64,000 nucleotides of DNA from Cognatundibacterium rivi (lineage in GTDB: Bacteria; Pseudomonadota; Gammaproteobacteria; Burkholderiales; Burkholderiaceae_D): NCBI RefSeq assembly GCF_018139565.1, contig NZ_JAGSPK010000005.1:62001-126000 (forward strand). Direction: 5' to 3'. Shown here piece by piece: positions 1 through 64,000 of the stretch (position 1 is the first letter of the stretch; each line of letters starts with the position of its first letter). The notes under the pieces are model-generated. The model saw only the letters and a program-made list of their open reading frames with translations, made no database searches and was not told the DNA's origin. The translations under genes and the position numbers were made by a program.

Positions 1-1305
1 GGATTCCATGATGGCGGGGTCGCCACAGATTTCAAAATTTCCGTATTGTTCTATCGCCCTGATCCCCTGATTCTTCACATTGCCGGCAACCACTCCGGAA
101 AACGCACGTCGCAGGTTGGCGGCCAGTATGTGCTGCGGCTGATTTTTATGAATTGCCAGATTGCGCATATTTTCATGACTGGGTTCAAATGGTCGCTGAA
201 ACTCTTCATCGATCTTCAGCATCCAGTTGAAATAATAAGCGTCGCCCTTTTGTTTTCTGAATTCCCTGACCTGTTTTATCCCCTGCTCAACTGCGCTGGC
301 AACCGCGACGGGATCATTCACAATAATCTGATAGTGCTGCTGCGCCTGAGTGCCCAAAGTGCTGGCGATAAACTGATCAATCTGATGAAAATATTCCGCG
401 GCACCTTCCGGGCCTGTAAAAATCAAAGGAAACGGAATTCCCTCATTTTCTGGATGCAGCAAAATACCAAGCAAATACAGAATCTCTTCAGCCGTGCCAG
501 CACCACCCGGAAAAACAATGACAGCATGCCCGATACGGACAAAAGCTTCGAGCCGTTTCTCAATATCGGGCAAAATGACCAGATCATTGACGATGGGATT
601 CGGCGCCTCGGCAGCGATAATTCCCGGTTCGGTCAAACCTATGTAGCGGCTATGCGCAATACGTTGCTTGGCATGACCTATCGTCGCCCCTTTCATCGGC
701 CCTTTCATCGCTCCCGGGCCGCAACCGGTGCAAATATCCAGGTTACGCAAGCCAAGCTGATAACCGACTTGCTTGGTGTAGTCATATTCATGGCCAGAAA
801 TAGAGTGCCCACCCCAGCACACCACCAGATTCGGATTCACCTGAGGGCGTAACAAATTCGCGTTACGCAAAATATGGAACACCGCGTCAGTGATTCCCTC
901 GCTGGAGTTCAGATTGAATTTATTTCTGTCTGCAATTCCCGTCGCGACACTGTTTTCCATTTCGGCATTCATAAACAAAATGTCGCGCAATACGGCGAAC
1001 AGATGCTCTTGAATTCCTTTGATCATGACCCCGTTGACAAAAGCCAGAGCAGGTGCGCCCTTGATATCCAGTTTAATTCCACGCTCACGCTGAACAATGC
1101 TGATATCAAAATTCTTATAACGCTCCAGCAATTCTTTGCCATCATCCAAACCGCTACCGCAATTCAATACCGCTAACGCACAGCTACGGAACACCTGATA
1201 CAAACCACCATGACTGTTATCGAGCAACTTACTGACTTCCGCTTTAGACAATACTTCCATGCGACCTTCCGGTGCAATCTGACTATCAATCACTTCATAT
1301 TCCAT
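1..1305 (-). CDS. ppnN: Pyrimidine/purine-5'-nucleotide nucleosidase PpnN (LOG family), 3' end cut by window edge
   Basis: Read on the minus strand from ATG at 1303-1305 with GGAGAA just upstream; 435 codons are present and the frame is open to base 1, so the C-terminus (about 20 residues relative to the 454-residue E. coli protein) lies outside. The LOG-family nucleotide-binding signature PGGAGTAEE sits at about residues 266-274, with CWGGHS at about 163-168. The long N-terminal domain before the Rossmann core is the feature that separates PpnN (YgdH) from short LOG cytokinin-type phosphoribohydrolases. PpnN cleaves nucleoside 5'-monophosphates to base and ribose phosphate and is known in E. 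coli as a (p)ppGpp target. The open frames on the plus strand here are antisense shadows. Confidence 0.92.
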   Translation of the reverse strand, partial: MEYEVIDSQIAPEGRMEVLSKAEVSKLLDNSHGGLYQVFRSCALAVLNCGSGLDDGKELLERYKNFDISIVQRERGIKLDIKGAPALAFVNGVMIKGIQEHLFAVLRDILFMNAEMENSVATGIADRNKFNLNSSEGITDAVFHILRNANLLRPQVNPNLVVCWGGHSISGHEYDYTKQVGYQLGLRNLDICTGCGPGAMKGPMKGATIGHAKQRIAHSRYIGLTEPGIIAAEAPNPIVNDLVILPDIEKRLEAFVRIGHAVIVFPGGAGTAEEILYLLGILLHPENEGIPFPLIFTGPEGAAEYFHQIDQFIASTLGTQAQQHYQIIVNDPVAVASAVEQGIKQVREFRKQKGDAYYFNWMLKIDEEFQRPFEPSHENMRNLAIHKNQPQHILAANLRRAFSGVVAGNVKNQGIRAIEQYGNFEICGDPAIMES

Positions 1306-1542
1306 CACTGCTTTTCTCCGATCAATCAAATTAATCCCGCACCTCAAACTCTCGACACCATGCTATTTCAGCACTGGCCTTCATACGTTGCCCATTATGC
1401 CTCGCAGCAAACCATTTATATCTTGCACATGATTTTAATCATTGAATTTCGATCAGAAACAACTTTACGGCGCTCGCGGAATTTATTTTCGTTGCGCACT
1501 TGTATATGGGCCGCTTGCCATGTATCATTCGCCCTCTTCAGA

Positions 1543-1619
<77 letters not shown>

Positions 1620-1851
1620 ATCAGCCTATCTCAGACCTGTCATGCCGACAGCGACTCGATTCAATCGAAAATCCCGGTGCAATCTTAGTCTGAGACATTC
1701 GGCACGCAACAGAATTGTTCTGGTGTATCACTTGTTTTATCAATATCCCATTAAAAAATCAGGGCAGTCATTCGTTTATGAATGTGGCATTCCTTGGTAA
1801 AGCTGATTATTTTTTTAAAAAAACTGACGCTACTGATTCAGACGAAGTCCG

Positions 1852-2079
1852 ATGAAAGATTACAAAGATAACGCGACAATGGAGTTACCCGGATTCGGTG
1901 AGCCTGCGTTTGAGGTTCCAGAGGTCAGAAAGGGCAATACCAAACCCCGACAGGGAAAAACCATCAGGCAAGAGCAACTTGATTTGCTTGCTGCACTGGG
2001 TCCGACAGATATCAGCGGACTGCCAGCCTGGGTTAACGATGAAAATACCGATCTGACGGGACTTCCTATCTGGCGCTGA
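1852..2079 (+). CDS. Small hypothetical protein (75 aa)
   Basis: No family recognised. The 75-residue product is acidic and soluble-looking, without signal peptide or membrane segment. Its C-terminal half contains a near-repeat, ISGLPAWVND then LTGLPIWR, i.e. two copies of a GLPxW unit. A second possible start is the ATG at 1879 (MELPGFGEP...), where the conserved-looking part begins; neither has a strong Shine-Dalgarno sequence. The gene ends 6 bp from the convergent response regulator, and no terminator separates them. Coding is supported by the compact fit between neighbours and the internal repeat, not by homology. Confidence 0.55.
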   Translation: MKDYKDNATMELPGFGEPAFEVPEVRKGNTKPRQGKTIRQEQLDLLAALGPTDISGLPAWVNDENTDLTGLPIWR

Positions 2080-2085
2080 AGACAG

Positions 2086-2883
2086 TCAACGAACCAACGC
2101 CTTGATCAACGGCCATTGGCGTCTTGAAATAGGCAGGCGTTCAACAGAACCAGCGACGATTACCTGCCAATTTTCACTGACCTTTTCGTTCTCGCCATCC
2201 ATATCGACAATGTGCGTCGCGCGCTCGACCCCTGCAATCGCTGCTTTCGCAACCAATGCATTTCTGTGGATGCGTATAAATTTATCTTTCAACTCTGTTT
2301 CTAATGAAGTCAGAGATTCCTCCAGCAAAAACTCTTTTTGCGACGTATATAAAGTCACGTATTTCTGCTCCGCCTTCAGAAATAAAACATCACGAACCGG
2401 AACCAGCAAAATACGCCCGCGCTCAGGAACAGAAAAATTCTCGCGGCAAACAAGCGCGGGTATCTGCTCATGGGTCGCGTTCGCAGACACTGTCACCGGA
2501 AGGCGATTCGCTACCCGGGTAATTGCATCAGCCAGACGATTCGCCCTCACCGGTTTCAGGAGATAATCTGCGGCTTGCACACCGAACGCCGGAAATGCAA
2601 ATTCATCATAGGCCGTGATAAAAATAATCGCCGGAACACCGGAGACGGCCGCGTGGTCGCGCAAATACTGCGCCATTTCCATTCCACTCATTTCCGGCAT
2701 CTGTACATCGAGCAAAATAATGTCAGGCTGCAATTCTGCAATTTTTTCAAGGGCAGACTTTGCATTGGATGCCTCACCGATCAACAGATGCGGACATTCA
2801 GCCTGAATATCAGACAATAATGCCGTCATCCGCTCTCTTGCAGGAGCCTCATCATCAACAATAAGAATGGTAGGAGTCATCAT
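2086..2883 (-). CDS. LytTR-family response regulator (AlgR-like)
   Basis: Two domains. A receiver domain occupies residues 5-125, with acidic pocket DDE (10-12), phosphoacceptor D59 in LLDVQMPEMSG, T90 and K110 (LLKP). A LytTR DNA-binding domain covers roughly residues 150-260 (FLKAEQKYV...IRIHRNALVA). The gene overlaps the upstream kinase gene by 4 bp (ATGA), so the pair is translationally coupled. AlgR-type regulators of this layout control alginate, pili or virulence genes in pseudomonads; the target here cannot be told from the sequence. Two adjacent ATGs are possible starts. Confidence 0.93.
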   Translation of the reverse strand: MMTPTILIVDDEAPARERMTALLSDIQAECPHLLIGEASNAKSALEKIAELQPDIILLDVQMPEMSGMEMAQYLRDHAAVSGVPAIIFITAYDEFAFPAFGVQAADYLLKPVRANRLADAITRVANRLPVTVSANATHEQIPALVCRENFSVPERGRILLVPVRDVLFLKAEQKYVTLYTSQKEFLLEESLTSLETELKDKFIRIHRNALVAKAAIAGVERATHIVDMDGENEKVSENWQVIVAGSVERLPISRRQWPLIKALVR

Positions 2884-3917
2884 CTTTGCGCAGGAAAATG
2901 TAATATCACTTCAAAACTATCATCTGATTTTCTGATACTCAATTGCGCCTCAACGTCATACAACAATTTTAAGCGTTGCCGGATGTTGTCGAGCGCCATT
3001 TGATTTCCGGAAGATAATCTGGCGTCCTGATGCACAGGATTCCGCACACGGATTTCGATTTTATCCAATCCTTTCTGAATATCGATGAAAATCGTTGCTG
3101 CTCCCGAAGATGGCTCGACACCATAGTGAACCGCATTTTCCAATATCGGTTGCAATAACAACGCGGGGATTTGTATCTGGCGCATGTCTTCGTCCGTCAA
3201 CTGTTCTGTATTCCAGGCTAACTGCAGACGCTCCCCAAGCCGCAAAGATTCTATCGCGAGATATTGCCTGCAAAGGTGTAACTCGTCATGCAAACTCGTC
3301 ATAGTACGGGTGTCACGCATCAGCACCCGAAACAAATCAGATAAATCCTCGATCACCGACTCGGCCCGACGCGGGTCTTTCCGTATCAGCGACAATGCAG
3401 TATTCAAACTGTTAAACAAAAAATGTGGTCGTATTCTGGCCTGTAACGCCTGTAAGCGCGCCTCACCTAACGCAGGCGAAAAAGCGCGGGTACGCAGCTC
3501 AAAATACTGTTGCAGGCAGAATCCTGAAACACCAGTGAAAATAAGAATAAATCCTGCGTTCAAGCGAGGGAAAGCAAGTGAAAACCATTCAAACTGACCA
3601 AAGAAGGTGAGCAGAAAAATACTGACTGCAGTTGGAATCAATACACAGGCCAGTCGCTGTAACCAAGCTGGGGAGGCATGTGAATAGACATAGCGGCGAC
3701 AAGCACACAACAGGAAAAGCGAAAGCAGGCAAATCGCTTCTATCAGCATCGACGCTTCAATGAAATTCTCCAAAATCAGCGCCCAGCCGTCGCCACGCGA
3801 GGCCAATCCCAGCAAAACAACCATACTGACACCCGCCAGCACGCGGAAAATCACGCCGATATTGCAGCAATCGGGAATCACAGGTTCATTCTTTGGGACA
3901 GATAAAACAGTCGTCAT
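2880..3917 (-). CDS. LytS/AlgZ-type membrane sensor histidine kinase
   Basis: 345 aa. Four hydrophobic segments lie between residues about 20 and 140, followed by the His_kinase domain characteristic of LytS/AlgZ enzymes: phospho-acceptor H165 in the motif [10 protein letters not shown], then an HATPase region with the N-box [13 protein letters not shown] near residue 255. It forms a two-gene unit with the LytTR regulator, whose ATG overlaps this stop codon. It is transcribed divergently from argH, the arrangement known for algZ in pseudomonads, which supports orthology by context. The signal sensed is unknown. Confidence 0.93.
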
Positions 3918-3952
3918 CGTGGTTTTGCTCGGGGAAAAGTGGTGCGGTGTTT

Positions 3953-3958
3953 TATAAT
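3953..3958 (+). promoter_or_regulatory. Candidate -10 element for argH
   Basis: A perfect TATAAT lies 48 bp upstream of the argH ATG, in the short space between argH and the divergent kinase gene. No convincing -35 hexamer at 16-18 bp spacing is visible, so this is only a candidate. Confidence 0.4.
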
Positions 3959-4006
3959 CGGGGAATATTTATCGCTAACCGCAGCCAAAACGGCAATCAA
4001 TCCATT

Positions 4007-5401
4007 ATGACATCACAATTCAATAAAAAAAGCGAGGCATGGTCTGCCCGTTTCTCCGAGCCAGTTTCCGATCTCGTCAAGCGCTACACCGCTTCGGTAT
4101 TTTTTGACAATCGCATGGCGGCGGTGGACATTCAGGGTTCTCTCGCGCATGCGGAAATGCTGAGTGCGCAAAATATCATCAGCGCTCAGGATTACGCCGA
4201 TATTCAACGCGGTATGGCACAAATTCAGTCAGAAATTGAATCGGGCAAATTTGAATGGTTGCTGGATCTGGAAGACGTGCATCTGAACATAGAAAAACGC
4301 CTGACCGAACTGGTCGGTGACGCAGGTAAACGACTGCATACCGGCCGTTCACGTAACGACCAGGTCGCTACCGACATCCGCCTTTACATGCGCTCTGCGA
4401 TTGATAATATCGTCGCCCTGTTGCGCGCACTGCGCAGCGCATTGATTGATCTGGCAGAAAAAAATGCCGCTACGATTTTGCCGGGTTTTACGCACATGCA
4501 AGTCGCACAACCGATCACGTTCGGACATCATATTCTGGCGTATGTTGAAATGTTCGGACGTGATACAGAACGCATGCTGGACTGCCGCAAACGCGTCAAT
4601 CGCCTGCCACTGGGCGCTGCAGCACTGGCAGGTACCACCTTCCCGATTGACCGTGAACGTGTTGCTAAAACATTGGGCTTCGATGAGGTATGCTACAACT
4701 CACTGGATGCCGTTTCCGACCGCGACTTCGCGATTGAATTTTGCGCCGCTGCCGCGTTGGTAATGACGCATATCTCACGCATGTCTGAAGAACTGGTGAT
4801 CTGGATGAGCCCACGGGTTGGCTTTATCGATATTGCCGACCGTTTCTGTACCGGCTCTTCGATCATGCCGCAAAAGAAAAATCCTGACGTACCAGAACTT
4901 GCCCGTGGCAAGACAGGTCGCGTCAACGGACACCTGATCGCGCTACTGACACTGATGAAGGGTCAGCCACTGGCGTACAACAAAGACAATCAAGAAGACA
5001 AAGAGCCGCTGTTTGATACGGTCGATACCCTGGTTGATACCTTGCGTATTTTCGCTGATATGGCAACAGGTATCAGCGTCAAACCTGAAGCCATGCGTGC
5101 GGCTGCCTTGCAAGGTTATGCAACTGCAACCGATCTGGCCGATTATCTGGTGAAAAAAGGTTTGCCGTTCCGTGATGCACATGAAGCCGTTGCACATGCC
5201 GTCAAAACTTGTGTAGAAAAAGGCTGTGATCTAAGCGAAATGTCGCTCGAAGAATTACGCGGCTACTCAACATTGATAGAACAGGATATTTTCCAGGTAC
5301 TGACTTTGGAAGGCTCGGTCGCTGCTCGCGATCATATCGGCGGCACAGCGCCAAATCAGGTAAGGGCAGCAATTGCACGTGCACGCCAGTCACTCGCATA
5401 A
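4007..5401 (+). CDS. argH: Argininosuccinate lyase
   Basis: Start set at ATG 4007, giving 464 residues, the usual ArgH length; the upstream in-frame extension reads through the divergent promoter region. It splits argininosuccinate into arginine and fumarate, the last step of arginine synthesis. Fumarase/ArgH superfamily signatures are clear: [12 protein letters not shown] and the catalytic loop [12 protein letters not shown]. argA, the first step of the same pathway, is also in this window (29.3 kb), but the two are not linked. Confidence 0.97.
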
Positions 5402-5426
5402 ACTCTCGTATTAACTACAAGTATCA

Positions 5427-5453
5427 GGTGCAGCCCGTCTCAGGGCTGCACCT
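5427..5453 (+). terminator. Hairpin after argH, no U-tract
   Basis: A perfect 11-bp stem (AGGTGCAGCCC / GGGCTGCACCT) with a 6-nt loop, 26 bp after the argH stop. It is followed by TCCCGCC, not a T run, so it is either a weak terminator or an mRNA 3'-end stabiliser. The remainder of the 5402-5712 spacer is AT-rich and should contain the liv operon promoter; I could not pick out a clear one. Confidence 0.5.
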
Positions 5454-5712
5454 TCCCGCCTCAAGACCCGCTCCCACCCCAACTCTTCCGACGCTATAAG
5501 TAATTCTACTTAAACAGCGGATATTGCACCGCAACACCATGTTATATTGCCCTTCTGGTTGGCAGCCAATACAATATTTGGCGAAAATAAATTTTTATCT
5601 AATAAAAATTCTACGGCGATTATTCTGGGCCGTCAGTTAATAGAGACGCTTGCTATTTCACACTGTCGGTGACCAGTCGATCCTTTTCATCACATTCTTT
5701 CAGGAACCCTTT

Positions 5713-6861
5713 ATGTCACACCAACTAAAACTGATGGTTGCAAGTGCCTTGCTCGGATGGACTGTCATTGGCAATGCTGCCGATATTAAAGTCGGAGTTG
5801 CCGAAGCACTGACCGGTCCGGCAGCAAAATACGGCGTTGCAATTAAAAATGGTTTTACTCTGGCAGCCGATGGCATCAACGCAAAAGGTGGCGTCAACGG
5901 AAACAAAATCGCCCTGGTTGTCGAAGACGAACAAGGTAAGAAAGAAGAAGCGATCAATGTTTTCAAGAAACTGATCTTTCAGGAAAAGGTTTTACTGATC
6001 TTCGGCCCAACTTTATCCAATTCCGCGTTTGCCGCTGATCCTATCGCCAACGCGACGAAGACCGTGGTTTTTGGCACCAGCAATACTGCGGATGGCATCA
6101 CCAACATGGGGCCATTCACTTTCCGCAACTCAGTGATGGAAGCGGACGTTTTACCAGTCACCACTCGTGCGGCGGTGAAAAAATTCAATATCAAAAAAGT
6201 GGCGGTGTTGTATGGTAACGATGATGCCTTTACCAAGAGCGGTTACGACGTATTCAAGTCAGCGCTCGCAGATCAGAAAATCAGTGTCACCGATACCGAA
6301 ACCTATGCGAAAGGCGACGTTGATTTCAAGGCACAACTGACCAAAATCAAAGCGTCGAATCCTGACGCGATCGTCTGTTCCTGCCTCGCTGAAGAAGCCG
6401 CCAATATTATTTTACAAACCCGCTCGCTCGGTATGAAGCAACCCTTTATCGGCGGTAACGGGTTCAACTCACCAAAACTGTTTGAAATCGCAAAAGACGC
6501 GGCTGACGACACCTTGATGGGCAGCCCATGGTCGATAGAGAATACATCTGCCGCAAACAAAAAATTTATCGCCGATTACAAAGCGAAATTTGGCGGCGAA
6601 CCTGATCAATTTGCAGCACAGGCTTTTGATGCACTGAATATCGTTGCAGAAGCGTTGAAAACCGTAAAACTGACTGGCAGCATTGATAAAGACCGTATTG
6701 CATTGCGTAATGCCCTGCCTGCAATTAAATTTGAAGGCGCTACCGGCAAATTTGCGTTCCGCCGGGCTGCTGCAAAGGATGGTAAAGAAGCAGGTTACGA
6801 TGCGCAGCAAGAAGCCATTGTGAATATTGCGAAAGGCGGTAAATTTATACTGCTGAAATAA
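5713..6861 (+). CDS. livK: Branched-chain amino acid ABC transporter, periplasmic binding protein
   Basis: Start at ATG 5713, preceded by CAGGAACC (AGGA 7-10 bp upstream); 382 aa. The N-terminus is a typical Sec signal peptide ending near GNAA-DIKVG. The mature protein is a type I periplasmic binding fold of the Leu/Ile/Val family (VGVAEALTGPAAKYG start, LVVEDEQGKKEEAINVF region). It should capture a hydrophobic amino acid or related ligand and deliver it to LivHMGF encoded downstream. Exact substrate is not deducible; related proteins bind amides, urea or aromatic acids. Confidence 0.93.
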   Translation: MSHQLKLMVASALLGWTVIGNAADIKVGVAEALTGPAAKYGVAIKNGFTLAADGINAKGGVNGNKIALVVEDEQGKKEEAINVFKKLIFQEKVLLIFGPTLSNSAFAADPIANATKTVVFGTSNTADGITNMGPFTFRNSVMEADVLPVTTRAAVKKFNIKKVAVLYGNDDAFTKSGYDVFKSALADQKISVTDTETYAKGDVDFKAQLTKIKASNPDAIVCSCLAEEAANIILQTRSLGMKQPFIGGNGFNSPKLFEIAKDAADDTLMGSPWSIENTSAANKKFIADYKAKFGGEPDQFAAQAFDALNIVAEALKTVKLTGSIDKDRIALRNALPAIKFEGATGKFAFRRAAAKDGKEAGYDAQQEAIVNIAKGGKFILLK

Positions 6862-6872
6862 TATTCATCTTT

Positions 6873-6919
6873 AAAACACAGCGGTTCCGCCACCGATAGC
6901 GCGAACCGCTGCTGTGTTT
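6873..6919 (+). promoter_or_regulatory. Long stem-loop between livK and livH
   Basis: AAACACAGC..GGTTC pairs with GAACC..GCTGTGTTT around an apical loop of about 15 nt with a small bulge. It lies 12 bp after the livK stop and 160 bp before livH. Such intercistronic hairpins after a binding-protein gene usually protect the upstream mRNA or partly terminate, giving more binding protein than permease; that role here is inference. Confidence 0.55.
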
Positions 6920-7082
6920 CTAAGGTATGGATTTTTACTCTGCGTGAGTTGATATTTTGCCGCAGACTTTTTTCGGCGTTTCTGATCTGAACTTCTTTCA
7001 TTTCCTTAAAACGCTTTTCTGACAAAACTGATCAGCAACTCAACCTCGGTAAGAGTCGCCACAGTTTTTCGCCTGGATCATC

Positions 7083-7964
7083 ATGTTTGAACAACAACTT
7101 ATCAATGCCCTTTCGCTCGGTAGCGTGTATGCATTGTTTGCCCTCGGTTTTACTCTCGTTTTTGGTGTGCTGGGTGTCATCAATCTCGCACATGGCGCGA
7201 TATTCATGCTGGGCAGCTATATCGCTCTATTACTGGTCAATCAATTCCAGATGTCCTTGTGGCTGGCAATGCTGATCGCGATGCTGACGTGCGGTGTGAT
7301 CGGCGTGATCGTCGATTTTCTGGTATTGCGACCTTTGCGCAAACGGAATGCGCCTCATCTGGCACCGATGATCGCCACCATCGGCGTCGCCATCATGATT
7401 ACGAATGTGGCACAGGGGTTCTTTGGCGCAGAAAACAAACGCTTTCCGTTCGGCACGATACCGGAAGAGAGTTTTACCGTCGGTAATCTGCACCTGACCG
7501 CCGTGCAATTAGCCATCGTCCTGATTTCATTTGCGCTGATGGTCGTGCTGCTCATTATTATGCGCCGCACGCAACTGGGCAGAGCCTTACGGGCAATTGC
7601 AGAATCACCTAAAGCTGCGTATCTGCTCGGCATCAATGTTGAAGGCCTGTTTCTGTTCACTTCTTTTGCGGCGGCAGCGCTCGGCGGTGCAGCAGGTGTG
7701 CTGGTCGGCCTGTCTTTCAATGCAATCTCACCATTCATGGGACAACCGATGCTGCACAAAGGTATTGCGGTGATTATTCTGGGTGGCATGGGCGATATCC
7801 GCGGTGCCTTGATTGGTGGTTTATTTCTTGGCTTTGCCGAAGTCATGAGCGTCGCTTATCTTTCCAGCGACTTCCGTGATGCCGTGGCATTTGGTTTATT
7901 GTTTGTGATCTTGTTGGTTCGTCCTTCCGGCATGTTTGGCAAGATTTTAGAAAGAAAGGCATAA
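7083..7964 (+). CDS. livH: Branched-chain amino acid ABC transporter permease LivH
   Basis: 293 aa, strongly hydrophobic with about eight membrane segments. The N-terminal pattern LSLGSVYALFALGFTLVFGVLGVINLAHG is diagnostic of LivH, as is the later GIAVIILGGMGDIRGALIGG loop that contacts the ATPases. It forms the inner-membrane channel with LivM. The gene is 4 bp from livM and in the same operon. Confidence 0.95.
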   Translation: MFEQQLINALSLGSVYALFALGFTLVFGVLGVINLAHGAIFMLGSYIALLLVNQFQMSLWLAMLIAMLTCGVIGVIVDFLVLRPLRKRNAPHLAPMIATIGVAIMITNVAQGFFGAENKRFPFGTIPEESFTVGNLHLTAVQLAIVLISFALMVVLLIIMRRTQLGRALRAIAESPKAAYLLGINVEGLFLFTSFAAAALGGAAGVLVGLSFNAISPFMGQPMLHKGIAVIILGGMGDIRGALIGGLFLGFAEVMSVAYLSSDFRDAVAFGLLFVILLVRPSGMFGKILERKA

Positions 7965-7968
7965 GATC

Positions 7969-8847
7969 ATGCTCGAATGGTGGGATGGTTTCTGGGCTAT
8001 ATACAGCACTGTTATTTTTGGTATTGGCATCAATGCGATGCTGGCACTCTCGATTTATCTGACCTTGTCGTGCGGCTTGCTGTCACTCGCCAACGCCGCA
8101 TTTATGGGCATAGGTGCATATGCGGCGTCCATGATCAGCATGCAGACAGAGCTTGCATTCCCGGTCGCATTGCTTGCTGCGGGCATTGCGCCTGCACTTG
8201 TCGCTCTCGCTGTCGGTATTCCAACTTTGCGTCTGTCAGGTGTTTATCTGGCAATGGCGACGCTTGGCTTCGGCGAAGTGGTACGCGTCGTTGTTCTGAA
8301 CATGGAAATCACTGGTGGTCCCATGGGTCTGAACGGCATTCCGCTCAAAACCGAATGGTGGCACATCGTTTTTATTTTAGGCGCCACCTTGTTTATCCTG
8401 GCGAGATTACGTCGCTCGAAAACCGGGCGCGCATTTGAAGCGATTAAAGAAGACGAAATCGCCGCACGCTTAATGGGTGTCAACGTGGCAGGGTATAAAC
8501 TGCTGGCGTTTGTGCTTGGTGCAGTCATCGCAGGTATTGCTGGCGGTCTGAATGCGCACTACACCTTCACCATAGGCCCGGGGAATTACGCATTCGAAAA
8601 TGCTGTCGACATTCTCACGATGGCGGTCTTCGGTGGCACCAGTAATCTGATTGGCCCGGTGATAGGCAGCACGATCCTGACATTGCTGCCTGAAGTGATG
8701 CGTTCGCTGAAGGATTACCGACTCGCCGCCAATGGCCTGATTCTGATCATCGTGATTCTGTACCTGCCTAAGGGCATCTGGGACCCGGCTAAAATCCGCG
8801 CGCTGCGCCGCAAATTCACTTCCCGCAAGTCTGAAGAGGTCGCTTAA
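7969..8847 (+). CDS. livM: Branched-chain amino acid ABC transporter permease LivM
   Basis: 292 aa polytopic membrane protein and second permease subunit. Family-typical segments include LSCGLLSLANAAFMGIGAYAA near the N-terminus and MAVFGGTSNLIGPVIGS near the C-terminus. The stop codon is immediately followed by the livG ATG, so expression is coupled. Confidence 0.95.
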   Translation: MLEWWDGFWAIYSTVIFGIGINAMLALSIYLTLSCGLLSLANAAFMGIGAYAASMISMQTELAFPVALLAAGIAPALVALAVGIPTLRLSGVYLAMATLGFGEVVRVVVLNMEITGGPMGLNGIPLKTEWWHIVFILGATLFILARLRRSKTGRAFEAIKEDEIAARLMGVNVAGYKLLAFVLGAVIAGIAGGLNAHYTFTIGPGNYAFENAVDILTMAVFGGTSNLIGPVIGSTILTLLPEVMRSLKDYRLAANGLILIIVILYLPKGIWDPAKIRALRRKFTSRKSEEVA

Positions 8848-9609
8848 ATGTTGCAGTTACAAGCTATCAGTAAAAATTTCGGCGGTTTGCAGGTCTTGCA
8901 GGACGTCAGCTTCACCATGCCTCAAGGCAGTATTTTCGGCCTGATCGGTCCTAACGGCGCAGGTAAAACCACTATCGTGAATCTGATCACTGGTCTGTTA
9001 CGTCCATCGAGCGGAGAGATACGTTTTAACGATCAGGATCTGAGCGTGGTCGAACCCCACAAAATCACGCAACTCGGCATCGCCCGCACGTTTCAGAATA
9101 TCCGCATTTTCAAGGAAATGAGTTTGCTGGAAAACGTCGTCGTTGGTATGCATGAGCACCTCAATTACAGCGTCGGCAGCATGTTGTTTAATCTCACCGC
9201 ATATAGAAATGCAGAAGCGAAAGCACGTGAACGTGCCCATGAATTGCTGACCTGGGTAAGACTCGATCACAAAGCACACATGCTGGCTGACAATTTATCG
9301 TATGGCGAACAACGTAAGCTGGAATTCGCGCGGGCACTTGCAACGCAACCGAAATTATTGCTGCTCGACGAGCCGGTCGCTGGCATGAATCCCGCAGAAA
9401 AAACCGAGCTGATGGCGGAAATTAACAATATCCGCCAACGTGGTTTTTCGATTTTCATGATAGAACACGACATGCGCTTTGTAATGGAGCTCTGCGACCG
9501 CGTCGCAGTACTCAATTTCGGCAAAATCATTGCAGAAGGCACACCAGACGAAGTGCGCGCCAATCCGGATGTGATCGAAGCTTATCTCGGCAAGGAGGAC
9601 GCAACATGA
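8848..9609 (+). CDS. livG: Branched-chain amino acid ABC transporter ATP-binding protein LivG
   Basis: 253 aa ATPase. Walker A GPNGAGKTT near residue 33, an LSYGEQRKLEFARAL signature and Walker B LLLLDEPVAGMNP. The Y in the LSYGE signature and the GMNP after Walker B are typical of LivG rather than LivF. It overlaps livF by 4 bp (ATGA). Confidence 0.95.
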   Translation: MLQLQAISKNFGGLQVLQDVSFTMPQGSIFGLIGPNGAGKTTIVNLITGLLRPSSGEIRFNDQDLSVVEPHKITQLGIARTFQNIRIFKEMSLLENVVVGMHEHLNYSVGSMLFNLTAYRNAEAKARERAHELLTWVRLDHKAHMLADNLSYGEQRKLEFARALATQPKLLLLDEPVAGMNPAEKTELMAEINNIRQRGFSIFMIEHDMRFVMELCDRVAVLNFGKIIAEGTPDEVRANPDVIEAYLGKEDAT

Positions 9610-10319
9610 GCCCTATATTAAGCATCCAGAACCTCAGCGTATCGTATGGCCACATCCGTGCCGTCAAAAATATACAACTGGAACTCAACGCAGGCGAAAT
9701 CACGGCCCTCGTCGGTGCCAATGGCGCGGGCAAGAGCACATCATTACTCGCCGTCTCCGGTCTGATCAAAGCAAATGCCGGAAAAATTCTGTTTGACGGC
9801 GAAGATCTGACGACACTCTCGCCGCATCAGATCGTGCAAAAAGGCGTGGTGCAAGTTGCCGAGGGGCGCGCGATTCTGACCACATTAACGGTACAGGAAA
9901 ATCTCGATCTCGGCGCCTATACACGCAAAGATAAAGCACAGATCAGCAAGGATCTGGACTATATATTTCATCTGTTTCCGGTGCTAAAAAACCGCGCTTC
10001 CGGACTCGCAGGCAATTTATCCGGTGGCGAACAACAAATGCTGGCGATAGGCCGCGCGCTCATGGCCAAGCCTAAAGTGCTGTTACTCGACGAGCCATCG
10101 ATGGGTCTTGCACCGTTGATGGTGCAGGAAATTTTCCGCGTACTGAAAGAAATCAACCAGACCGGGCTGACGATTTTACTGGTCGAACAAAACGTCAGAC
10201 AAGCACTGAAAATCGCCCAAAGCGGCTATGTTCTTGAAAATGGCGAAATTGTGTTGCAAGACAGCGGTCAGAACCTGCTGAACAACCCGAGAGTGATCGA
10301 GGCATATCTGGGTGCATAA
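9606..10319 (+). CDS. livF: Branched-chain amino acid ABC transporter ATP-binding protein LivF
   Basis: 237 aa ATPase with Walker A GANGAGKST, signature LSGGEQQMLAIGRAL, and Walker B LLLDEPSMGLAP. It is the last gene of the liv operon, followed by a bidirectional terminator. A heterodimer with LivG powers the LivHM channel. Confidence 0.95.
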   Translation: MSPILSIQNLSVSYGHIRAVKNIQLELNAGEITALVGANGAGKSTSLLAVSGLIKANAGKILFDGEDLTTLSPHQIVQKGVVQVAEGRAILTTLTVQENLDLGAYTRKDKAQISKDLDYIFHLFPVLKNRASGLAGNLSGGEQQMLAIGRALMAKPKVLLLDEPSMGLAPLMVQEIFRVLKEINQTGLTILLVEQNVRQALKIAQSGYVLENGEIVLQDSGQNLLNNPRVIEAYLGA

Positions 10320-10370
10320 CGATTATTGCGACACCTAACCCGAACTAAGCACTAGAAATTCAATCCATAA

Positions 10371-10398
10371 AAAAACGACCATCGAGATGGTCGTTTTT
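10371..10398. terminator. Bidirectional terminator between livF and pmbA
   Basis: AAAAACGACCAT-CGAG-ATGGTCGTTTTT: a perfect 12-bp inverted repeat with a 4-nt loop, A-tract on one side and T-tract on the other. It serves both livF (plus) and pmbA (minus). Confidence 0.88.
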
Positions 10399-10420
10399 AT
10401 TTGCTTAGCGCGTGAACGGA

Positions 10421-11773
10421 TCAATTGCCCGCAACCGTCATGCTCTCTATCAGTATCGAGCCAGTCTGCTTGGTACCGCGCACCAGCGTATCCGCACCAA
10501 CCGCCACGATTTGCATGAACATGTCGCGCATATTGCCTGCAATCGTGATTTCTTCGACCGGATATTGAATCACGCCGTTTTCCACCCAGTAGCCGGAAGC
10601 GCCGCGCGAATAGTCGCCAGTAACGTAATTCACGCCCTGCCCCATCAACTCGGTCACCAGCAAGCCAGTGCCCATTTTTTTGAGCATGGCAGCAAATTGA
10701 TCACTCTTTTTTGTATTCGAAGACAGCAGACTCAGATTATGCGAACCGCCCGCGTTGCCGGTTGTTTGCATCCCCAGCTTACGCGCCGAATAGGTGGATA
10801 AAAAATAGCCCTGCAAGACACCATTGCTGACCACGTCGCGGCGCTGAGTGCGGACACCTTCATCATCGAATGGCGATGAACCAACTGCGCCTGGCACATG
10901 CGGATCTTCAAGCACCTGAATATGTTCTGGAAAAATCTGCGTCCCCAGCGAATCGAGTAAAAACGAAGATTTACGATACAAGGCGCCACCCGAAACTGCC
11001 TGCACAAACGAACCGAGCAAGCCTGCCGCCAATGGTGCTTCAAACAGAACCGGGCATTTACGGGTCGTCAGTTTGCGAGCATTCAGGCGCGCCAGCGCAC
11101 GTTCAGCAGCATAGCGGCCGATCGCTTCGGGCTGCGCCAGTTTTTTCGGATTGCGTTGCGATGAATACCAGTCGTCACGCTGCATCTTGGCGCCCTTACC
11201 TGCGATCGGTGCTACTGCAATCGTATGACGCGAAAGCGGGTAACCACCGATAAAGCCGCGTGAATTTGCAGAAACGAAATGCGATTGCTGCACATGGACG
11301 CTGGCACCTTCACTATTCGTAATACGCTTATCGACCGCAAATGCTGCCGCTTCGGTGCGCTTGGCGATATCGATCGCCTCTTCCGCGCTGATTTGCCACG
11401 GATAGCACAGCTTCAGATCGCGCGGTGCCATTTCAAACAATTCCGCATCGGCCAGGCCCGCGCAATCATCTTCCGCCGTAAACCGGGCGATGTTGTACGC
11501 TGCATCAACCGTATCTTTCAGCGCCTGACGGGAAAAATCAGAGGTGCTGGCATTACCGCGTTTTTGTCCGATATAAACAGTAATACCAATACCTTTATCG
11601 CGGTTCTGCTCTATTGTTTCCACCTTACCTTTGCGCACGCTGATCGATAAACCTTCGCCTTCACTGATTTCGACAGCGGCATCGGAAGCGCCTTTTTCCT
11701 TAGCAAAAAGCAACATATCCTGTGCAATTTGTTTCAACTGATCCTGGGTATGGGTAAAAACTGGCTTGCTCAT
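10421..11773 (-). CDS. pmbA: Metalloprotease PmbA (TldE)
   Basis: 450 aa, the usual PmbA length. PmbA/TldD family features are visible: the N-terminal segment (A)AVEISEGEGLSISVRKGKVE, DKGIGITVYIG, and the C-terminal glycine-rich region (GAVGSSPFDDEGVRTQRR; DYSRGASGYWVENG). TldD/PmbA heterodimers mature peptide antibiotics such as microcin B17 and degrade CcdA. No tldD is in this window; the two genes are usually unlinked. It is divergent from yjgA with about 80 bp between. Confidence 0.95.
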   Translation of the reverse strand: MSKPVFTHTQDQLKQIAQDMLLFAKEKGASDAAVEISEGEGLSISVRKGKVETIEQNRDKGIGITVYIGQKRGNASTSDFSRQALKDTVDAAYNIARFTAEDDCAGLADAELFEMAPRDLKLCYPWQISAEEAIDIAKRTEAAAFAVDKRITNSEGASVHVQQSHFVSANSRGFIGGYPLSRHTIAVAPIAGKGAKMQRDDWYSSQRNPKKLAQPEAIGRYAAERALARLNARKLTTRKCPVLFEAPLAAGLLGSFVQAVSGGALYRKSSFLLDSLGTQIFPEHIQVLEDPHVPGAVGSSPFDDEGVRTQRRDVVSNGVLQGYFLSTYSARKLGMQTTGNAGGSHNLSLLSSNTKKSDQFAAMLKKMGTGLLVTELMGQGVNYVTGDYSRGASGYWVENGVIQYPVEEITIAGNMRDMFMQIVAVGADTLVRGTKQTGSILIESMTVAGN

Positions 11774-11854
11774 AGATGAGGTTTCTTTGGAGACTGAACT
11801 AAAACGGGTATCATAGCAGCCGTTTCATTAAGTTTATAGTAAAGGCGCAGAATT

Positions 11855-12466
11855 ATGCCAAATCCAAACCGGGGCTCATGTGGCTACCAATCCAGCGAAT
11901 TTGAAGAGGAATATGACCGTCCTTCAAAATCTCAGCTCAAACGCGAAATGACCGCGTTGCAAAAACTGGGACAAGAACTGGTCGAACAGGCGCGTGACCG
12001 CGTCAAACGCGTTCCTATGCCTGAAGATGTGCGTGATGCGATTCTCGCATGTCAGCAAATCACGAACCATGAAGGCCGTCGTCGTCAGATGCAATTTGTC
12101 GGCAAAAAAATGCGTACGCTGGATGAGGCAGAAGTTGCTCTGATCCAGAAAACCATCGACAGCTGGAAAGGCTCGTCGAAAGCAGAAACAGCCGCGATGC
12201 ATGCGATGGAGCGCCGTCGTGACAAACTGCTGACAGACGACAACGCGCTGACAGAATTATTGTCCGAACATCCGCATCTCGACGTACAACAATTGCGCAC
12301 ACTGATCCGCAACGCGCGTAAGGAACAGGCAGAAAACAAACCGCCGAAAGCCTACCGCGAGATTTTCCAGATTCTGAAGCAATTGCAGAAAGCGCCTGCG
12401 GGCGATGACGCATTGGATGATGCAGACGCTGAAGATCAAGAGGATGAGGATCATGAGCAATACTGA
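11855..12466 (+). CDS. yjgA: Ribosome biogenesis factor YjgA/DarP (DUF615)
   Basis: 203 aa, charged and helical. The DUF615 core is clear (PSKSQLKREMTALQKLG; RREGRR-like HEGRRRQMQFVGKKMR). E. coli YjgA (DarP) associates with late 50S precursors. The C-terminus carries an acidic tail (ALDDADAEDQEDEDHEQY). It sits opposite pmbA, a conserved pairing in proteobacteria, and overlaps the mog start by 14 bp. Confidence 0.93.
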   Translation: MPNPNRGSCGYQSSEFEEEYDRPSKSQLKREMTALQKLGQELVEQARDRVKRVPMPEDVRDAILACQQITNHEGRRRQMQFVGKKMRTLDEAEVALIQKTIDSWKGSSKAETAAMHAMERRRDKLLTDDNALTELLSEHPHLDVQQLRTLIRNARKEQAENKPPKAYREIFQILKQLQKAPAGDDALDDADAEDQEDEDHEQY

Positions 12467-13070
12467 TGCCGCCGACCGCGCATTGCGCATAGGCCTGGTC
12501 TCAATCTCTGACCGCGCATCTGCCGGCGTCTATCAGGATCAGGGTTTGCCCGCTTTACAGGAATGGTTCAGTAACGCCTTGGCGAGTAACTGGGTCATGG
12601 AAACCCGCCTGATTCCCGATGAACGTCAGGCAATTGAACAGGCTCTGGCTGAGCTGGTCGATGTGGCGCGCTGCGATCTGGTCATCACCACTGGTGGCAC
12701 CGGCCCTGCTCGGCGCGATGTGACACCGGAAGCCACGCTGGCGGTCGCCACCAAAGAAATGCCGGGGTTCGGCGAGCAAATGCGTCAGATCAGTCTGCAA
12801 TTTGTACCAACCGCGATCTTGTCGCGGCAGGTGGCGGTGATACGCGAAACTGCTGATCATGCCGCACTGATTCTGAATTTGCCAGGGCAACCGAAGTCGA
12901 TTAAAGAAACGCTGGAAGGCTTGAAAGATGCGGATGGCAAGCAAATTGTCTCTGGCATTTTTGCAGCAATTCCTTATTGCATCGACCTCATCGGCGGGCC
13001 TTACATAGAAACGCACGAATCGGTCTGCAAAGTTTTCCGCCCTAAATCGGCGTTACGACAAAAATCCTGA
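12453..13070 (+). CDS. mog: Molybdopterin adenylyltransferase
   Basis: Start chosen at ATG 12453 (205 aa), with GAGGATGAGGA directly upstream; the longer frame lies inside yjgA. The MoCF fold is shown by LVSISDRASAGVYQDQG at the N-terminus and the molybdopterin-binding motif TTGGTGPARRDVTPEAT. Mog adenylates molybdopterin before MoeA inserts molybdate. The 14-bp overlap with yjgA suggests translational coupling. Confidence 0.94.
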   Translation: MSNTDAADRALRIGLVSISDRASAGVYQDQGLPALQEWFSNALASNWVMETRLIPDERQAIEQALAELVDVARCDLVITTGGTGPARRDVTPEATLAVATKEMPGFGEQMRQISLQFVPTAILSRQVAVIRETADHAALILNLPGQPKSIKETLEGLKDADGKQIVSGIFAAIPYCIDLIGGPYIETHESVCKVFRPKSALRQKS

Positions 13071-13325
13071 TTGCCTCCGTTAAATCGGGTTATCCGCAAT
13101 GTACGCAAACAAATGAACAAAGCAGATGTTCCGCCATCAGCAAGACGATTATGGATCACTGCTTTGCTCGGCACCTGTGCGCTGGGTTTGTTTGCTAAGG
13201 TCTTTACTGCAAAAGTAAATGCAGAAACTATGGCGGAAACACTCGCGACCAACACGACAGGCCAACAACAAAAATCAGGCAAACTCAGCACATCCCCTTC
13301 AACCCAAAAAAATTCCACTTCAGCT

Positions 13326-14003
13326 ATGAGTAATTACCTCGAGACAGTAGAAATTGAAAGCGCCACCAATCCCAGCGTCGCTATTATCTGGATGCATGGT
13401 CTGGGCGCAGATGCCAATGATTTCGTCCCTATCGTTCAGGAGCTTGATCTGAGTGGCATGCCCGGCATACGCTTTGTATTCCCGAATGCGCCAACGATGC
13501 CAGTGACGATCAACGGCGGCTATGTAATGCGCGCCTGGTATGACATTCTGGGTACAGACATTGCGCGCCGCGAAGATGAAAAAGGCTTGCGTGCATCGCA
13601 GGCAGAAATTGAAAAACTGATTGCACGTGAAGTGGCTCGCGGCATTCCTGTCAATAAAATTTTCCTCGCCGGCTTTTCACAAGGTTGCGCCATGACCTTG
13701 CAAACCGGTTTGCGCTATCCACAAAAACTGGCGGGCTTGCTGTGTTTATCCGGCTATGTACCCTTGCGTGATGTGGTCGCTGCTGAGCGCAGTGCAGCGA
13801 ATCAGCACACACCGGTATTTCTGGTACATGGTCGCGCCGATCCTGTGATTCACATTCAACGCGCAGAGCAATCACGTGACTTGCTGAAAGAGCTGGGCTA
13901 TCAGATCGAATGGCATGAGTACATGATGCCGCATTCAGTTTGTGCCGAAGAAATCCGCGACATCGGGCTGTGGCTGAAAAAGGTACTAACTACGTCAGCC
14001 TGA
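13326..14003 (+). CDS. Alpha/beta-hydrolase, carboxylesterase / phospholipase family
   Basis: From ATG 13326 the protein is 225 aa, the standard length of the carboxylesterase/acyl-protein-thioesterase-like family. The oxyanion region IIWMHGLGADANDF, nucleophile elbow GFSQGC (GxSxG), the acid in HGRADPVIH and the catalytic His in MMPHSVC are all present. The frame is open far upstream (to 13071), and an ATG at 13113 would add a putative membrane anchor (LWITALLGTCALGLF) plus a Ser/Thr/Gln-rich linker. Neither start has a good Shine-Dalgarno sequence, so an anchored form is a real alternative. Confidence 0.85.
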   Translation: MSNYLETVEIESATNPSVAIIWMHGLGADANDFVPIVQELDLSGMPGIRFVFPNAPTMPVTINGGYVMRAWYDILGTDIARREDEKGLRASQAEIEKLIAREVARGIPVNKIFLAGFSQGCAMTLQTGLRYPQKLAGLLCLSGYVPLRDVVAAERSAANQHTPVFLVHGRADPVIHIQRAEQSRDLLKELGYQIEWHEYMMPHSVCAEEIRDIGLWLKKVLTTSA

Positions 14004-14029
14004 GCAAACTGAGCGCTGCAAGCGTCTCA

Positions 14030-14112
14030 GCAGCATAAATATACTCCCCCCAGTATTTTAAAACGTCCTTATTTTCTGCTGAGAATAAGGCGTTTTTTGC
14101 ATATACTCCCCG
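14030..14112. repeat. Dispersed palindromic repeat, copy A (ATACT-C6-AGTAT family)
   Basis: ATACTCCCCCCAGTAT (14041-14056), preceded by GCATAAAT as in copy B, is followed by AAAAC, an inner stem CCTTATT/AATAAGG around TCTGCTGAG, CGTTTT, and then a second ATACTCCCC (14103-14111) in direct rather than inverted orientation. It matches copy B (34589-34666) and copy C (60224-60301) in its outer arm and inner AAAAC...GTTTT arrangement, but its right arm looks rearranged. The spacer 14004-14404 also holds the cysK promoter; no other gene was seen in it. Confidence 0.7.
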
Positions 14113-14334
14113 TTTTTCTGCATTTTTTATAGAATCGGGGCGCAGAATGGAGCACAGTCTGAATGCCGCCGCAGCGGTGATACGCGCAGGGGACCGATGG
14201 CGGCATCACCATGCTCAGCATTTGCGATGTATAGTACTCGCGCATCCTGAACAGGAAAAAAGTATGATGACCTGCAATGCAGCTGCTCTCCTTTTTTTCA
14301 TATCGATATGCTTAAAAAATGTAAGGAAGCGTGC

Positions 14335-14348
14335 TTGATAAAGATCAA
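14335..14348 (+). promoter_or_regulatory. Perfect FNR/Anr-type box upstream of cysK
   Basis: TTGATAAAGATCAA matches the consensus TTGAT-N4-ATCAA at all ten positions, and the flanks extend the dyad (GCGTG...CACGC). Its centre (14341.5) is exactly 41.5 bp upstream of the start point predicted from the -10 hexamer TAGTAT at 14371-14376. That is the class II activator position. Confidence 0.8.
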
Positions 14349-14370
14349 TCACGCGGCCTCACCTGACTCG

Positions 14371-14376
14371 TAGTAT
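14371..14376 (+). promoter_or_regulatory. -10 hexamer of the cysK promoter
   Basis: TAGTAT predicts a transcription start near 14383, 22 bp before the cysK ATG. No TTGACA-like -35 is present; the FNR-type box occupies that position, as expected for an activator-dependent class II promoter. Confidence 0.55.
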
Positions 14377-14404
14377 CCATACACCCAACTTCTGAAAGAC
14401 CATC

Positions 14405-15379
14405 ATGGCACTTTATCTGAACAACGCAGACTCCATCGGACGCACACCATTGATTCGCCTCAACCGCATCACCGCCGGTGCGGGCGCAACGGTACTGGTC
14501 AAAGTCGAAGGCCGCAATCCCGCCTACTCCGTCAAATGCCGTATTGGTGCAGCGATGATTGCAGATGCCGAAGAACGCGGACTGCTGGGCGCTGGCAAAG
14601 AACTGATAGAACCTACCAGCGGCAACACTGGTATCGCGCTCGCGTTTGTCGCCGCAGCTAAAGGCATACCACTGACATTGACAATGCCGGAAACCATGAG
14701 CATAGAACGCAGAAAATTACTCGCTGCCTTCGGTGCCAAACTGGTACTGACCGAAGGTGCCAAAGGCATGAATGGGGCGATTGCAAAAGCCGAAGAAATC
14801 CGTGCCAGCGACCCGGACCGCTATGTCTTGCTGCAACAGTTTAAAAACCCGGCGAATCCGGCAGTACATGAACGCACAACCGGCCCGGAAATCTGGGAAG
14901 ACACCAAGGGCAACATCGATATTTTTGTCGCTGGCGTTGGCACCGGCGGCACCATTACCGGCGTCTCACGCTATCTGAAAAAGACACAGGGCAAAGCGCT
15001 GCATACCGTGGCGGTCGAACCGACGACCAGCCCGATACTGACGCAACAACGCGCTGGCCAGCCTTTGCAGCCTGGGCCACATAAAATTCAGGGTATCGGT
15101 GCTGGTTTTGTGCCGGACGTGCTGGATTTATCGCTGATCGATCAGGTCGAACAAGTCAGCAACGAAGATGCCGTGTTGTTTGCGCAGCGGCTCGCCAAAG
15201 AAGAAGGCATACTCGCCGGCATTTCGTGTGGTGCAGCGGTCGCCGCAGCGACCCGACTCGCATTTTTACCTGAAAATGCAGGCAAAACCATCCTCGCTAT
15301 TTTACCGGATTCCGGCGAGCGTTATTTAAGCTCAGTGTTATTTGAAGGGTACTTTGACGCGACAGGCGTCGCTGTATAA
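14405..15379 (+). CDS. cysK: Cysteine synthase A (O-acetylserine sulfhydrylase)
   Basis: 324 aa, PLP enzyme of fold type II. The lysine in SVKCRIG is the PLP Schiff-base residue; [13 protein letters not shown] is the substrate loop; [16 protein letters not shown] binds the PLP phosphate; and [11 protein letters not shown] completes the site. [11 protein letters not shown] and the overall 324-residue length fit CysK rather than CysM. It makes cysteine from O-acetylserine and sulfide. Expression probably depends on an FNR/Anr-type activator through the upstream box. Confidence 0.95.
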
Positions 15380-15400
15380 ACAAAGTCGTCATGTCTATGT

Positions 15401-15457
15401 AAAACGGCTTGCGGAAAAACAGCGTTATCTCTGCTGTTATCTGCAAGCCGTTTTTTT
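15401..15457. terminator. Bidirectional terminator between cysK and yaeQ
   Basis: AAAACGGCTTGC (15401-15412) pairs with GCAAGCCGTTTT (15443-15454) and runs into a T-tract; the apical part contains a second stem (AACAGC / GCTGTT). The convergent genes cysK and yaeQ both end beside it. Confidence 0.8.
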
Positions 15458-15477
15458 ATGCAAACAATCTGAACAGA

Positions 15478-16020
15478 TCAGCCAAAATCCTTCAGCAGTT
15501 CCAGATCGATCTGTATCGAGGCGTCGCCTGCCGACATCCAGATTTGCCCGTCCTGTATCGTGCATTGCAATTGCATAGACCGTTGTGCGAGTTTTTCCAG
15601 TGCCTGACTCTGTGTCGATGGCACATTCATCACCTTCAGATTTTTTGCGCGATCAAGGCGACTGTTCATCTGCTTCCACCAGATATCGCTGGCACTGGCA
15701 AAGCTGTAGACAATCACTTTTTCTGAGCGGCCGCAGGCTTTCAGCAAGCGGCGATCATCGGGTTGACCAACTTCTACCCACAGTTGTATCGCATCGGTAT
15801 AGTCTTTTTCCCACAGATCAGGCTCTTCCGTATCGGAAATGCCTTTGCCGAATTCCAGTCGCTCAGCAGCGTGAATCGCAAATGCCAGCACGCGTATCAT
15901 CATGCGTTCATCGGTTTCCGACGGATGACGGGCAATCGTCAGACTATGATCGGCGTAATAGCCGCGATCCATATCAGAAATATTCAGATCGGCTTTGTAA
16001 ATAATCGATTTCAACGCCAT
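15478..16020 (-). CDS. yaeQ: YaeQ family protein
   Basis: 180 aa, full YaeQ length (MALKSIIYKADLNISDMDRGYY; ERLEFGKGISDTEEPDLWEKD). YaeQ has a PD-(D/E)XK-type nuclease fold; the family E/D-E-P-D-L-W motif is retained here. Its cellular function is not established. The ATG directly abuts the purU stop, so the two genes are co-transcribed, purU first. Confidence 0.93.
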   Translation of the reverse strand: MALKSIIYKADLNISDMDRGYYADHSLTIARHPSETDERMMIRVLAFAIHAAERLEFGKGISDTEEPDLWEKDYTDAIQLWVEVGQPDDRRLLKACGRSEKVIVYSFASASDIWWKQMNSRLDRAKNLKVMNVPSTQSQALEKLAQRSMQLQCTIQDGQIWMSAGDASIQIDLELLKDFG

Positions 16021-16895
16021 TATTTGAACACCACTGTCTTGTGACCATTCAGCAGAATACGGTGTTCAACAAACCATTTCACCGCCCGCGCCAGCACCAC
16101 GCACTCAACATCGCGCCCGATGGCGGTCAGTGTTTCTGGTTCCATTGCATGATCAACGCGCTCAACATCTTGCTCAATGATCGGGCCTTCATCCAGATCA
16201 CCGGTCACAAAATGCGCGGTCGCACCGATCAGTTTCACGCCACGTTCATGCGCCTGATAATAAGGTTTCGCACCTTTAAAACTAGGCAGGAAAGAGTGAT
16301 GGATATTGATTGCTTTGCCTTTGAGTGCATCACACATCTGCGGCGACAATATCTGCATGTAGCGCGCCAGCACTACCAGATCAGCCTGATTGGCCGCGAC
16401 GATTTCCAGTACTTTTTCTTCCTGCGCACGCTTGGCCTCAGCCGAAGCACCTGCCGCTAACGGTAAGTGGTGGAATGGAATATTGTAGCTGGCAGCAAGC
16501 TGATAAAAATCGGTGTGATTAGAAACAATGGCCTTGATTTCTACCGGCAATAAACCGCTCTTGTACCGGAACAGCAAATCATTCAGGCAATGACCGATTT
16601 TAGAAACCATCAGTATCACGGCTGGCTTGTGATGCGCATCATTGAGCTTCCAGCTCATTTGCATGCCACGAGCGAGTTCCGCAAATTCTTCGCGTAATGC
16701 TGCTTCTTTGACGCCAGCATCTTCAACAGCGAAATGCACACGCATAAAAAACGTGGCAGATTGTTCATCACCAAACTGCGCAGAATCGATGATATTGCAG
16801 CCATGATTGGCTAAAAATCCTGAAACGCTGTGTACGATACCGCGTTGATCAGGACAAGAAAGAGTAAGAATATATTCTGGTCGTATGGTCATCAT
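16020..16895 (-). CDS. purU: Formyltetrahydrofolate deformylase
   Basis: Start at the first of two adjacent ATGs (16893-16895), giving 291 aa; an upstream extension is possible but unlike the family. An N-terminal ACT domain (LTLSCPDQRGIVHSVSGFL) precedes a formyl-transferase fold with catalytic region INIHHSFLPSFKGAKPYYQAHERGVKLIGATAHFV. The conserved N, H and D residues are visible (INIHH; GDLDEGPII). PurU hydrolyses 10-formyl-THF to formate and THF, supplying formate for PurT and balancing the folate pool. It is followed directly by yaeQ. Confidence 0.94.
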   Translation of the reverse strand: MMTIRPEYILTLSCPDQRGIVHSVSGFLANHGCNIIDSAQFGDEQSATFFMRVHFAVEDAGVKEAALREEFAELARGMQMSWKLNDAHHKPAVILMVSKIGHCLNDLLFRYKSGLLPVEIKAIVSNHTDFYQLAASYNIPFHHLPLAAGASAEAKRAQEEKVLEIVAANQADLVVLARYMQILSPQMCDALKGKAINIHHSFLPSFKGAKPYYQAHERGVKLIGATAHFVTGDLDEGPIIEQDVERVDHAMEPETLTAIGRDVECVVLARAVKWFVEHRILLNGHKTVVFK

Positions 16896-17189
16896 GTTAT
16901 TTTTTCGCCCGAATACACATGACATTCGGGGGTAAGGCAAATTTAATTTGGAATAATCCGCAATTTTAAAGCAAAACAAAGCTAAAAACCGTAACCGCCT
17001 ATTGTCGCACGTTCATTGCAGACGCGTCGCGCGTCGGGGCCAGATTAGCGAGAATCAGCTCTGAATTTCACGGCGATTTAAAAAGCGGCAACAAAAAGCA
17101 CGTACGTTCTATTTCGTGTATATTAAGGCTGGCGCAAAAACTGCGATGCCAACGTCCGTAAGGACATCACCAAAAACACAGGAGACACT

Positions 17190-18215
17190 ATGAGCAGCTT
17201 CAGCAATCAGCAATACCGCCTCGCCGCCCGCCCGGTTGGCACACCAAAACACAGCGACTGGAAATTCACCACCGAACAAGTCAGAGAGATTAACGATGGT
17301 GAAATCATCGTTCAAACGATCTACATTTCGCTTGACCCGGCGATGCGTGGCTGGATGAATGAAGGCAAATCCTATATCCGCCCGGTAGCGATTGATGAAG
17401 TGATGCGCGCCGGCGGTGTTGGCAAAGTGGTGGCATCGAAATCGCCTTTATTTGCGGTCGGCGATTATGTTTCCGGCGGCACTGGCGTACAGCAATACTG
17501 GGTCGGTGCGGCGAATGATAAAACAGCGGCCTTCTACAAAATTAATCCGGCACTCGCACCTTTACCAAAATTCCTGAATGCGCTCGGCATGCCTGGTATG
17601 ACCGCTTACTTTGGTTTGCTGGATGTCGGCCAGCCGAAAACGGGTGAAACCGTCGTCGTTTCCGGCGCAGCGGGTGCAGTAGGTCAGACTGTCGGTCAGG
17701 TTGCAAAACAAAAAGGCTGCCGCGTCGTCGGTATCGCCGGTGGCAAAGATAAATGTGATTTCGTAGTGAATGAACTCGGTTTTGATGCCTGTATCGATTA
17801 CAAAACCGGCTCGGTACGTGACGGCCTGAAGGAACATTGCCCGAACGGCGTAGACGTGTATTTTGATAATGTCGGCGGCGATATTCTCGATACCGTGCTG
17901 ACCCGCATCAACATGAAGGCACGCATCATCATCTGCGGAGCAATCTCCCAATACAACAACACAACACCGGTAAAAGGCCCTGCCAACTATTTATCGCTGC
18001 TGGTCAATCGTGCGCGCATGGAAGGTATCGTCGTTTTTGATTATGCCGCACGTTATGGCGAAGCGGTCGCAGAAATGAGTAAATGGATGGCAGAAGGTAA
18101 ATTCCACACCCGCGAAGATATAGTCAAAGGCATAGAAACCTTCCCGGACACGCTGATGATGCTGTTCGATGGCAAAAATTTTGGCAAGCTGATTTTGCAA
18201 GTGTCAGACGAATAA
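17190..18215 (+). CDS. NADP-dependent oxidoreductase, MDR superfamily (CurA / prostaglandin reductase type)
   Basis: 341 aa; CAGGAGACACT precedes the ATG. It is a zinc-free medium-chain reductase: GroES-like N-terminal half (ISLDPAMRGWM is the family signature), then Rossmann domain with VSGAAGAVGQTVGQVAKQKG and FDNVGGDILD. The family reduces enones, quinones or curcumin-like substrates with NADPH; the physiological substrate here is unknown. It stands alone, with a terminator after it. Confidence 0.9.
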   Translation: MSSFSNQQYRLAARPVGTPKHSDWKFTTEQVREINDGEIIVQTIYISLDPAMRGWMNEGKSYIRPVAIDEVMRAGGVGKVVASKSPLFAVGDYVSGGTGVQQYWVGAANDKTAAFYKINPALAPLPKFLNALGMPGMTAYFGLLDVGQPKTGETVVVSGAAGAVGQTVGQVAKQKGCRVVGIAGGKDKCDFVVNELGFDACIDYKTGSVRDGLKEHCPNGVDVYFDNVGGDILDTVLTRINMKARIIICGAISQYNNTTPVKGPANYLSLLVNRARMEGIVVFDYAARYGEAVAEMSKWMAEGKFHTREDIVKGIETFPDTLMMLFDGKNFGKLILQVSDE

Positions 18216-18244
18216 TGTCGTTGGTCTGACGGTTTTATCTGATC

Positions 18245-18287
18245 AAAAAAAGCGGCCTGAAAAAAAATTCAGGCCGCTTTTTTATTT
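18245..18287 (+). terminator. Rho-independent terminator after the MDR reductase
   Basis: AGCGGCCTGAA / TTCAGGCCGCT stem with an A-rich loop and a following T-tract (TTTTTTATTTTT). It may also act on the convergent hyi gene. Confidence 0.88.
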
Positions 18288-18375
18288 TTGTACCGATGAT
18301 GAAATGCCGAGATCGGCAACCGACAATGAACATAGGCAGGCGATACTGACTATCTCCTTTTCAGTACCGCGTAAT

Positions 18376-19173
18376 TTACTTTGCTGCCTGCCAAGGTCTG
18401 ATCCACGCCACCCCTTCTGAGGTTCCTGCCCGTGGCCGGTATTCGCAACCGATCCAGCCTGCATAGCCCAAATCATCGAGCAACTGAAACAGATACGGGT
18501 AATTTAGTTCACCATCGGACGGTTCATGGCGATCCGGTACACCGGCGATCTGTATATGGCCTATGCCGGCCTGTGGCCTGTGCATATCCCGCTGCAGCTT
18601 GCGCGTGATATCACCCTCCATAATCTGGCAGTGGTATATATCGAACTGTACTTGCAAATGACTGACGCCGATTTCTTCGCAGATTTCCTGCGCCGTATTT
18701 TGCTCAGATAAAAAATACCCCGGCATATCTCGGGTATTGATAGGTTCAATTAACACCGTCACATTTTCGCGCGAGGCCAGCAATGCTGCATACGCCAGAT
18801 TACCCAGATAAACCGCTCGATGGCGCGCGCTATCCTGCTCAGGCTGTATCAGCCCTGCCATCACATGAATATGGCGATTTCCAAGTACACGGGCATACTC
18901 AAGCGCTTGATCAAAGCCACGCTTAAATTCGTCTTCCCGACCTGGCAACGACGCCAAGCCACGTTCACCGGCAGCCCAGTTCCCCGGCGGCGCATTGAAC
19001 AATACTTGTTGCAAATTATCCGCGTCCAGCAATTCACGTAACTGGAGTGCCGGATAATCATATGGAAATAAATATTCCACACCGGTGAAACCATCTTTTG
19101 CCGCAGCAGCAAAACGTGCAGGAAAATCGACTTCGGTATACATCATGCTGAGATTGGCAGCAAAACGAGGCAT
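18376..19173 (-). CDS. hyi: Hydroxypyruvate isomerase-like TIM-barrel protein
   Basis: Start at ATG 19171-19173, with AAGGAGA 6-7 bp upstream; 265 aa. Sequence is typical of the Hyi/OtnI family: [46 protein letters not shown] with the metal-binding Glu, [13 protein letters not shown] and [11 protein letters not shown]. Hyi interconverts hydroxypyruvate and tartronate semialdehyde in glyoxylate/glycerate metabolism, but OtnI paralogues act on sugar-acid derivatives. The gene probably forms a unit with the upstream transporter gene. Confidence 0.88.
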
Positions 19174-19237
19174 GTATTTCTCCTTAAAAAAACCCGGCAT
19201 TCAGGCAGGCCTGATATTTGCCGGATTCTGTTGATTT

Positions 19238-20203
19238 CTATTTTGGTCTGTTTGCGTAGCGTTGCGCCAATACAGCGCAGACCATCAGTTGCAACTGATG
19301 GAACAGCATCACGGGTAACAACACCATGCCGACGGAACCGCTGGAAAATAAAACTTTTGCCATCGGCACACCGCTTGCCAGACTCTTTTTAGAGCCACAA
19401 AAAACAATGGTGATTTCATCTTCCTTACTAAACCCCAGACGACGGCTGATCAGGGTTGTGAACCCCATCACCAAAGCCAGTATAACCGCACTGATCAGCA
19501 GCAGCCCCAGCAACATCAACGTTGGCACCTGATGCCATAATCCTTGCACGACCGCTTCACTGAATGCCACGAAGACCACCAGCAGAATCGAGCTCTGATC
19601 GACCATTTTTAATACGCTCGCATGTTTGGTGATCCATGCCTGTAAATACGGACGCATGATCTGTCCAGCGACAAATGGCAACAGGAGTTGATAAACAATC
19701 TTCAGCATCGCATCGGCCGACGAATGTCCATCGCTGTTGGCTTTAATCAGCAGGCTGACCAACAAAGGCGTGATGAAGATGCCGAGCAGATTACTCGCAG
19801 AAGCACTGCAGACGGCAGCCGGCACATTACCACGCGCAACCGAAGTGAACGCAATCGATGATTGCACAGTCGATGGCAACAGACACAAATACAAAATTCC
19901 CAGATACAAATCCGGCGTCAATACCGTCAGCAAAGCTGGCTTGAGCAATATTCCCAGCAAAGGAAATAAGGCAAATGTCACGCCCAGCACCAGCAAATGC
20001 AAACGCCAGTGCGTCATTCCCGCTACCACCGCCTCACGCGATAATTTGGCGCCGTGCATAAAGAACAGCAAAGCAATCATCAGTGTCGACAGATGATCAA
20101 CGCTGACTGCAAGTTCTCCTTTTACCGGAAAAAAACTGGCGATCAGAATCACGCCCAGCAAAAGTAAAGTCATGTTGTCAGGTAAAAAGCGGGGGCGTTT
20201 CAT
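19238..20203 (-). CDS. Bile acid:sodium symporter-like transporter (YfeH/PF13593 type)
   Basis: 321 aa, about nine or ten membrane segments. The family pattern (FFMHGAKLSREAV, LCLLPSTVQSSIAFTSVARGNVPAAVC, FCGSKKSLASGVPMAKVLF) is that of the SBF-like group represented by E. coli YfeH. It lies 64 bp upstream of hyi in the same direction, suggesting import or export of a small organic acid related to hydroxypyruvate; that link is inference. Confidence 0.88.
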   Translation of the reverse strand: MKRPRFLPDNMTLLLLGVILIASFFPVKGELAVSVDHLSTLMIALLFFMHGAKLSREAVVAGMTHWRLHLLVLGVTFALFPLLGILLKPALLTVLTPDLYLGILYLCLLPSTVQSSIAFTSVARGNVPAAVCSASASNLLGIFITPLLVSLLIKANSDGHSSADAMLKIVYQLLLPFVAGQIMRPYLQAWITKHASVLKMVDQSSILLVVFVAFSEAVVQGLWHQVPTLMLLGLLLISAVILALVMGFTTLISRRLGFSKEDEITIVFCGSKKSLASGVPMAKVLFSSGSVGMVLLPVMLFHQLQLMVCAVLAQRYANRPK

Positions 20204-20589
20204 AGGCGGAATCAGAAATAAAAACGAGCTTCATTGTACTTGAATCATCTGAAAAAATTCCCATCATCAAAATACAACACAGCTATTCGCAAAACTGCGG
20301 CAATCAAACCAACCTCACACACAACGCGGGGAATAAATATTTACGTTTGCGAATCAAAAAAGAGAAATGTAAATCGTATAAAAAATAGTCAAACGGAACA
20401 AAGCCAGAAGATTCTCCGGAATTGCACGGTTTTTATCAAATCTGTGATTCATCTGCCTGCTACTTGAATTCATACGGTCAATTTAGCTGTATATTTTTGC
20501 CTTTATCACATCATCTGTCACACTGTTCTTCACATTGTTCGTGATGACCATCACCGGCTTGGCCGGTAATACTCAACCCCGGAGACTCT
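20204..20589. other. Non-coding spacer upstream of pepF
   Basis: AT-rich 386 bp between divergent genes. Only weak promoter-like words are visible (TTGAAT at 20464 with TATATT at 20490, spacing too long). No gene, repeat or strong hairpin was found. Confidence 0.5.
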
Positions 20590-22452
20590 ATGCAAAAACA
20601 TCTGATCGCCAGCTTGCTGGTACTCGCATTTGCCTTTCCTGCCAGCGGCTTTGCAGCGCACAGCAACGATAATGAAGCTCAACGCTGGAATCTTACCGAT
20701 CTGTATGCGAATCGCGCTGCATGGAATGCCGATGCAAAAAATCTGGAAACGCAGTTAGTCCAGCTGCAAAAATGCAGCGGTCATCTGGGCGATAAGGTCA
20801 GCAGCTTTAAATCCTGTCTCGATCTGAATGCGGATATCCTGAAACGTTATGCACGTCTGGCAACCTATGCATCCCAATTCCGCGATCAGGATACCGGCGA
20901 CAACGAAGGGCAAGACATTGCGCAAAATGCAGATATTCTCGGCAGCAAGCTCGAAGAAGCAAATTCTTTCTTTCGTCCTGAGATACTCAAGCTGGGGCAA
21001 AAGAAAATCGATGCGTATCTGAATCAGGACAAATCGCTCGCCTCCTACCGCTTTGGCCTGCACGACATCTTGCGCGGCGCACAACACACGCTGGATAAAA
21101 AAGGCGAAGAACTAATCGCAACATTTGGCATGGCAATGAATGCCCCTGCTGCTGTGTACTCCACATTGTCGAATGCAGAAATGCCGTGGCCAAAAGTCAC
21201 ACTGTCGGATGGTCAGCAAGTCACCATCGATCAGGCCGCCTACACCAAATACCGCGCGTCACCGAATCGCGCTGACCGCAAGCTGGTGTTTGATGCATTC
21301 TGGGGCAAATGGAAAGAATTTGAACGCAGCTACGGCGTCACGTTTTACGAGCAGCTCAAACGCGATGCCGTGTATGCCAAAGTGCGTAACTATCCTGATT
21401 CGCTGACTCATGCGCTGGATGGCAACAATATACCGCGCGCGGTATATGACACGCTGGTCGATCAGACCCGCGCCAATCTGCCAACGCTGCACCGTTATTT
21501 CAAATTGCGCGCGAAGATGCTGGGCGTACAAGACTTGCGCTATTTCGATATTTACCCGCAGCTGGTTTCCGGCAATTTCACTTACAGCATCGATGATGGT
21601 GTGAAACTGATGCTGAGTTCAGTCAAACCACTTGGCGACGACTACGTCAATGCCATCACCAAAGCGAGCACAGCGCGCTGGATGGACGTCTACCCTCGCC
21701 CACGCAAGCGTTCAGGTGCCTATATGTCCGGCGTGGCGTATGACGTGCACCCATACATACTGCTGAATTACAACGACGATTACGAGTCAGTCTCCACACT
21801 CACGCATGAGTGGGGACATGCGATGCATTCGTATCTGGCGAATAAAAATCAAGCGTTCAGCACCGCTGACTACCCTATTTTTACGGCTGAAATTGCATCG
21901 ACTACCAACGAAGTGTTATTGCTCGATCACATGCTGAAAATCGCGAAGAGCGACGATGAACGCCTGCTGTATCTGGGTTCCGCACTGGAAAACTTACGTG
22001 GCACCTTCTTCCGTCAGGCCATGTTTGCAGACTTTGAACGCGAAGTGCATGCGCGCGTGGACAAAGGTGAATCGCTGACCGGTGAAGGCCTGACTAAAAT
22101 CTACGGTGATACGCTGAAACGCTATCACGGCGATAAAGAAGGCGTCATGAAAATCGATGATGTCTATGCCACAGAATGGGCTTACATCCCGCATTTCTAT
22201 AATCGCTTTTATGTCTTCCAGTATGCGACCTCGATTGCTGCCGGTTCTATGTTTGCTGATGAAATTCTGAAATCGCAAGCAGGTGCGCGCGACAATTATC
22301 TGAATATCCTGAAAGCTGGCGGTTCTGCTTATCCTTACGATCTGGTAAAAAAAGCCGGGGTCGATCTGGCATCGCCAGCCCCCTATCAGGCCGTGTTTAA
22401 ACGTATGAACAGCATCATGGATCAGATTGAAGCCATCGTTGCAAAGCGCTGA
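20590..22452 (+). CDS. pepF: Oligoendopeptidase F, M3 family zinc metallopeptidase with signal peptide
   Basis: 620 aa; CCGGAGACTCT precedes the ATG. The first 22 residues are a Sec-type signal peptide (LLVLAFAFPASGFAA), so this PepF is probably exported to the periplasm; most PepF enzymes are cytoplasmic. The zinc motif HEWGH in LTHEWGHAMHSYL and the downstream Glu region FTAEIASTTNEVLL fit M3B peptidases. It should cleave short peptides of roughly 7-17 residues. A strong terminator follows. Confidence 0.93.
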   Translation: MQKHLIASLLVLAFAFPASGFAAHSNDNEAQRWNLTDLYANRAAWNADAKNLETQLVQLQKCSGHLGDKVSSFKSCLDLNADILKRYARLATYASQFRDQDTGDNEGQDIAQNADILGSKLEEANSFFRPEILKLGQKKIDAYLNQDKSLASYRFGLHDILRGAQHTLDKKGEELIATFGMAMNAPAAVYSTLSNAEMPWPKVTLSDGQQVTIDQAAYTKYRASPNRADRKLVFDAFWGKWKEFERSYGVTFYEQLKRDAVYAKVRNYPDSLTHALDGNNIPRAVYDTLVDQTRANLPTLHRYFKLRAKMLGVQDLRYFDIYPQLVSGNFTYSIDDGVKLMLSSVKPLGDDYVNAITKASTARWMDVYPRPRKRSGAYMSGVAYDVHPYILLNYNDDYESVSTLTHEWGHAMHSYLANKNQAFSTADYPIFTAEIASTTNEVLLLDHMLKIAKSDDERLLYLGSALENLRGTFFRQAMFADFEREVHARVDKGESLTGEGLTKIYGDTLKRYHGDKEGVMKIDDVYATEWAYIPHFYNRFYVFQYATSIAAGSMFADEILKSQAGARDNYLNILKAGGSAYPYDLVKKAGVDLASPAPYQAVFKRMNSIMDQIEAIVAKR

Positions 22453-22480
22453 AACACTGATAACTGATGTACCCAATCAA

Positions 22481-22512
22481 CCTCGCCCCAGTTACTGGGG
22501 CGAGGTTTTTTT
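22481..22512 (+). terminator. Terminator after pepF
   Basis: CCTCGCCCCA / TGGGGCGAGG, a perfect 10-bp stem with a GTTAC loop, followed by seven T. Confidence 0.93.
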
Positions 22513-22650
22513 ATATCAACAAGACGATAGAAAAAATTCCTCAGACAAGCGTAAGCAGGAAGTAAAACAAGAGCGGAATGCGGATGCAGGCAACGATCAA
22601 CCTAAAAATCAGCGGAAGTCAACGAAATCCGTTGATGCGTCTCGTTTTAT

Positions 22651-22664
22651 TTGATCGGCATCAA
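22651..22664 (+). promoter_or_regulatory. Perfect FNR/DNR-type box upstream of the hemerythrin gene
   Basis: TTGATCGGCATCAA matches TTGAT-N4-ATCAA completely. Its centre is 41.5 bp upstream of position 22699, consistent with a -10 at TACAGT (22687-22692). An alternative -10, TATAAA at 22692-22697, would put it near -46. Either way it is in activator range, and the ATG is at 22718. Confidence 0.75.
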
Positions 22665-22717
22665 ACAGCAAATATGGCGCACGGAGTACAGTATAAAAAA
22701 ATTCTGCGGAGACCGTT

Positions 22718-23317
22718 ATGTGCGCCAGAAACTTCCATCCAATATCCGTCGATATCATTCAGCAAGAACATCAGCATTTGTCTGCCGTCATACAGACTAT
22801 GCTGGATTTTGTGCGCTCGATAGATAAAGGCGAAGCGCCACCGGATCTCAAAGTATTCCGCGCGATTCTTTTTTACATCAGCGAATATCCGGAAAAAGTA
22901 CATCATCCTAAAGAAGACAAATTTCTGTTTTCCAAGATTAAAGAGCGCACACACCAACTCGACAATGTGCTGGATGCGTTAATCGAACAGCATGGAAAAG
23001 GCGAATGTCTGGTGCGCAATCTGCACAATGCGTTGTTGAAATTCGAGTTTTGCGGTGCCCCGGCTTTTCCGCATTTCAGAGATCTTGCGGAACAATATGC
23101 CCTTTTCTATTATGCGCACATGCATGCTGAGGAAAATGATGTGTTACCGGTCGCCAAACTGGTATTAAATGTCACCGATTGGCAGGAAGTCGATGAAGCA
23201 TTTATGGAAAACCGCCATCAGCTTGATGACACAGGCGAACGTTATCGCTACGAACAACTGTTTTCCTACATCATCAGTAACAGCGCTACCGCTGCGGGTG
23301 CGCCTGATCCACTGTAA
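22718..23317 (+). CDS. Hemerythrin HHE cation-binding domain protein
   Basis: 199 aa, mostly helical. Iron ligands of a hemerythrin-like four-helix bundle are recognisable: QQEHQHL (about residue 17), VHHPKEDKFLF (about 62), EQHGKGE (about 90) and AHMHAEEND (about 132), giving the H...HxxxE...H...HxxxE pattern. CTGCGGAGACC precedes the ATG. FNR/DNR-linked hemerythrin proteins (YtfE/DnrN type) protect or repair iron centres under nitric oxide, and nirK in this window would generate NO; both links are inferred. Confidence 0.88.
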   Translation: MCARNFHPISVDIIQQEHQHLSAVIQTMLDFVRSIDKGEAPPDLKVFRAILFYISEYPEKVHHPKEDKFLFSKIKERTHQLDNVLDALIEQHGKGECLVRNLHNALLKFEFCGAPAFPHFRDLAEQYALFYYAHMHAEENDVLPVAKLVLNVTDWQEVDEAFMENRHQLDDTGERYRYEQLFSYIISNSATAAGAPDPL

Positions 23318-23342
23318 AGCACTGCGAACCGGCAAGAAGACG

Positions 23343-24239
23343 TCAACGCCTTGAAGATAAAACGATACCGGCAACAATCAGCAAAAACGCCACCGCATGA
23401 AACAGCTGTGGCGTTTCACCTAAAAATAACGACGACAGCAAAGCAGCAAACAAGGGCGTCAGATTACTGAAAAACGCCGCGATACTCGGCCCAACCCTTT
23501 GCACGCCCATGCCCCAGCAGCGAAAGGCTATCAGTGCTGGCCCGATGGCGACAAACATGATCGCCGCAATCAGCGTACCGCTCCAGTGAATGACTGGCGC
23601 AGCAAGCATCCATTCACCTGCCGCAAACAAACCCGACCATACCAGCCCGAAGCTGACCTGTGCCAATAAAAAATGTGACCAGTGATCGCGTAATTCGCCG
23701 TCACCGCCACGGGTCAGCAGCCAGCTGTAAAGTGACCAGCAAATCGCCGCCAGCAACATCAATATATCGCCCGGAACCAGACGCAGCGCCATCAGATGCT
23801 GAAGCTCACCGCGACTCAGCACCAGCAATACTCCTGCGATCGAGACGACCACGCCTGCTACCGCAGAGCGCGAAATCGGTGCCTGGAAAAATAAGCGCCC
23901 GATTAATAACATCCAGACTGGCATGCTCGCTGCCACCAGCGTCACATTGATGGGCGTTGAACTTTGCAAGGCCAGATATTGCAGGGCGTTATACATCCCC
24001 ACACCAAGCAGGCCGAGAATTGCGTAGCGATACCAGCGAAACCAGAATATGCTGCCACGTTTAAAAATACCGGCAGCCATCGGTAACAAAATCAGAAAAG
24101 CAATTGCCCAGCGAAAGAAATTCAAGCTTACTGGCGGCACCATCGTATGTATCATACGTCCAACAACTGCATTCCCAGCCCAAAGCAGCGGTGCAAATAC
24201 CAGTAAAAAAATAGTGCCGGGAGTCAGTTGATGATTCAT
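23343..24239 (-). CDS. EamA-family (DMT superfamily) transporter
   Basis: Start at ATG 24237-24239 (298 aa), which avoids overlap with the divergent gene. About ten membrane helices in two EamA repeats: PLLWAGNAVVGRMIHTMVPPVSLNF in the first and LLAAICWSLYSWLLTR in the second. Members export amino acids, nucleosides or other metabolites; the substrate is not predictable. It is convergent with the hemerythrin gene (26-bp gap). Confidence 0.9.
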   Translation of the reverse strand: MNHQLTPGTIFLLVFAPLLWAGNAVVGRMIHTMVPPVSLNFFRWAIAFLILLPMAAGIFKRGSIFWFRWYRYAILGLLGVGMYNALQYLALQSSTPINVTLVAASMPVWMLLIGRLFFQAPISRSAVAGVVVSIAGVLLVLSRGELQHLMALRLVPGDILMLLAAICWSLYSWLLTRGGDGELRDHWSHFLLAQVSFGLVWSGLFAAGEWMLAAPVIHWSGTLIAAIMFVAIGPALIAFRCWGMGVQRVGPSIAAFFSNLTPLFAALLSSLFLGETPQLFHAVAFLLIVAGIVLSSRR

Positions 24240-24335
24240 ACAAAATCGGAACAGGAAAGAAATGGCGGTCAGCAAAGTCCGACAGCATACCACCCGGATA
24301 CAGGTGACGACACAGCAGAAAGAGAGAAGGTCAAA

Positions 24336-25022
24336 GTGAAACTATTAATTCTGGGCGGGACTGGCTTAGTAGGTCAGCAATTGCTTGCGCAAGCCCTCGC
24401 ACACAAGGATGTCACGCAAGTGATCGCGCCGACGCGTACCGCCTTAGCGCCGCATTCGCAATTACGCAATCCCATCGTTGACTATGCCAGCTTGCCGCCG
24501 GATGCAGACTGGTGGCAAGCAGATGCGGTCTTATGTGCGCTCGGCACGACGATCAGGATCGCCGGCTCGCAAGCAGCATTTATCCGTATCGACCACGACT
24601 ATGTCATCGCCGCTGCCCGCCTCGCCAAAGCCGCAGGGACAAAGCAGTTTGTATATAACTCGGCGCTTGGTGCAAAAGCAGAAGCCGGCTCCTTTTATTT
24701 ACAGGTGAAAGGCCAGGTGGAAGATGATTTGCGTGCTTTGGAATTTTCAGCACTGACTATCGTTCGTCCATCGCTGCTCAGCGGCGGCAACAGAAAAGAT
24801 AAACGCCCGGCCGAAGCCATCGCGATCGTCTTATCCAGCCTATTCGGCAAACTGATACCACGACGCTACCGTGCGGTGAATGTCGCCGATGTGGCAGCAG
24901 CGATGCTGCAGGCAGTCGTCACCGCGAGTGTTACTGCAGCCGATAACGTCGTCATTCTGGAATCGGATCAATTGCAGGGTGCAATGGCTCGCATGACAGA
25001 CAAATCAAGGCAAGTCCAATAA
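24336..25022 (+). CDS. NAD(P)-binding SDR-like oxidoreductase (NAD(P)H-binding family)
   Basis: Start set at GTG 24336 (228 aa), with AGAAGG 6-9 bp upstream; the frame is open earlier but collides with the EamA start. The Rossmann motif LLILGGTGLVGQQLL begins directly after the start. FVYNSALGAKAEAGSFYLQVKGQVEDDL carries the YxxxK-like atypical-SDR active site region, and TIVRPSLLSGG follows. Similar proteins resemble yeast HTATIP2/Tip30-type oxidoreductases. The substrate is unknown. Confidence 0.85.
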   Translation: MKLLILGGTGLVGQQLLAQALAHKDVTQVIAPTRTALAPHSQLRNPIVDYASLPPDADWWQADAVLCALGTTIRIAGSQAAFIRIDHDYVIAAARLAKAAGTKQFVYNSALGAKAEAGSFYLQVKGQVEDDLRALEFSALTIVRPSLLSGGNRKDKRPAEAIAIVLSSLFGKLIPRRYRAVNVADVAAAMLQAVVTASVTAADNVVILESDQLQGAMARMTDKSRQVQ

Positions 25023-25026
25023 AAAT

Positions 25027-25061
25027 CTGCCTCTCCAGCCAAAAAGCGCTGGAAAGGCAGG
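25027..25061 (+). terminator. Imperfect hairpin after the NAD(P)-binding gene
   Basis: CTGCCT..CCAGC / GCTGG..AGGCAG around an A-rich loop, followed by TATTTATT. The T-tract is interrupted, so termination strength is uncertain. Confidence 0.5.
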
Positions 25062-25142
25062 TATTTATTCAGACGTTCTCAGCTATTTTTACGATTTTCA
25101 ACGCAACTGATGTTTCAACGAATGTTGCGACGAATGCCGCAA

Positions 25143-28100
25143 TTAACGCTGCATGCTTTCCCAGACTTTCTGCAAACGCTTCACGGACACCGGCATCGGC
25201 GTCCGCAATTCCTGCGCAAACAACGAAACCCGCAACTCTTCCAGCAGCCAGCGGAATTCGAGTAACTTAGGATCGGCATCAGCACCTGTTTTGCGCGGCG
25301 TTCTTTGCCATGGTTGCGCGACACTGTTCCACTCTGCCATCAATTTAGCGTCACGCGCCGGGTCAGCACGCAGCTTATCCATCCGTATCGTGATCGCTTT
25401 CAGATAACGTGGAAAATGTGCCAGTTGGCTGAAATCCGTCTCTGCAATAAAGCGTTTGGTAATCAGCATCTGCAACTGATTCTGAATATCCGCCGCCGCT
25501 TGCGCATGCGCTTTGATGCCCTGAATTTTCTTCGGCAGACTGTGATACTCCGCCAGTATCTGCCCCGCCATACGGGCGATTTCATTCGCCAGCAAATTCA
25601 GGCGCGCCTTACCTTCTTCGCGACGGGTATTAAATTCACCCGAATTGCTTGGCAATGGCTGCTGCAAACATGCACGTTCAATCGCCGTCTGAATAATCTG
25701 TTCGCGCAATTCTTCCTGTGAGCCCAGCGCCATAAACTGCATGCCCATCTGCTGCAGACCTGGAATATTTTTCTCCAGGAACTTCACCTGCTCCTTGAGC
25801 TGCAACGCAAACAGGCGGCGCAAGCCTATTCTGTGCACCCGCGCTGCTTCATCCGGGTCGTCAAACACCTCGATATGGCAATGCGTGAGCTTATCCACCA
25901 GCGCCGGATAACCGATCAGGGTTTGCTTACCTTGCTGTACTTCCAGCAATTCCGGCAGGCTGTCGAAAGTCCAGCCTGTGAAATTTTCCTGCTTCAGGAC
26001 CGGCGTTGGCACGACGCCAGATGAAACGTTCTGATGCGTTTTATTGCCGCTGCCTGTGCGTGGTGCTGCGCTGGCAGCAATTGTCTGCGTATCCAACAGC
26101 GCCAGCTTTTCTGCACTCGCAATTTTTTGAAAGCTTTCACGTGCCTGCCCGCCAAATTCTGCACGCAGATTCGCCAGATTCCGCCCCATTTCCAACTGGC
26201 GGCCATGTTCATCGACAACTTTAAAATTCATCGTCAGATGCACCGGCAGAGTTTCAAATTTAAAGTCCGTGGTTTTGCACAGCAAGCCTTTTTGCTCGCG
26301 GATATCGGCAATCACGGCATCGAGGAAATTACCTTTACCGAAGTCATTGCGCTCACAAAATCCTGCCGCATATTCCGGTAAAGGTACGCAATGACGGCGT
26401 ATTTTTTGCGGCAAGGATTTGATCAGCAAATGTACTTTTTCCTTCAGCATACCGGGCACCAGCCACTCACTGCGCTCTGCTGACACCTGATTCAGTGAAA
26501 ACAAGGGCACCGTCAGCGTCACACCATCACGCGGGCTGCCGGGTTCAAAATGGTAACTGAGTTGCAGCGCTACGCCAGATACCTGCATGGTTTTGGGAAA
26601 TAAATCCGTCGTCACGCCAGCAGCCTCGTGACGCATCAGATCGTCTTTATTCAGATGCAACAGTTTGGGATTGGCTTTGATCGCCTCTTTATGCCATTCC
26701 TCAAACAAGACTGCGTTATACACGTCCGATGGAATCAGTTTGTCGTAAAACGCGACGATCAGCTCAGCATCGACCAACACATCGAGGCGGCGTGATTTGT
26801 GTTCCAGATTTTCAATTTCCCGCACCAGTTTCTGGTTGTGGACAAAGAACGGCGCGCGTGTCTCGAACTCGCCTTCCACCAATGCTTCGCGGATAAAAAT
26901 CTCACGCGCTTCGACCGGGTGATACAAACCATACTGAATCCGGCGCTGACTGTAGACGACCAATCCATACAAGGTGGCTCGTTCAAACGCCGACACCTGA
27001 CCCGTACGCTTTTCCCAGCGAGGCTCACCGTAGGATTTTTTCAGTAAATGACCGCCGATCTTTTCCAGCCATTCCGGCTGTATCTGGGCAATACAACGCC
27101 CGTACAAACGTGTCGTATCGACCAGCTCTGCCGCCATAATCCAGCGTCCGGCTTTCTTTGCCAGACTGGAGCCGGGCCAGATATAAAATTTGATGCTGCG
27201 GGCACCAAGGTAATGCGCATCTTCCTCGGATTTATAGCCGATATTTCCGAGTAAGCCAGTCAGCAAAGACAGGTGCAGTTGCTCATAAGTAGCGGCGCTC
27301 TCGTTCAGGCGCCAGCCCTGCTCTTTCACGATGGTCAGTAATTGCGAATGCACCTCACGCCATTCGCGCAAGCGCATTTGGCTCAGGAAATTGCTACGGC
27401 AATTGTCTTGCAACTGACGGTTTGTCTTTTTGTGTTCGATTGCATCTTCAAACCACTTCCAGATTTTCAAATACGAGATGAATTCAGATTTTTCATCCGC
27501 AAATTTCTTATGTGCCTGATCGGCTGCTGCCTGCGCATCCATAGGACGGTCGCGCGGGTCCTGCACCGATAAAGCGGCAGCGATGATCAACACTTCCTGC
27601 AAGGCCTGATTGTCGCGCGCAGCAAGGATCATGCGCCCGACTCGCGGGTCTAACGGCAATTTCGCGAGCTGACGACCAACGGCAGTTAATTGATTGCTGT
27701 CATCCATCGCCCCCAGCTCCTGCAAGAGCTGATAGCCATCGGCAATCGCTCTGCCCGGCGGCGGCTCGATAAAGGGGAAACTTTCTACATCGGTGAGTCG
27801 TAAGGACTTCATCCGCAAAATAACGGCGGCCAGCGAAGAACGCAAAATTTCCGGTTCAGTGAAACGGATGCGCTGATTAAATTCCTGCTCGTCGAACAGT
27901 CGTATACAAACACCGGCGGAGACACGTCCGCAACGGCCAGCACGCTGATTCGCTGCCGATTGCGCAATCGACTCAACCTGTAATTGTTCTACCTTGTTCC
28001 GGTAACTGTAACGCTTGACGCGCGCCAAACCGGTATCGACGACAAAACGGATGCCAGGCACCGTTAACGAGGTTTCTGCGACGTTGGTCGCGAGAACAAT

Positions 28101-29300
28101 GCGACGCGCATTCGATACTTTAAACACCCGCTCCTGCTCTTGCGCTGATAAACGGGCAAATAAGGGCAATATCTCGACGTGCGGCGGATGATGCTTGCGC
28201 AAGGCTTCTGCAGCGTCACGAATCTCGCGCTCGCCAGGCAGAAACACCAGCACATCACCGGAACCGATACGGCATAACTCATCGACCGCATCGGTAATCG
28301 CGGTCATCAGATCACGTTCTTTATCTTTCTCGGTATCCTGCACCGGGCGATAACGTACCTCCACCGGATACAAGCGCCCCGATACTTCGATGACTGGCGC
28401 AGGCTTGGGTTCTGCGCCATGTGGTTTAGCGGAATCGTCGGCAAAATGATTGGCAAAACGTTGCGCATCAATCGTCGCAGACGTGATGATAATCTTCAGA
28501 TCACGGCGCTTCGGCAGCAATTGCTTCAGATAGCCGAGCAGAAAATCAATGTTCAGGCTGCGCTCATGCGCCTCATCGATGATGATGGTGTCGTATTGAC
28601 GCAGCAAAGGATCGGTCTGCGTTTCAGCCAGCAAAATACCGTCAGTCATCAGTTTGACCGATGCGCCTTTACTCAGCGTGTCAGTAAAACGCACTTTAAA
28701 ACCGACATGTTCACCGAGTGGCGAATTTAATTCCTGCGCAATCCGCTTGGCGGTCGATGAGGCCGCAATCCGGCGCGGCTGGGTATGACCGATCAGGCCT
28801 TTGCGCCCACGCCCGAGTTCCAGACATATTTTTGGCAACTGCGTGGTTTTACCCGAACCGGTCTCGCCGCAGACGATGATGACCTGATGCTTTTGCAGGG
28901 CTTCCGCAATCTCGGCACGCTTGCCGGATACGGGTAATTCTTCCGGAAATGTGATGACAGGCAGTGGATTGCGGAACGGCAGATTGCTCTCATTGGCCGC
29001 CACAGAAGCAACCGCAGCAGAAGGCTTCGTACCACCGCGCACCGGTGACTGGCCAGCAGGCTTAGCCGGAGCGCGCTCAGAACGCCCGCGCTGAGCTTGC
29101 GAGGTCGCTGACGATGCAGCTGGTGACGCATATTGACGCACCTGATCGAGCGGCAATTTCGCGGCAGGCGTTGCCGGCTTTTCTGCCACTGGCGCAGCTT
29201 GCCGCAATTGTTGACGTAGCTCGCGCAACCCCGACAAACCATCGATCGTGGTGGGCGTTGCTTTTTTTTGGGAATTTTTAGGAGAATGATTAGAAGACAT
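25143..29300 (-). CDS. hrpA: ATP-dependent RNA helicase HrpA
   Basis: About 1385 aa from the ATG at 29298-29300; in-frame ATGs slightly upstream are possible but would overlap the divergent argA start region. It is a DEAH-box helicase with Walker A GETGSGKTTQ, DEAHERS box, SATI (TSATIDAQRF) and QRAGRCGR motif VI, then HA2, OB-fold and the long HrpA-specific C-terminal DUF3418 region. An Ala/Pro/Ser/Arg-rich linker precedes the helicase core. HrpA acts in mRNA processing and in rescue of stalled ribosomes in E. coli. It is divergent from argA. Confidence 0.95.
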   Translation of the reverse strand: MSSNHSPKNSQKKATPTTIDGLSGLRELRQQLRQAAPVAEKPATPAAKLPLDQVRQYASPAASSATSQAQRGRSERAPAKPAGQSPVRGGTKPSAAVASVAANESNLPFRNPLPVITFPEELPVSGKRAEIAEALQKHQVIIVCGETGSGKTTQLPKICLELGRGRKGLIGHTQPRRIAASSTAKRIAQELNSPLGEHVGFKVRFTDTLSKGASVKLMTDGILLAETQTDPLLRQYDTIIIDEAHERSLNIDFLLGYLKQLLPKRRDLKIIITSATIDAQRFANHFADDSAKPHGAEPKPAPVIEVSGRLYPVEVRYRPVQDTEKDKERDLMTAITDAVDELCRIGSGDVLVFLPGEREIRDAAEALRKHHPPHVEILPLFARLSAQEQERVFKVSNARRIVLATNVAETSLTVPGIRFVVDTGLARVKRYSYRNKVEQLQVESIAQSAANQRAGRCGRVSAGVCIRLFDEQEFNQRIRFTEPEILRSSLAAVILRMKSLRLTDVESFPFIEPPPGRAIADGYQLLQELGAMDDSNQLTAVGRQLAKLPLDPRVGRMILAARDNQALQEVLIIAAALSVQDPRDRPMDAQAAADQAHKKFADEKSEFISYLKIWKWFEDAIEHKKTNRQLQDNCRSNFLSQMRLREWREVHSQLLTIVKEQGWRLNESAATYEQLHLSLLTGLLGNIGYKSEEDAHYLGARSIKFYIWPGSSLAKKAGRWIMAAELVDTTRLYGRCIAQIQPEWLEKIGGHLLKKSYGEPRWEKRTGQVSAFERATLYGLVVYSQRRIQYGLYHPVEAREIFIREALVEGEFETRAPFFVHNQKLVREIENLEHKSRRLDVLVDAELIVAFYDKLIPSDVYNAVLFEEWHKEAIKANPKLLHLNKDDLMRHEAAGVTTDLFPKTMQVSGVALQLSYHFEPGSPRDGVTLTVPLFSLNQVSAERSEWLVPGMLKEKVHLLIKSLPQKIRRHCVPLPEYAAGFCERNDFGKGNFLDAVIADIREQKGLLCKTTDFKFETLPVHLTMNFKVVDEHGRQLEMGRNLANLRAEFGGQARESFQKIASAEKLALLDTQTIAASAAPRTGSGNKTHQNVSSGVVPTPVLKQENFTGWTFDSLPELLEVQQGKQTLIGYPALVDKLTHCHIEVFDDPDEAARVHRIGLRRLFALQLKEQVKFLEKNIPGLQQMGMQFMALGSQEELREQIIQTAIERACLQQPLPSNSGEFNTRREEGKARLNLLANEIARMAGQILAEYHSLPKKIQGIKAHAQAAADIQNQLQMLITKRFIAETDFSQLAHFPRYLKAITIRMDKLRADPARDAKLMAEWNSVAQPWQRTPRKTGADADPKLLEFRWLLEELRVSLFAQELRTPMPVSVKRLQKVWESMQR

Positions 29301-29310
29301 AGCGACGCGC

Positions 29311-29318
29311 ATTATAAT
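29311..29318. promoter_or_regulatory. Shared palindromic -10 (ATTATAAT) between hrpA and argA
   Basis: ATTATAAT is self-complementary, so TATAAT is present on both strands. On the plus strand it predicts a start exactly at the A of the argA ATG (29325); on the minus strand it predicts a start near 29304, four bases before the hrpA ATG (29300). Neither gene has a Shine-Dalgarno sequence. The -35 matches are weak on both strands. Confidence 0.45.
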
Positions 29319-29324
29319 CTGCGG

Positions 29325-30635
29325 ATGGAAAATCCTGTTCAATTCGTTCAATGGCTGCGCTCAGTCGCACCTTATATTCACGCCTTTCGTGGCAAAACCT
29401 TTGTGGTCGCCTTTCCCGGCGAACTGGTCATGGCAGGTGCGCTGCCGGTGCTGGCACAGGATTTGTCTTTATTGCATGCACTTGGCATCAAAATTGTCAT
29501 CGTCCACGGCTCACGTCCGCAGGTCGCTGAACAACTCGCCCTGCGTAATGTAGAGGGTCGTTTTCACAATGGCATCCGGATTACCGATATCGCCGCACTC
29601 GAATGTTCGAAAGAAGCGGCCGGTGAATTACGTCTTGATATCGAAGCGGCATTCAGCCAGGGCTTGCCTAACACCCCGATGGCTCATGCTGCGATACGTT
29701 TGATTTCCGGCAATTTCGTCACCGCCAAGCCAATCGGCATTGTCGATGGCATCGATTTCGGTCTGACCGGCACCACGCGGAAAGTCGCTTACGACACCAT
29801 AGGCCGTATTCTGGATGGTGGCAGCCTGGTCTTGCTGGGGCCACTCGGTTTTTCGCCGACGGGTGAGGCATTCAACCTGACGATGGAAGATGTTGCCGTC
29901 TCCACCGCGAGCGCCCTGCGCGCCGATAAGCTGATTTTTATTTCAGAGACACCGATGATGATCGATCGCGAAGGCGATGAAATCCGCGAGCTTTCCTTCA
30001 TTCAGGCAGAAAAAGAACTGGCAGCGAATTATCTGCCACCCGATTCTGCTTTTTATCTGGAACATGCAGTCAAAGCCTCGCGCGGCGGTGTGCCGCGTAT
30101 TCATATCGTGCCGTATGAAATGGACGGTTCCGCGTTGCTGGAATTGTTTACGCATGATGGCGTCGGTACGATGGTTTCGTCAGAAAATCTCGAAAGCCTG
30201 CGTGAAGCGACGATCGAGGATGTTGGCGGCATTATTAAACTGATCGAACCACTGGAAGCCGACGGCACGCTGGTGAAACGTGGCCGCGAACTGATAGAAC
30301 GTGAAATCAATTACTTCTCGGTGATTGAACATGATGGCGTGATCTTCGGCTGCGCCGCCCTGTATCCGTTCCCGTTTGAAAAAATGGGCGAAATGGCCTG
30401 TCTGACGGTTAACCCTGATGTGCAGAGTCAGGGCGATGGCGAACGTATTCTGAAACACATAGAAAAACGCGCACGCCGCGCCGGCTTTCATTCACTGTTT
30501 GTGCTGACAACCCGCACCGAACACTGGTTCCTGAAACGCGGCTTTGTTAAAGCGACCGTCGATGATTTACCGAAAGACCGGCAAAAAATGTACAACTGGC
30601 AGCGCAAGTCATTGGTGCTGATCAAGCAGCTCTGA
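29325..30635 (+). CDS. argA: Amino-acid N-acetyltransferase (N-acetylglutamate synthase)
   Basis: 436 aa from ATG 29325. The N-terminal amino-acid-kinase domain binds arginine (VVAFPGELVMAGALPVLAQDL; IVHGSRPQV), and the C-terminal GNAT domain makes N-acetylglutamate from glutamate and acetyl-CoA (ACLTVNPDVQSQGDGERIL is the acetyl-CoA loop). It is the first enzyme of the arginine pathway and is usually feedback-inhibited by arginine. It may be read from a leaderless or near-leaderless mRNA (see the shared -10). yggX follows about 80 bp downstream. Confidence 0.95.
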   Translation: MENPVQFVQWLRSVAPYIHAFRGKTFVVAFPGELVMAGALPVLAQDLSLLHALGIKIVIVHGSRPQVAEQLALRNVEGRFHNGIRITDIAALECSKEAAGELRLDIEAAFSQGLPNTPMAHAAIRLISGNFVTAKPIGIVDGIDFGLTGTTRKVAYDTIGRILDGGSLVLLGPLGFSPTGEAFNLTMEDVAVSTASALRADKLIFISETPMMIDREGDEIRELSFIQAEKELAANYLPPDSAFYLEHAVKASRGGVPRIHIVPYEMDGSALLELFTHDGVGTMVSSENLESLREATIEDVGGIIKLIEPLEADGTLVKRGRELIEREINYFSVIEHDGVIFGCAALYPFPFEKMGEMACLTVNPDVQSQGDGERILKHIEKRARRAGFHSLFVLTTRTEHWFLKRGFVKATVDDLPKDRQKMYNWQRKSLVLIKQL

Positions 30636-30714
30636 TCACTTGCCTTTATAATCCACGGCGATTGAATTACTGTGATGTCCGCTGTGTTTTGACGTATTAC
30701 TAAGGAGTATTACT

Positions 30715-30987
30715 ATGGCCCGTATGGTCCACTGCATCAAACTGAACAAAGAAGCTGAAGGTCTGGATTTTCCGCCATATCCGGGTGAGCTGGGTAAAAA
30801 GATCTATGAAAGCGTATCCAAAGAAGCCTGGGCTGGCTGGATGAAACATCAGACCATGCTGGTCAATGAAAACCGCCTGAACCTTGCCGACACCCGCGCC
30901 CGCAAATATCTGGCGACGCAGATGGAAAAACATTTCTTTGGTGACGGTGCCGACGCCGCTGCCGGTTACGTACCGCCAACAGAATAA
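30715..30987 (+). CDS. yggX: Fe(2+)-trafficking / oxidative damage protection protein YggX
   Basis: 90 aa, full length. The family start [21 protein letters not shown] has the conserved Cys, followed by [17 protein letters not shown] and [16 protein letters not shown] lies 7-8 bp before the ATG. YggX protects iron-sulfur clusters and is linked to labile iron handling. It is followed by a strong terminator. Confidence 0.96.
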
Positions 30988-31003
30988 TCAGATTTATCTT
31001 TTT

Positions 31004-31032
31004 AAAAAAGCCCGCAGCCTGCGGGCTTTTTT
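31004..31032 (+). terminator. Terminator after yggX
   Basis: AAAAAAGCCCGCAG-CC-TGCGGGCTTTTTT: an A-tract, GC-rich stem and T-tract. Confidence 0.93.
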
Positions 31033-31252
31033 CTTGGCAACATGTCAAAAAATCGCAAACCAGAGCATCCGGATAACGGCATATTCTCATCCTCAGAAAG
31101 CCATCGTTATTTAAAACGTCAGTTTTTGCTGTTTTTATGAAAAACCCGTGTGTTTTTTGTGTTTTCTTAAGAATTTGTTCAGAAATGCCATATATGCTGA
31201 ACGTTCTCAATGACATTTCTATTCCAAGATGCACCTCACCCTGGGTTCAACG

Positions 31253-32518
31253 ATGAACATCTACAAAAAACGGGCAGCACTCAGGATAGGACTAGTCAGC
31301 CTGCTGCTGGCGATACTTGGCAGCCCTCTGGCCTGGCTGATCTCACGCGAAAATGCCGAAGAAGAAGTCGTTTCGTTTGCCATCGAAGAAAGTCGCCGTC
31401 CACTGGCGTTTCTGAACGACGCAAGTAAGTCTGCTACCGATAACGCCAGGCAAGCACAACATGGCGCCAACATTCTGACCAGCGGCATATTCGATATTGC
31501 CGAAGTCTACGATGCGCAAGGCAAAAAATTGGCTGAACAAATGACGCCGACCGGAAGTCTGGTTGAAAACCAGTTGCCACATCATGCACGCCCCGACTAT
31601 CAGGATACGCACTACGAAAATAATGCGATCAGTCTGGAAGGAGACAAAAGAACGGCCATCCGTGTGTTCGTTCCACTGTTTGATAAGCAAAAGAAACTGA
31701 GCGGCTATTTTGAAGGTGTGCGCGTGATACCCGAATGGCAAATGCAGCAAATTTCTGCCGATGCCAGTATCGCTGCGCTGATGGTGGCGATTGCGTCTTT
31801 ACTGTGTGGGATGACGATTTATCCGGTGGTCACCTACCTCGCAAAAGAGAACGAACGCAAAACACTGCAGATTTATGAATCGCACATTTCGATGATGGAA
31901 GCACTCGGGCGCGCCATCGCCAAACGCGATTCAGATACCGGCGCACACAATTATCGTGTCGCCTGGATGGCAGCGCTGATGGGCGAGAAACGTGGCTTGA
32001 GCGGCGAACACATGCAAGGACTGATCATCGGTAGTTTTTTGCACGATGTCGGCAAAATTGGTATTCCGGATGCGATTCTGTTAAAGCCGGGAAAACATAC
32101 GCCGGAAGAAATGCAGATGATGCGTACCCATGTTGAGCATGGCGAACAGATCGTCAAAGGCGCGGGCTGGTTGCCCAGCGTTGCCGCCGTGGTCGCAGCC
32201 CACCATGAAAAATGGGATGGCCAGGGCTATCCACGAGGGCTACAGGGTGAAGCCATTCCTTTGGAAGCCAGGATATTTGCGATTGTGGATGTATTTGATG
32301 CTTTGTGCTCAAAGCGTCCATACAAAGAACCGTTCAGCTACGAGCAAGCGATCGCGATTTTACGAGAAGGCGCAGGCAGCCATTTTGACCCGGATCTGCT
32401 GGCACAATTTCTGGAGATCGCCAGTTCTGTCTACGACAAGATCTCGTCCATGAACGAAGAGCAAATACATGCATTACTCAGAGAGACCATGACTCGCCAC
32501 TTCGTCATCCCCGCGTGA
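31253..32518 (+). CDS. Membrane-anchored HD-GYP domain phosphodiesterase
   Basis: About 421 aa from ATG 31253 (an ATG at 31229 adds eight residues; neither has a clear Shine-Dalgarno sequence). Two membrane segments (near residues 10-30 and 180-200) flank a periplasmic region of about 150 residues that may be a sensor. The cytoplasmic HD-GYP domain contains FLHDVGKIGIPD (HD) and HHEKWDGQGYP (GYP) with all expected metal ligands, so it is probably an active cyclic-di-GMP phosphodiesterase. It stands alone between yggX and the lipoprotein gene. Confidence 0.92.
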   Translation: MNIYKKRAALRIGLVSLLLAILGSPLAWLISRENAEEEVVSFAIEESRRPLAFLNDASKSATDNARQAQHGANILTSGIFDIAEVYDAQGKKLAEQMTPTGSLVENQLPHHARPDYQDTHYENNAISLEGDKRTAIRVFVPLFDKQKKLSGYFEGVRVIPEWQMQQISADASIAALMVAIASLLCGMTIYPVVTYLAKENERKTLQIYESHISMMEALGRAIAKRDSDTGAHNYRVAWMAALMGEKRGLSGEHMQGLIIGSFLHDVGKIGIPDAILLKPGKHTPEEMQMMRTHVEHGEQIVKGAGWLPSVAAVVAAHHEKWDGQGYPRGLQGEAIPLEARIFAIVDVFDALCSKRPYKEPFSYEQAIAILREGAGSHFDPDLLAQFLEIASSVYDKISSMNEEQIHALLRETMTRHFVIPA

Positions 32519-32723
32519 GCATTGTCGCTACTTGTATTGCAACAAGCAGCAAAACAGGAAACTGCGTCATAGATGCTATATCGGCAACGTGGTGCCAGAA
32601 CTCTGCTTAATTTTCCCAATCCTGTGAGTGTCGTATCAGTGCAACCTCCGCCAGCATTTCACTGTCAGCACAATCGAGAATGCTAAGATATTAAGCACAA
32701 TTTGTTCTGACAAGGTTGACATC

Positions 32724-34529
32724 ATGAACCGGACTATCCTCACCGCACTCAGCCGCTTGTTCAGCATTTTCATTTTACTGGCACTCGTTTCCTGTGGATC
32801 AGGCGACACCTCTGCAAATAAAGAAACGGTCGCACCAGTTGCCAGCATTCGTGCCACCACGGCAGGCGGTGCTGCCAGCGACACAATCTATGTTTTACCC
32901 GAAACAGGCTGGTACTGGAACCCGGCGGAAGGCGGTCGTGGCTTTGCGATTGAACGTCAGGGGGACAAGATATTTTTGTCTGGCTTTCTGTACGAAAGCA
33001 ATGGTCATCCGACCTGGTATGTCACCACACTGGAAATGCAGTCGAACAAACAATTTATAGGATCGCTGGCGCGTTTTGCCGGTGGCCAGAGTCTGACTGG
33101 TGACTATAAAGGCGCGACGCAGAGTCAGGTTGGTTATGCACTGCTCTCGTTTACATCCGCGACTGAAGGTACGCTGTACGTCACGCCGGATACCGGCGAA
33201 AACGCGATTACGGTCAAACTGCAGCGGTTTCCGATTTCCACTCCGGCGCCGTTTCAGGCTTCAGCCGCCAGTTTTCAAAACGGCTGGTGGTGGAGCGACA
33301 AAGAAGGTGGACGCGGCTATTTTATTGAAGTACAGGGCAATCAGGCCTTTATCGGCAGCTTCATGTACGACAGCGCTGGCGAACCAACCTGGTACGTCAG
33401 CTCCGCCACCTTATCCGCACCGAACAAGCTTAGCGGATCACTACAGGAATACGCTGGCGGTCAGACCTTGATCGGCGGCTACAAATCAGCGGCACTAAAA
33501 GCCAATGCAGGTGATATGAGTTTCAACTTCACCGCCGCCGACGCCGCGACGATGACACTGCCGAACGGGAAAGCTGTACAACTCAGCCGTTTTGGATTCA
33601 GCACCTCGACCAGTTCTACGCCGCCGTCAAACAGCTGTACCGCTCCACAGATACTGCAAAATGGCAGTTGCGTTACTCCTGCTGCATCAGCCCCAGTTCG
33701 GCCGGTATTGTATTTTGATATAGCACCAGTTCCGAGCGGAAATTATTACAGCGTTCTACTCTGTTATTCAGGCTCATACGGCTGCGACACACTGGTCGAT
33801 TCTATTTTTGTCAGCAACGAAGAATTACAAGACCCGGATACCGCCGAAGCTTTAATTTATGCAAAAAGCGTCGCCGAGGAATTCCGGCAAATCATCGACC
33901 GGCTGTGGCGTGCAAAAACCTATCCCAGCCGTTCTGCGCTGGCCACAGCGTTCCGTACTGCTATCGAAAATAATCTGGCAAATCAAGGAAAAACTGCCGT
34001 CAACGATGCGACCAACTATCTGATCACTGCAGGCTATCCGGCAGCATCCACGACAGCGCCGGTCACACCGACCTGTTATGCGCCGCAAGTGCCGCAAAAT
34101 GGTATTTGTGTCACGCCACCAGTACCCGTCACGTGCAAAGCACCGCAGATACTCTCTAACGGTTCCTGCGTCACGCCTTTGCCTTTGGATGTGAAACCAA
34201 TATACGGTGCCTACGGCATCGCTACGCCCCAAAGCCATAAACAGTTTTCAGATGTCATCTGTGATAGCTGGCAAGTCATCGGCGCGCCGGTTGTGCTGAG
34301 TACCTGTACAACAAAATCGGGATACTGGGGCTACGAAGTTATCGAAAACCGCAGTGCCACAAGAGCCAGAATTTGCTACAAAGCCTATTTTCACAGCGGC
34401 GCAGCACCGGATAAAGGCTGTTATTCATATATGAAATCGATGGAAATAATGACGCCATATTGCACTGACTGCGCCAGCAGAAAAGGGGGAGCCCGGCAAA
34501 TAGACTTAATCGAATTCACACCGCAGTAA
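32724..34529 (+). CDS. Modular lipoprotein with two Trp-rich repeats and three Cys-pair linkers
   Basis: Start at ATG 32724 (601 aa); the signal ends in the lipobox LALVSC-G, so it is a lipoprotein. Two copies of a module of about 110-120 residues begin TGWYWNPAEGGRGFAIE and NGWWWSDKEGGRGYFIE and share PTWYV and YAGGQ/FAGGQ. Three short units of the form C-x-A-P-Q-x3-N-G-x-C-V-T-P follow, acting like disulfide-stapled linkers. They enclose a middle domain with YSVLLCYSGSYGCDTL and precede a Cys-rich C-terminal domain of about 115 residues. The Trp-rich modules occur in other betaproteobacterial secreted proteins, but I know no function. It is followed by repeat copy B. Confidence 0.8.
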   Translation: MNRTILTALSRLFSIFILLALVSCGSGDTSANKETVAPVASIRATTAGGAASDTIYVLPETGWYWNPAEGGRGFAIERQGDKIFLSGFLYESNGHPTWYVTTLEMQSNKQFIGSLARFAGGQSLTGDYKGATQSQVGYALLSFTSATEGTLYVTPDTGENAITVKLQRFPISTPAPFQASAASFQNGWWWSDKEGGRGYFIEVQGNQAFIGSFMYDSAGEPTWYVSSATLSAPNKLSGSLQEYAGGQTLIGGYKSAALKANAGDMSFNFTAADAATMTLPNGKAVQLSRFGFSTSTSSTPPSNSCTAPQILQNGSCVTPAASAPVRPVLYFDIAPVPSGNYYSVLLCYSGSYGCDTLVDSIFVSNEELQDPDTAEALIYAKSVAEEFRQIIDRLWRAKTYPSRSALATAFRTAIENNLANQGKTAVNDATNYLITAGYPAASTTAPVTPTCYAPQVPQNGICVTPPVPVTCKAPQILSNGSCVTPLPLDVKPIYGAYGIATPQSHKQFSDVICDSWQVIGAPVVLSTCTTKSGYWGYEVIENRSATRARICYKAYFHSGAAPDKGCYSYMKSMEIMTPYCTDCASRKGGARQIDLIEFTPQ

Positions 34530-34588
34530 CATGATCTGCCGGACTTCATGCCTGCTGCATGCCAAAAGGATGCCTGAGAGCATAAAAT

Positions 34589-34666
34589 ATACTCCCCCCA
34601 GTATATAAAACAGCCCTTTATTTATAAGGAGATGAAGGTGGTTTTATTAAATCAGTGGGGGAGTAT
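34589..34666. repeat. 78-bp palindromic repeat, copy B
   Basis: The left arm ATACTCCCCCCA and right arm TGGGGGAGTAT are inverted; inner arms AAAAC and GTTTT are also inverted. The left end reads ATACTCCCCCCAGTAT, the same as copy A. It is exactly the same length as copy C (60224-60301). A separate hairpin (AAAAATGGCTGTC / GACAGCCATTTTT, 34670-34697) follows and probably terminates one or both of the convergent genes. Confidence 0.75.
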
Positions 34667-34669
34667 GCA

Positions 34670-34698
34670 AAAATGGCTGTCAATGACAGCCATTTTTT
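34670..34698. terminator. Bidirectional terminator between the lipoprotein gene and rpiA
   Basis: AAAAATGGCTGTC-AAT-GACAGCCATTTTT, a near-perfect stem with A- and T-tracts on opposite sides, lying between two convergent genes. Confidence 0.8.
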
Positions 34699-34736
34699 AT
34701 GTCTGCTGAACGCCGACAAATCAGCGCATGACAAGC

Positions 34737-35408
34737 TCAGAATTTCAGCGTCTTTACGCCTTCTGCTGTTCCCAGCAGGCAGACATTTGCACCTTGCTGC
34801 GCGAACAAACCGACGGTCACGACGCCCACGATATTGTTGATCGTCGCTTCCAGTGCTACCGGATCAGCGATTTGCAGGTCGTACACATCGAGGATCATAT
34901 TGCCGTTATCCGTCAACAAAGGTTTGCCGTCTTTCAGACGCAAACGCGCCTCGCCACCCAGCGCATTGAGCTTACGCGTCACCACCGCATGCGACATCGG
35001 AATCACCTCCACTGGCAACGGAAACTTACCCAGTTGATCAACGAGTTTAGAGCCATCGGCGATACAGACAAATTGATCAGCCACGGAAGCGACAATTTTT
35101 TCACGGGTCAGCGCAGCACCACCGCCTTTAATCATCGCGCCTTGTGGCGTGATCTCGTCGGCACCGTCGATATATACGGGCATCGATGTCACCTCATTCA
35201 GATCGAGCACAGTAATGCCGTGATCGCGCAGGCGTTGTGCAGTCGCTTCCGACGAAGCAACCGCCGCCTTGATTTTATGCTTCATCTTGGCCAGTTCGTC
35301 GATAAAGAAATTGGCGGTCGAGCCTGTGCCGACGCCGACAATCTCATTTTCAACAACATAAGCAATCGCCGCCTGAGCAACAGCGCGTTTCAATTCATCC
35401 TGAGTCAT
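34737..35408 (-). CDS. rpiA: Ribose-5-phosphate isomerase A
   Basis: Start at ATG 35406-35408 ([10 protein letters not shown]), with TTGGAAA upstream; 223 aa, the usual length. Motifs: [23 protein letters not shown] (catalytic Asp/Glu), [13 protein letters not shown] (catalytic Glu/Lys region). It interconverts ribulose-5-phosphate and ribose-5-phosphate in the pentose phosphate pathway. Confidence 0.96.
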
Positions 35409-35506
35409 GTGATTTCCAATCATGCGTGGACCTGAATAGTACAGTCCGAAAGTTCAAAAAAAATTTGCGCTATTTTACCGGACAGCAGAGCAGCACACAG
35501 TAAAGC

Positions 35507-36526
35507 TCAGACCGGCCACAACGGTGCTTCATCCATCAGCGCAATCTGCTCGCGCAATTCGAGTATGCGATCCTGCCAGTAACGCTGGCTGTTAAACCAA
35601 GGGAACGCCGCCGGAAACGCCGGATCATCCCAGCGTTGCGCCAGCCACGCCGAATAATGCAGCAGACGCAGGGTGCGCAATGCCTCAATCAGATGCAACT
35701 GGCGCGGTTCAAAGTCGAAAAAGTCTTCATAGCCAACCAGAATATCGGTCAGCTGACTCTGCATCTCGGCGCGGTTACCGGACAACAGCATCCACAAATC
35801 CTGTATGCCCGGCCCCATGCGGCTATCGTCAAAATCGACAAAATGCGGCCCAGCCTGCTCGCCAGATTCCAGCCACAACACATTCCCCATGTGGCAGTCG
35901 CCATGCAAACGCAGCATAGCCACATCGCCTGCCCGCTCGTAACAGCGCGCAATGCCATCGAGCGCCTGTTGCAATACCGAGGTGTACGCCTGCAGCAAAT
36001 CCGGCGGAATGAAATCATGCTCCAGCAACCACTGGCGCGGCGCGATACCAAAGGTGTGCTGATCAATTGCGGGTCGGTGATGATAGGTCTGCGTTGCGCC
36101 AACGGCGTGTATGCGTCCAATGAAACGCCCCAGCCATTCCAGTGTGGCGGCATCGCCGATTTCAGGTGCCCGCCCGCTCTGCCGCGGGAACAAGGCAAAA
36201 CGATAGCCGTGATACTGATGCAGACTGTCGCCAGTCGCATTCACCAGCGCCGGTACAACCGGAATCTCCTGCGCCACCAGCTCGCGCACAAACTGATGTT
36301 CCTCAAGAATCGCCGCGTCAGTCCAGCGCTGTGGCCGGTAAAACTTGGCGATCACCGGTGGCGCATCGTCCAGCGCAAGCTGATACACGCGATTTTCATA
36401 ACTGTTCAGCGCCAGCAAACGACCATCGCAATGCATGCCGCAACTATCAACAGCATCAAGCACGAGATCGGGCGTTAAGTCGGCGAAAGAAACGGCCAAA
36501 GTTTCGGGGAGAATTTGTTCTGTCAT
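35507..36526 (-). CDS. srkA: Stress response kinase SrkA (YihE/RdoA)
   Basis: Start at ATG 36524-36526 (339 aa). It belongs to the APH-like eukaryotic-type kinase fold: YENRVYQLALDDAPPVIAKFYRP gives the ATP-binding Lys, LRLHGDCHMGNVLW the catalytic loop with Asp and Asn, and HFVDFDDSRMGPGIQDLWML the DFD metal site. In E. coli SrkA counters MazF-linked death under envelope and oxidative stress. The usual downstream dsbA partner is not here. Confidence 0.92.
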   Translation of the reverse strand: MTEQILPETLAVSFADLTPDLVLDAVDSCGMHCDGRLLALNSYENRVYQLALDDAPPVIAKFYRPQRWTDAAILEEHQFVRELVAQEIPVVPALVNATGDSLHQYHGYRFALFPRQSGRAPEIGDAATLEWLGRFIGRIHAVGATQTYHHRPAIDQHTFGIAPRQWLLEHDFIPPDLLQAYTSVLQQALDGIARCYERAGDVAMLRLHGDCHMGNVLWLESGEQAGPHFVDFDDSRMGPGIQDLWMLLSGNRAEMQSQLTDILVGYEDFFDFEPRQLHLIEALRTLRLLHYSAWLAQRWDDPAFPAAFPWFNSQRYWQDRILELREQIALMDEAPLWPV

Positions 36527-36677
36527 AGCCGAATTGTACGTGCTTATCCGGCGTCCGCTTTGATTTACGTACCTCTGAGAACGATTTAATTCCACGGAAA
36601 AACGCAGAATACCCCTGCACAGCCTGACGACAAAGCGCTACACTTCCGGTATTTTCATCACACCAACAGGTAACACC

Positions 36678-37379
36678 ATGCATCTCGACGAACCGCTCAG
36701 CGACAAAGAATTCAATGAACTCGATAAATTTCTCATGTCCGATAAGGTAGGCGATGAAGGTATGACGATGGACGCCCTGCACGGCTATCTGACAGCGATT
36801 GCATTGGGGCCTGAAATGATACCAATGGCAGAATGGCTGCCGAAAGTCTGGGGTCTGCCGGAACAGGGCGAACCTAAATTCAAAAACGAAAAAGAAATGC
36901 AGCGCATCACACAACTGATCGCGCGCTTCATGAATGAAATACAGATCACGTTTGAAGTCGCACCACAGGAATATGAACCTTTATTCTGCGTGATGGAACA
37001 AAACGGAAAAGAACTCATCGACGGCGAAACCTGGGCCTGGGGCTTCTGGGAAGGCATGCAATTACGTGAAGAAGCCTGGGAAGCCGCCTGGGAATCCGAA
37101 GAAATCGGTCCTTTGCTGCAACCTATCTATTTGCTGGGTGCGGAAGAAATCGAAGAAGAAGAAATGCGCTTCGTCGATACACCGGAAAAATGCCACGAAC
37201 TGGCGCTGACGCTGGAATCGTCGATTCCCGCGATACGCCGTTTCTGGGTGCCTTTGCGCAAATCCGGCGTGACAACCGTAAAACGCGAAGCACCGAAAGT
37301 CGGTCGCAACGACCCCTGCCCTTGTGGCAGCGGCAAAAAATATAAAGCCTGCTGCGGTGCTGAACCAACGATCCATTAA
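36678..37379 (+). CDS. YecA/UPF0149 family protein with C-terminal SEC-C zinc motif
   Basis: 233 aa. The UPF0149 region ([31 protein letters not shown]) is followed by an acidic linker (EEIEEEEM) and a SEC-C tail, [19 protein letters not shown]. The CxC...CC/H zinc ligands resemble those at the SecA C-terminus. YecA-type proteins are ribosome- and chaperone-linked in E. coli; the function of this member is not established. Confidence 0.9.
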
Positions 37380-37404
37380 TTCAGGTTCACGATAGCAAGC
37401 AGCA

Positions 37405-37450
37405 ATCAGGAAGAAAATATTGTGTGTGTTGTGTTTGTTTTCTTCCTGAT
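37405..37450. repeat. Perfect 13-bp inverted repeat with GT-rich loop
   Basis: ATCAGGAAGAAAA (37405-37417) and TTTTCTTCCTGAT (37438-37450) flank a 20-nt loop made almost only of G and T. It lies 25 bp after the YecA-family stop. There is no T-tract after the stem, so it is not a standard terminator. Confidence 0.65.
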
Positions 37451-37531
37451 GGCGACCAGACCGCCAGCCAATACTGACCCCAGCTTCACGCATAACGCAG
37501 CAACGACAAAGCAAATACCTGAAAGGCCGCC

Positions 37532-37810
37532 ATGGGCATAGAATATTCGATAGAATTTTCCTTTACGGATGCACATCGCGTCGCCAGTTTATTCGCTGCT
37601 ATCGGCGCGCTAGCCGTTGCATTGCCGACCGGCGCACGCTACGACTTTCAGTCTGAAGTCTCAGGGAGAATGCCGGATGGCACTGCAAAAATCACTGAGT
37701 CAGGTGTGATTTTTTATTCGCACGGTGGACAAGGCGAGGAATATTTGGGCAAAGTTATCGCCTCACTGGTCAGAGAATTCGGTAGCGTCAACGTCCGCAA
37801 AACCTCATAA
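37532..37810 (+). CDS. Small hypothetical protein (92 aa)
   Basis: No family recognised. CTGAAAGGCCGCC lies directly before the ATG (AAAGG about 6-8 bp upstream). The product is soluble-looking (MGIEYSIEFSFTDAH; GVIFYSHGGQGEEYLGKVIASLVREFG), with a central GARYDF. It lies between the SEC-C gene and the ACBP gene in the same direction. Coding is supported by the ribosome binding site and the balanced composition. Confidence 0.65.
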   Translation: MGIEYSIEFSFTDAHRVASLFAAIGALAVALPTGARYDFQSEVSGRMPDGTAKITESGVIFYSHGGQGEEYLGKVIASLVREFGSVNVRKTS

Positions 37811-37971
37811 ATTTTCACCCGCAATTCAAGCATTACTCATACGTCATTCACGCGTCACTCATGCATCGCAGCGCCTTCCTGCTGGAATAAAGCCTCTAGC
37901 AGTAATGCTGGCGAACGCATCTTCAGCATGCTATTTTTTGCGTTTTCGATGACAGACCGCCGGAGACCCTC

Positions 37972-38223
37972 ATGAGCTTGCAAGAACAATTCACCCAGGC
38001 ATTGGCAGATTCTAAAAATTTGCCAGAACGCCCTGATAATATGACGCTGTTAAAAATCTATGCTTTGTATAAACAAGGCAGCACCGGCGACGCAACTGGC
38101 GACCGTCCGGGCATGACGGACTTTGTCGGTCGCGCCAAATTTGATGCATGGGCAGGAATGAAAGGCACCACGCAAGAAGCCGCGATGCAGCAATACATTG
38201 ATCTGATTAATTCACTGAAATAA
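37972..38223 (+). CDS. Acyl-CoA-binding protein (ACBP)
   Basis: 83 aa, complete ACBP domain: LPERPDNMTLLKIYALYKQGSTGDATGDRPGM contains the conserved YxxYKQxTxGD core that binds the acyl-CoA, and KFDAWAGMKGTTQEAAMQQYI completes helices 3 and 4. CCGGAGACCCTC precedes the ATG. It buffers and carries long-chain acyl-CoA in the cytoplasm. ACBP is eukaryote-typical but scattered through proteobacteria. A terminator follows. Confidence 0.95.
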   Translation: MSLQEQFTQALADSKNLPERPDNMTLLKIYALYKQGSTGDATGDRPGMTDFVGRAKFDAWAGMKGTTQEAAMQQYIDLINSLK

Positions 38224-38242
38224 ACAAAAAATTCCAATCAAG

Positions 38243-38268
38243 AAAGCCCTGATCAGGGCTTTTTTTTC
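38243..38268 (+). terminator. Terminator after the ACBP gene
   Basis: AAAGCCCT-GATC-AGGGCTTTTTTTT; short GC stem with a T8 tail. It may also serve the convergent dehydrogenase gene. Confidence 0.88.
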
Positions 38269-38290
38269 GTGCAAATTTCAATCTTCAGCA

Positions 38291-39256
38291 TCAGAGTTTC
38301 AGTAAGTTCGGCGGCACCTGCCCGCTCAGACCAGCAATCAGATTATCGGCGGCACAATTCGCCATTGCCAGACGTGTTTTTTCTGAAGCACTGGCGATAT
38401 GCGGAGTCAGTACGACATTATCCAGTGTCAGAAAATCAGGATGAAACTTCGGTTCGTTTTCAAATACATCCAGCCCGGCGGCAGCGATACGTTTTTCACG
38501 CAATGCTGCAATCAGCGCCACATCATCCACAATGCCACCGCGTGCCAGATTGGTCAGGGTTGCCGTCGGCTTCATCAGCGCTAATTCAGCCGTCGCAATC
38601 GTGTGACGGGACGCTGGCGAATACGGCAACACCAGCATCACATGATCTGCCTGACGTAAAAGCTCTTCTTTGCTGACGTAGCTGGCGTTATTCGCCTGCG
38701 CTTCCAGTTCTGGCGTAATCCGCGAACGATTGTGATAAATCACCCGCATATTAAATCCAGTGGAACGGCGCGCAATCGCCTGCCCGATACGTCCCATACC
38801 GATAATTCCCAGAGTGGAACCATGCAGATCTGGCCCAAGGAAATAGTCGTAACGCCATTTATTCCATTTTCCGGCCCGCAGCCAGTGTTCTGATTCGGTA
38901 ATACGCCGCGCCGTCGCCATCATCAGCGCCCAACCAAAATCGGCTGTCGTTTCATTCAACACATCCGGTGTATTACTCGCCATCACGCCATGCGCAGAGC
39001 AGGCCGACAAATCAATGTTGTCGTAACCGACCGCCATATTCGCGACCATTTTCAACTCCGGCACTTGCTGCAACAAAGCCGCGTCGATGCGCGCGCTTCC
39101 GGTCGCCAGTATCCCGGCTTTGCCAGCCAGGCGCTGCGCCAGCTCTGCAGGCGTAAAAATCACATCATCCTGATTCGATTCAACCTCAAAATGCTGATGC
39201 AAACGGCTCACTACTTCTGGAAATATCGCTCTGGCAACCAAAATCGCTGGTTTCAT
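38291..39256 (-). CDS. D-2-hydroxyacid dehydrogenase (glyoxylate/hydroxypyruvate/gluconate reductase, GhrB-like)
   Basis: 321 aa. NAD-binding GMGRIGQAIARR after LGI; active-site Arg in NLARGGIVDDVAL; Glu in LDVFENEP; His in LTPHIASASEKTR. VGYDNIDL and NTPDVLNETTADFGWALMM are typical of the GhrB group. It probably reduces glyoxylate, hydroxypyruvate or 2-ketogluconate. Hydroxypyruvate isomerase is in this window at 18.4 kb but not linked. Confidence 0.9.
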   Translation of the reverse strand: MKPAILVARAIFPEVVSRLHQHFEVESNQDDVIFTPAELAQRLAGKAGILATGSARIDAALLQQVPELKMVANMAVGYDNIDLSACSAHGVMASNTPDVLNETTADFGWALMMATARRITESEHWLRAGKWNKWRYDYFLGPDLHGSTLGIIGMGRIGQAIARRSTGFNMRVIYHNRSRITPELEAQANNASYVSKEELLRQADHVMLVLPYSPASRHTIATAELALMKPTATLTNLARGGIVDDVALIAALREKRIAAAGLDVFENEPKFHPDFLTLDNVVLTPHIASASEKTRLAMANCAADNLIAGLSGQVPPNLLKL

Positions 39257-39537
39257 AGTTAAAGACTTTCTTTACATTAAATTTACATTAAGGGCTGATG
39301 GTTGCTTATCTTAACCGCGAAAAAGAAGTTTTTCCGGGTTCGGCTGCGCCCTTAAAAACTTTCATCTCGGCAATGAATGAGATAGGCGATTTTCATCGAT
39401 AGTGACCCATATCAATAACTGTGCCGATGAATCCAATTAAAATAGGATTTTTGCGTTTCCGCTGACAAAAGCGTACTACCAGCATCGCTTTTAATCCCTG
39501 TTCGCATTTGCTTATGCGCAAACGATATAAGTGCAGT

Positions 39538-39566
39538 TTGTGAGAACTCTTAAATTGCCTTAAAAT
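39538..39566 (+). promoter_or_regulatory. Promoter of fdxA
   Basis: TTGTGA (39538-39543), a 17-bp spacer, and TAAAAT (39561-39566) form a good housekeeping promoter, predicting a start near 39573 and a 73-nt leader. The rest of the 389-bp spacer (39257-39645) shows no gene. Confidence 0.6.
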
Positions 39567-39645
39567 ACAAGGCTTTGCAGCCTAAGCATGTGTTTTTCTG
39601 CGATCTGGCTGCGCCAACATCCCGAATTTTTTAGATTGGACTGTT

Positions 39646-39969
39646 ATGACCCACGTTGTGACCGAATCCTGCATCCGCTGCCGTTATACCGATTGCGTGG
39701 ATGTCTGCCCAGTGGACTGCTTCCGTGCTGGCCCGAATTTCCTGGTTATTGATCCGGATGAATGCATCGATTGCGCTGTCTGCGTTGCAGAATGCCCGGC
39801 AAATGCAATTTATGCTGAAGAAGACGTACCGTCCGACCAGCAACAATTCATCAAGATCAATGCAGATCTGACACGCAACTGGCCTTCCATCACCAAAACA
39901 GTGGCTCCACTCGCTGATGCGGATGACTGGAAAGATGTCAAAGACAAACTGCAATATCTGGAGCGCTAA
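39646..39969 (+). CDS. fdxA: Seven-iron ferredoxin FdxA
   Basis: 107 aa. The N-terminal half is a [3Fe-4S][4Fe-4S] ferredoxin: CIRCRYTDCVDVCPVDCF and CIDCAVCVAECP, with the extended C-terminal tail found in Azotobacter-type FdI proteins. Cytoplasmic low-potential electron carrier; the ferredoxin reductase gene follows 68 bp downstream and is likely its partner. Confidence 0.96.
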   Translation: MTHVVTESCIRCRYTDCVDVCPVDCFRAGPNFLVIDPDECIDCAVCVAECPANAIYAEEDVPSDQQQFIKINADLTRNWPSITKTVAPLADADDWKDVKDKLQYLER

Positions 39970-40037
39970 TCTGGCGCGGATAACTCCGCCCAGCTTATCC
40001 ACGTAATTTTAAGCAATATCAGGAACTATCTAGTCGT

Positions 40038-41108
40038 ATGGAAAACAAACAAACTACCCAGGCAAATGGCGTTATTGAAGCAGATGCCGTCATCGTTGGC
40101 GCAGGTCCGGTTGGCCTGTTTCAGGTGTTCGAATTAGGCCTGCTCGAAATCAAAGCCCACGTCATTGATTCTCTGCCAGTAGTTGGCGGTCAATGCGTAG
40201 AGTTGTATCCTGATAAACCGATTTATGACATCCCTGCAGTTCCGGTCTGCACAGGCCAGGAATTAACTGACAATCTGCTCAAGCAAATCGAACCGTTTGA
40301 ACCAACCTTCCATCTGGGTCAGGAAGTCACTCTGGTCGCACGTCGTGAAGATGGTCGTTTCGATCTCGAAACATCGACAGGCACCCGCTTTATCACCAAA
40401 ACGATTTTCATCGCAGCAGGCGTTGGCTCATTCCAGCCCCGCACATTAAAAGTCGATGGCATTGAAGCGTTTGAAGGCAAACAGGTGTTCTACCGCGTCA
40501 AAGATCCTAGCCAGTTCCACGGCAAAAATCTGGTCATCTGCGGCGGCGGCGATTCCGCGCTCGACTGGGCATTGAATCTGGTCGGCAAAGCAGAATCCAT
40601 CGTGCTTCTGCATCGTCGCGACGACTTCCGCGCAGCGCCAGCCTCTGTCGCCAAAATGAAAGAGCTGTGCGACAACTATGAAATGCAACTGACTATCGGT
40701 CAGGTGACCGGCATTGAAACCAAAGATGACGTGCTGTCTGAAATTAAGGTTACTGGTGCTGATGGCGTAACACGCCGCATGCCGCTGGATAATCTGCTGG
40801 TGTTCTTCGGTCTCTCACCAAAACTCGGCCCTATCGCTGAGTGGGGTCTGGAAATCGAACGCAAGCAATTAAAAGTCATGGACACTGAGAAGTTTGAAAC
40901 CAATGTTCCGGGTATTTTCGCGGTGGGTGATATCAACACTTATCCAGGTAAGAAAAAACTGATTTTGTCTGGCTTCCATGAAGCGGCGCTGGCGGCTTTC
41001 GGTGCAGCACCGTATATTTTCCCTGAAAAGAAAATTCACATGCAATACACGACAACATCACCAAAACTGCATAAGATTCTGGGTGTGGATACACCGACAT
41101 TCGACTAA
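40038..41108 (+). CDS. Ferredoxin-NADP+ reductase, thioredoxin-reductase-like type
   Basis: 356 aa. FAD-binding [20 protein letters not shown] at the N-terminus, [25 protein letters not shown]-binding [17 protein letters not shown], and [26 protein letters not shown]. It lacks the CxxC redox pair of thioredoxin reductase, which defines the TrxR-like FNR class. It exchanges electrons between NADPH and FdxA, encoded just upstream. Confidence 0.94.
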
Positions 41109-41124
41109 GTCGTATCGTTTCTAA

Positions 41125-41160
41125 AAAAAAGCGCAAAGGTAAAAACTTTGCGCTTTTTTA
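41125..41160 (+). terminator. Terminator after the ferredoxin reductase gene
   Basis: AAAAAAGCGCAAAG / CTTTGCGCTTTTTT stem-loop with an A-rich loop and T-tract. Confidence 0.92.
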
Positions 41161-41403
41161 TTGGAAAAAAATGTTCGAATCCTATTTATTCGACAATAAA
41201 TTTATATCCTGATCACGTTTGTAACATTAATTTGCATCCGAACGATCGGTAACAACACCAGAAAAACCAAAAAATTCAAAACTGGTTTATGATGCAATGC
41301 AATATCCCTATAAAAATACTGCCATAAGCAGAGAGAACTTTCCCTAAAATCCAATCAGTTGTAAGAAAACGGACTATCCGTCTTTGACCAGAAAGATGTC
41401 ATC

Positions 41404-42639
41404 ATGCTCTATCAACTCCACGAACTTAATCGCGCTTTCCTGACCCCGCTCACTCAATGGGCTGAAGCATCCTCCAAGCTATTCACCAACCCGGTTTCCC
41501 CCCTTGCGCATACGCCTTACGCACAAAGAGTTGCCGCTGGTTACGAATTAATGTTTCGCTTAGGAAAAGATTACGAGAAACCAGAGTTTGGCATCACATC
41601 AACGACCATCAACAAACAAGTCGTTGAAATTACTCAGGAAACGGCGGTCATTAAACCTTTCTGCAAGCTGCTGCATTTCAAAAAAGTATTACCAACAAAA
41701 GAGCTGCAAAAATTAAAGCAGCCAACAGTATTGCTGGTTGCGCCACTCTCCGGGCACCATTCAACCCTGTTGCGCGATACGGTTCGCGGCTTATTGCCGC
41801 TTCATGATGTCTACATCACCGACTGGACAGACGCCCGCATGGTGCCACTGTCAGAAGGCCGCTTCCATTTGCATGACTACATCTACTACGTGCAGGAATT
41901 TATCCGCACTTTAGGCCCTGATGTGCACGTTATTTCGGTCTGCCAGCCTACTGTGCCGGTACTGGCGGCGATTTCCCTGATGGCGACGGATAACGATCCA
42001 CATTTACCGAAAACAATGACGATGATGGGTGGGCCGATAGATCCGCGCAAATCACCGACACAAGTCAATAACCTCGCCACCGAAAAGAAATTCTCGTGGT
42101 TCGAGAACACCGTGATTTACAGCGTGCCGGCAAACTATCCGGGCTATGGTCGCAAAGTCTATCCGGGCTTTTTGCAGCATACGGGCTTTGTCGCCATGAA
42201 TCCGGATCGCCACGCCCAAAGTCACTGGGACTTTTATCAGCATCTGGTCAAAGGTGACGACGAATCTGCCGAACAGCATCGCAAGTTTTACGATGAATAC
42301 AATGCGGTGTTGGATATGCCGGCTGATTACTATCTCGAGACGATTAAAACTGTGTTCCAGGAATTTCATTTACCGAAAGGCACCTGGGAAGTCGAAGGTA
42401 AACTGGTACGCCCGCAGGACATCAAAACAGTCGCCTTATTCACTGTTGAAGGTGAACTCGACGATATTTCCGGCGCAGGTCAAACGCAAGCCGCACACGA
42501 GCTTTGCAGCAGCATTCCGGCAAACATGAAACAGGATTTTGTGGCGCCCGGCTGCGGTCACTACGGCATTTTTTCCGGTCGCCGCTGGCGCGAAATCATC
42601 GCGCCGAAGATTGCTGAATTTATTCAAAAACACGCCTGA
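41404..42639 (+). CDS. phaZ: Intracellular polyhydroxybutyrate depolymerase
   Basis: 411 aa, no signal peptide. It matches the PhaZa1-type intracellular depolymerase: lipase-box-like SVCQPTVPVLAA with a Cys nucleophile, GHHSTLLRDTVRGLLP oxyanion region, TVEGELDDISGAGQT for the acid and PGCGHYGIFSGRRWR for the catalytic His. It degrades amorphous PHB granules to hydroxybutyrate units. Its presence implies PHB storage. Confidence 0.94.
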   Translation: MLYQLHELNRAFLTPLTQWAEASSKLFTNPVSPLAHTPYAQRVAAGYELMFRLGKDYEKPEFGITSTTINKQVVEITQETAVIKPFCKLLHFKKVLPTKELQKLKQPTVLLVAPLSGHHSTLLRDTVRGLLPLHDVYITDWTDARMVPLSEGRFHLHDYIYYVQEFIRTLGPDVHVISVCQPTVPVLAAISLMATDNDPHLPKTMTMMGGPIDPRKSPTQVNNLATEKKFSWFENTVIYSVPANYPGYGRKVYPGFLQHTGFVAMNPDRHAQSHWDFYQHLVKGDDESAEQHRKFYDEYNAVLDMPADYYLETIKTVFQEFHLPKGTWEVEGKLVRPQDIKTVALFTVEGELDDISGAGQTQAAHELCSSIPANMKQDFVAPGCGHYGIFSGRRWREIIAPKIAEFIQKHA

Positions 42640-42783
42640 TCTCATTGCCACCCACAAGAGTTCAGTACGGCAAATCAGCAGCCACTATTCTCACGGATAG
42701 TGGCTTTTTTCATTGTTGTTCCTGAAATTTGCGTAGATAATCTCGGCTTCGCACAACGCATTTATTTGTTTACTTCATTTCCC

Positions 42784-43470
42784 GTGTCCACTTCCATCGC
42801 CGCACAAATCGAAGATCTGCTCCCACAGACGCAATGTACCAAATGTGGCTATCCGTCCTGCCACCTTTACGCTAACGCCATTGCCTCTGGTGAAGCCAGC
42901 CACAATCAATGCCCTCCCGGCGGTCAGCAAGGCGTGGAGCGGCTGGCGCAGTTACTGAATCTGCCGGTGATCGCACTCGATAGCAGTCGCGGCGCAGAGC
43001 GCGAACGCCCGCTTGCCATCATTGATGAAGCCTTTTGCATCGGCTGCACGCTTTGCATACAAGCCTGCCCTGTCGATGCCATTATTGGTGCGCCAAAGCA
43101 GATGCATACGGTAATTGCAGAGTTATGCACAGGCTGCGATCTCTGCGTTGCTCCCTGCCCTGTCGATTGCATCGCCATGCTGCCGGTAACTGAGGGTGAA
43201 ACTGGCTGGGATGCGTGGAGTCAGAAACAGGCAAATAGCGCCCGCCAACAATTCGAATTCAGAACCATGCGTTTAGCGCGTGAAAAGCGTGAAAATGACG
43301 AAAGACTTGCCGCCAAAGCTGCTGCAAAACTGAAAGCGCTGGAATTGGAACCGGCGCTGAGCGAGGAAGAAATACGCAGCAAAGAACGTAAAAAGGCAGT
43401 GATTGCTGCTGCAATGGAACGCGCCAGATTAAAGAAAATTGCAGCAGAAGCGGAGCAAAATCAATCATGA
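42784..43470 (+). CDS. rsxB: RnfB/RsxB-type ferredoxin
   Basis: Start set at GTG 42784 (228 aa); the open frame upstream lacks family similarity, and no clear Shine-Dalgarno sequence supports any start. An N-terminal four-Cys 4Fe-4S motif (LPQTQCTKCGYPSCHLYANAI...C) precedes two ferredoxin clusters (CIGCTLCIQACPVDAI, CTGCDLCVAPCPVDCI) and a long charged C-terminal helix (EEEIRSKERKKAVIAAAMER). It lacks the N-terminal membrane anchor, and no other rnf genes are near; the rsxB-nth pair is common in betaproteobacteria. It overlaps nth by 4 bp. Confidence 0.9.
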   Translation: MSTSIAAQIEDLLPQTQCTKCGYPSCHLYANAIASGEASHNQCPPGGQQGVERLAQLLNLPVIALDSSRGAERERPLAIIDEAFCIGCTLCIQACPVDAIIGAPKQMHTVIAELCTGCDLCVAPCPVDCIAMLPVTEGETGWDAWSQKQANSARQQFEFRTMRLAREKRENDERLAAKAAAKLKALELEPALSEEEIRSKERKKAVIAAAMERARLKKIAAEAEQNQS

Positions 43471-44114
43471 ATGCAGAAAAAAGACATGCCATTTTTACTC
43501 GCCTGCAAAAAGAAAATCCGCATCCGACAACAGAACTTGAATACAAAACACCTTTCGAGTTACTGATCGCGGTCTTATTGTCCGCTCAGGCAACCGACGT
43601 CTCGGTCAACAAGGCGACGCGCTTGCTGTATGCGGTTGCCAACACACCTGAAGCGATTTATGCGCTCGGCGTTGATGGATTAATTCCTTACATTCAGACG
43701 ATAGGCTTGTTCAGGACCAAAGCAAAAAATGTGATAGCGACCTGTCATCTGCTGATGACTGAGCACCATAGCGAAGTGCCGCGCAGCCGCGAAGCATTGG
43801 AAGCTTTACCCGGTGTCGGTAGAAAAACCGCCAACGTGGTGATGAATACGGCGTTTGGCGAGCCAACCATCGCGGTCGACACGCACATTTTCAGAGTATC
43901 AAATCGTACCGGCATCGCCCCCGGCAAAAATGTTGATATTGTCGAACAAAAACTGATGAAATTCGTACCAAAAGAATTCCGTCAGGACGCACACCACTGG
44001 CTGATCCTGCACGGACGTTATACCTGCATCGCCAGAAAGCCGAAATGCTGGAATTGCATGATCGCTGACCTGTGCGAATACAAACAAAAAACGCCTTTAC
44101 CCGATAAGGTGTAA
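43467..44114 (+). CDS. nth: Endonuclease III
   Basis: 215 aa. HhH motif and catalytic Lys in LEALPGVGRKTANVVMNTAFGEPTIAVDTHIFRVSNR (with the catalytic Asp), and the C-terminal 4Fe-4S loop C-X6-C-X2-C-X5-C (CIARKPKCWNCMIADLC). A DNA glycosylase/AP lyase for oxidised pyrimidines. It overlaps rsxB by ATGA, suggesting coupled expression and possibly cluster-related electron supply. Confidence 0.97.
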   Translation: MNAEKRHAIFTRLQKENPHPTTELEYKTPFELLIAVLLSAQATDVSVNKATRLLYAVANTPEAIYALGVDGLIPYIQTIGLFRTKAKNVIATCHLLMTEHHSEVPRSREALEALPGVGRKTANVVMNTAFGEPTIAVDTHIFRVSNRTGIAPGKNVDIVEQKLMKFVPKEFRQDAHHWLILHGRYTCIARKPKCWNCMIADLCEYKQKTPLPDKV

Positions 44115-44120
44115 AGGCGT
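44085..44120 (-). terminator. Terminator for the RutE-like gene, inside the 3' end of nth
   Basis: On the minus strand ACGCCTTTACACC... pairs with ...GGTAAAGGCGT and is followed by T6. The stem covers the nth stop codon, so the nth coding end doubles as the terminator of the convergent gene. Confidence 0.75.
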
Positions 44121-44150
44121 AATCGCATCGTGCATCACCAGCTAAGCACG

Positions 44151-44732
44151 TTATACGATTTTGCAGGCTTCTTCAAAACTGAGGCGTGGCGAACGAGGAA
44201 ATAATTTCTCAGTATCGCCATAACCCAGATTGCAGATGAAATTGACTTTCACTTCCGTTCCAGCAAAAAAGTGTTGATTGATCTTCTCGGCATCAAAACC
44301 AGACATCGGGCCGCAATCCAGACCAATCGCTCGCGCCGCCAGCATCAGGTAAGCGCCCTGCAATGATGAATTACGAAAAGCCGTCGATTCAATCGCCGCC
44401 TGATTTCCGGCAAACCATGAACGCGCATCGGTATGCGGGAAGAGTTTAGGTAATTGTTCATAGAACGCCATATCCATACCAATAATGGCAGTCACCGGCG
44501 CAGTTTTCACTTTATCGACATTTCCCGCCGATACGCAGGCCGCTAACTTTTCCTTTTCAGCGTCCGATTTCACAAAAACGATACGCGCTGGCGTTGAATT
44601 CGCCGCTGTCGCGCCCCACTTCATCAATTCATAAATCTGATACAACTGCGCGTCGCTGACGGGCTTGTCGAGCCAGACATTATGCGTACGGGCACGAGTG
44701 AATAAAGTATCGAGAGCATCCTGATTCAGCAT
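44151..44732 (-). CDS. Nitroreductase family protein, RutE / malonic semialdehyde reductase type
   Basis: Start at ATG 44730-44732 (193 aa), with AAAAGGAAAAAAC upstream. FMN-binding nitroreductase fold; [71 protein letters not shown] and RLSFEEAC follow E. coli RutE closely. RutE reduces malonic semialdehyde in pyrimidine degradation, but no other rut genes are present, so a more general NADPH:aldehyde or nitro-reductase role is likely. Confidence 0.88.
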
Positions 44733-44856
44733 TGTTTTTTCCTTTTGACAGTGGCACATGAATAAATGAAGCCTGAAAATCTTCGGGCTTCAAAGCGATA
44801 AACGAAAATTCCCCCTACAATAGCAAACTTCAAATTCACGCTTCGGTATCAATGTT

Positions 44857-45285
44857 ATGTTTAACCCCAGCCAGCAAGATGTCAGACGTTTTTTTTGCGA
44901 AACCTACAGAAAAAGCCAGGCACGTGAGATTCTGACACCACTGGAAGCGATTGCTTCTGACTGGATCAGGCTGCACCCTGAATACGATGAGACTTTACAC
45001 GATGCAGAAGAAGCACTGCAGGCGAATTACAGCGTCGATCAGGGACAAACCAATCCTTTCCTGCATTTGTCGATGCATCTGTCGATTTCAGAGCAAATCT
45101 CGGTCGATCAGCCACGCGGCGTCAAAGCCGCATTTCAGACTCTTGCCAACAAATACAACTCAGAACACGAAGCGCATCACCAGATCATGGAATGTCTGGG
45201 TGAGATGATCTGGAATTCCCAGCGAACCGGGTTACCACCGGATGGTCAGGCCTATATCGAAGCTTTACAACAACGATGCCGATAA
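44857..45285 (+). CDS. DUF1841 family protein
   Basis: 142 aa. The family core is recognised (MFNPSQQDVRRFF; LTPLEAIASDWIRLHPEY; NPFLHLSMHLSISEQISVDQPRGV; HEAHHQIMECLGEMIW). A conserved beta/gammaproteobacterial protein of unknown function, helical, with several conserved His residues (HLSMHL; HEAHH). It ends in a terminator facing the cytochrome genes. Confidence 0.88.
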   Translation: MFNPSQQDVRRFFCETYRKSQAREILTPLEAIASDWIRLHPEYDETLHDAEEALQANYSVDQGQTNPFLHLSMHLSISEQISVDQPRGVKAAFQTLANKYNSEHEAHHQIMECLGEMIWNSQRTGLPPDGQAYIEALQQRCR

Positions 45286-45313
45286 AAAAAGCCACGGTCA
45301 ACGTGGCTTTTTC
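45284..45313. terminator. Bidirectional terminator after DUF1841 gene
   Basis: AAAAAAAGCCACG-GTCAA-CGTGGCTTTTT, A-tract and T-tract on opposite sides, between convergent genes. Confidence 0.85.
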
Positions 45314-45355
45314 TCTTTATACGCTTAGCGCTCGATGAACGCGGGTGAATCTGAC

Positions 45356-45703
45356 TTATTTTTTCAGTACCAGACTACCTGGCAAGCTGTGCAGGTAAGC
45401 GGCAATATTTTGAATATCAGAATTCGATAAGGCTTTTGCCTGTCCGCCCATAATCGCATTCCCACGGCCGTTCGGGCCATCCGCACCGCGCTGATACGCT
45501 TTCAATGCCTGCGCCAGATAATCCACATGTTGCCCGGCCAGCTTAGGGTAAGCAGGATCAATCGGTGAGTTGTAATCTTTACCGTGGCAAGACGCGCAGT
45601 TATTTTTTTCAGTGGCAGCTTTGCCCGCTTCAATATTGCCGGCAGCAAAAGCAGAAACCGAACAGAGTGAAAGCAGCAACGCCAGTAATTTAACTTTTTT
45701 CAT
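45356..45703 (-). CDS. Periplasmic class I cytochrome c
   Basis: 115 aa. A Sec signal peptide (KLLALLLSLCSVSAFAA) precedes a mature domain with the haem motif CASCH and the axial Met in NAIMGGQA. YPKLAGQHVDYLAQALKAYQRG is typical of the small cytochrome c class related to one half of c4. It is second in a pair with the next cytochrome gene, 15 bp apart, so they probably act together as electron carriers to a terminal oxidase or nitrite reductase. Confidence 0.93.
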   Translation of the reverse strand: MKKVKLLALLLSLCSVSAFAAGNIEAGKAATEKNNCASCHGKDYNSPIDPAYPKLAGQHVDYLAQALKAYQRGADGPNGRGNAIMGGQAKALSNSDIQNIAAYLHSLPGSLVLKK

Positions 45704-45718
45704 CTTGATCTCCGACTC

Positions 45719-46042
45719 TTATTTTTGTTGTGAATAGTAAGCAGCTAAATCAGCGATATCCTGATCCGTCAGGCTGCCGGCAATACCGCGCATAGACGGA
45801 TGTTTGCGTTCACCCTTTTGGTATGCTTTCAGCGCACTTTCTATATATTTTGCAGACTGTCCGCCGATCATCGGGACTTGAAAAACTTCAGGATAGGTTG
45901 CCTTGTATCCGGGGATAGCATGACAGCCAATGCACATGGCGATTTTTTTATCAGCAGCATCTTTAGCATTGCCAACAACTTCAGCCGCTGCTGCAGCTTG
46001 AGCGAGACTCGTGAAAACGAGGAGTGCGAACAGTTTTTTCAT
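45719..46042 (-). CDS. Periplasmic class I cytochrome c
   Basis: 107 aa. The signal peptide ends near AAAAAEV; the haem motif is CIGCH, with VFQVPMIGGQSAKYIESALKAYQKGERKHPSMRGIA giving the distal Met region. It is the first gene of the two-cytochrome unit. On the minus strand a perfect TATAAT (46059-46064) lies about 17 bp upstream of the ATG, and an FNR-like box lies about 66 bp before the predicted start. Confidence 0.93.
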   Translation of the reverse strand: MKKLFALLVFTSLAQAAAAAEVVGNAKDAADKKIAMCIGCHAIPGYKATYPEVFQVPMIGGQSAKYIESALKAYQKGERKHPSMRGIAGSLTDQDIADLAAYYSQQK

Positions 46043-46111
46043 ATGAGCTTTAATAAGAATTATACAAACTGAAAAATGAAGACAACACCTTGATGTAGCT
46101 CAGCATTCTAT

Positions 46112-46125
46112 ATGATCAAAATCAA
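46112..46125 (-). promoter_or_regulatory. FNR-like box in the cytochrome c / moxR divergent region
   Basis: ATGATCAAAATCAA matches TTGAT-N4-ATCAA at nine of ten conserved positions. Relative to the cytochrome start point predicted from TATAAT (46059-46064) its centre is near -66, compatible with class I activation. It could also act on moxR. The rest of the 46043-46333 spacer shows no gene. Confidence 0.5.
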
Positions 46126-46333
46126 TTTTGCGTAAAAAAAAGTCAGCAAAAACCCACAATTTGCACAACTATGCAGCAGTTTGTTGTTCTGAGGTTTTGC
46201 TCCGCGTTGTGTCCGTACACAAAACTATTATTGTCGATTCTGAAAAACGCACATCCGTTCACAAAATTACAGATTCTCGCTTATACTCGACAAGCTTATT
46301 TAACTCTACTGACTTAACTCTTCTGATACCACC

Positions 46334-47197
46334 ATGACGCTGGAAACCACGACTCTCCGTTTTGATGGTGCCGACAACTACGTCGCCACCGATGATTTAA
46401 AACTTGCCGTCAACGCTGCGTTAAAACTGCAACGTCCGTTACTGATCAAAGGCGAACCCGGCACTGGTAAAACCATGCTGGCAGAAGAAGTCGCAGCAGC
46501 GCTGAATATGCCCTTACTGCAGTGGCACATTAAATCCACCACCAAAGCGCAGCAAGGTCTGTATGAATACGACGCCGTGTCCCGCCTGCGTGATTCCCAG
46601 CTTGGCGATGAACGCGTCAAAGACATTCATAACTACATCGTCAAAGGCGTTTTGTGGCAAGCGTTTACCGCCGATCAGCCGGTCGTATTGCTGATCGATG
46701 AAATTGATAAAGCCGATATCGAATTCCCGAATGATTTGTTACGCGAACTCGATCGCATGGAATTCTACGTCTACGAAACACGCGAAATGGTGCGCGCAAA
46801 ACATCGGCCGCTGGTCATCATTACATCAAACAATGAAAAAGAATTGCCGGATGCATTTTTGCGCCGCTGCTTTTTTCATTACATTAAATTCCCGGACAAA
46901 GAAACAATGCAAAAAATTGTCGATGTTCATTTCCCGAAACTGAAAGCAGATTTGCTGACGCACGCATTACAAACATTTTACGAAGTGCGTGATGTGGCAG
47001 GCCTGAAGAAGAAACCTTCCACATCCGAATTTATCGACTGGCTGAAACTCTTGCTGGCAGAAGACATTCCAGCCGAGGCCCTGCGCAGCAAAGACAATAA
47101 AGCCATCGTGCCACCGCTGCATGGCGCCCTGCTGAAAAACGAGCAAGATGTACACTTATTTGAACGCCTGATCTTCATGTCCCGCAACAACCGCTAA
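46334..47197 (+). CDS. MoxR-family AAA ATPase
   Basis: 287 aa. Walker A GEPGTGKTML, Walker B VVLLIDEIDKAD, sensor 1 IITSNNEKELPDAFLRRC with the Arg finger. MoxR ATPases act as chaperones that insert metals or mature enzyme complexes, usually with a VWA-domain partner encoded next door. No VWA gene follows; only a terminator and acs lie downstream. The two divergent cytochromes c are its nearest neighbours. Confidence 0.92.
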   Translation: MTLETTTLRFDGADNYVATDDLKLAVNAALKLQRPLLIKGEPGTGKTMLAEEVAAALNMPLLQWHIKSTTKAQQGLYEYDAVSRLRDSQLGDERVKDIHNYIVKGVLWQAFTADQPVVLLIDEIDKADIEFPNDLLRELDRMEFYVYETREMVRAKHRPLVIITSNNEKELPDAFLRRCFFHYIKFPDKETMQKIVDVHFPKLKADLLTHALQTFYEVRDVAGLKKKPSTSEFIDWLKLLLAEDIPAEALRSKDNKAIVPPLHGALLKNEQDVHLFERLIFMSRNNR

Positions 47198-47356
47198 ATC
47201 GGTAAGTAATTCCACATCACCGCGCAGATGCTTGAACCCATCAAGCTCTGCGCAAATCTGTAAGAAAATCCCACATCAAAAACTACTTTGACGATGAATG
47301 AAACCGCGTAAATAGTGCCAAAAGCATGCAGTTTCGGGGTTGCTGTGCACATCAAT

Positions 47357-47392
47357 AAAAAACGGCATCACCGTTCAGGTAATGCCGTTTTT
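47357..47392. terminator. Terminator between moxR and acs
   Basis: AAAAACGGCAT / ATGCCGTTTTT stem with a 14-nt loop and flanking A/T tracts, usable in both directions. The upstream part of the spacer (47198-47356) shows no coding remnant. Confidence 0.85.
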
Positions 47393-47433
47393 GCTGAGTA
47401 GAAAAACCGTCGTTTATTCAACGACGTCGCAAA

Positions 47434-49437
47434 TTACTGCGCTTCTTTCAACTGATCGAGAATCGCTGGATTTTCCAGTGTTGATACATCTTGCGTGATA
47501 GTTTCGCCTTTTGCCAGAACACGCAATAAGCGGCGCATGATTTTGCCGGAGCGGGTTTTCGGCAGATTGTCGCCAAAACGAATTTCTTTTGGTTTGGCGA
47601 TCGGGCCGATTTCTTTGGCAACCCAGTTACGCAATTCTGTCGCAATTTGTTTCGCTTCATCACCAATCGGACGGCTGCGTTTCAGCACCACGAATGCGCA
47701 AATCGCTTCACCTGTGGTGTCATCAGGCTTACCAACCACGGCAGCTTCTGCCACCAGCGGATGTGCAACCAGTGCCGATTCAATTTCCATCGTGCCCATG
47801 CGGTGACCAGACACATTCAACACATCATCGATACGACCGGTAATCGTGAAGTAGCCGGTATCTTTATTGCGTATCGCACCGTCACCTGCAAGATAAATTT
47901 TGCCGCCGAATTCCTCTGGGAAATAGCCTTTTTTGAAGCGCTCTGGGTCACCCCAGATGGTGCGTATCATCGCAGGCCAGGGGCGCTTCACAACCAGAAT
48001 ACCACCCTGCCCGTTTGGTAAATCATGGCCGGTTTCATCCACGATGGCCGACATAATTCCAGGCAAAGGCAAGGTGCAGGAACCCGGCACCAGTGGTGTC
48101 GCGCCTGGCAATGGGGTCATCATGTGACCACCGGTTTCTGTCTGCCAGAAAGTATCAACAATAGGGCAATTACCACGTCCGATATTGTTGTAGTACCACA
48201 TCCACGCTTCCGGATTAATCGGCTCGCCCACCGATCCCAGCAAGCGCAGGGATGACAGATCAAATTTCGCCGGATGCACATTCGCATCCGCATCCGCAGC
48301 TTTGATCAGTGAACGGATTGCAGTTGGAGCAGTATAGAAAATTGTTGCCTTATGTTTTTCTACCATGTTCCAGAAACGTCCTGCATTCGGGAAGGTTGGA
48401 ATGCCTTCGAACACGATTTCTGTCGCACCGACGGCCAGCGGGCCATAGGTAATGTAGGTATGGCCGGTGACCCAGCCGATATCAGCGGTACACCAGAATA
48501 CATCCGATGGTTTGATATCAAAGGTCCACTTCATTGTGAGAATCGCCCACAGCAGATAACCGCCGGAAGAATGCTGCACGCCTTTAGGTTTGCCGGTGGA
48601 GCCGGAAGTGTAAAGAATAAACAGCGGATGCTCGGCACTGACCCATTCTGGTTCGCAAACATCAGACTGATTGGCAACCAGATCATGCATCCACAGATCG
48701 CGTCCGGCAGTCAGGTTAATTGCACCGCCAGTACGTTTGTAGATCACCACATTTTTAACTTTTTCGCAGTCGCCTAATGTCAGCGCTTCATCCACAATCA
48801 CTTTCAGTGGCAAATGTTTGCCGCCGCGTACCTGTTCGTCTGCGGTGATAACAGCAACTGCGCCGACGTCAACGATACGTTCATGCAAGGATTTTGCTGA
48901 AAAGCCGCCGAACACGACGGAATGTGTTGCGCCGATACGGGCGCAGGCTTGCATAGCGACGACGCCTTCCACTGACATCGGCATGTAGATCACAACGCGG
49001 TCACCTTTAGTGATACCGAGAGATTTCAAGCCATTCGCAAACTGGCAGACTTTGTGATGCAGTTCTTTGTAGGTAACCTTGGTGACTTCACCGCCATCGG
49101 CCTCGAAAATCACGGCAACTTTATCGCCATTGCCTTTTTGCAGGTTCACGTCCAGACAGTTGTAGGACACATTCATCAGTCCATCTTCAAACCATTTGTA
49201 AAACGGTGCGTCCGTTTCATCCAGCACTGTTTCAAACGGTTTGTGCCAATGCAGATTTTCACGCGCAAGCTTGGCCCAGAAACCTTCGTAATCGGTTTCT
49301 GCTTCTTTACACATCGCGTGGTAAGCATCCATGCCGGAAATCGTTGCATTCGCAGCGAAAGCGGCTGGCGGAGGGAAAATCCGGGATTCGGCTTTGACAT
49401 CTGACGCTGAATTCTGGGCGGTATTAAGGTCTGACAT
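47434..49437 (-). CDS. acs: Acetyl-CoA synthetase
   Basis: Start at ATG 49435-49437 with TTGGAGACACGT upstream; 667 aa. AMP-forming ligase: P-loop [42 protein letters not shown] hinge and the acetylation-regulated lysine in [11 protein letters not shown]. It activates acetate to acetyl-CoA through acetyl-AMP and is probably switched off by lysine acetylation. Confidence 0.97.
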
Positions 49438-49756
49438 ACGTGTCTCCAATTTTTATAGTTTGATTGAAATCATCAGCGAAGTAATAGGCAAACCTTAAAC
49501 TTGGAGACTTACTCAAGCCTTACGGTTTGTCTGCACAAGCAATACCAAAACAATACCAATTTACCGCAACAGGTCGATAACAAATTCCTGTCACTCATAC
49601 AATACAACAATGCCGCCGCGCTCTGTTGCCGCGCAAAAGAATAAACCGCTTTAACAAATCTGCCGTTCTCACACGATCAGGCGGTGCCCATGTAAAATAC
49701 CGCCTGCATTCATGTCAACCTGGCAGATAAAGACAAAGAGACGAAGAGAACACCAC
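49438..49756. other. Spacer between acs and the UPF0114 gene
   Basis: About 320 bp between divergent genes. It contains TTGATTGAAATCAT (49460-49473), one mismatch from an FNR box but only about 30 bp upstream of the acs ATG, too close for standard activation. CCGCCTGATCGTG-like palindromic words near 49672-49708 are weak. No gene seen. Confidence 0.4.
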
Positions 49757-50356
49757 ATGTCAACACCAGAAACCCATAACAAACTATCGCCACTCGCAAG
49801 CCTGATATTTTTCAGCCGCTGGCTGCAACTGCCGCTTTACCTGGGGCTGATCCTGGCGCAATGCGTTTATGTCTTTCATTTCTGGGTAGAACTGGTTGAT
49901 CTGATCGGTGCTGCGCTTGGCAATCAGGCTGCGCTGCAACATATTCTTGATGCGGTTTCGACTGGCGGTGATCGTCCGACCAAACTGACAGAAACCACGA
50001 TCATGCTGGTGGTATTGGGGCTGATCGACGTGGTGATGATTTCCAATCTCTTAATCATGGTGATTATCGGTGGCTACGAAACATTTGTTTCCCGTCTCGG
50101 ACTTGATGGTCACCCGGATCAGCCTGAATGGCTGTCACACGTTAATGCTTCGGTACTCAAAGTGAAGCTGGCGATGGCGATTATCGGTATTTCATCTATC
50201 CACTTGCTGAAAACATTTATCAATGCCGGCAATTACAAATCAGAAGTAATCATCGCGCAGACGGCCATACACATTGCGTTTCTGCTGTCGGCGATGGCAA
50301 TCGCCTACTGCGATCAGATTATGACCAAGACGCAGCAAGCTGCTGCTAAACATTAA
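49757..50356 (+). CDS. UPF0114 (YqhA) family membrane protein
   Basis: Start at ATG 49757 (199 aa); the preceding frame reads into the spacer. Four hydrophobic segments; the family motif MISNLLIMVIIGGYETFVSRL is intact, as are SRWLQLPLYLGLI and HLLKTFIN. Function unknown. No operon partner is apparent; fumarase follows after about 210 bp. Confidence 0.9.
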   Translation: MSTPETHNKLSPLASLIFFSRWLQLPLYLGLILAQCVYVFHFWVELVDLIGAALGNQAALQHILDAVSTGGDRPTKLTETTIMLVVLGLIDVVMISNLLIMVIIGGYETFVSRLGLDGHPDQPEWLSHVNASVLKVKLAMAIIGISSIHLLKTFINAGNYKSEVIIAQTAIHIAFLLSAMAIAYCDQIMTKTQQAAAKH

Positions 50357-50570
50357 GAACAACGCACAAACTCAAACCAACCATGTGCCCTGCCTCCCAA
50401 TATTCATGCGGTCTTCCAGAGCAGTCGTCCGGACACCCGCATGTTTATTGGGGCTCCGCCACATCGCTGGTTGACAACCGCGCTAATATTCGTTGTGCCG
50501 ATTTCGGCACTGCAACGATACAGCGCAAAGAACCTCCGCTTTTTTCATTCACCTAGCCAAGAGCCACATC

Positions 50571-52088
50571 ATGACAGTCATTAAACAAGACGACCTGATC
50601 GAATCCGTTGCTGCAGCCCTGCAATTCATCAGTTACTACCATCCTGCTGATTACATTGCCCATCTGGCGCGTGCTTATGAAGCAGAACAAAGCCCTGCCG
50701 CGAAAGATGCGATTGCCCAGATTCTGACGAACTCGCGCATGTGCGCTGAAGGCCACCGCCCTATCTGCCAGGATACCGGCATCGTTAACGTCTTCCTGAA
50801 AATCGGTATGGGCGTGCGTTTTGAAGGTTTTTCCGGCTCAATTATCGACGCCGTCAACGAAGGTGTGCGTCAGGGTTACAACCTGGCTGAAAACAAGCTG
50901 CGCGCTTCTATCGTGGCTGATCCACAGTTTGAACGCAAAAATACCAAAGACAACACACCAGCCGTCGTTCACATGGAACTGGTTCCGGGCAATACCGTTG
51001 ACGTGAAAGTTGCAGCGAAAGGCGGCGGCTCTGAAAACAAAACGAAATTCGTGATGCTGAATCCTTCTGATTCGCTGGTGGACTGGGTCATGAAAACTGT
51101 GCCTACGATGGGCGCAGGCTGGTGCCCGCCGGGCATGCTGGGCATCGGTATCGGCGGTACCGCAGAAAAAGCGATGCTGATGGCGAAAGAATCCCTGATG
51201 GATGACATCGACATGTACGAACTCAAACAACGCGGCCCGCAAAACAAACTGGAAGAACTGCGTATCGAACTGTGCGACAAAATCAATGCGCTCGGTATCG
51301 GCGCGCAGGGTCTGGGCGGCCTGACGACCGTGCTCGACGTGAAGATCAATATGTACCCGACGCATGCTGCATCGAAGCCAGTTGCGATGATCCCTAACTG
51401 CGCAGCAACCCGTCACGCTCACTTCGTACTCGACGGTTCCGGCCCGAGCTATATCGAACCACCGAAACTGTCTGACTGGCCAGAAGTCCACTGGACACCG
51501 GATACAGAAAAATCCAAACGTATCGACTTGAACACCTTGACCAAAGAAGAAGTCGCTTCCTGGAAACCAGGCCAGACCTTGCTGCTGAACGGCAAAATGC
51601 TGACTGGCCGCGATGCAGCGCATAAGCGTATTCAGGACATGCTGGCGAAAGGCGAATCCCTGCCAGTTGATTTCACTAACCGCGTCATCTACTACGTTGG
51701 CCCGGTTGATCCTGTGCGTGATGAAGCAGTCGGACCAGCAGGCCCGACCACGGCAACCCGCATGGATAAATTCACCGACATGATGCTGGAAAAAACCGGT
51801 CTGATCTCGATGATCGGTAAAGCAGAACGTGGCCCGGTAGCGATCGAATCGATCAAGAAACATCAATCTGCATATCTGATGGCAGTGGGTGGTGCGGCTT
51901 ATCTGGTCTCGAAAGCGATCAAATCTGCGACAGTCGTTGGCTTCGCCGATCTGGGCATGGAAGCGATCTATGAATTCGATGTCGTCGATATGCCAGTGAC
52001 CGTTGCGGTTGATTCGAGCGGTACCTCGGTACACAATACCGGCCCGAAAGAATGGCAGGCAAAAATCGGTATCATTCCGGTTCAGTAA
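50571..52088 (+). CDS. fumA: Class I fumarate hydratase, iron-sulfur type
   Basis: Start at ATG 50571 (505 aa). N-terminal catalytic part with Cys ligands in PICQDTGIVNVFL, GWCPPGMLGIGIGGTAEKA and IPNCAATRHAHFVLDGSGP; C-terminal beta domain with VGPAGPTTATRMDKF. It is a single-chain class I enzyme containing an oxygen-sensitive 4Fe-4S cluster. It hydrates fumarate to malate. The large frame on the opposite strand is a codon-bias shadow. Confidence 0.96.
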   Translation: MTVIKQDDLIESVAAALQFISYYHPADYIAHLARAYEAEQSPAAKDAIAQILTNSRMCAEGHRPICQDTGIVNVFLKIGMGVRFEGFSGSIIDAVNEGVRQGYNLAENKLRASIVADPQFERKNTKDNTPAVVHMELVPGNTVDVKVAAKGGGSENKTKFVMLNPSDSLVDWVMKTVPTMGAGWCPPGMLGIGIGGTAEKAMLMAKESLMDDIDMYELKQRGPQNKLEELRIELCDKINALGIGAQGLGGLTTVLDVKINMYPTHAASKPVAMIPNCAATRHAHFVLDGSGPSYIEPPKLSDWPEVHWTPDTEKSKRIDLNTLTKEEVASWKPGQTLLLNGKMLTGRDAAHKRIQDMLAKGESLPVDFTNRVIYYVGPVDPVRDEAVGPAGPTTATRMDKFTDMMLEKTGLISMIGKAERGPVAIESIKKHQSAYLMAVGGAAYLVSKAIKSATVVGFADLGMEAIYEFDVVDMPVTVAVDSSGTSVHNTGPKEWQAKIGIIPVQ

Positions 52089-52118
52089 TACCCGCCTTTT
52101 TCCCGGCTCATCACCACG

Positions 52119-52172
52119 GAAAGAGGCAGCGCAAAGCCGATATTTTTTGTCCGGCATTGTGCTGCCTCTTTC
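52119..52172 (+). terminator. Long hairpin between fumA and murI
   Basis: GAAAGAGGCAGC (start) pairs with GCTGCCTCTTTC (end), with an inner GCCG/CGGC-like pair and a T-rich loop. The sequence after the stem is CTCTCCTC, so the T-tract is lacking. It may act as an attenuating leader for murI, whose ATG is 14 bp downstream. Confidence 0.5.
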
Positions 52173-52185
52173 CTCTCCTCATAAA

Positions 52186-53043
52186 ATGACGATGCGATTT
52201 TCCCCTGATGCACCGATAGGCGTGTTTGATTCCGGTGTTGGCGGTTTATCGGTGTTACAGCACATTCGTCAGACGCTGCCGCACGAATCCCTGATTTATT
52301 TTGCCGATTCGGGCTTTGCTCCTTACGGCGAAAAACTCGAATCAGTGATTATTGAGCGTAGTTTTGTGATCACTGATTTTCTCTTGCAGCATCACATCAA
52401 AGCACTGGTAGTCGCCTGCAACACAGCGACTGCGGCGGCGATACAATTACTGCGTCAGCGCCACCCCGATCTGATCATCGTCGGCATTGAACCCGGCTTG
52501 AAGCCCGCGGCAACACTGAGTCAATCCGGCATCATCGGTGTCCTCGCGACGCAAAGCACCTTACACAGTAAAAAATTTCAGGATCTGCGCGATCATCTGA
52601 CGCAAACGACCAGCGTCAAAGTAGAGCAACAAGCCTGCATAGGACTGGCCAGTCAGATAGAAAAAGGCGAACTGCATTCTGGTGCCACCTACTCACTGGT
52701 ACAGAAATACGTCACACCAATATTGAATGCCGGTGCAGATGCCATTGTGCTCGGCTGCACGCATTACCCGTTCGTTATTCCACTCATCAACGATGTAATT
52801 GCACAAACCGCAGCACCGGGCAGGCAAATACACATCATCGATACGGGATTGGCCGTTGCGCAGCAATTAAAACGGCGGCTCATCAAAACGGATTTGCTGA
52901 TGCATAACAATGACACCGCCGATGTCACCGCATGGACTACGGGCAGCCAGTCCAGCCTGAATATGGCGTTCACGCAGTTATTGAAAATGCCAGCGACGGC
53001 GATACACACTTTAGCCACGCAACACAGACCGGCAGACAAATAA
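52186..53043 (+). CDS. murI: Glutamate racemase
   Basis: Start at ATG 52186 (285 aa); a second ATG two codons later is possible. Substrate loop IGVFDSGVGGLSVL, catalytic Cys in VVACNTATAAA, and second catalytic Cys in VLGCTHYPFV. It makes D-glutamate for peptidoglycan. It is close behind fumA but separated by a hairpin. Confidence 0.96.
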   Translation: MTMRFSPDAPIGVFDSGVGGLSVLQHIRQTLPHESLIYFADSGFAPYGEKLESVIIERSFVITDFLLQHHIKALVVACNTATAAAIQLLRQRHPDLIIVGIEPGLKPAATLSQSGIIGVLATQSTLHSKKFQDLRDHLTQTTSVKVEQQACIGLASQIEKGELHSGATYSLVQKYVTPILNAGADAIVLGCTHYPFVIPLINDVIAQTAAPGRQIHIIDTGLAVAQQLKRRLIKTDLLMHNNDTADVTAWTTGSQSSLNMAFTQLLKMPATAIHTLATQHRPADK

Positions 53044-53070
53044 AAACGGCGCTCAACGGCGCCGTTTTTA
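53042..53070. terminator. Terminator after murI
   Basis: AAAAACGGCG-CTCAACGG-CGCCGTTTTT, overlapping the last base of the stop codon, between convergent murI and tyrB. Confidence 0.88.
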
Positions 53071-53137
53071 TTTACACATATCGCTGAATAATCGGTGTTC
53101 AGCGAAACCGGGCTGCACCCGGCGTGACATCGCGTGA

Positions 53138-54331
53138 TTAACTCAGCACTGCCGCAATCGCATTCGCTGTTGCTTCCACATTGCCCGTATTCAGACCAGC
53201 GACGCACATACGGCCCGAACGCACCAGATACACACCGAACTCGTCTTTCAGACGATCACATTGTTCCGCAGTCAGGCCGGTGTAGCTGAACATACCGCGT
53301 TGCGTCAGGAAGTAACTGAAATCACGGCCCGGCAATTTCGCACTCAGCACATCGTGCAACTGACGGCGCATTAACTGAATACGGTCACGCATCGCAACCA
53401 CCTCTGCTTCCCACATCGGGCGCAACTCAGGGTCACTCAATACACGTGCCACCAACTGGCCACCATGCAAAGGTGGATTCGAATAATTGCGACGTATCGT
53501 CGCCTTCATCTGACCAAGCACATTCACCGCCTGCGCAGCATCCGGGCAAACCACGCTCAACGCGCCGCAACGCTCGCCATACAGGCTCATACTCTTGGAG
53601 AAGGAATTAGCGACAAAGAAGCTCAAGCCCTCATCGGCCAGCAAGCGCACTGCATATGCATCTTCCTCTATGCCATCGCCATAGCCCTGATAAGCCAGAT
53701 CGAGGAAAGCGATCAGCTCGCGCTCTTTCAGCACTGGCACCAAAGCCTGCCATTGCGCCTGCGTCAGATCAACGCCGGTCGGGTTGTGGCAGCAAGCATG
53801 TAACAACACAATGCTTTTCTTTTCTGCTGTCTTTAACGCTTCCAGCATCGCATCAAAACGCAAACCACCGGTGGCAGCGTCATAGTAAGGATATGTTTTG
53901 ACCGTGATTCCCGAGCCCTCAAACACAGCGCGGTGATTGTCCCAGGTCGGGTCACTTACCAGCATTGCAGAACCCGGAAAATAACGATGTATAAAGTCAC
54001 CACCGACTTTCAGACCGCCACTGGAACCCACCGTCTGCAAGGTCACAATGCGACTAGCCTTGACCGCTGCATGCTCTGCACCAAACAACAAATGCTGAAC
54101 CGCTGTACGAAAATTCGCCGCGCCTTCCATCGGCAAATAAGGACGTGCCCCCGCCTCCGCCACCACTTTCAACTCCGCCGCACGCACGGATGGCAGCATA
54201 GGAATCTTGCCAGCATCATCAAAGTAAATACCGATGGACAGATTAATTTTGTTTGGACGAGGATCTTTACCAAATGCTTCGTTCAAAGAAAGAATAGGAT
54301 CGCCAGGATAGGCTTCAACGTGCTGAAACAT
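53138..54331 (-). CDS. tyrB: Aromatic-amino-acid / aspartate aminotransferase
   Basis: Start at ATG 54329-54331 (397 aa), with CCGGAGTCACACC upstream. Class I aminotransferase: MFQHVEAYPGDPILSLNEAF, NPTGVDLTQAQW, and the PLP lysine in ANSFSKSMSLYGERCGALS. The sequence fits the TyrB/AspC group, catalysing reversible amino transfer between aromatic amino acids or aspartate and 2-oxoglutarate. Confidence 0.93.
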   Translation of the reverse strand: MFQHVEAYPGDPILSLNEAFGKDPRPNKINLSIGIYFDDAGKIPMLPSVRAAELKVVAEAGARPYLPMEGAANFRTAVQHLLFGAEHAAVKASRIVTLQTVGSSGGLKVGGDFIHRYFPGSAMLVSDPTWDNHRAVFEGSGITVKTYPYYDAATGGLRFDAMLEALKTAEKKSIVLLHACCHNPTGVDLTQAQWQALVPVLKERELIAFLDLAYQGYGDGIEEDAYAVRLLADEGLSFFVANSFSKSMSLYGERCGALSVVCPDAAQAVNVLGQMKATIRRNYSNPPLHGGQLVARVLSDPELRPMWEAEVVAMRDRIQLMRRQLHDVLSAKLPGRDFSYFLTQRGMFSYTGLTAEQCDRLKDEFGVYLVRSGRMCVAGLNTGNVEATANAIAAVLS

Positions 54332-54488
54332 GGTGTGACTCCGGATAGTTATAGATAAGAACAGCGTTGACGTGATGCAGTCTTGCAACACAAAAAAAAT
54401 GCAGTCGGGCGTCATTTTGACATAAATGCGTCGCAAAACAGGATACACATCGTGTTTTTACGAGGGAAAACTGTATCTGTGAGTATGC

Positions 54489-54522
54489 ATGGTATGCAGT
54501 CTGCCATCTGGCCGCATACCAT
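54489..54522. promoter_or_regulatory. Inverted repeat upstream of nirK
   Basis: ATGGTATGC (54489-54497) and GCATACCAT (54514-54522), perfect 9-bp arms with a 16-bp spacer, about 245 bp before the nirK ATG. It could be an operator or a hairpin. No FNR, DNR or NsrR consensus site was found in 54332-54767, which otherwise holds no gene. Confidence 0.4.
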
Positions 54523-54767
54523 CTGTGAGGCACATCAAAAATATGCGTTATCCCCCGTTCTATCGCACAACATACTCCTAACGGCGTATAGTTACCGCAA
54601 TCACTTTGCTTTAATCTGAGATTCGGCTGGATCAGACCGGTAACCATTCCAGGCAGTACTTTTTATACCAACACCGATGTCGACACCCGTTTTCCAAAGC
54701 AGTACAGAAATGGCGGCTCCCCGGAAAACTTTGCAGCACGTCCCATCATCATTTGAAAGGTATTTCT

Positions 54768-56264
54768 ATGAAGCTCATGATTAAAACGGCTTGTGCATTG
54801 CTGGCAATGGCCACCACCCTGATCACCGCTCCTGTTGCCGGTGCTGCAGACAACGTTAAAGCCGGTGCAAAATCCGCCGGTGATTTTGGCGCACCGCAGG
54901 GTATGCCGATTCAGGCTATATTAACCAGCCCGCCGAATGTTCCGCCGCCGATTAAAAGAAAATATCCGGCAAAAGTGATTGTCAATCTGGAAGTCATCGA
55001 GAAAGAAATGCCCATTTCTGAAGGCGTGAGCTACACCTTCTGGACATTTGGTGGCACGGTTCCGGGGAGCTTTATCCGCGTTCGTCAGGGCGACACCGTA
55101 GAATTTCACCTGAAGAATCATCCTGCCAACAAAATGCCGCACAATATTGACCTGCACGGCGTAACAGGCCCCGGCGGCGGCGCAGCGTCCAGCTTCACTG
55201 CACCTGGGCATGAATCCCAATTCTCGTTCAAAGCCCTCAACGAAGGCATTTACGTCTATCACTGCGCAACGGCTCCGGTCGGGATGCACATCGGTAACGG
55301 CATGTATGGTTTGATCTTAGTAGAACCACCAGAAGGCTTGCCTGCTGTCGATCACGAGTACTACGTCATGCAAGGTGACTTCTACACCACTGGCAAATAC
55401 CGTGAAAAAGGCCTGCAACCATTCGACATGGAAAAAGCCATCGACGAAAGACCAACTTACGTTCTGTTCAACGGTGCGGAAGGCGCGCTGACTGGCGACA
55501 AGGCACTCAAAGCAAAAACCAATGAAAAAATCCGCCTGTTCGTCGGTAATGGTGGCCCGAATCTGGTGTCAAGCTTCCACGTGATCGGTGCGATTTTCGA
55601 CAAGGTACGTTTTGAAGGCGGTACTAATTTCCAGAAAAATGTACAAACTACGCTGATCCCGGCTGGTGGTGCTGCGGTCGTGGAATACACAACCAAAGTT
55701 CCGGGTAGCTTCGTGATGGTGGATCACTCCATCTTCCGTGCATTCAACAAAGGTGCGCTGGCGATTATCAAAGTGGATGGTCCTGAAAATAAAGCGATTT
55801 ATTCAGGCAAAGAAGTTGACTCAGTTTATTTAGGTGACCGTGCCGGCCCTAATCTGGCTGCCGTCACCAAAGCGACAGCCAACGCAGCCAGTGGCACGCT
55901 GACATTGCAAGATCAGGTGCTGGCAGGAAAAGCCCTGTTTGAAGGCACTTGCTCAGTCTGTCATCAATCCAATGGTGCTGGTTTGCCAGGCGTCTTTCCT
56001 CCTCTGACAAAATCCGATTACCTGAACGCCGATCATCAGCGTGCGATCAAAGTCGTGCTACAGGGACTCAGTGGCAAAGTCACCGTCAATGGCAGCGAAT
56101 TTAACTCTGTGATGCCGCCGATGAATCAGTTAAATGATGACGAAGTCGCCAATATCCTGACGTATATCCTCAACAGCTGGGACAACAAAGGCGGCCAGAT
56201 CAAGAGCGATGATGTCAAAGCCATCCGTGCGAAAAGCCCGGTAAAAGCCTCGGCTGAACACTGA
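54768..56264 (+). CDS. nirK: Copper nitrite reductase with fused C-terminal cytochrome c domain
   Basis: Start at ATG 54768 (GAAAGG upstream); 498 aa. A Sec signal peptide ends near PVAGAA. Two cupredoxin domains follow: type 1 copper ligands H125, C166, H174 and M179 ([16 protein letters not shown]), type 2 ligands H130, H165 and H320, catalytic D128 and H271. A C-terminal domain from about residue 380 carries the haem motif CSVCH (395-399) and VMPPMNQL. This three-domain form is like the Ralstonia pickettii enzyme. It reduces nitrite to NO in the periplasm and probably accepts electrons through its own haem. Confidence 0.97.
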
Positions 56265-56323
56265 TCGCTAATGCGAAGCAGAGACAAATACTGACCTTGA
56301 TTGACTTTCCACCGGAGAACCCG

Positions 56324-57172
56324 TTGAGCGCTTTGTCCAGACCAGGTACCACATCAGCTGTGCTGGCAAGCTTACGGGTTTCCTTCGGAATTCCCTTGCT
56401 GATCGTGGCATCACTGCTATCAGTCAGCGGGATAGCGCAGGCAGCATCGACAGAAAATTATCAGCTCATTCCGGCAGGCAGCATCGATAGCGTGTTATCT
56501 GCCGGACGCGGCCTCAGCAATCTTCCCGTCAAAATCAATGCGTTTTATCTGCGCACGCAGCCAGTCACAACGGCAGAGTTTTTTGCATTTACAAAAACGC
56601 ACCCTGAATGGGAAAAAGCCAGCATCCCCAGCATTTTTGCGGATGAGAGTTACCTCAGCCAGATACCTGACAGCGGCCCGGACGCCAGTCAGGCGGAGAC
56701 TCCGGTTACACAGGTCAGCTGGTTTGCCGCCCAGGCGTACTGCGAATCCGAAGGCGGACGACTTCCTTCCTGGTATGAATGGGAATATGTCGCCGCGGCG
56801 GACGAAACTCACGCCGATGCGCGCAAAGACCCGAAATGGCGAGCAAAGATTCTGTCCTGGTATTCCCAACCCGGCAGTTCCAGCCCGGCCAAAGTCGGCG
56901 GCGTCGCCAACTATTACGGCATTCGCGATATGCATGGCCTGATCTGGGAATGGGTGGACGACTTCAATGCCTTGCTAGTCAGTGCCGACAGCCGTAATCA
57001 GGGCGACCCTGATCAATTACAGTACTGCGGCGCCGGAGCAATCAGCCTGCAGGATAGAGATAACTTTGCCGTACTCATGCGCGTTGCCTTACTGTCCGCC
57101 ATGAATGGCGCCAACACTACGCGACAACTGGGTTTTCGCTGTGCGAAAACCCTGACTCAGGAAAAACCATGA
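56324..57172 (+). CDS. nirV: NirV, formylglycine-generating-enzyme-like (SUMF1) protein
   Basis: Start set at TTG 56324 because CGGAGAAC is ideally spaced before it; a TTG at 56297 is the alternative. 282 aa with a hydrophobic signal segment (GIPLLIVASLLSVSGIAQA). SUMF1 fold: PVTTAEFFAF, TPVTQVSWFAAQAYCESEGGRLPSWYEWEY, GIRDMHGLIWEWVDDF, GFRCAK. nirV is found next to nirK in other denitrifiers, but its function is unsettled. It overlaps sco by 4 bp. Confidence 0.88.
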   Translation: MSALSRPGTTSAVLASLRVSFGIPLLIVASLLSVSGIAQAASTENYQLIPAGSIDSVLSAGRGLSNLPVKINAFYLRTQPVTTAEFFAFTKTHPEWEKASIPSIFADESYLSQIPDSGPDASQAETPVTQVSWFAAQAYCESEGGRLPSWYEWEYVAAADETHADARKDPKWRAKILSWYSQPGSSSPAKVGGVANYYGIRDMHGLIWEWVDDFNALLVSADSRNQGDPDQLQYCGAGAISLQDRDNFAVLMRVALLSAMNGANTTRQLGFRCAKTLTQEKP

Positions 57173-57825
57173 AACAACTCAACTCATTCACTACCGGCCT
57201 GCTGTTCTCAGCAAGCTGTCTTTTGCTGGCATCAACCACCTCCGTGCTGGCACAAACAACTGACGGTTCCACATCCAGTACCAGCGCCAGCGTCACCAGC
57301 ACCTCCACCGCAAATGCCAAACCCCTGCCCGGCAATTCGGTTTATAAAATTGCTGCCACATTGAGCAATCAGAATAACGAATCCTTCACACTGGCAGACA
57401 AGCGCGGCAAACCTGTTCTGGTCAGCATGTTTTATAACTCATGTGAATTCGTCTGCCCGATGCTGATCGAATCGATGCGTCTGGTGGAAAAAGACCTGAC
57501 CGCAGCGGAGCGCGACAATCTGTCCATGATGCTGATCACCTTCGATCCGGCACGTGACGATATCCAGGCACTGCAATCGGTTGCCAGCAAACATGAACTG
57601 AATCCAAAATCCTGGACCGTTGCCCGTACCGACCCTGCCAGCGTCCGCAAGATTGCTGCGGCGCTGGGTATTCAATACCGTCTGCTGGAAGATGGGGAAT
57701 TCAATCACACCACTGCCATGATACTGCTGGATGGCAATGGCAAAATTGTGGGGCGCACACAGAAGATCGGCAAGTCTGATCCGGCTTTCCTGAAGCAAGT
57801 CAGAAAAGCCCTGCAAAATCCGTAA
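57169..57825 (+). CDS. SCO1/SenC/PrrC family copper chaperone
   Basis: 218 aa. A Sec signal peptide is followed by a Ser/Thr-rich linker and a thioredoxin-like SCO domain with the Cu-binding CEFVCP motif and distal His in FNHTTAMILL. As the third gene of the nirK unit it most likely delivers copper to NirK rather than to an oxidase. ATGA overlap with nirV. Confidence 0.92.
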   Translation: MKQLNSFTTGLLFSASCLLLASTTSVLAQTTDGSTSSTSASVTSTSTANAKPLPGNSVYKIAATLSNQNNESFTLADKRGKPVLVSMFYNSCEFVCPMLIESMRLVEKDLTAAERDNLSMMLITFDPARDDIQALQSVASKHELNPKSWTVARTDPASVRKIAAALGIQYRLLEDGEFNHTTAMILLDGNGKIVGRTQKIGKSDPAFLKQVRKALQNP

Positions 57826-57860
57826 TGGCACACGCGCTCAACACGCTCAATACACCTCGT

Positions 57861-57900
57861 AAAAAAACCCTGCATCAGCTGTCTGACGCAGGGCTTTTTT
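57861..57900. terminator. Terminator after the nirK operon
   Basis: AAAAAAACCCTGC / GCAGGGCTTTTTT with a 14-nt loop. It also lies at the distal end of the convergent cassette array. Confidence 0.88.
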
Positions 57901-57926
57901 CTTTTGTCGGCAGGCTGACAGATACG

Positions 57927-58541
57927 TCAGACGACGCTCTTCGGATAGCCAATGTCGTCAGCGTCAGCATAGACTGCACTTAAATCAACATCGGAGTTCA
58001 GCGCCAGAATGAGCGCATCATCCAGCGGCTGATGAGAAAACAGCGCCTCTACCGCCGCAAGCGACACAGCAACTTCGTAGTACTCTTCCGCCCATGCTTG
58101 ATAAGCGGCGGGCGACGACACGATCAGCGCAAGCATGTCATCAGAACCATCATCACTTAAACTGCTGCTGACCTTACTCCAGCCCACGTCGGCCGTTTGT
58201 CGCCAGTAGCAAAAAGTTGCGCGCTCCATAGAAAATGCCGGCTCCAGCAAAAATGACGCAAAATCCGCCGGCACCTGCGCTTGGATGTTGTGAGGAAGCC
58301 CGGCATCGTCGGCCAGTTCGTGTGCGTACCCCTTGAGCGCCGCACCGGCAGCGTCCAGCAGCAAGAACCAGTCATCGCCGCAGCCATTCCGCATCGAAGC
58401 CATTTCTTCACCCTGCCCCCAATGGCGATCAAAGCTGTAATAGCGATATTCCCATTCCGGACAAAGTATCGCATCCAGCATCGCAAGCGATTGCGCGACC
58501 CGGCGTATTTCTGGAATGGATGGTAGTAAATCAGGTGACAT
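57927..58541 (-). CDS. Integron cassette 4 protein, hypothetical (204 aa)
   Basis: No function recognised; soluble, acidic, Trp-rich protein (ECPEWEYRYYSF-type segment: CPEWEYRYYSFDRHWGQGEE; MASMRNGCGDDWFLLLDAAG). The ATG lies 8 bp after the R' core of the preceding attC, the usual cassette layout. On this strand it is the fourth and last gene of the array. Its own attC is missing: the inverse complement of its cassette start (GTATTTAAC) is not found after the stop, where only the nirK-operon terminator follows. The array edge is therefore eroded here. Confidence 0.75.
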   Translation of the reverse strand: MSPDLLPSIPEIRRVAQSLAMLDAILCPEWEYRYYSFDRHWGQGEEMASMRNGCGDDWFLLLDAAGAALKGYAHELADDAGLPHNIQAQVPADFASFLLEPAFSMERATFCYWRQTADVGWSKVSSSLSDDGSDDMLALIVSSPAAYQAWAEEYYEVAVSLAAVEALFSHQPLDDALILALNSDVDLSAVYADADDIGYPKSVV

Positions 58542-58548
58542 GTTTGGT

Positions 58549-58598
58549 ATTTAACGTTTGACGTGAGGCCGCCGTAACGGCGAAGGAAATGGTTAGCC
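58549..58598 (-). other. attC site 3 (integron recombination site)
   Basis: On the minus strand it runs from R'' GGCTAAC (58592-58598) to R' GTTAAAT (58549-58555), about 50 bp with an apical CGCCGTTACGGCG hairpin. It is shorter than most attC sites and its stem is imperfect. Support: GCGGCTAAC at R'' is the exact inverse complement of the start of cassette 3 (GTTAGCCGC), and the TAACGTTTGA side is shared with attC1. Confidence 0.7.
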
Positions 58599-58604
58599 GC
58601 ATTT

Positions 58605-59060
58605 TCAACGAGCCACGGAGACAAGTGAGCGAGCATCAGAATAGGCTCGTTTGAAATTTTTCTCTAGCTCCGGCGAAAGACCAACCAAGATTGTTGCGCT
58701 GCTGTCCCAACATGAGATTTCGAAAAGAGCTCCAGGGAGTTGTGGGTGTCTCTCTCTTCCGTTCCAGTATTCTTGATTTCCCTCAATGTAAGGAATTTTC
58801 GTGACCACAGTTCGGAAACCTTTAGGAACGGCGCTGAATACAGCCCAGATAAACTGTACTTCGTTTTGATCGATGAAGTTTTGTAGGGCTTCGCCATCTA
58901 TCCACTGATCGTCACTTGTGAAGTCGGTACCGTAGTAATTGGTTTCGATATCACTTACAAACCAATCGAAGTCAGCGGCCGAAACGCCTAACGCGGCAAA
59001 CACCAATCGCATGTTGGTAAAAAAACGAACTTGATCGGTGCGTTCGAGAATAAGGTTCAA
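58605..59060 (-). CDS. Integron cassette 3 protein, hypothetical (151 aa)
   Basis: Start probably TTG at 59058-59060, 16 bp inside the cassette; the next in-frame ATG (59012) would cut 16 residues. No clear Shine-Dalgarno. Soluble protein, no signal peptide (MNLILERTDQVRFFTNMRLV; GVSAADFDWFVSDIETNYYG; VQFIWAVFSAVPKGFRTVV). No family recognised. The stop codon is followed within 7 bp by attC3. Confidence 0.7.
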   Translation of the reverse strand: MNLILERTDQVRFFTNMRLVFAALGVSAADFDWFVSDIETNYYGTDFTSDDQWIDGEALQNFIDQNEVQFIWAVFSAVPKGFRTVVTKIPYIEGNQEYWNGRERHPQLPGALFEISCWDSSATILVGLSPELEKNFKRAYSDARSLVSVAR

Positions 59061-59076
59061 AGGGAGACTCTTGAGC

Positions 59077-59163
59077 GGCTAACGTAAAACTAACAGGCGC
59101 TGCATGGCTTTTACGCGCAGCGTCCAGCGACCGAAGGGAGCGGGATTGAGCGCCGGGTTAGGC
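59077..59163 (-). other. attC site 2 (integron recombination site)
   Basis: 87 bp on the minus strand, from R'' GCCTAAC (59157-59163) to R' GTTAGCC (59077-59083). R'' matches RYYYAAC fully. ATCGCCTAAC at the R'' end is the inverse complement of the start of cassette 2 (GTTAGGCGAT). The stop codon TAA of the cassette 2 gene is inside R''. Internal palindromic segments (GGCGCT / AGCGCC) give the folded site. Confidence 0.82.
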
Positions 59164-59475
59164 GATTTCACCGGTGAAAACCTTTCGAATTACTTGCAGG
59201 GTTTCCGATTTTGATACGTCGTCAAGGAACAATATCTCGCCGTTTTCGATCGATGCATCGGAGATTGAAATTTCAAGGTCGTACATTTCGAAGTTCATCG
59301 ATCCAGCGTGTGTGGAGATAGAAAAAAGGAATCTTGACCTAGATGCGAATTTGAAACCAATAGCATCTGTTTTCTCGTTGATTTCTCCAACCCAGCGAAG
59401 TTCATCCTCAGAAAAGTTCTCGAGCAGAAAATCTGCTAGCGATTTAATTGAAAAGAAACCTGGTGTCGGATTCAT
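59158..59475 (-). CDS. Integron cassette 2 protein, hypothetical (105 aa)
   Basis: ATG at 59473-59475, about 10 bp after the cassette boundary. Small soluble protein, no signal peptide (FFSIKSLADFLLENFSEDEL; FASRSRFLFSISTHAGSMNF; DDVSKSETLQVIRKVF). No function recognised. Its stop codon overlaps the attC2 core, an economical arrangement seen in gene cassettes. Confidence 0.78.
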   Translation of the reverse strand: MNPTPGFFSIKSLADFLLENFSEDELRWVGEINEKTDAIGFKFASRSRFLFSISTHAGSMNFEMYDLEISISDASIENGEILFLDDVSKSETLQVIRKVFTGEIA

Positions 59476-59479
59476 GATC

Positions 59480-59539
59480 GCCTAACGTTTGAATTAAGGG
59501 GCTGGCTTTAGCCAGTCCCGCTTGAATGATGGGTTAGGA
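59480..59539 (-). other. attC site 1 (integron recombination site)
   Basis: A textbook 60-bp attC on the minus strand: R'' TCCTAAC (59533-59539), L'' region CATTCAAGCGGGACTGGC, a small TAAA loop, L' region GCCAGCCCCTTAATTCAAAC, and R' GTTAGGC (59480-59486). The two halves fold into one stem with unpaired bases. GACTCCTAAC at R'' is the exact inverse complement of the start of cassette 1 (GTTAGGAGTC). Confidence 0.88.
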
Positions 59540-59546
59540 GTCTCTT

Positions 59547-59978
59547 TCACAGGCACATCCATAGCAGCAAAGGCTTGCTTTCCGCCTTAGCTCGCAATGC
59601 GAACTCTGCCAGCATGCTGACTACAGGCTGAATGTCCGAGCCAGACCAGCCTTCGAATTTCAGTTCTTCATGCGACGCCCAACGCTCGGCGACGGCGGGG
59701 ACATCTGCTTCGGGTAGCCGGGAGAGGAGGTCTTTAAGTTGTTCTGGCAGCGCGAACACCCATGGTCCTTCAGGATCGGGGTTGAATACCAGCAACTCTT
59801 CACCTTCAAGTTTCTGGGCTGGCTCCTCTGCATCCAGCGCTGAGAGTAGCGCTGACAGCTTTATGTTGTCGAGCCCTTTTAGCTGTAGGCACGGCCATGC
59901 CTTGTGATGCGCTAAATCTTGACTGATTGCCTCAGCTTCTGAGGGATGTGCAATGAGTATGTCTGTGAGAAGGGACAT
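59547..59978 (-). CDS. Integron cassette 1 protein, hypothetical (143 aa)
   Basis: Start at ATG 59976-59978 (143 aa); the longer frame reads through the attI. AGGAG, spaced 4 bp before the ATG, is part of the recombination core, so the integron junction supplies the ribosome binding site. Product: MSLLTDILIAHPSEAEAISQ, AWPCLQLKGLDNIKLSALL, GPWVFALPEQLKDLLSRLP, KPLLLWMCL. This type of protein is familiar from cassette arrays, but no function is known to me. It is the cassette nearest attI, hence best placed for expression. Confidence 0.82.
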   Translation of the reverse strand: MSLLTDILIAHPSEAEAISQDLAHHKAWPCLQLKGLDNIKLSALLSALDAEEPAQKLEGEELLVFNPDPEGPWVFALPEQLKDLLSRLPEADVPAVAERWASHEELKFEGWSGSDIQPVVSMLAEFALRAKAESKPLLLWMCL

Positions 59979-59983
59979 AAGAC

Positions 59984-60050
59984 TCCTAACTTGTTTTAAA
60001 GTGCAAAATGGCAAAATATCAGCCAGATGAAAAATAAGCAACAAGTTTCA
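59984..60050 (-). other. attI-like integron insertion site
   Basis: On the minus strand the core TAAAACAAGTTAGGA (59984-59998) closely matches the end of class 1 attI1 (TAAAACAAAGTTAGGC from memory), with the crossover G at 59990. No attC-type partner core lies upstream, so this is an attI rather than a fourth attC. The outer limit (60050) is a guess based on typical attI length. Confidence 0.7.
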
Positions 60051-60085
60051 ATGCGTGGCAAGTTCTTGTCTGATCTGGTTTTTTC

Positions 60086-60113
60086 GTTATACTGATTAAA
60101 AATACAGTATAAC
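60086..60113 (+). promoter_or_regulatory. LexA-type operator at the expected integrase promoter
   Basis: GTTATACTG and CAGTATAAC are perfect 9-bp inverted arms around a 10-bp AT-rich centre (60095-60104), meeting the CTG-N10-CAG spacing of LexA boxes. It lies about 95 bp from the attI core, where SOS-controlled intI promoters sit, and is followed by ACAGGAG (60115-60121), a good Shine-Dalgarno sequence. No start codon or integrase sequence follows. Confidence 0.65.
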
Positions 60114-60223
60114 AACAGGAGCCTGCCTGCGTTCGTCTCAGGCTCAAATACGTCGGGACATCACGTCAGTTGGGCGCACAGACGCATGCGCCCAAATCCT
60201 TGGGGAAAATGCTCTCATCGTGC
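60114..60223 (+). other. Integrase position with no integrase gene
   Basis: All three plus-strand frames after the LexA box and ribosome binding site were translated by eye. None shows tyrosine-recombinase motifs, and one frame runs about 40 codons to a stop inside repeat copy C. No function is assigned; the segment 60114-60439 otherwise contains the repeat and a terminator. Confidence 0.55.
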
Positions 60224-60301
60224 ATACTCCCCCCTGTTTTTTATAAAACACCCCAAATCTCAGCATAAACATTGGGCTTGTAGATATACCCCGGGGAGTA
60301 T
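60224..60301. repeat. 78-bp palindromic repeat, copy C
   Basis: Left end ATACTCCCCCC (60224-60234), right end GGGGAGTAT (60293-60301), inverted, with inner AAAACACCCC. It is exactly 78 bp, as is copy B. Its reverse complement shares ATGCTGAGA and the GTGTTTTAT segment with copy A. It lies between the integron remnant and the DUF2855 gene. Confidence 0.72.
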
Positions 60302-60370
60302 ATTTTCGGGGTTTGAAGGGCTTGAAAAGCGCTTGGAAAGCACCTGAGGCTGCCAGCCAACGCGGTGAGC

Positions 60371-60411
60371 ACAAAAAAATAAGAGGCAGGAAGTCGGGTG
60401 ACTTGCCTGCA
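60371..60411 (-). terminator. Terminator after the DUF2855 gene
   Basis: On the minus strand GCAGGCAAGTC / GACTTCCTGC forms a stem with one bulge and is followed by CTCTTATTTTTTTG. It lies 29 bp past the stop codon. Confidence 0.75.
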
Positions 60412-60439
60412 CTCTGAAAAGATTAGTTATGAAACTCGT

Positions 60440-61561
60440 TTAATCCAGTGGACGGCACAGCGACAGCACATGCCCCTGATCCGGCCGGGCGGCACCGTTC
60501 AGCATCGCTTCATAGACCTGACGTACATGGTCTTCGCCATAACCGTGGCTGATTTGCATCCACGGTTTTTCAGCCGCCATGACGGGTTGCATGAAGGCTT
60601 GCCATGCGTCTGCAAGGCGTTTCTGTACGCCGCCCGGGCCCCAGTCTGTCATGCGTTTTTTGATTTGTGCCGGGGCAAAAAACAGGGTTGGCCTGGCACC
60701 CGGCAAACCGGATGCACCGCTGAGTTCGTCCCAGTGCGTGCCGCCAACGGCGCAGCTGTATTTCATGTTGTCACCAAAATGATGATGCAACTGGCTGCGC
60801 AACTGCCCGTTGCCCGCCATATCGACATACACCACGGCCTGATCGGCTGCCAGTGTGGCGACCTGGTCATAGCTGATGACCTGATCGTAAATGCCCATAT
60901 TGCGGACAAATTCCAGATTCGCCGCCGAGGTCAGACCGATCACCTTGCAGGCTTTGTCCTTGCGCTGCGACAGCATGAATGCGAGGCCATACGCCGTTTT
61001 GCTGGAGGCGCTGGAAATCAGCACCGATTGCGCACCGAAAAACTGGTTGTCATCCAGAAAATCATCAATCATGAAGGATGTGATAAACAGCGGCCGCAGC
61101 AGCACTTGTACGTCTTCCGATTCTTTGGTGTAGCCGGGGTCGGTCGTGGTTCTGACGTAATGGTTATACAAGCCATGCATGGCCTGACGGTGTTCAGCGC
61201 CATCCATAAAACCGGCGTCGGAAACGCGGGTCGCATTTACAGTCAGATGCGTCGCCATCGGGTAGTAGCCGTAGAAACGTTCGCCGACTTGCACACCATC
61301 GGCTTTGGACGCGATCACGTCGGCAAAGCCCCAGACCGGAATATTGCCCCAGCCATCTTCCGTAGGAAAGAAATTCCAGTATTGCATGGCCTCGCCAAAA
61401 GCGGCGTAGGTCACGTTATTGGAGGTGAACGCAAAACGGTCTATTTGCAGCAACACCTGTCCGTCTTGCAGCTCGCCCTGCGTTGGCACACGTAAGGGAA
61501 TAAATCTGGATTCGGGTAAGTGGCTTTTGTTGACGATGAATTCTTTCGGCTGGATGGTCAT
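60440..61561 (-). CDS. DUF2855 family protein, MDR-like
   Basis: 373 aa. The family pattern is clear: MTIQPKEFIVNKSHLPESRF, DRFAFTSNNVTYAAFGEAMQYWNFFP, WGNIPVWGFADVIAS, LISSASSKTAYGLAFML, and AVGGTHWDEL. It has the two-part layout of medium-chain reductases but lacks a canonical nucleotide-binding GxGxxG. Unknown function; sometimes linked with polyketide or lipid reductions in other genomes. Coding density and a strong terminator support it. Confidence 0.88.
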   Translation of the reverse strand: MTIQPKEFIVNKSHLPESRFIPLRVPTQGELQDGQVLLQIDRFAFTSNNVTYAAFGEAMQYWNFFPTEDGWGNIPVWGFADVIASKADGVQVGERFYGYYPMATHLTVNATRVSDAGFMDGAEHRQAMHGLYNHYVRTTTDPGYTKESEDVQVLLRPLFITSFMIDDFLDDNQFFGAQSVLISSASSKTAYGLAFMLSQRKDKACKVIGLTSAANLEFVRNMGIYDQVISYDQVATLAADQAVVYVDMAGNGQLRSQLHHHFGDNMKYSCAVGGTHWDELSGASGLPGARPTLFFAPAQIKKRMTDWGPGGVQKRLADAWQAFMQPVMAAEKPWMQISHGYGEDHVRQVYEAMLNGAARPDQGHVLSLCRPLD

Positions 61562-61960
61562 GTCTCGTTATCTGTTTTATTAAAAAATGCAGTATTGCAT
61601 GTTTTTTGACATCTTTTTTTATTGCCCGCCGTTGCGATTCAAAAAAACCGTCTCGCCACTATCGGCGACCGCGTTTGGTCTTATTGGCAACGCAGCCGAT
61701 GCCATTATTTATCCGGCTCAGGCTACAAAAGGCTTCGTGACGGGCAAATTTGGCGTGTTTCGCAAAAACCAGCACGGTGACAAAAACACCAACAACAAAA
61801 TAAAAGCACAAAACGCACCAAGATGGACATTGAATATTCCACCCAAACACAAGACAGGAAATTAAAGTCGGAATGCACCAATCTGAACATCACATTGGTG
61901 CGCCGCAATAAAAATGAGTCAATCAGAGTTCGATTTCAGGAATTAAATAATCAAACGACG

Positions 61961-61988
61961 AAAAAAAAGCCCGCATTTGCGGGCTTAA
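61961..61988 (-). terminator. Orphan terminator-like hairpin in a gene-poor spacer
   Basis: AAGCCCGC-ATTT-GCGGGCTT (61967-61986) with a run of eight A on the plus strand, i.e. T8 on the minus strand. It is the form of a minus-strand rho-independent terminator, yet no minus-strand gene exists between it and the barrel gene at 62302. CTGCAACGCAG (62031-62041), a TGC-N3-GCA palindrome like PhaR sites, lies nearby. The spacer 61562-62301 contains no convincing gene; short open frames in it have poor composition. Confidence 0.5.
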
Positions 61989-62301
61989 ATCCAAAACCTA
62001 TGAGGTGTTGGAGGAGACAGTTCCAATATACTGCAACGCAGCAAAAATATCTACCTCAATGACAAAAAAAGACCAATATTTTTTCATTTGCGAAAATTAA
62101 GGACTCTTTAAGACAAACTAGTTGCTTCAAACATACACATTACAAGCAATGCAATGATTGTGTTTGCGACAACAATATTAAAAATGTAAAATGTTTATTG
62201 GCGTTTATTTAACGAAATTAACTTGAGTCAACGTCTGATTCTGGTGCTGCCAGATACGTTCAGGCACATCACTTACTTATTTTTATAAAAAAAATTTACA
62301 C

Positions 62302-62871
62302 ATGATTAAGAAAAATATTATCGCTGCAGCTCTGCTCGCTACTGGTTTCGCTATGAGCGCAAGCGCATCCGCACAGGCTTATGTTGGCGGCACAGTTGGT
62401 CAGGCAAGATGGAATGTAGACTGCCAGGGTGCAGCTCAGTGCGATAAAACAGACACAGCATTTAAATTGCTGGGTGGACTGGATCTGTACCCTAACATCG
62501 CGGTAGAAGCCAGCTACTTCTCCCTCGGCAAAGCAACTGCAAGCGCGAGCGGCCTCAAAGGTGAATTCAAAGCAAGCGGCGTTGACCTCGTTGGCGTATT
62601 CAAAACTACACCAGTCAATGGTTTCGTTGGTTTCGCTAAATTGGGCGTTGGCTACATCAAAGGCGAAGCAACTGTCTCCGTCGGTGGTCTGTCAGGATCA
62701 ACTTCCAAAAATTCCGCACAAGCGGTTGCAGGTTTGGGTGTGACATATCAACTCACAAACAATGTCAGCCTGCGCGCTGAATACGAACGTCGCGATGCAA
62801 AAGTTGCTGACGTCGACGGCACAAAAGCAACGATCTCTAACTTCTCCGTTGGTGCGCAATACGCATTCTGA
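62302..62871 (+). CDS. Outer-membrane beta-barrel protein (OmpA-like / OmpW-like, 8 strands)
   Basis: 189 aa. A signal peptide ending ASASAQA-YVGG, alternating hydrophobic strands, and a terminal Phe (VGAQYAF) typical of outer-membrane proteins. Two Cys close together (VDCQGAAQCDK) probably form a disulfide. Composition is low in Trp and rich in Ala, Gly, Ser and Lys. It stands alone with a terminator. The leader upstream is unusually AT-rich. The molecular role is not predictable. Confidence 0.88.
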   Translation: MIKKNIIAAALLATGFAMSASASAQAYVGGTVGQARWNVDCQGAAQCDKTDTAFKLLGGLDLYPNIAVEASYFSLGKATASASGLKGEFKASGVDLVGVFKTTPVNGFVGFAKLGVGYIKGEATVSVGGLSGSTSKNSAQAVAGLGVTYQLTNNVSLRAEYERRDAKVADVDGTKATISNFSVGAQYAF

Positions 62872-62900
62872 TGCATTGATTGCCCCGCGCAATCCATCAT

Positions 62901-62932
62901 AAAAAAAGGCATGCTCAGGCATGCCTTTTTTA
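62901..62932 (+). terminator. Terminator after the outer-membrane protein gene
   Basis: AAAAAAAGGCATG-CTCAG-GCATGCCTTTTTT with perfect stem and T-tract. Confidence 0.92.
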
Positions 62933-63118
62933 TTGAACAATACACTCACAATATTGAGTCACCCAGACCGTACTCTGACTCAGCGATGATCTTCGCGAGA
63001 AAATCGCCATCAGCGATCATTCCTTTCACATCACTTGCTGAAATACGGTGCGGTCTCAGGGCGTAGTAAATTTCAGATATGATCGCCGTTCCGAATCATT
63101 ATCTGAAAGTACACAAGC

Positions 63119-63688
63119 ATGTCGAATTCCTTTTTATCCAAAGACCAGCCAGACAGATTAAGTAAAACCAGCCGCGCATTGCATTGGCTGATCGCACTAG
63201 GCATGGTCGCGCTGCTTTGCGTTGGCATCATCATGACGGAAAATGAGCTATGGAATCTCTACGACCTGCATAAATCGATAGGTTTACTGCTGTCGGTGTT
63301 GATTATTTTTCGTGTGATCTGGAGAGCGGTAAATGGCTGGCCGCATCCGGCCGGGCACTATCGTCCGGTTGAAAAATTTTTAGGAAAAATCACGCACTGG
63401 GGTTTAATCATTGGCAGCGTTCTTATACCTGTGTTTGGCATGATGCACTCGGGTTTCAGTGGACATGGCTTTGGAATTTTCGGGCTGGAACTGGTCAAAG
63501 AAAACCCGGATCCACAACGCGTTAACGAGGTGCTCCCTATCTGGGAAGCCGGATATAAATTCGGTCAGGCAGGTCATCAGTACGTCAGTTATCTGCTGAT
63601 ATGCCTTCTGGTTTTACATATCGCTGGCGCGCTGAAACATCACATTGTCGATAAAGATAAAACCTTGCTGCGTATGCTGGGAAAATAA
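63119..63688 (+). CDS. Cytochrome b561 family protein
   Basis: 189 aa, four membrane helices. Haem-ligand histidines are visible: RALHWLIAL, LHKSIGLLLSV, KITHWGLIIGS, and HQYVSYLLICLLVLHIAGALKHHIVDKD, matching the CybB-type di-haem pattern. It likely transfers electrons between quinol and periplasmic partners. It stands alone, between two terminators. Confidence 0.93.
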   Translation: MSNSFLSKDQPDRLSKTSRALHWLIALGMVALLCVGIIMTENELWNLYDLHKSIGLLLSVLIIFRVIWRAVNGWPHPAGHYRPVEKFLGKITHWGLIIGSVLIPVFGMMHSGFSGHGFGIFGLELVKENPDPQRVNEVLPIWEAGYKFGQAGHQYVSYLLICLLVLHIAGALKHHIVDKDKTLLRMLGK

Positions 63689-63692
63689 ATCT

Positions 63693-63730
63693 CAAAAAAA
63701 AGCCGGTGTATTGCAACACCGGCTTTTTTC
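63693..63730. terminator. Bidirectional terminator after the cytochrome b561 gene
   Basis: AAAAAAAGCCGGTGT-ATTGCA-ACACCGGCTTTTTT between two convergent genes. Confidence 0.93.
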
Positions 63731-63798
63731 ACTTCTTTCGCTGCCTGGAATGCCTTTCATTCACTGCATTCATTTTTTACGGAAGGCAGCCCGGCAGC

Positions 63799-64000
63799 TT
63801 ATTCCTCTGCGTGATTATGTGAATAATCATTGGCTTCTACCGGTACGTTCACACCGTTGATACCTTCAAAGAAGAAAGGCTTGCGGGCTTTTTTGCTTGC
63901 GCCGGTTTCATTCATGCTGGCGGTATCATATAAGCGGCCATTGATCATCACCTGAGTGATGCGGTCAGACTGGCGAATGTCTTTCAGCACATCGCCATCA
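63799..64000 (-). CDS. Amidohydrolase family protein, C-terminal end only
   Basis: Minus-strand frame entering from the right edge; only the last 66 codons are present. The tail (DGDVLKDIRQSDRITQVMINGRLY; ASMNETG; RKPFFFEGI) is typical of the C-terminal composite domain of imidazolonepropionase-like amidohydrolases. The catalytic barrel lies outside the window. The extreme C-terminus (NDYSHNHAEE) is His/acidic-rich. Confidence 0.75.
   Translation of the reverse strand, partial: DGDVLKDIRQSDRITQVMINGRLYDTASMNETGASKKARKPFFFEGINGVNVPVEANDYSHNHAEE

Follow-up and report, generated by a model that had tools for sequence, protein, structure and literature searches.

What places gene cassettes behind an attI site that has no integrase gene beside it? 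As usually described, an integron couples one intI gene with one attI site in cis, and arrays that lack intI are often taken as relics. The DNA analysed here, a 64 kb stretch of an Undibacterium genome hereafter called the window, carries an array of this kind on a contig of 349,562 bases. A previous reading from sequence alone had described four minus-strand genes separated by three attC sites and preceded by an attI core, and cassette boundaries, attC models and a match to the attI module together confirm that description. Below we ask how this array might have been filled and whether its situation is peculiar to one locus.

The array and its boundaries

Followed on the minus strand, from 60120 down to 57927, the array begins with a palindrome that holds a LexA-type box. 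After it come attI, cassette 1, attC1, cassette 2, attC2, cassette 3, attC3 and a gene for a protein of 204 aa. Palindrome and attI together form a module (59987..60120, minus strand) that matches a sequence-only attI model at 87.5 bits (nhmmer), the window module being itself one of the 27 training rows in the alignment, A1, from which that model was made. The core GTT lies at 59990-59988, with the crossover after the G at 59990.

If a cassette was once a circle, reverse-complementing its attC end should give its first ten bases. The sequence-only reading had claimed that each cassette start is the inverse complement of its own R'', and this is borne out for all three cassettes. Cassette 1 (GTTAGGAGTC at 59990 against GACTCCTAAC at 59542-59533, 29 AAC positions tested) and cassette 2 (GTTAGGCGAT at 59486 against ATCGCCTAAC at 59166-59157, 23 AAC positions tested) are complementary at 10 of 10 letters, and cassette 3 (GTTAGCCGCT at 59083 against TGCGGCTAAC at 58601-58592, 17 AAC positions tested) at 9 of 10. 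For the fourth boundary, GTTAAATACC at 58555, no partner was found among the 14 AAC positions tested (best score 3), so the last gene stands without an attC. Closure at attI sites in general (see below) was scored with a strict test, which replaced a looser one that had returned 468 of 5000 in the null.

The three attC sites lie on the minus strand at 59479..59543 (attC1), 59075..59167 (attC2) and 58548..58602 (attC3, which is short). When both strands of the window were searched with a covariance model (R2) trained on 13 attC1-like sequences, among them attC1 itself, the top three matches were attC1 (E 7.5e-18), attC3 (E 0.061) and attC2 (59076-59167, E 0.69), all on the minus strand, followed by attC1 on the opposite strand (E 1.1). 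The sites named by the earlier reading thus head the ranking in the window instead of falling into background, with attC2 and attC3, which are outside the R2 training set, scoring weakly. A second model (R3), trained on 14 attC2-like sites including the one in the window, finds attC2 at E 7.8e-24 and, in the same window, neither attC1 nor attC3. When the recombining strand is folded, attC1 does well compared with shuffled sequence (z -2.5), whereas attC2 (z -0.3) and attC3 (z -0.9) fold no better than shuffles, and attC3 has no clear L-box partner. Consensus folding of the attC1-like sites yields only 5 pairs, so the attC models lean mostly on sequence. An attC finder based on strict box geometry was dropped since it missed attC2 and attC3.

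None of the four proteins encoded in the array has a match in Pfam, NCBIfam or PADLOC. The products of cassette 1 (143 aa, 59547..59978) and cassette 2 (105 aa, 59158..59475) belong to no known family, and a search with the former found 12 proteins, itself included. Cassette 3 encodes a widespread protein found in cassettes elsewhere (151 aa, TTG start, 58605..59060; 424 matches at E <= 0.001), one relative of which, in Hydrogenophaga, is named 'Integron gene cassette pro...' among the matches listed (120 of 424). The last gene (204 aa, 57927..58541) is conserved in Undibacterium aquatile (locus L041, 3860-4474), and its protein has 739 matches at E <= 0.001. All four genes are on the minus strand. 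Between the array and a convergent SCO1-like gene, at about 57861-57900, a terminator-like inverted repeat can be made out by eye; it also appears as an inverted match and is absent from the output of the consensus scan used for promoters.

Might the cassettes have inserted at a chance genomic site of the attG type, or the pattern be chance altogether? Insertions at attG sites are reported for other hosts in work cited by PMC12444791 and PMC12901181. Here, a full attI module is present, homologous to modules beside intact intI genes, and cassette closures and attC models agree with each other, which makes this explanation extremely improbable. That an array of attI and attC sites without intI exists at this locus is a confirmed observation.

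No intact integrase gene in the genome

The sequence-only reading had also noted that intI was missing from its expected place. A protein HMM search of the 1.3 kb upstream of attI gives no match, and the absence extends to the genome (G000, rated 100% complete), in which nothing exceeds the cut-off of the integron integrase family TIGR02249. The best matches to that family in G000 are split and low-scoring; matches of the same kind occur in 42 of 43 genomes of the genus as well as in 14 control genomes, and are read here as XerC/XerD-like recombinases. Across the genus, intI scores above the cut-off 16 times, in 12 of the 43 genomes, and one of these matches carries stops. The only such match in U. 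macrobrachii is at C4, and the IntI of U. rugosum is 60.4% identical over 317 aa to a plasmid IntI1, as found by searching plasmids with the IntI protein.

One simple explanation might be that we are looking at an ordinary dead integron, in which intI was recently deleted, leaving a fossil array, the other attI sites in these genomes being what remains of other decayed integrons. At C5:342 kb, beside a second attI, G000 keeps an N-terminal intI fragment with two stops, and the upstream DNA of the attI sites at C5:419k and 421k resembles this remnant, with nothing found there by protein HMM. The truncation at C5:342 kb has an identical junction in genomes G013 and G029, so that it probably predates their split, and U. 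aquatile (G033), at the orthologous place, has nothing matching the fragment. All four of these genomes lack an intI that exceeds the cut-off. More generally, intI pseudogenes and CALINs (at least two attC sites with no integrase gene nearby) are described as common in PMC2426708 and PMC9668308. If decay were the whole story, the attI sites of the genus would be other decayed integrons too; we turn to them next.

Many attI modules, few integrases

The attI model has 13 matches in G000, five of them strong, and 141 in the genus Undibacterium (per-genome counts summed, with at least one redundant entry, G032:C83:34530 on the plus strand, which overlaps a match on the opposite strand). These fall in 29 of 43 genomes, with up to 14 per genome, and 55 of them reach 40 bits; the model re-finds its 27 training sites, so counts in the genomes concerned are partly so by construction. 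In the 149 other genomes of the order the model has no match; searches spanning 40 genomes were filtered more strictly, at the cost of weak matches, for genus and control alike. An exact 20-mer attI pattern, sought in all species genomes, is found in 28 stretches, 20 of which are in Undibacterium or Oxalobacteraceae records; the 8 others, in unrelated groups (Veillonella, Lactobacillus etc.), we take for chance. Both this genome and the genus contain many attI modules that lack intI, the one in the window being among them. A single locus of this sort is the ordinary expectation; what is interesting is that, genus-wide, many such docks go with few integrases.

For 61 distinct attI sites of at least 28 bits, namely those in retrieved loci and hence a subset of the 141 matches, we considered the surroundings in detail. 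Full-length intI adjoins 3 of them and partial intI 5, while the protein HMM finds none at the remaining 53 (1.3 kb of upstream DNA searched at all but two of the 61). At least two of the 53, the sites at 11.3 and 13.6 kb of locus L040, resemble the 5' end of a truncated intI at the DNA level; they are counted as sites without intI in this tally and grouped with the remnants in the motif scoring below. Two weaker attI sites in G000 have perfect LexA boxes: at C5:144.9 kb the first cassette closes at 10 of 10 letters, and at C5:162.4 kb an attC2-like site, which is also one of the R3 training rows, lies behind attI.

Are cassettes actually joined to these sites? Of the 61 sites, 40 have 3 kb of downstream sequence and GTT at the core, and at 16 of these the first cassette closes at 9 letters or more. 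Random GTT positions within these loci, real cassette starts among them, do so in 128 cases of 6720. That 24 of the 40 fall short of 9 letters counts against the explanation that we favour below.

Two features of these sites speak against decay as the general origin. One is the tally itself, with 53 of 61 sites lacking a protein-level trace of intI upstream. The other concerns where homology stops. For 17 loci that lack intI, identity between pairs stands at 0.88 over -15 to -1 and still at 0.60 at -135 to -121, falls to 0.31 at -135 and stays at about 0.30-0.37 beyond, and this limit is the position at which intI would be expected to start. Because the 17 loci share a unit that ends near -135, the module itself may have spread without intI. 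Together with the first cassettes that differ between species behind a common intI-less upstream flank (see below), these points make a dead integron an unlikely account of the window array.

Cassettes differ between species from the attI core onward

The earlier reading would have been undermined had the same genes been fixed at this locus across relatives. Comparison of the window with the sister species U. aquatile reveals that flanks, attI and last gene are shared while the cassettes between them differ. This is one of seven comparisons between orthologous attI sites without intI. Six of the seven follow one pattern and represent four loci: the window and U. aquatile; one locus in U. baiyunense, U. 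fentianense and U. macrobrachii (three comparisons); and two more in U. baiyunense and U. macrobrachii. In these six, identity is 90-93% over about 2 kb up to core positions +3 to +5, where it breaks, resuming beyond a stretch of different cassettes that spans 0.65 to 5.9 kb. The seventh (U. baiyunense L110-17323 against U. macrobrachii L120+2081) has no break at the core and its upstream homology ends at -485/-239, a point against the explanation that we favour. A comparison of locus L197 with genomes G030 and G008 recovered no empty site.

Such a pattern need not involve an integrase. Whole arrays could have been swapped between strains by homologous recombination through the conserved flanks: both flanks are indeed conserved, which makes exchange through them possible, and intI over the cut-off is absent from both G000 and G033. 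Homologous recombination leaves unexplained, however, why six of the seven comparisons should break at the core nucleotides. It also leaves unexplained what is seen within U. macrobrachii, where the same first 201-202 bp stand behind three attI sites, one with an intact intI adjoining (L122) and two without (L121 and L196), the DNA upstream of the module being unrelated in the latter two; at L122 and L196 an N interrupts the copy some 200 bp in, and what stands there may be less than a full cassette. On balance we regard array exchange as improbable, at about the same level as decay.

Some history can be read from more distant relatives. In G013 and G029, DNA matching the window up to 57905 is followed by about 100 bases and then by DNA matching 63817-64000, so that the intervening block, array and attI included, either arrived in the lineage of G000 and G033 or was lost in the others. 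A five-species tree on 1.75 kb did not resolve the order (75/84), and the species order used here comes from pairwise identities at two loci only: 89.6 and 93.8% for G000-G033, 87.3 and 91.2% for G000-G029, and 88.2 and 88.7% for G000-G013.

What the module keeps and what it loses

According to the sequence-only reading, an SOS-controlled promoter site was present and intI was not; the SOS-type box and the absence of intI are both borne out. The LexA-type operator CTGTATTTTTAATCAG (60092..60107, no strand assigned) has one mismatch and 7 of 8 half-site letters, the same count as the intact U. rugosum site, and perfect operators of this type lie upstream of recA and a dinB-like gene in the same genome (genes named from sequence). 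Next to it, at 60107..60114 on the minus strand, is TGTTATAC (8 of 8 letters here), which we propose as an extended -10 element directed toward the cassettes and hence as a candidate cassette promoter. A consensus scan also reports a sigma-70-like site, TTGTCT-16-TATACT (60066..60093, plus strand), facing the expected position of intI, a weak result given 1 such site found against 2.2 expected by chance.

Across loci, the two elements fare differently. Of the 8 sites that keep intI or a remnant, 7 reach a half-site score of 7 or 8 of 8; of the 53 without, 9 do (Fisher p 0.0002, some sites being orthologues and therefore not independent), and the mean is 4.3 of 8 LexA letters in orphan modules against 7.7 in the three intI-bearing ones. 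In the 19 orphan modules of A1, some of them orthologous, the cassette-facing TGTTATAC motif keeps 7.3 of 8 letters on average. Orphan modules thus appear to tend toward loss of SOS control.

This contrast between a kept motif and eroded LexA letters is what one would expect if the module were now retained solely for promoter activity toward the genes that follow it, its role as a recombination site having been lost. Yet the attI core, for which a promoter has no need, is the most conserved part of the module, orphans also retain most of the motif's intI-facing copy (mean 6.4 of 8), and the consensus promoter scan finds no cassette-facing site in the module. Retention for promoter function alone consequently seems to us a minor possibility, on a par with the two alternatives above.

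Probable loading in trans

We think it probable that the array is an orphan platform of promoter and attI whose cassettes were loaded in trans and which is now frozen in this strain. An IntI encoded at another locus in an ancestor, or brought in from outside, would have placed the cassettes at the attI core of the module; the cassettes would be expressed from a promoter within it; and, with no IntI left, the array would stay as it is until one arrives. The trans action, the direction of the promoter and the present inactivity are each inferred from sequence comparison. The earlier suggestion that the array is immobile unless an integrase acts in trans appears to us the right reading for a genome without an intact intI. 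It counts against this account that G000 and its sister both lack IntI, so that neither genome supplies a trans donor for the window locus.

With less assurance, and tentatively, we extend this proposal to the genus: integrons in Undibacterium may be uncoupled, with independent docks of promoter and attI, scattered along the chromosome, that lack intI and have mostly shed LexA control. One or a few IntI in each genome, or an IntI from outside where none is left, would load these docks in trans. Should orphan docks fill in this way, the copy number of attI, not that of integrase genes, would set the number of places for cassette capture and expression, and searches aware of attI would be needed alongside those for intI and attC. 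The genus supplies ready pairs of loci on which loading in trans could be tested.

Relation to known integrons

Judged against a complete integron, the locus has an attI with a cassette joined at its core (59987-60120, first cassette closing at 10 of 10) and cassettes 1-3 that end in attC, the last gene lacking one; what is missing is intI beside attI, with no match in the upstream 1.3 kb, and in place of an established Pc there is the conserved TGTTATAC motif, a candidate promoter. With three attC sites and no integrase gene nearby it qualifies as a CALIN. Unlike an ordinary CALIN, it keeps a full attI module with a LexA-type box, belongs to a set of many modules per genome and has first cassettes that differ between species from the core on. 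Mobilisation by an IntI in trans, of which CALINs are capable, may apply here too: what is observed is a cassette start shared by orphan and intI-linked attI sites in U. macrobrachii, two copies of which reach an N.

The literature already covers CALINs, Delta-attI cassettes and pseudogenes of intI, which make up about one third of intI genes (PMC9668308, PMC2426708, PMC12901181, PMC12444791 and PMC8618304). Among the origins proposed for CALINs, PMC8618304 counts the disappearance of a recognisable intI. Published assays routinely use IntI on an attI borne by another molecule (PMC9892861). Literature listings restricted to open-licence papers turned up no account of genomes with numerous orphan attI sites. 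Sedentary chromosomal integrons of the Xanthomonas type, in which intI is lost or truncated, are similar in being chromosomal, in having an array that outlives its integrase and in their lineage-specific cassettes; as portrayed in PMC12444791 they have one main ancestral locus, whereas here there are many attI loci, most without a protein-level trace of intI.

Delta-attI cassettes of class 1 and 2 integrons likewise present attI in unusual and multiple positions. There, a partial attI behind the gene replaces attC (PMC12901181); here, by contrast, the full module with its palindrome precedes the array, attI lies ahead of cassette 1 and attC sites lie behind cassettes 1-3. Compared with a class 1 integron, there is no intI at the site, and the platform is not seen on a plasmid here, plasmids having been searched with the IntI protein. 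The class 1 attI1 core itself, AAACAAAGTTRRRY as given in PMC12901181, is close to AAAACAAGTTAGGAG here.

Sequence around the array

The array lies within a block (window positions 57905-63817) that is missing in its entirety from two related genomes, G013 and G029, between the same neighbours. Genes in this block include DUF2855 as well as genes that, from our reading of the sequence, we named OmpW-like and cytochrome b561-like. A minus-strand match to the Betaproteobacteria toxic small RNA family (Rfam RF02278) is found at 61961-62019, scoring 51.6 bits where the gathering score is 50. Positions 60221-60327 carry one copy of a roughly 100-bp dispersed repeat, which contains an ATATACCCCGGGGAGTATAT palindrome and has at least 40 matches within the C. 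rivi genome, the best five other copies lying no more than about 4 kb from the attI-model matches at C10:196640 and C5:71105 (contig:position).

LexA-type operators

Perfect ACTGTN8ACAGT palindromes occur six times in the C. rivi genome (C5:126243, 144949, 162417, 168414 and 900601; C10:16524), a number that is by itself uninformative because the backwards pattern, used as a control, occurs 11 times per strand. As to context, one palindrome is located upstream of recA, one upstream of a dinB-like gene and two within orphan attI modules, with the remaining two found inside an ORF and before a 170-aa ORF, respectively.

A cassette starting with GTTCCCTGGA was found at three loci in U. macrobrachii (L121, L122 and L196) and at one in U. 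baiyunense (L110). It carries a perfect LexA operator, CTGTATGTTTATACAG, ahead of a very short reading frame, and the letters of this operator are identical to those upstream of the C. rivi dinB-like gene. Going by this operator, the cassette is possibly under SOS control.

Altered and duplicated attI loci

At G000:C6:28353 (around position 2853 of locus L278), the C. rivi orthologue of a U. aquatile orphan attI, comparison with locus L109 reveals that the cassette junction falls at an inner GTT of attI and that the usual core is missing. Several further matches to the attI model likewise stop near position 112-120.

Within 5.4 kb, locus L117 (U. flavidum contig C92) has three attI sites. Two of these follow nearly identical copies of the 3'-terminal part of a SNF2-type helicase gene, so named from its translation. 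This arrangement is a tandem duplication of an attI locus.
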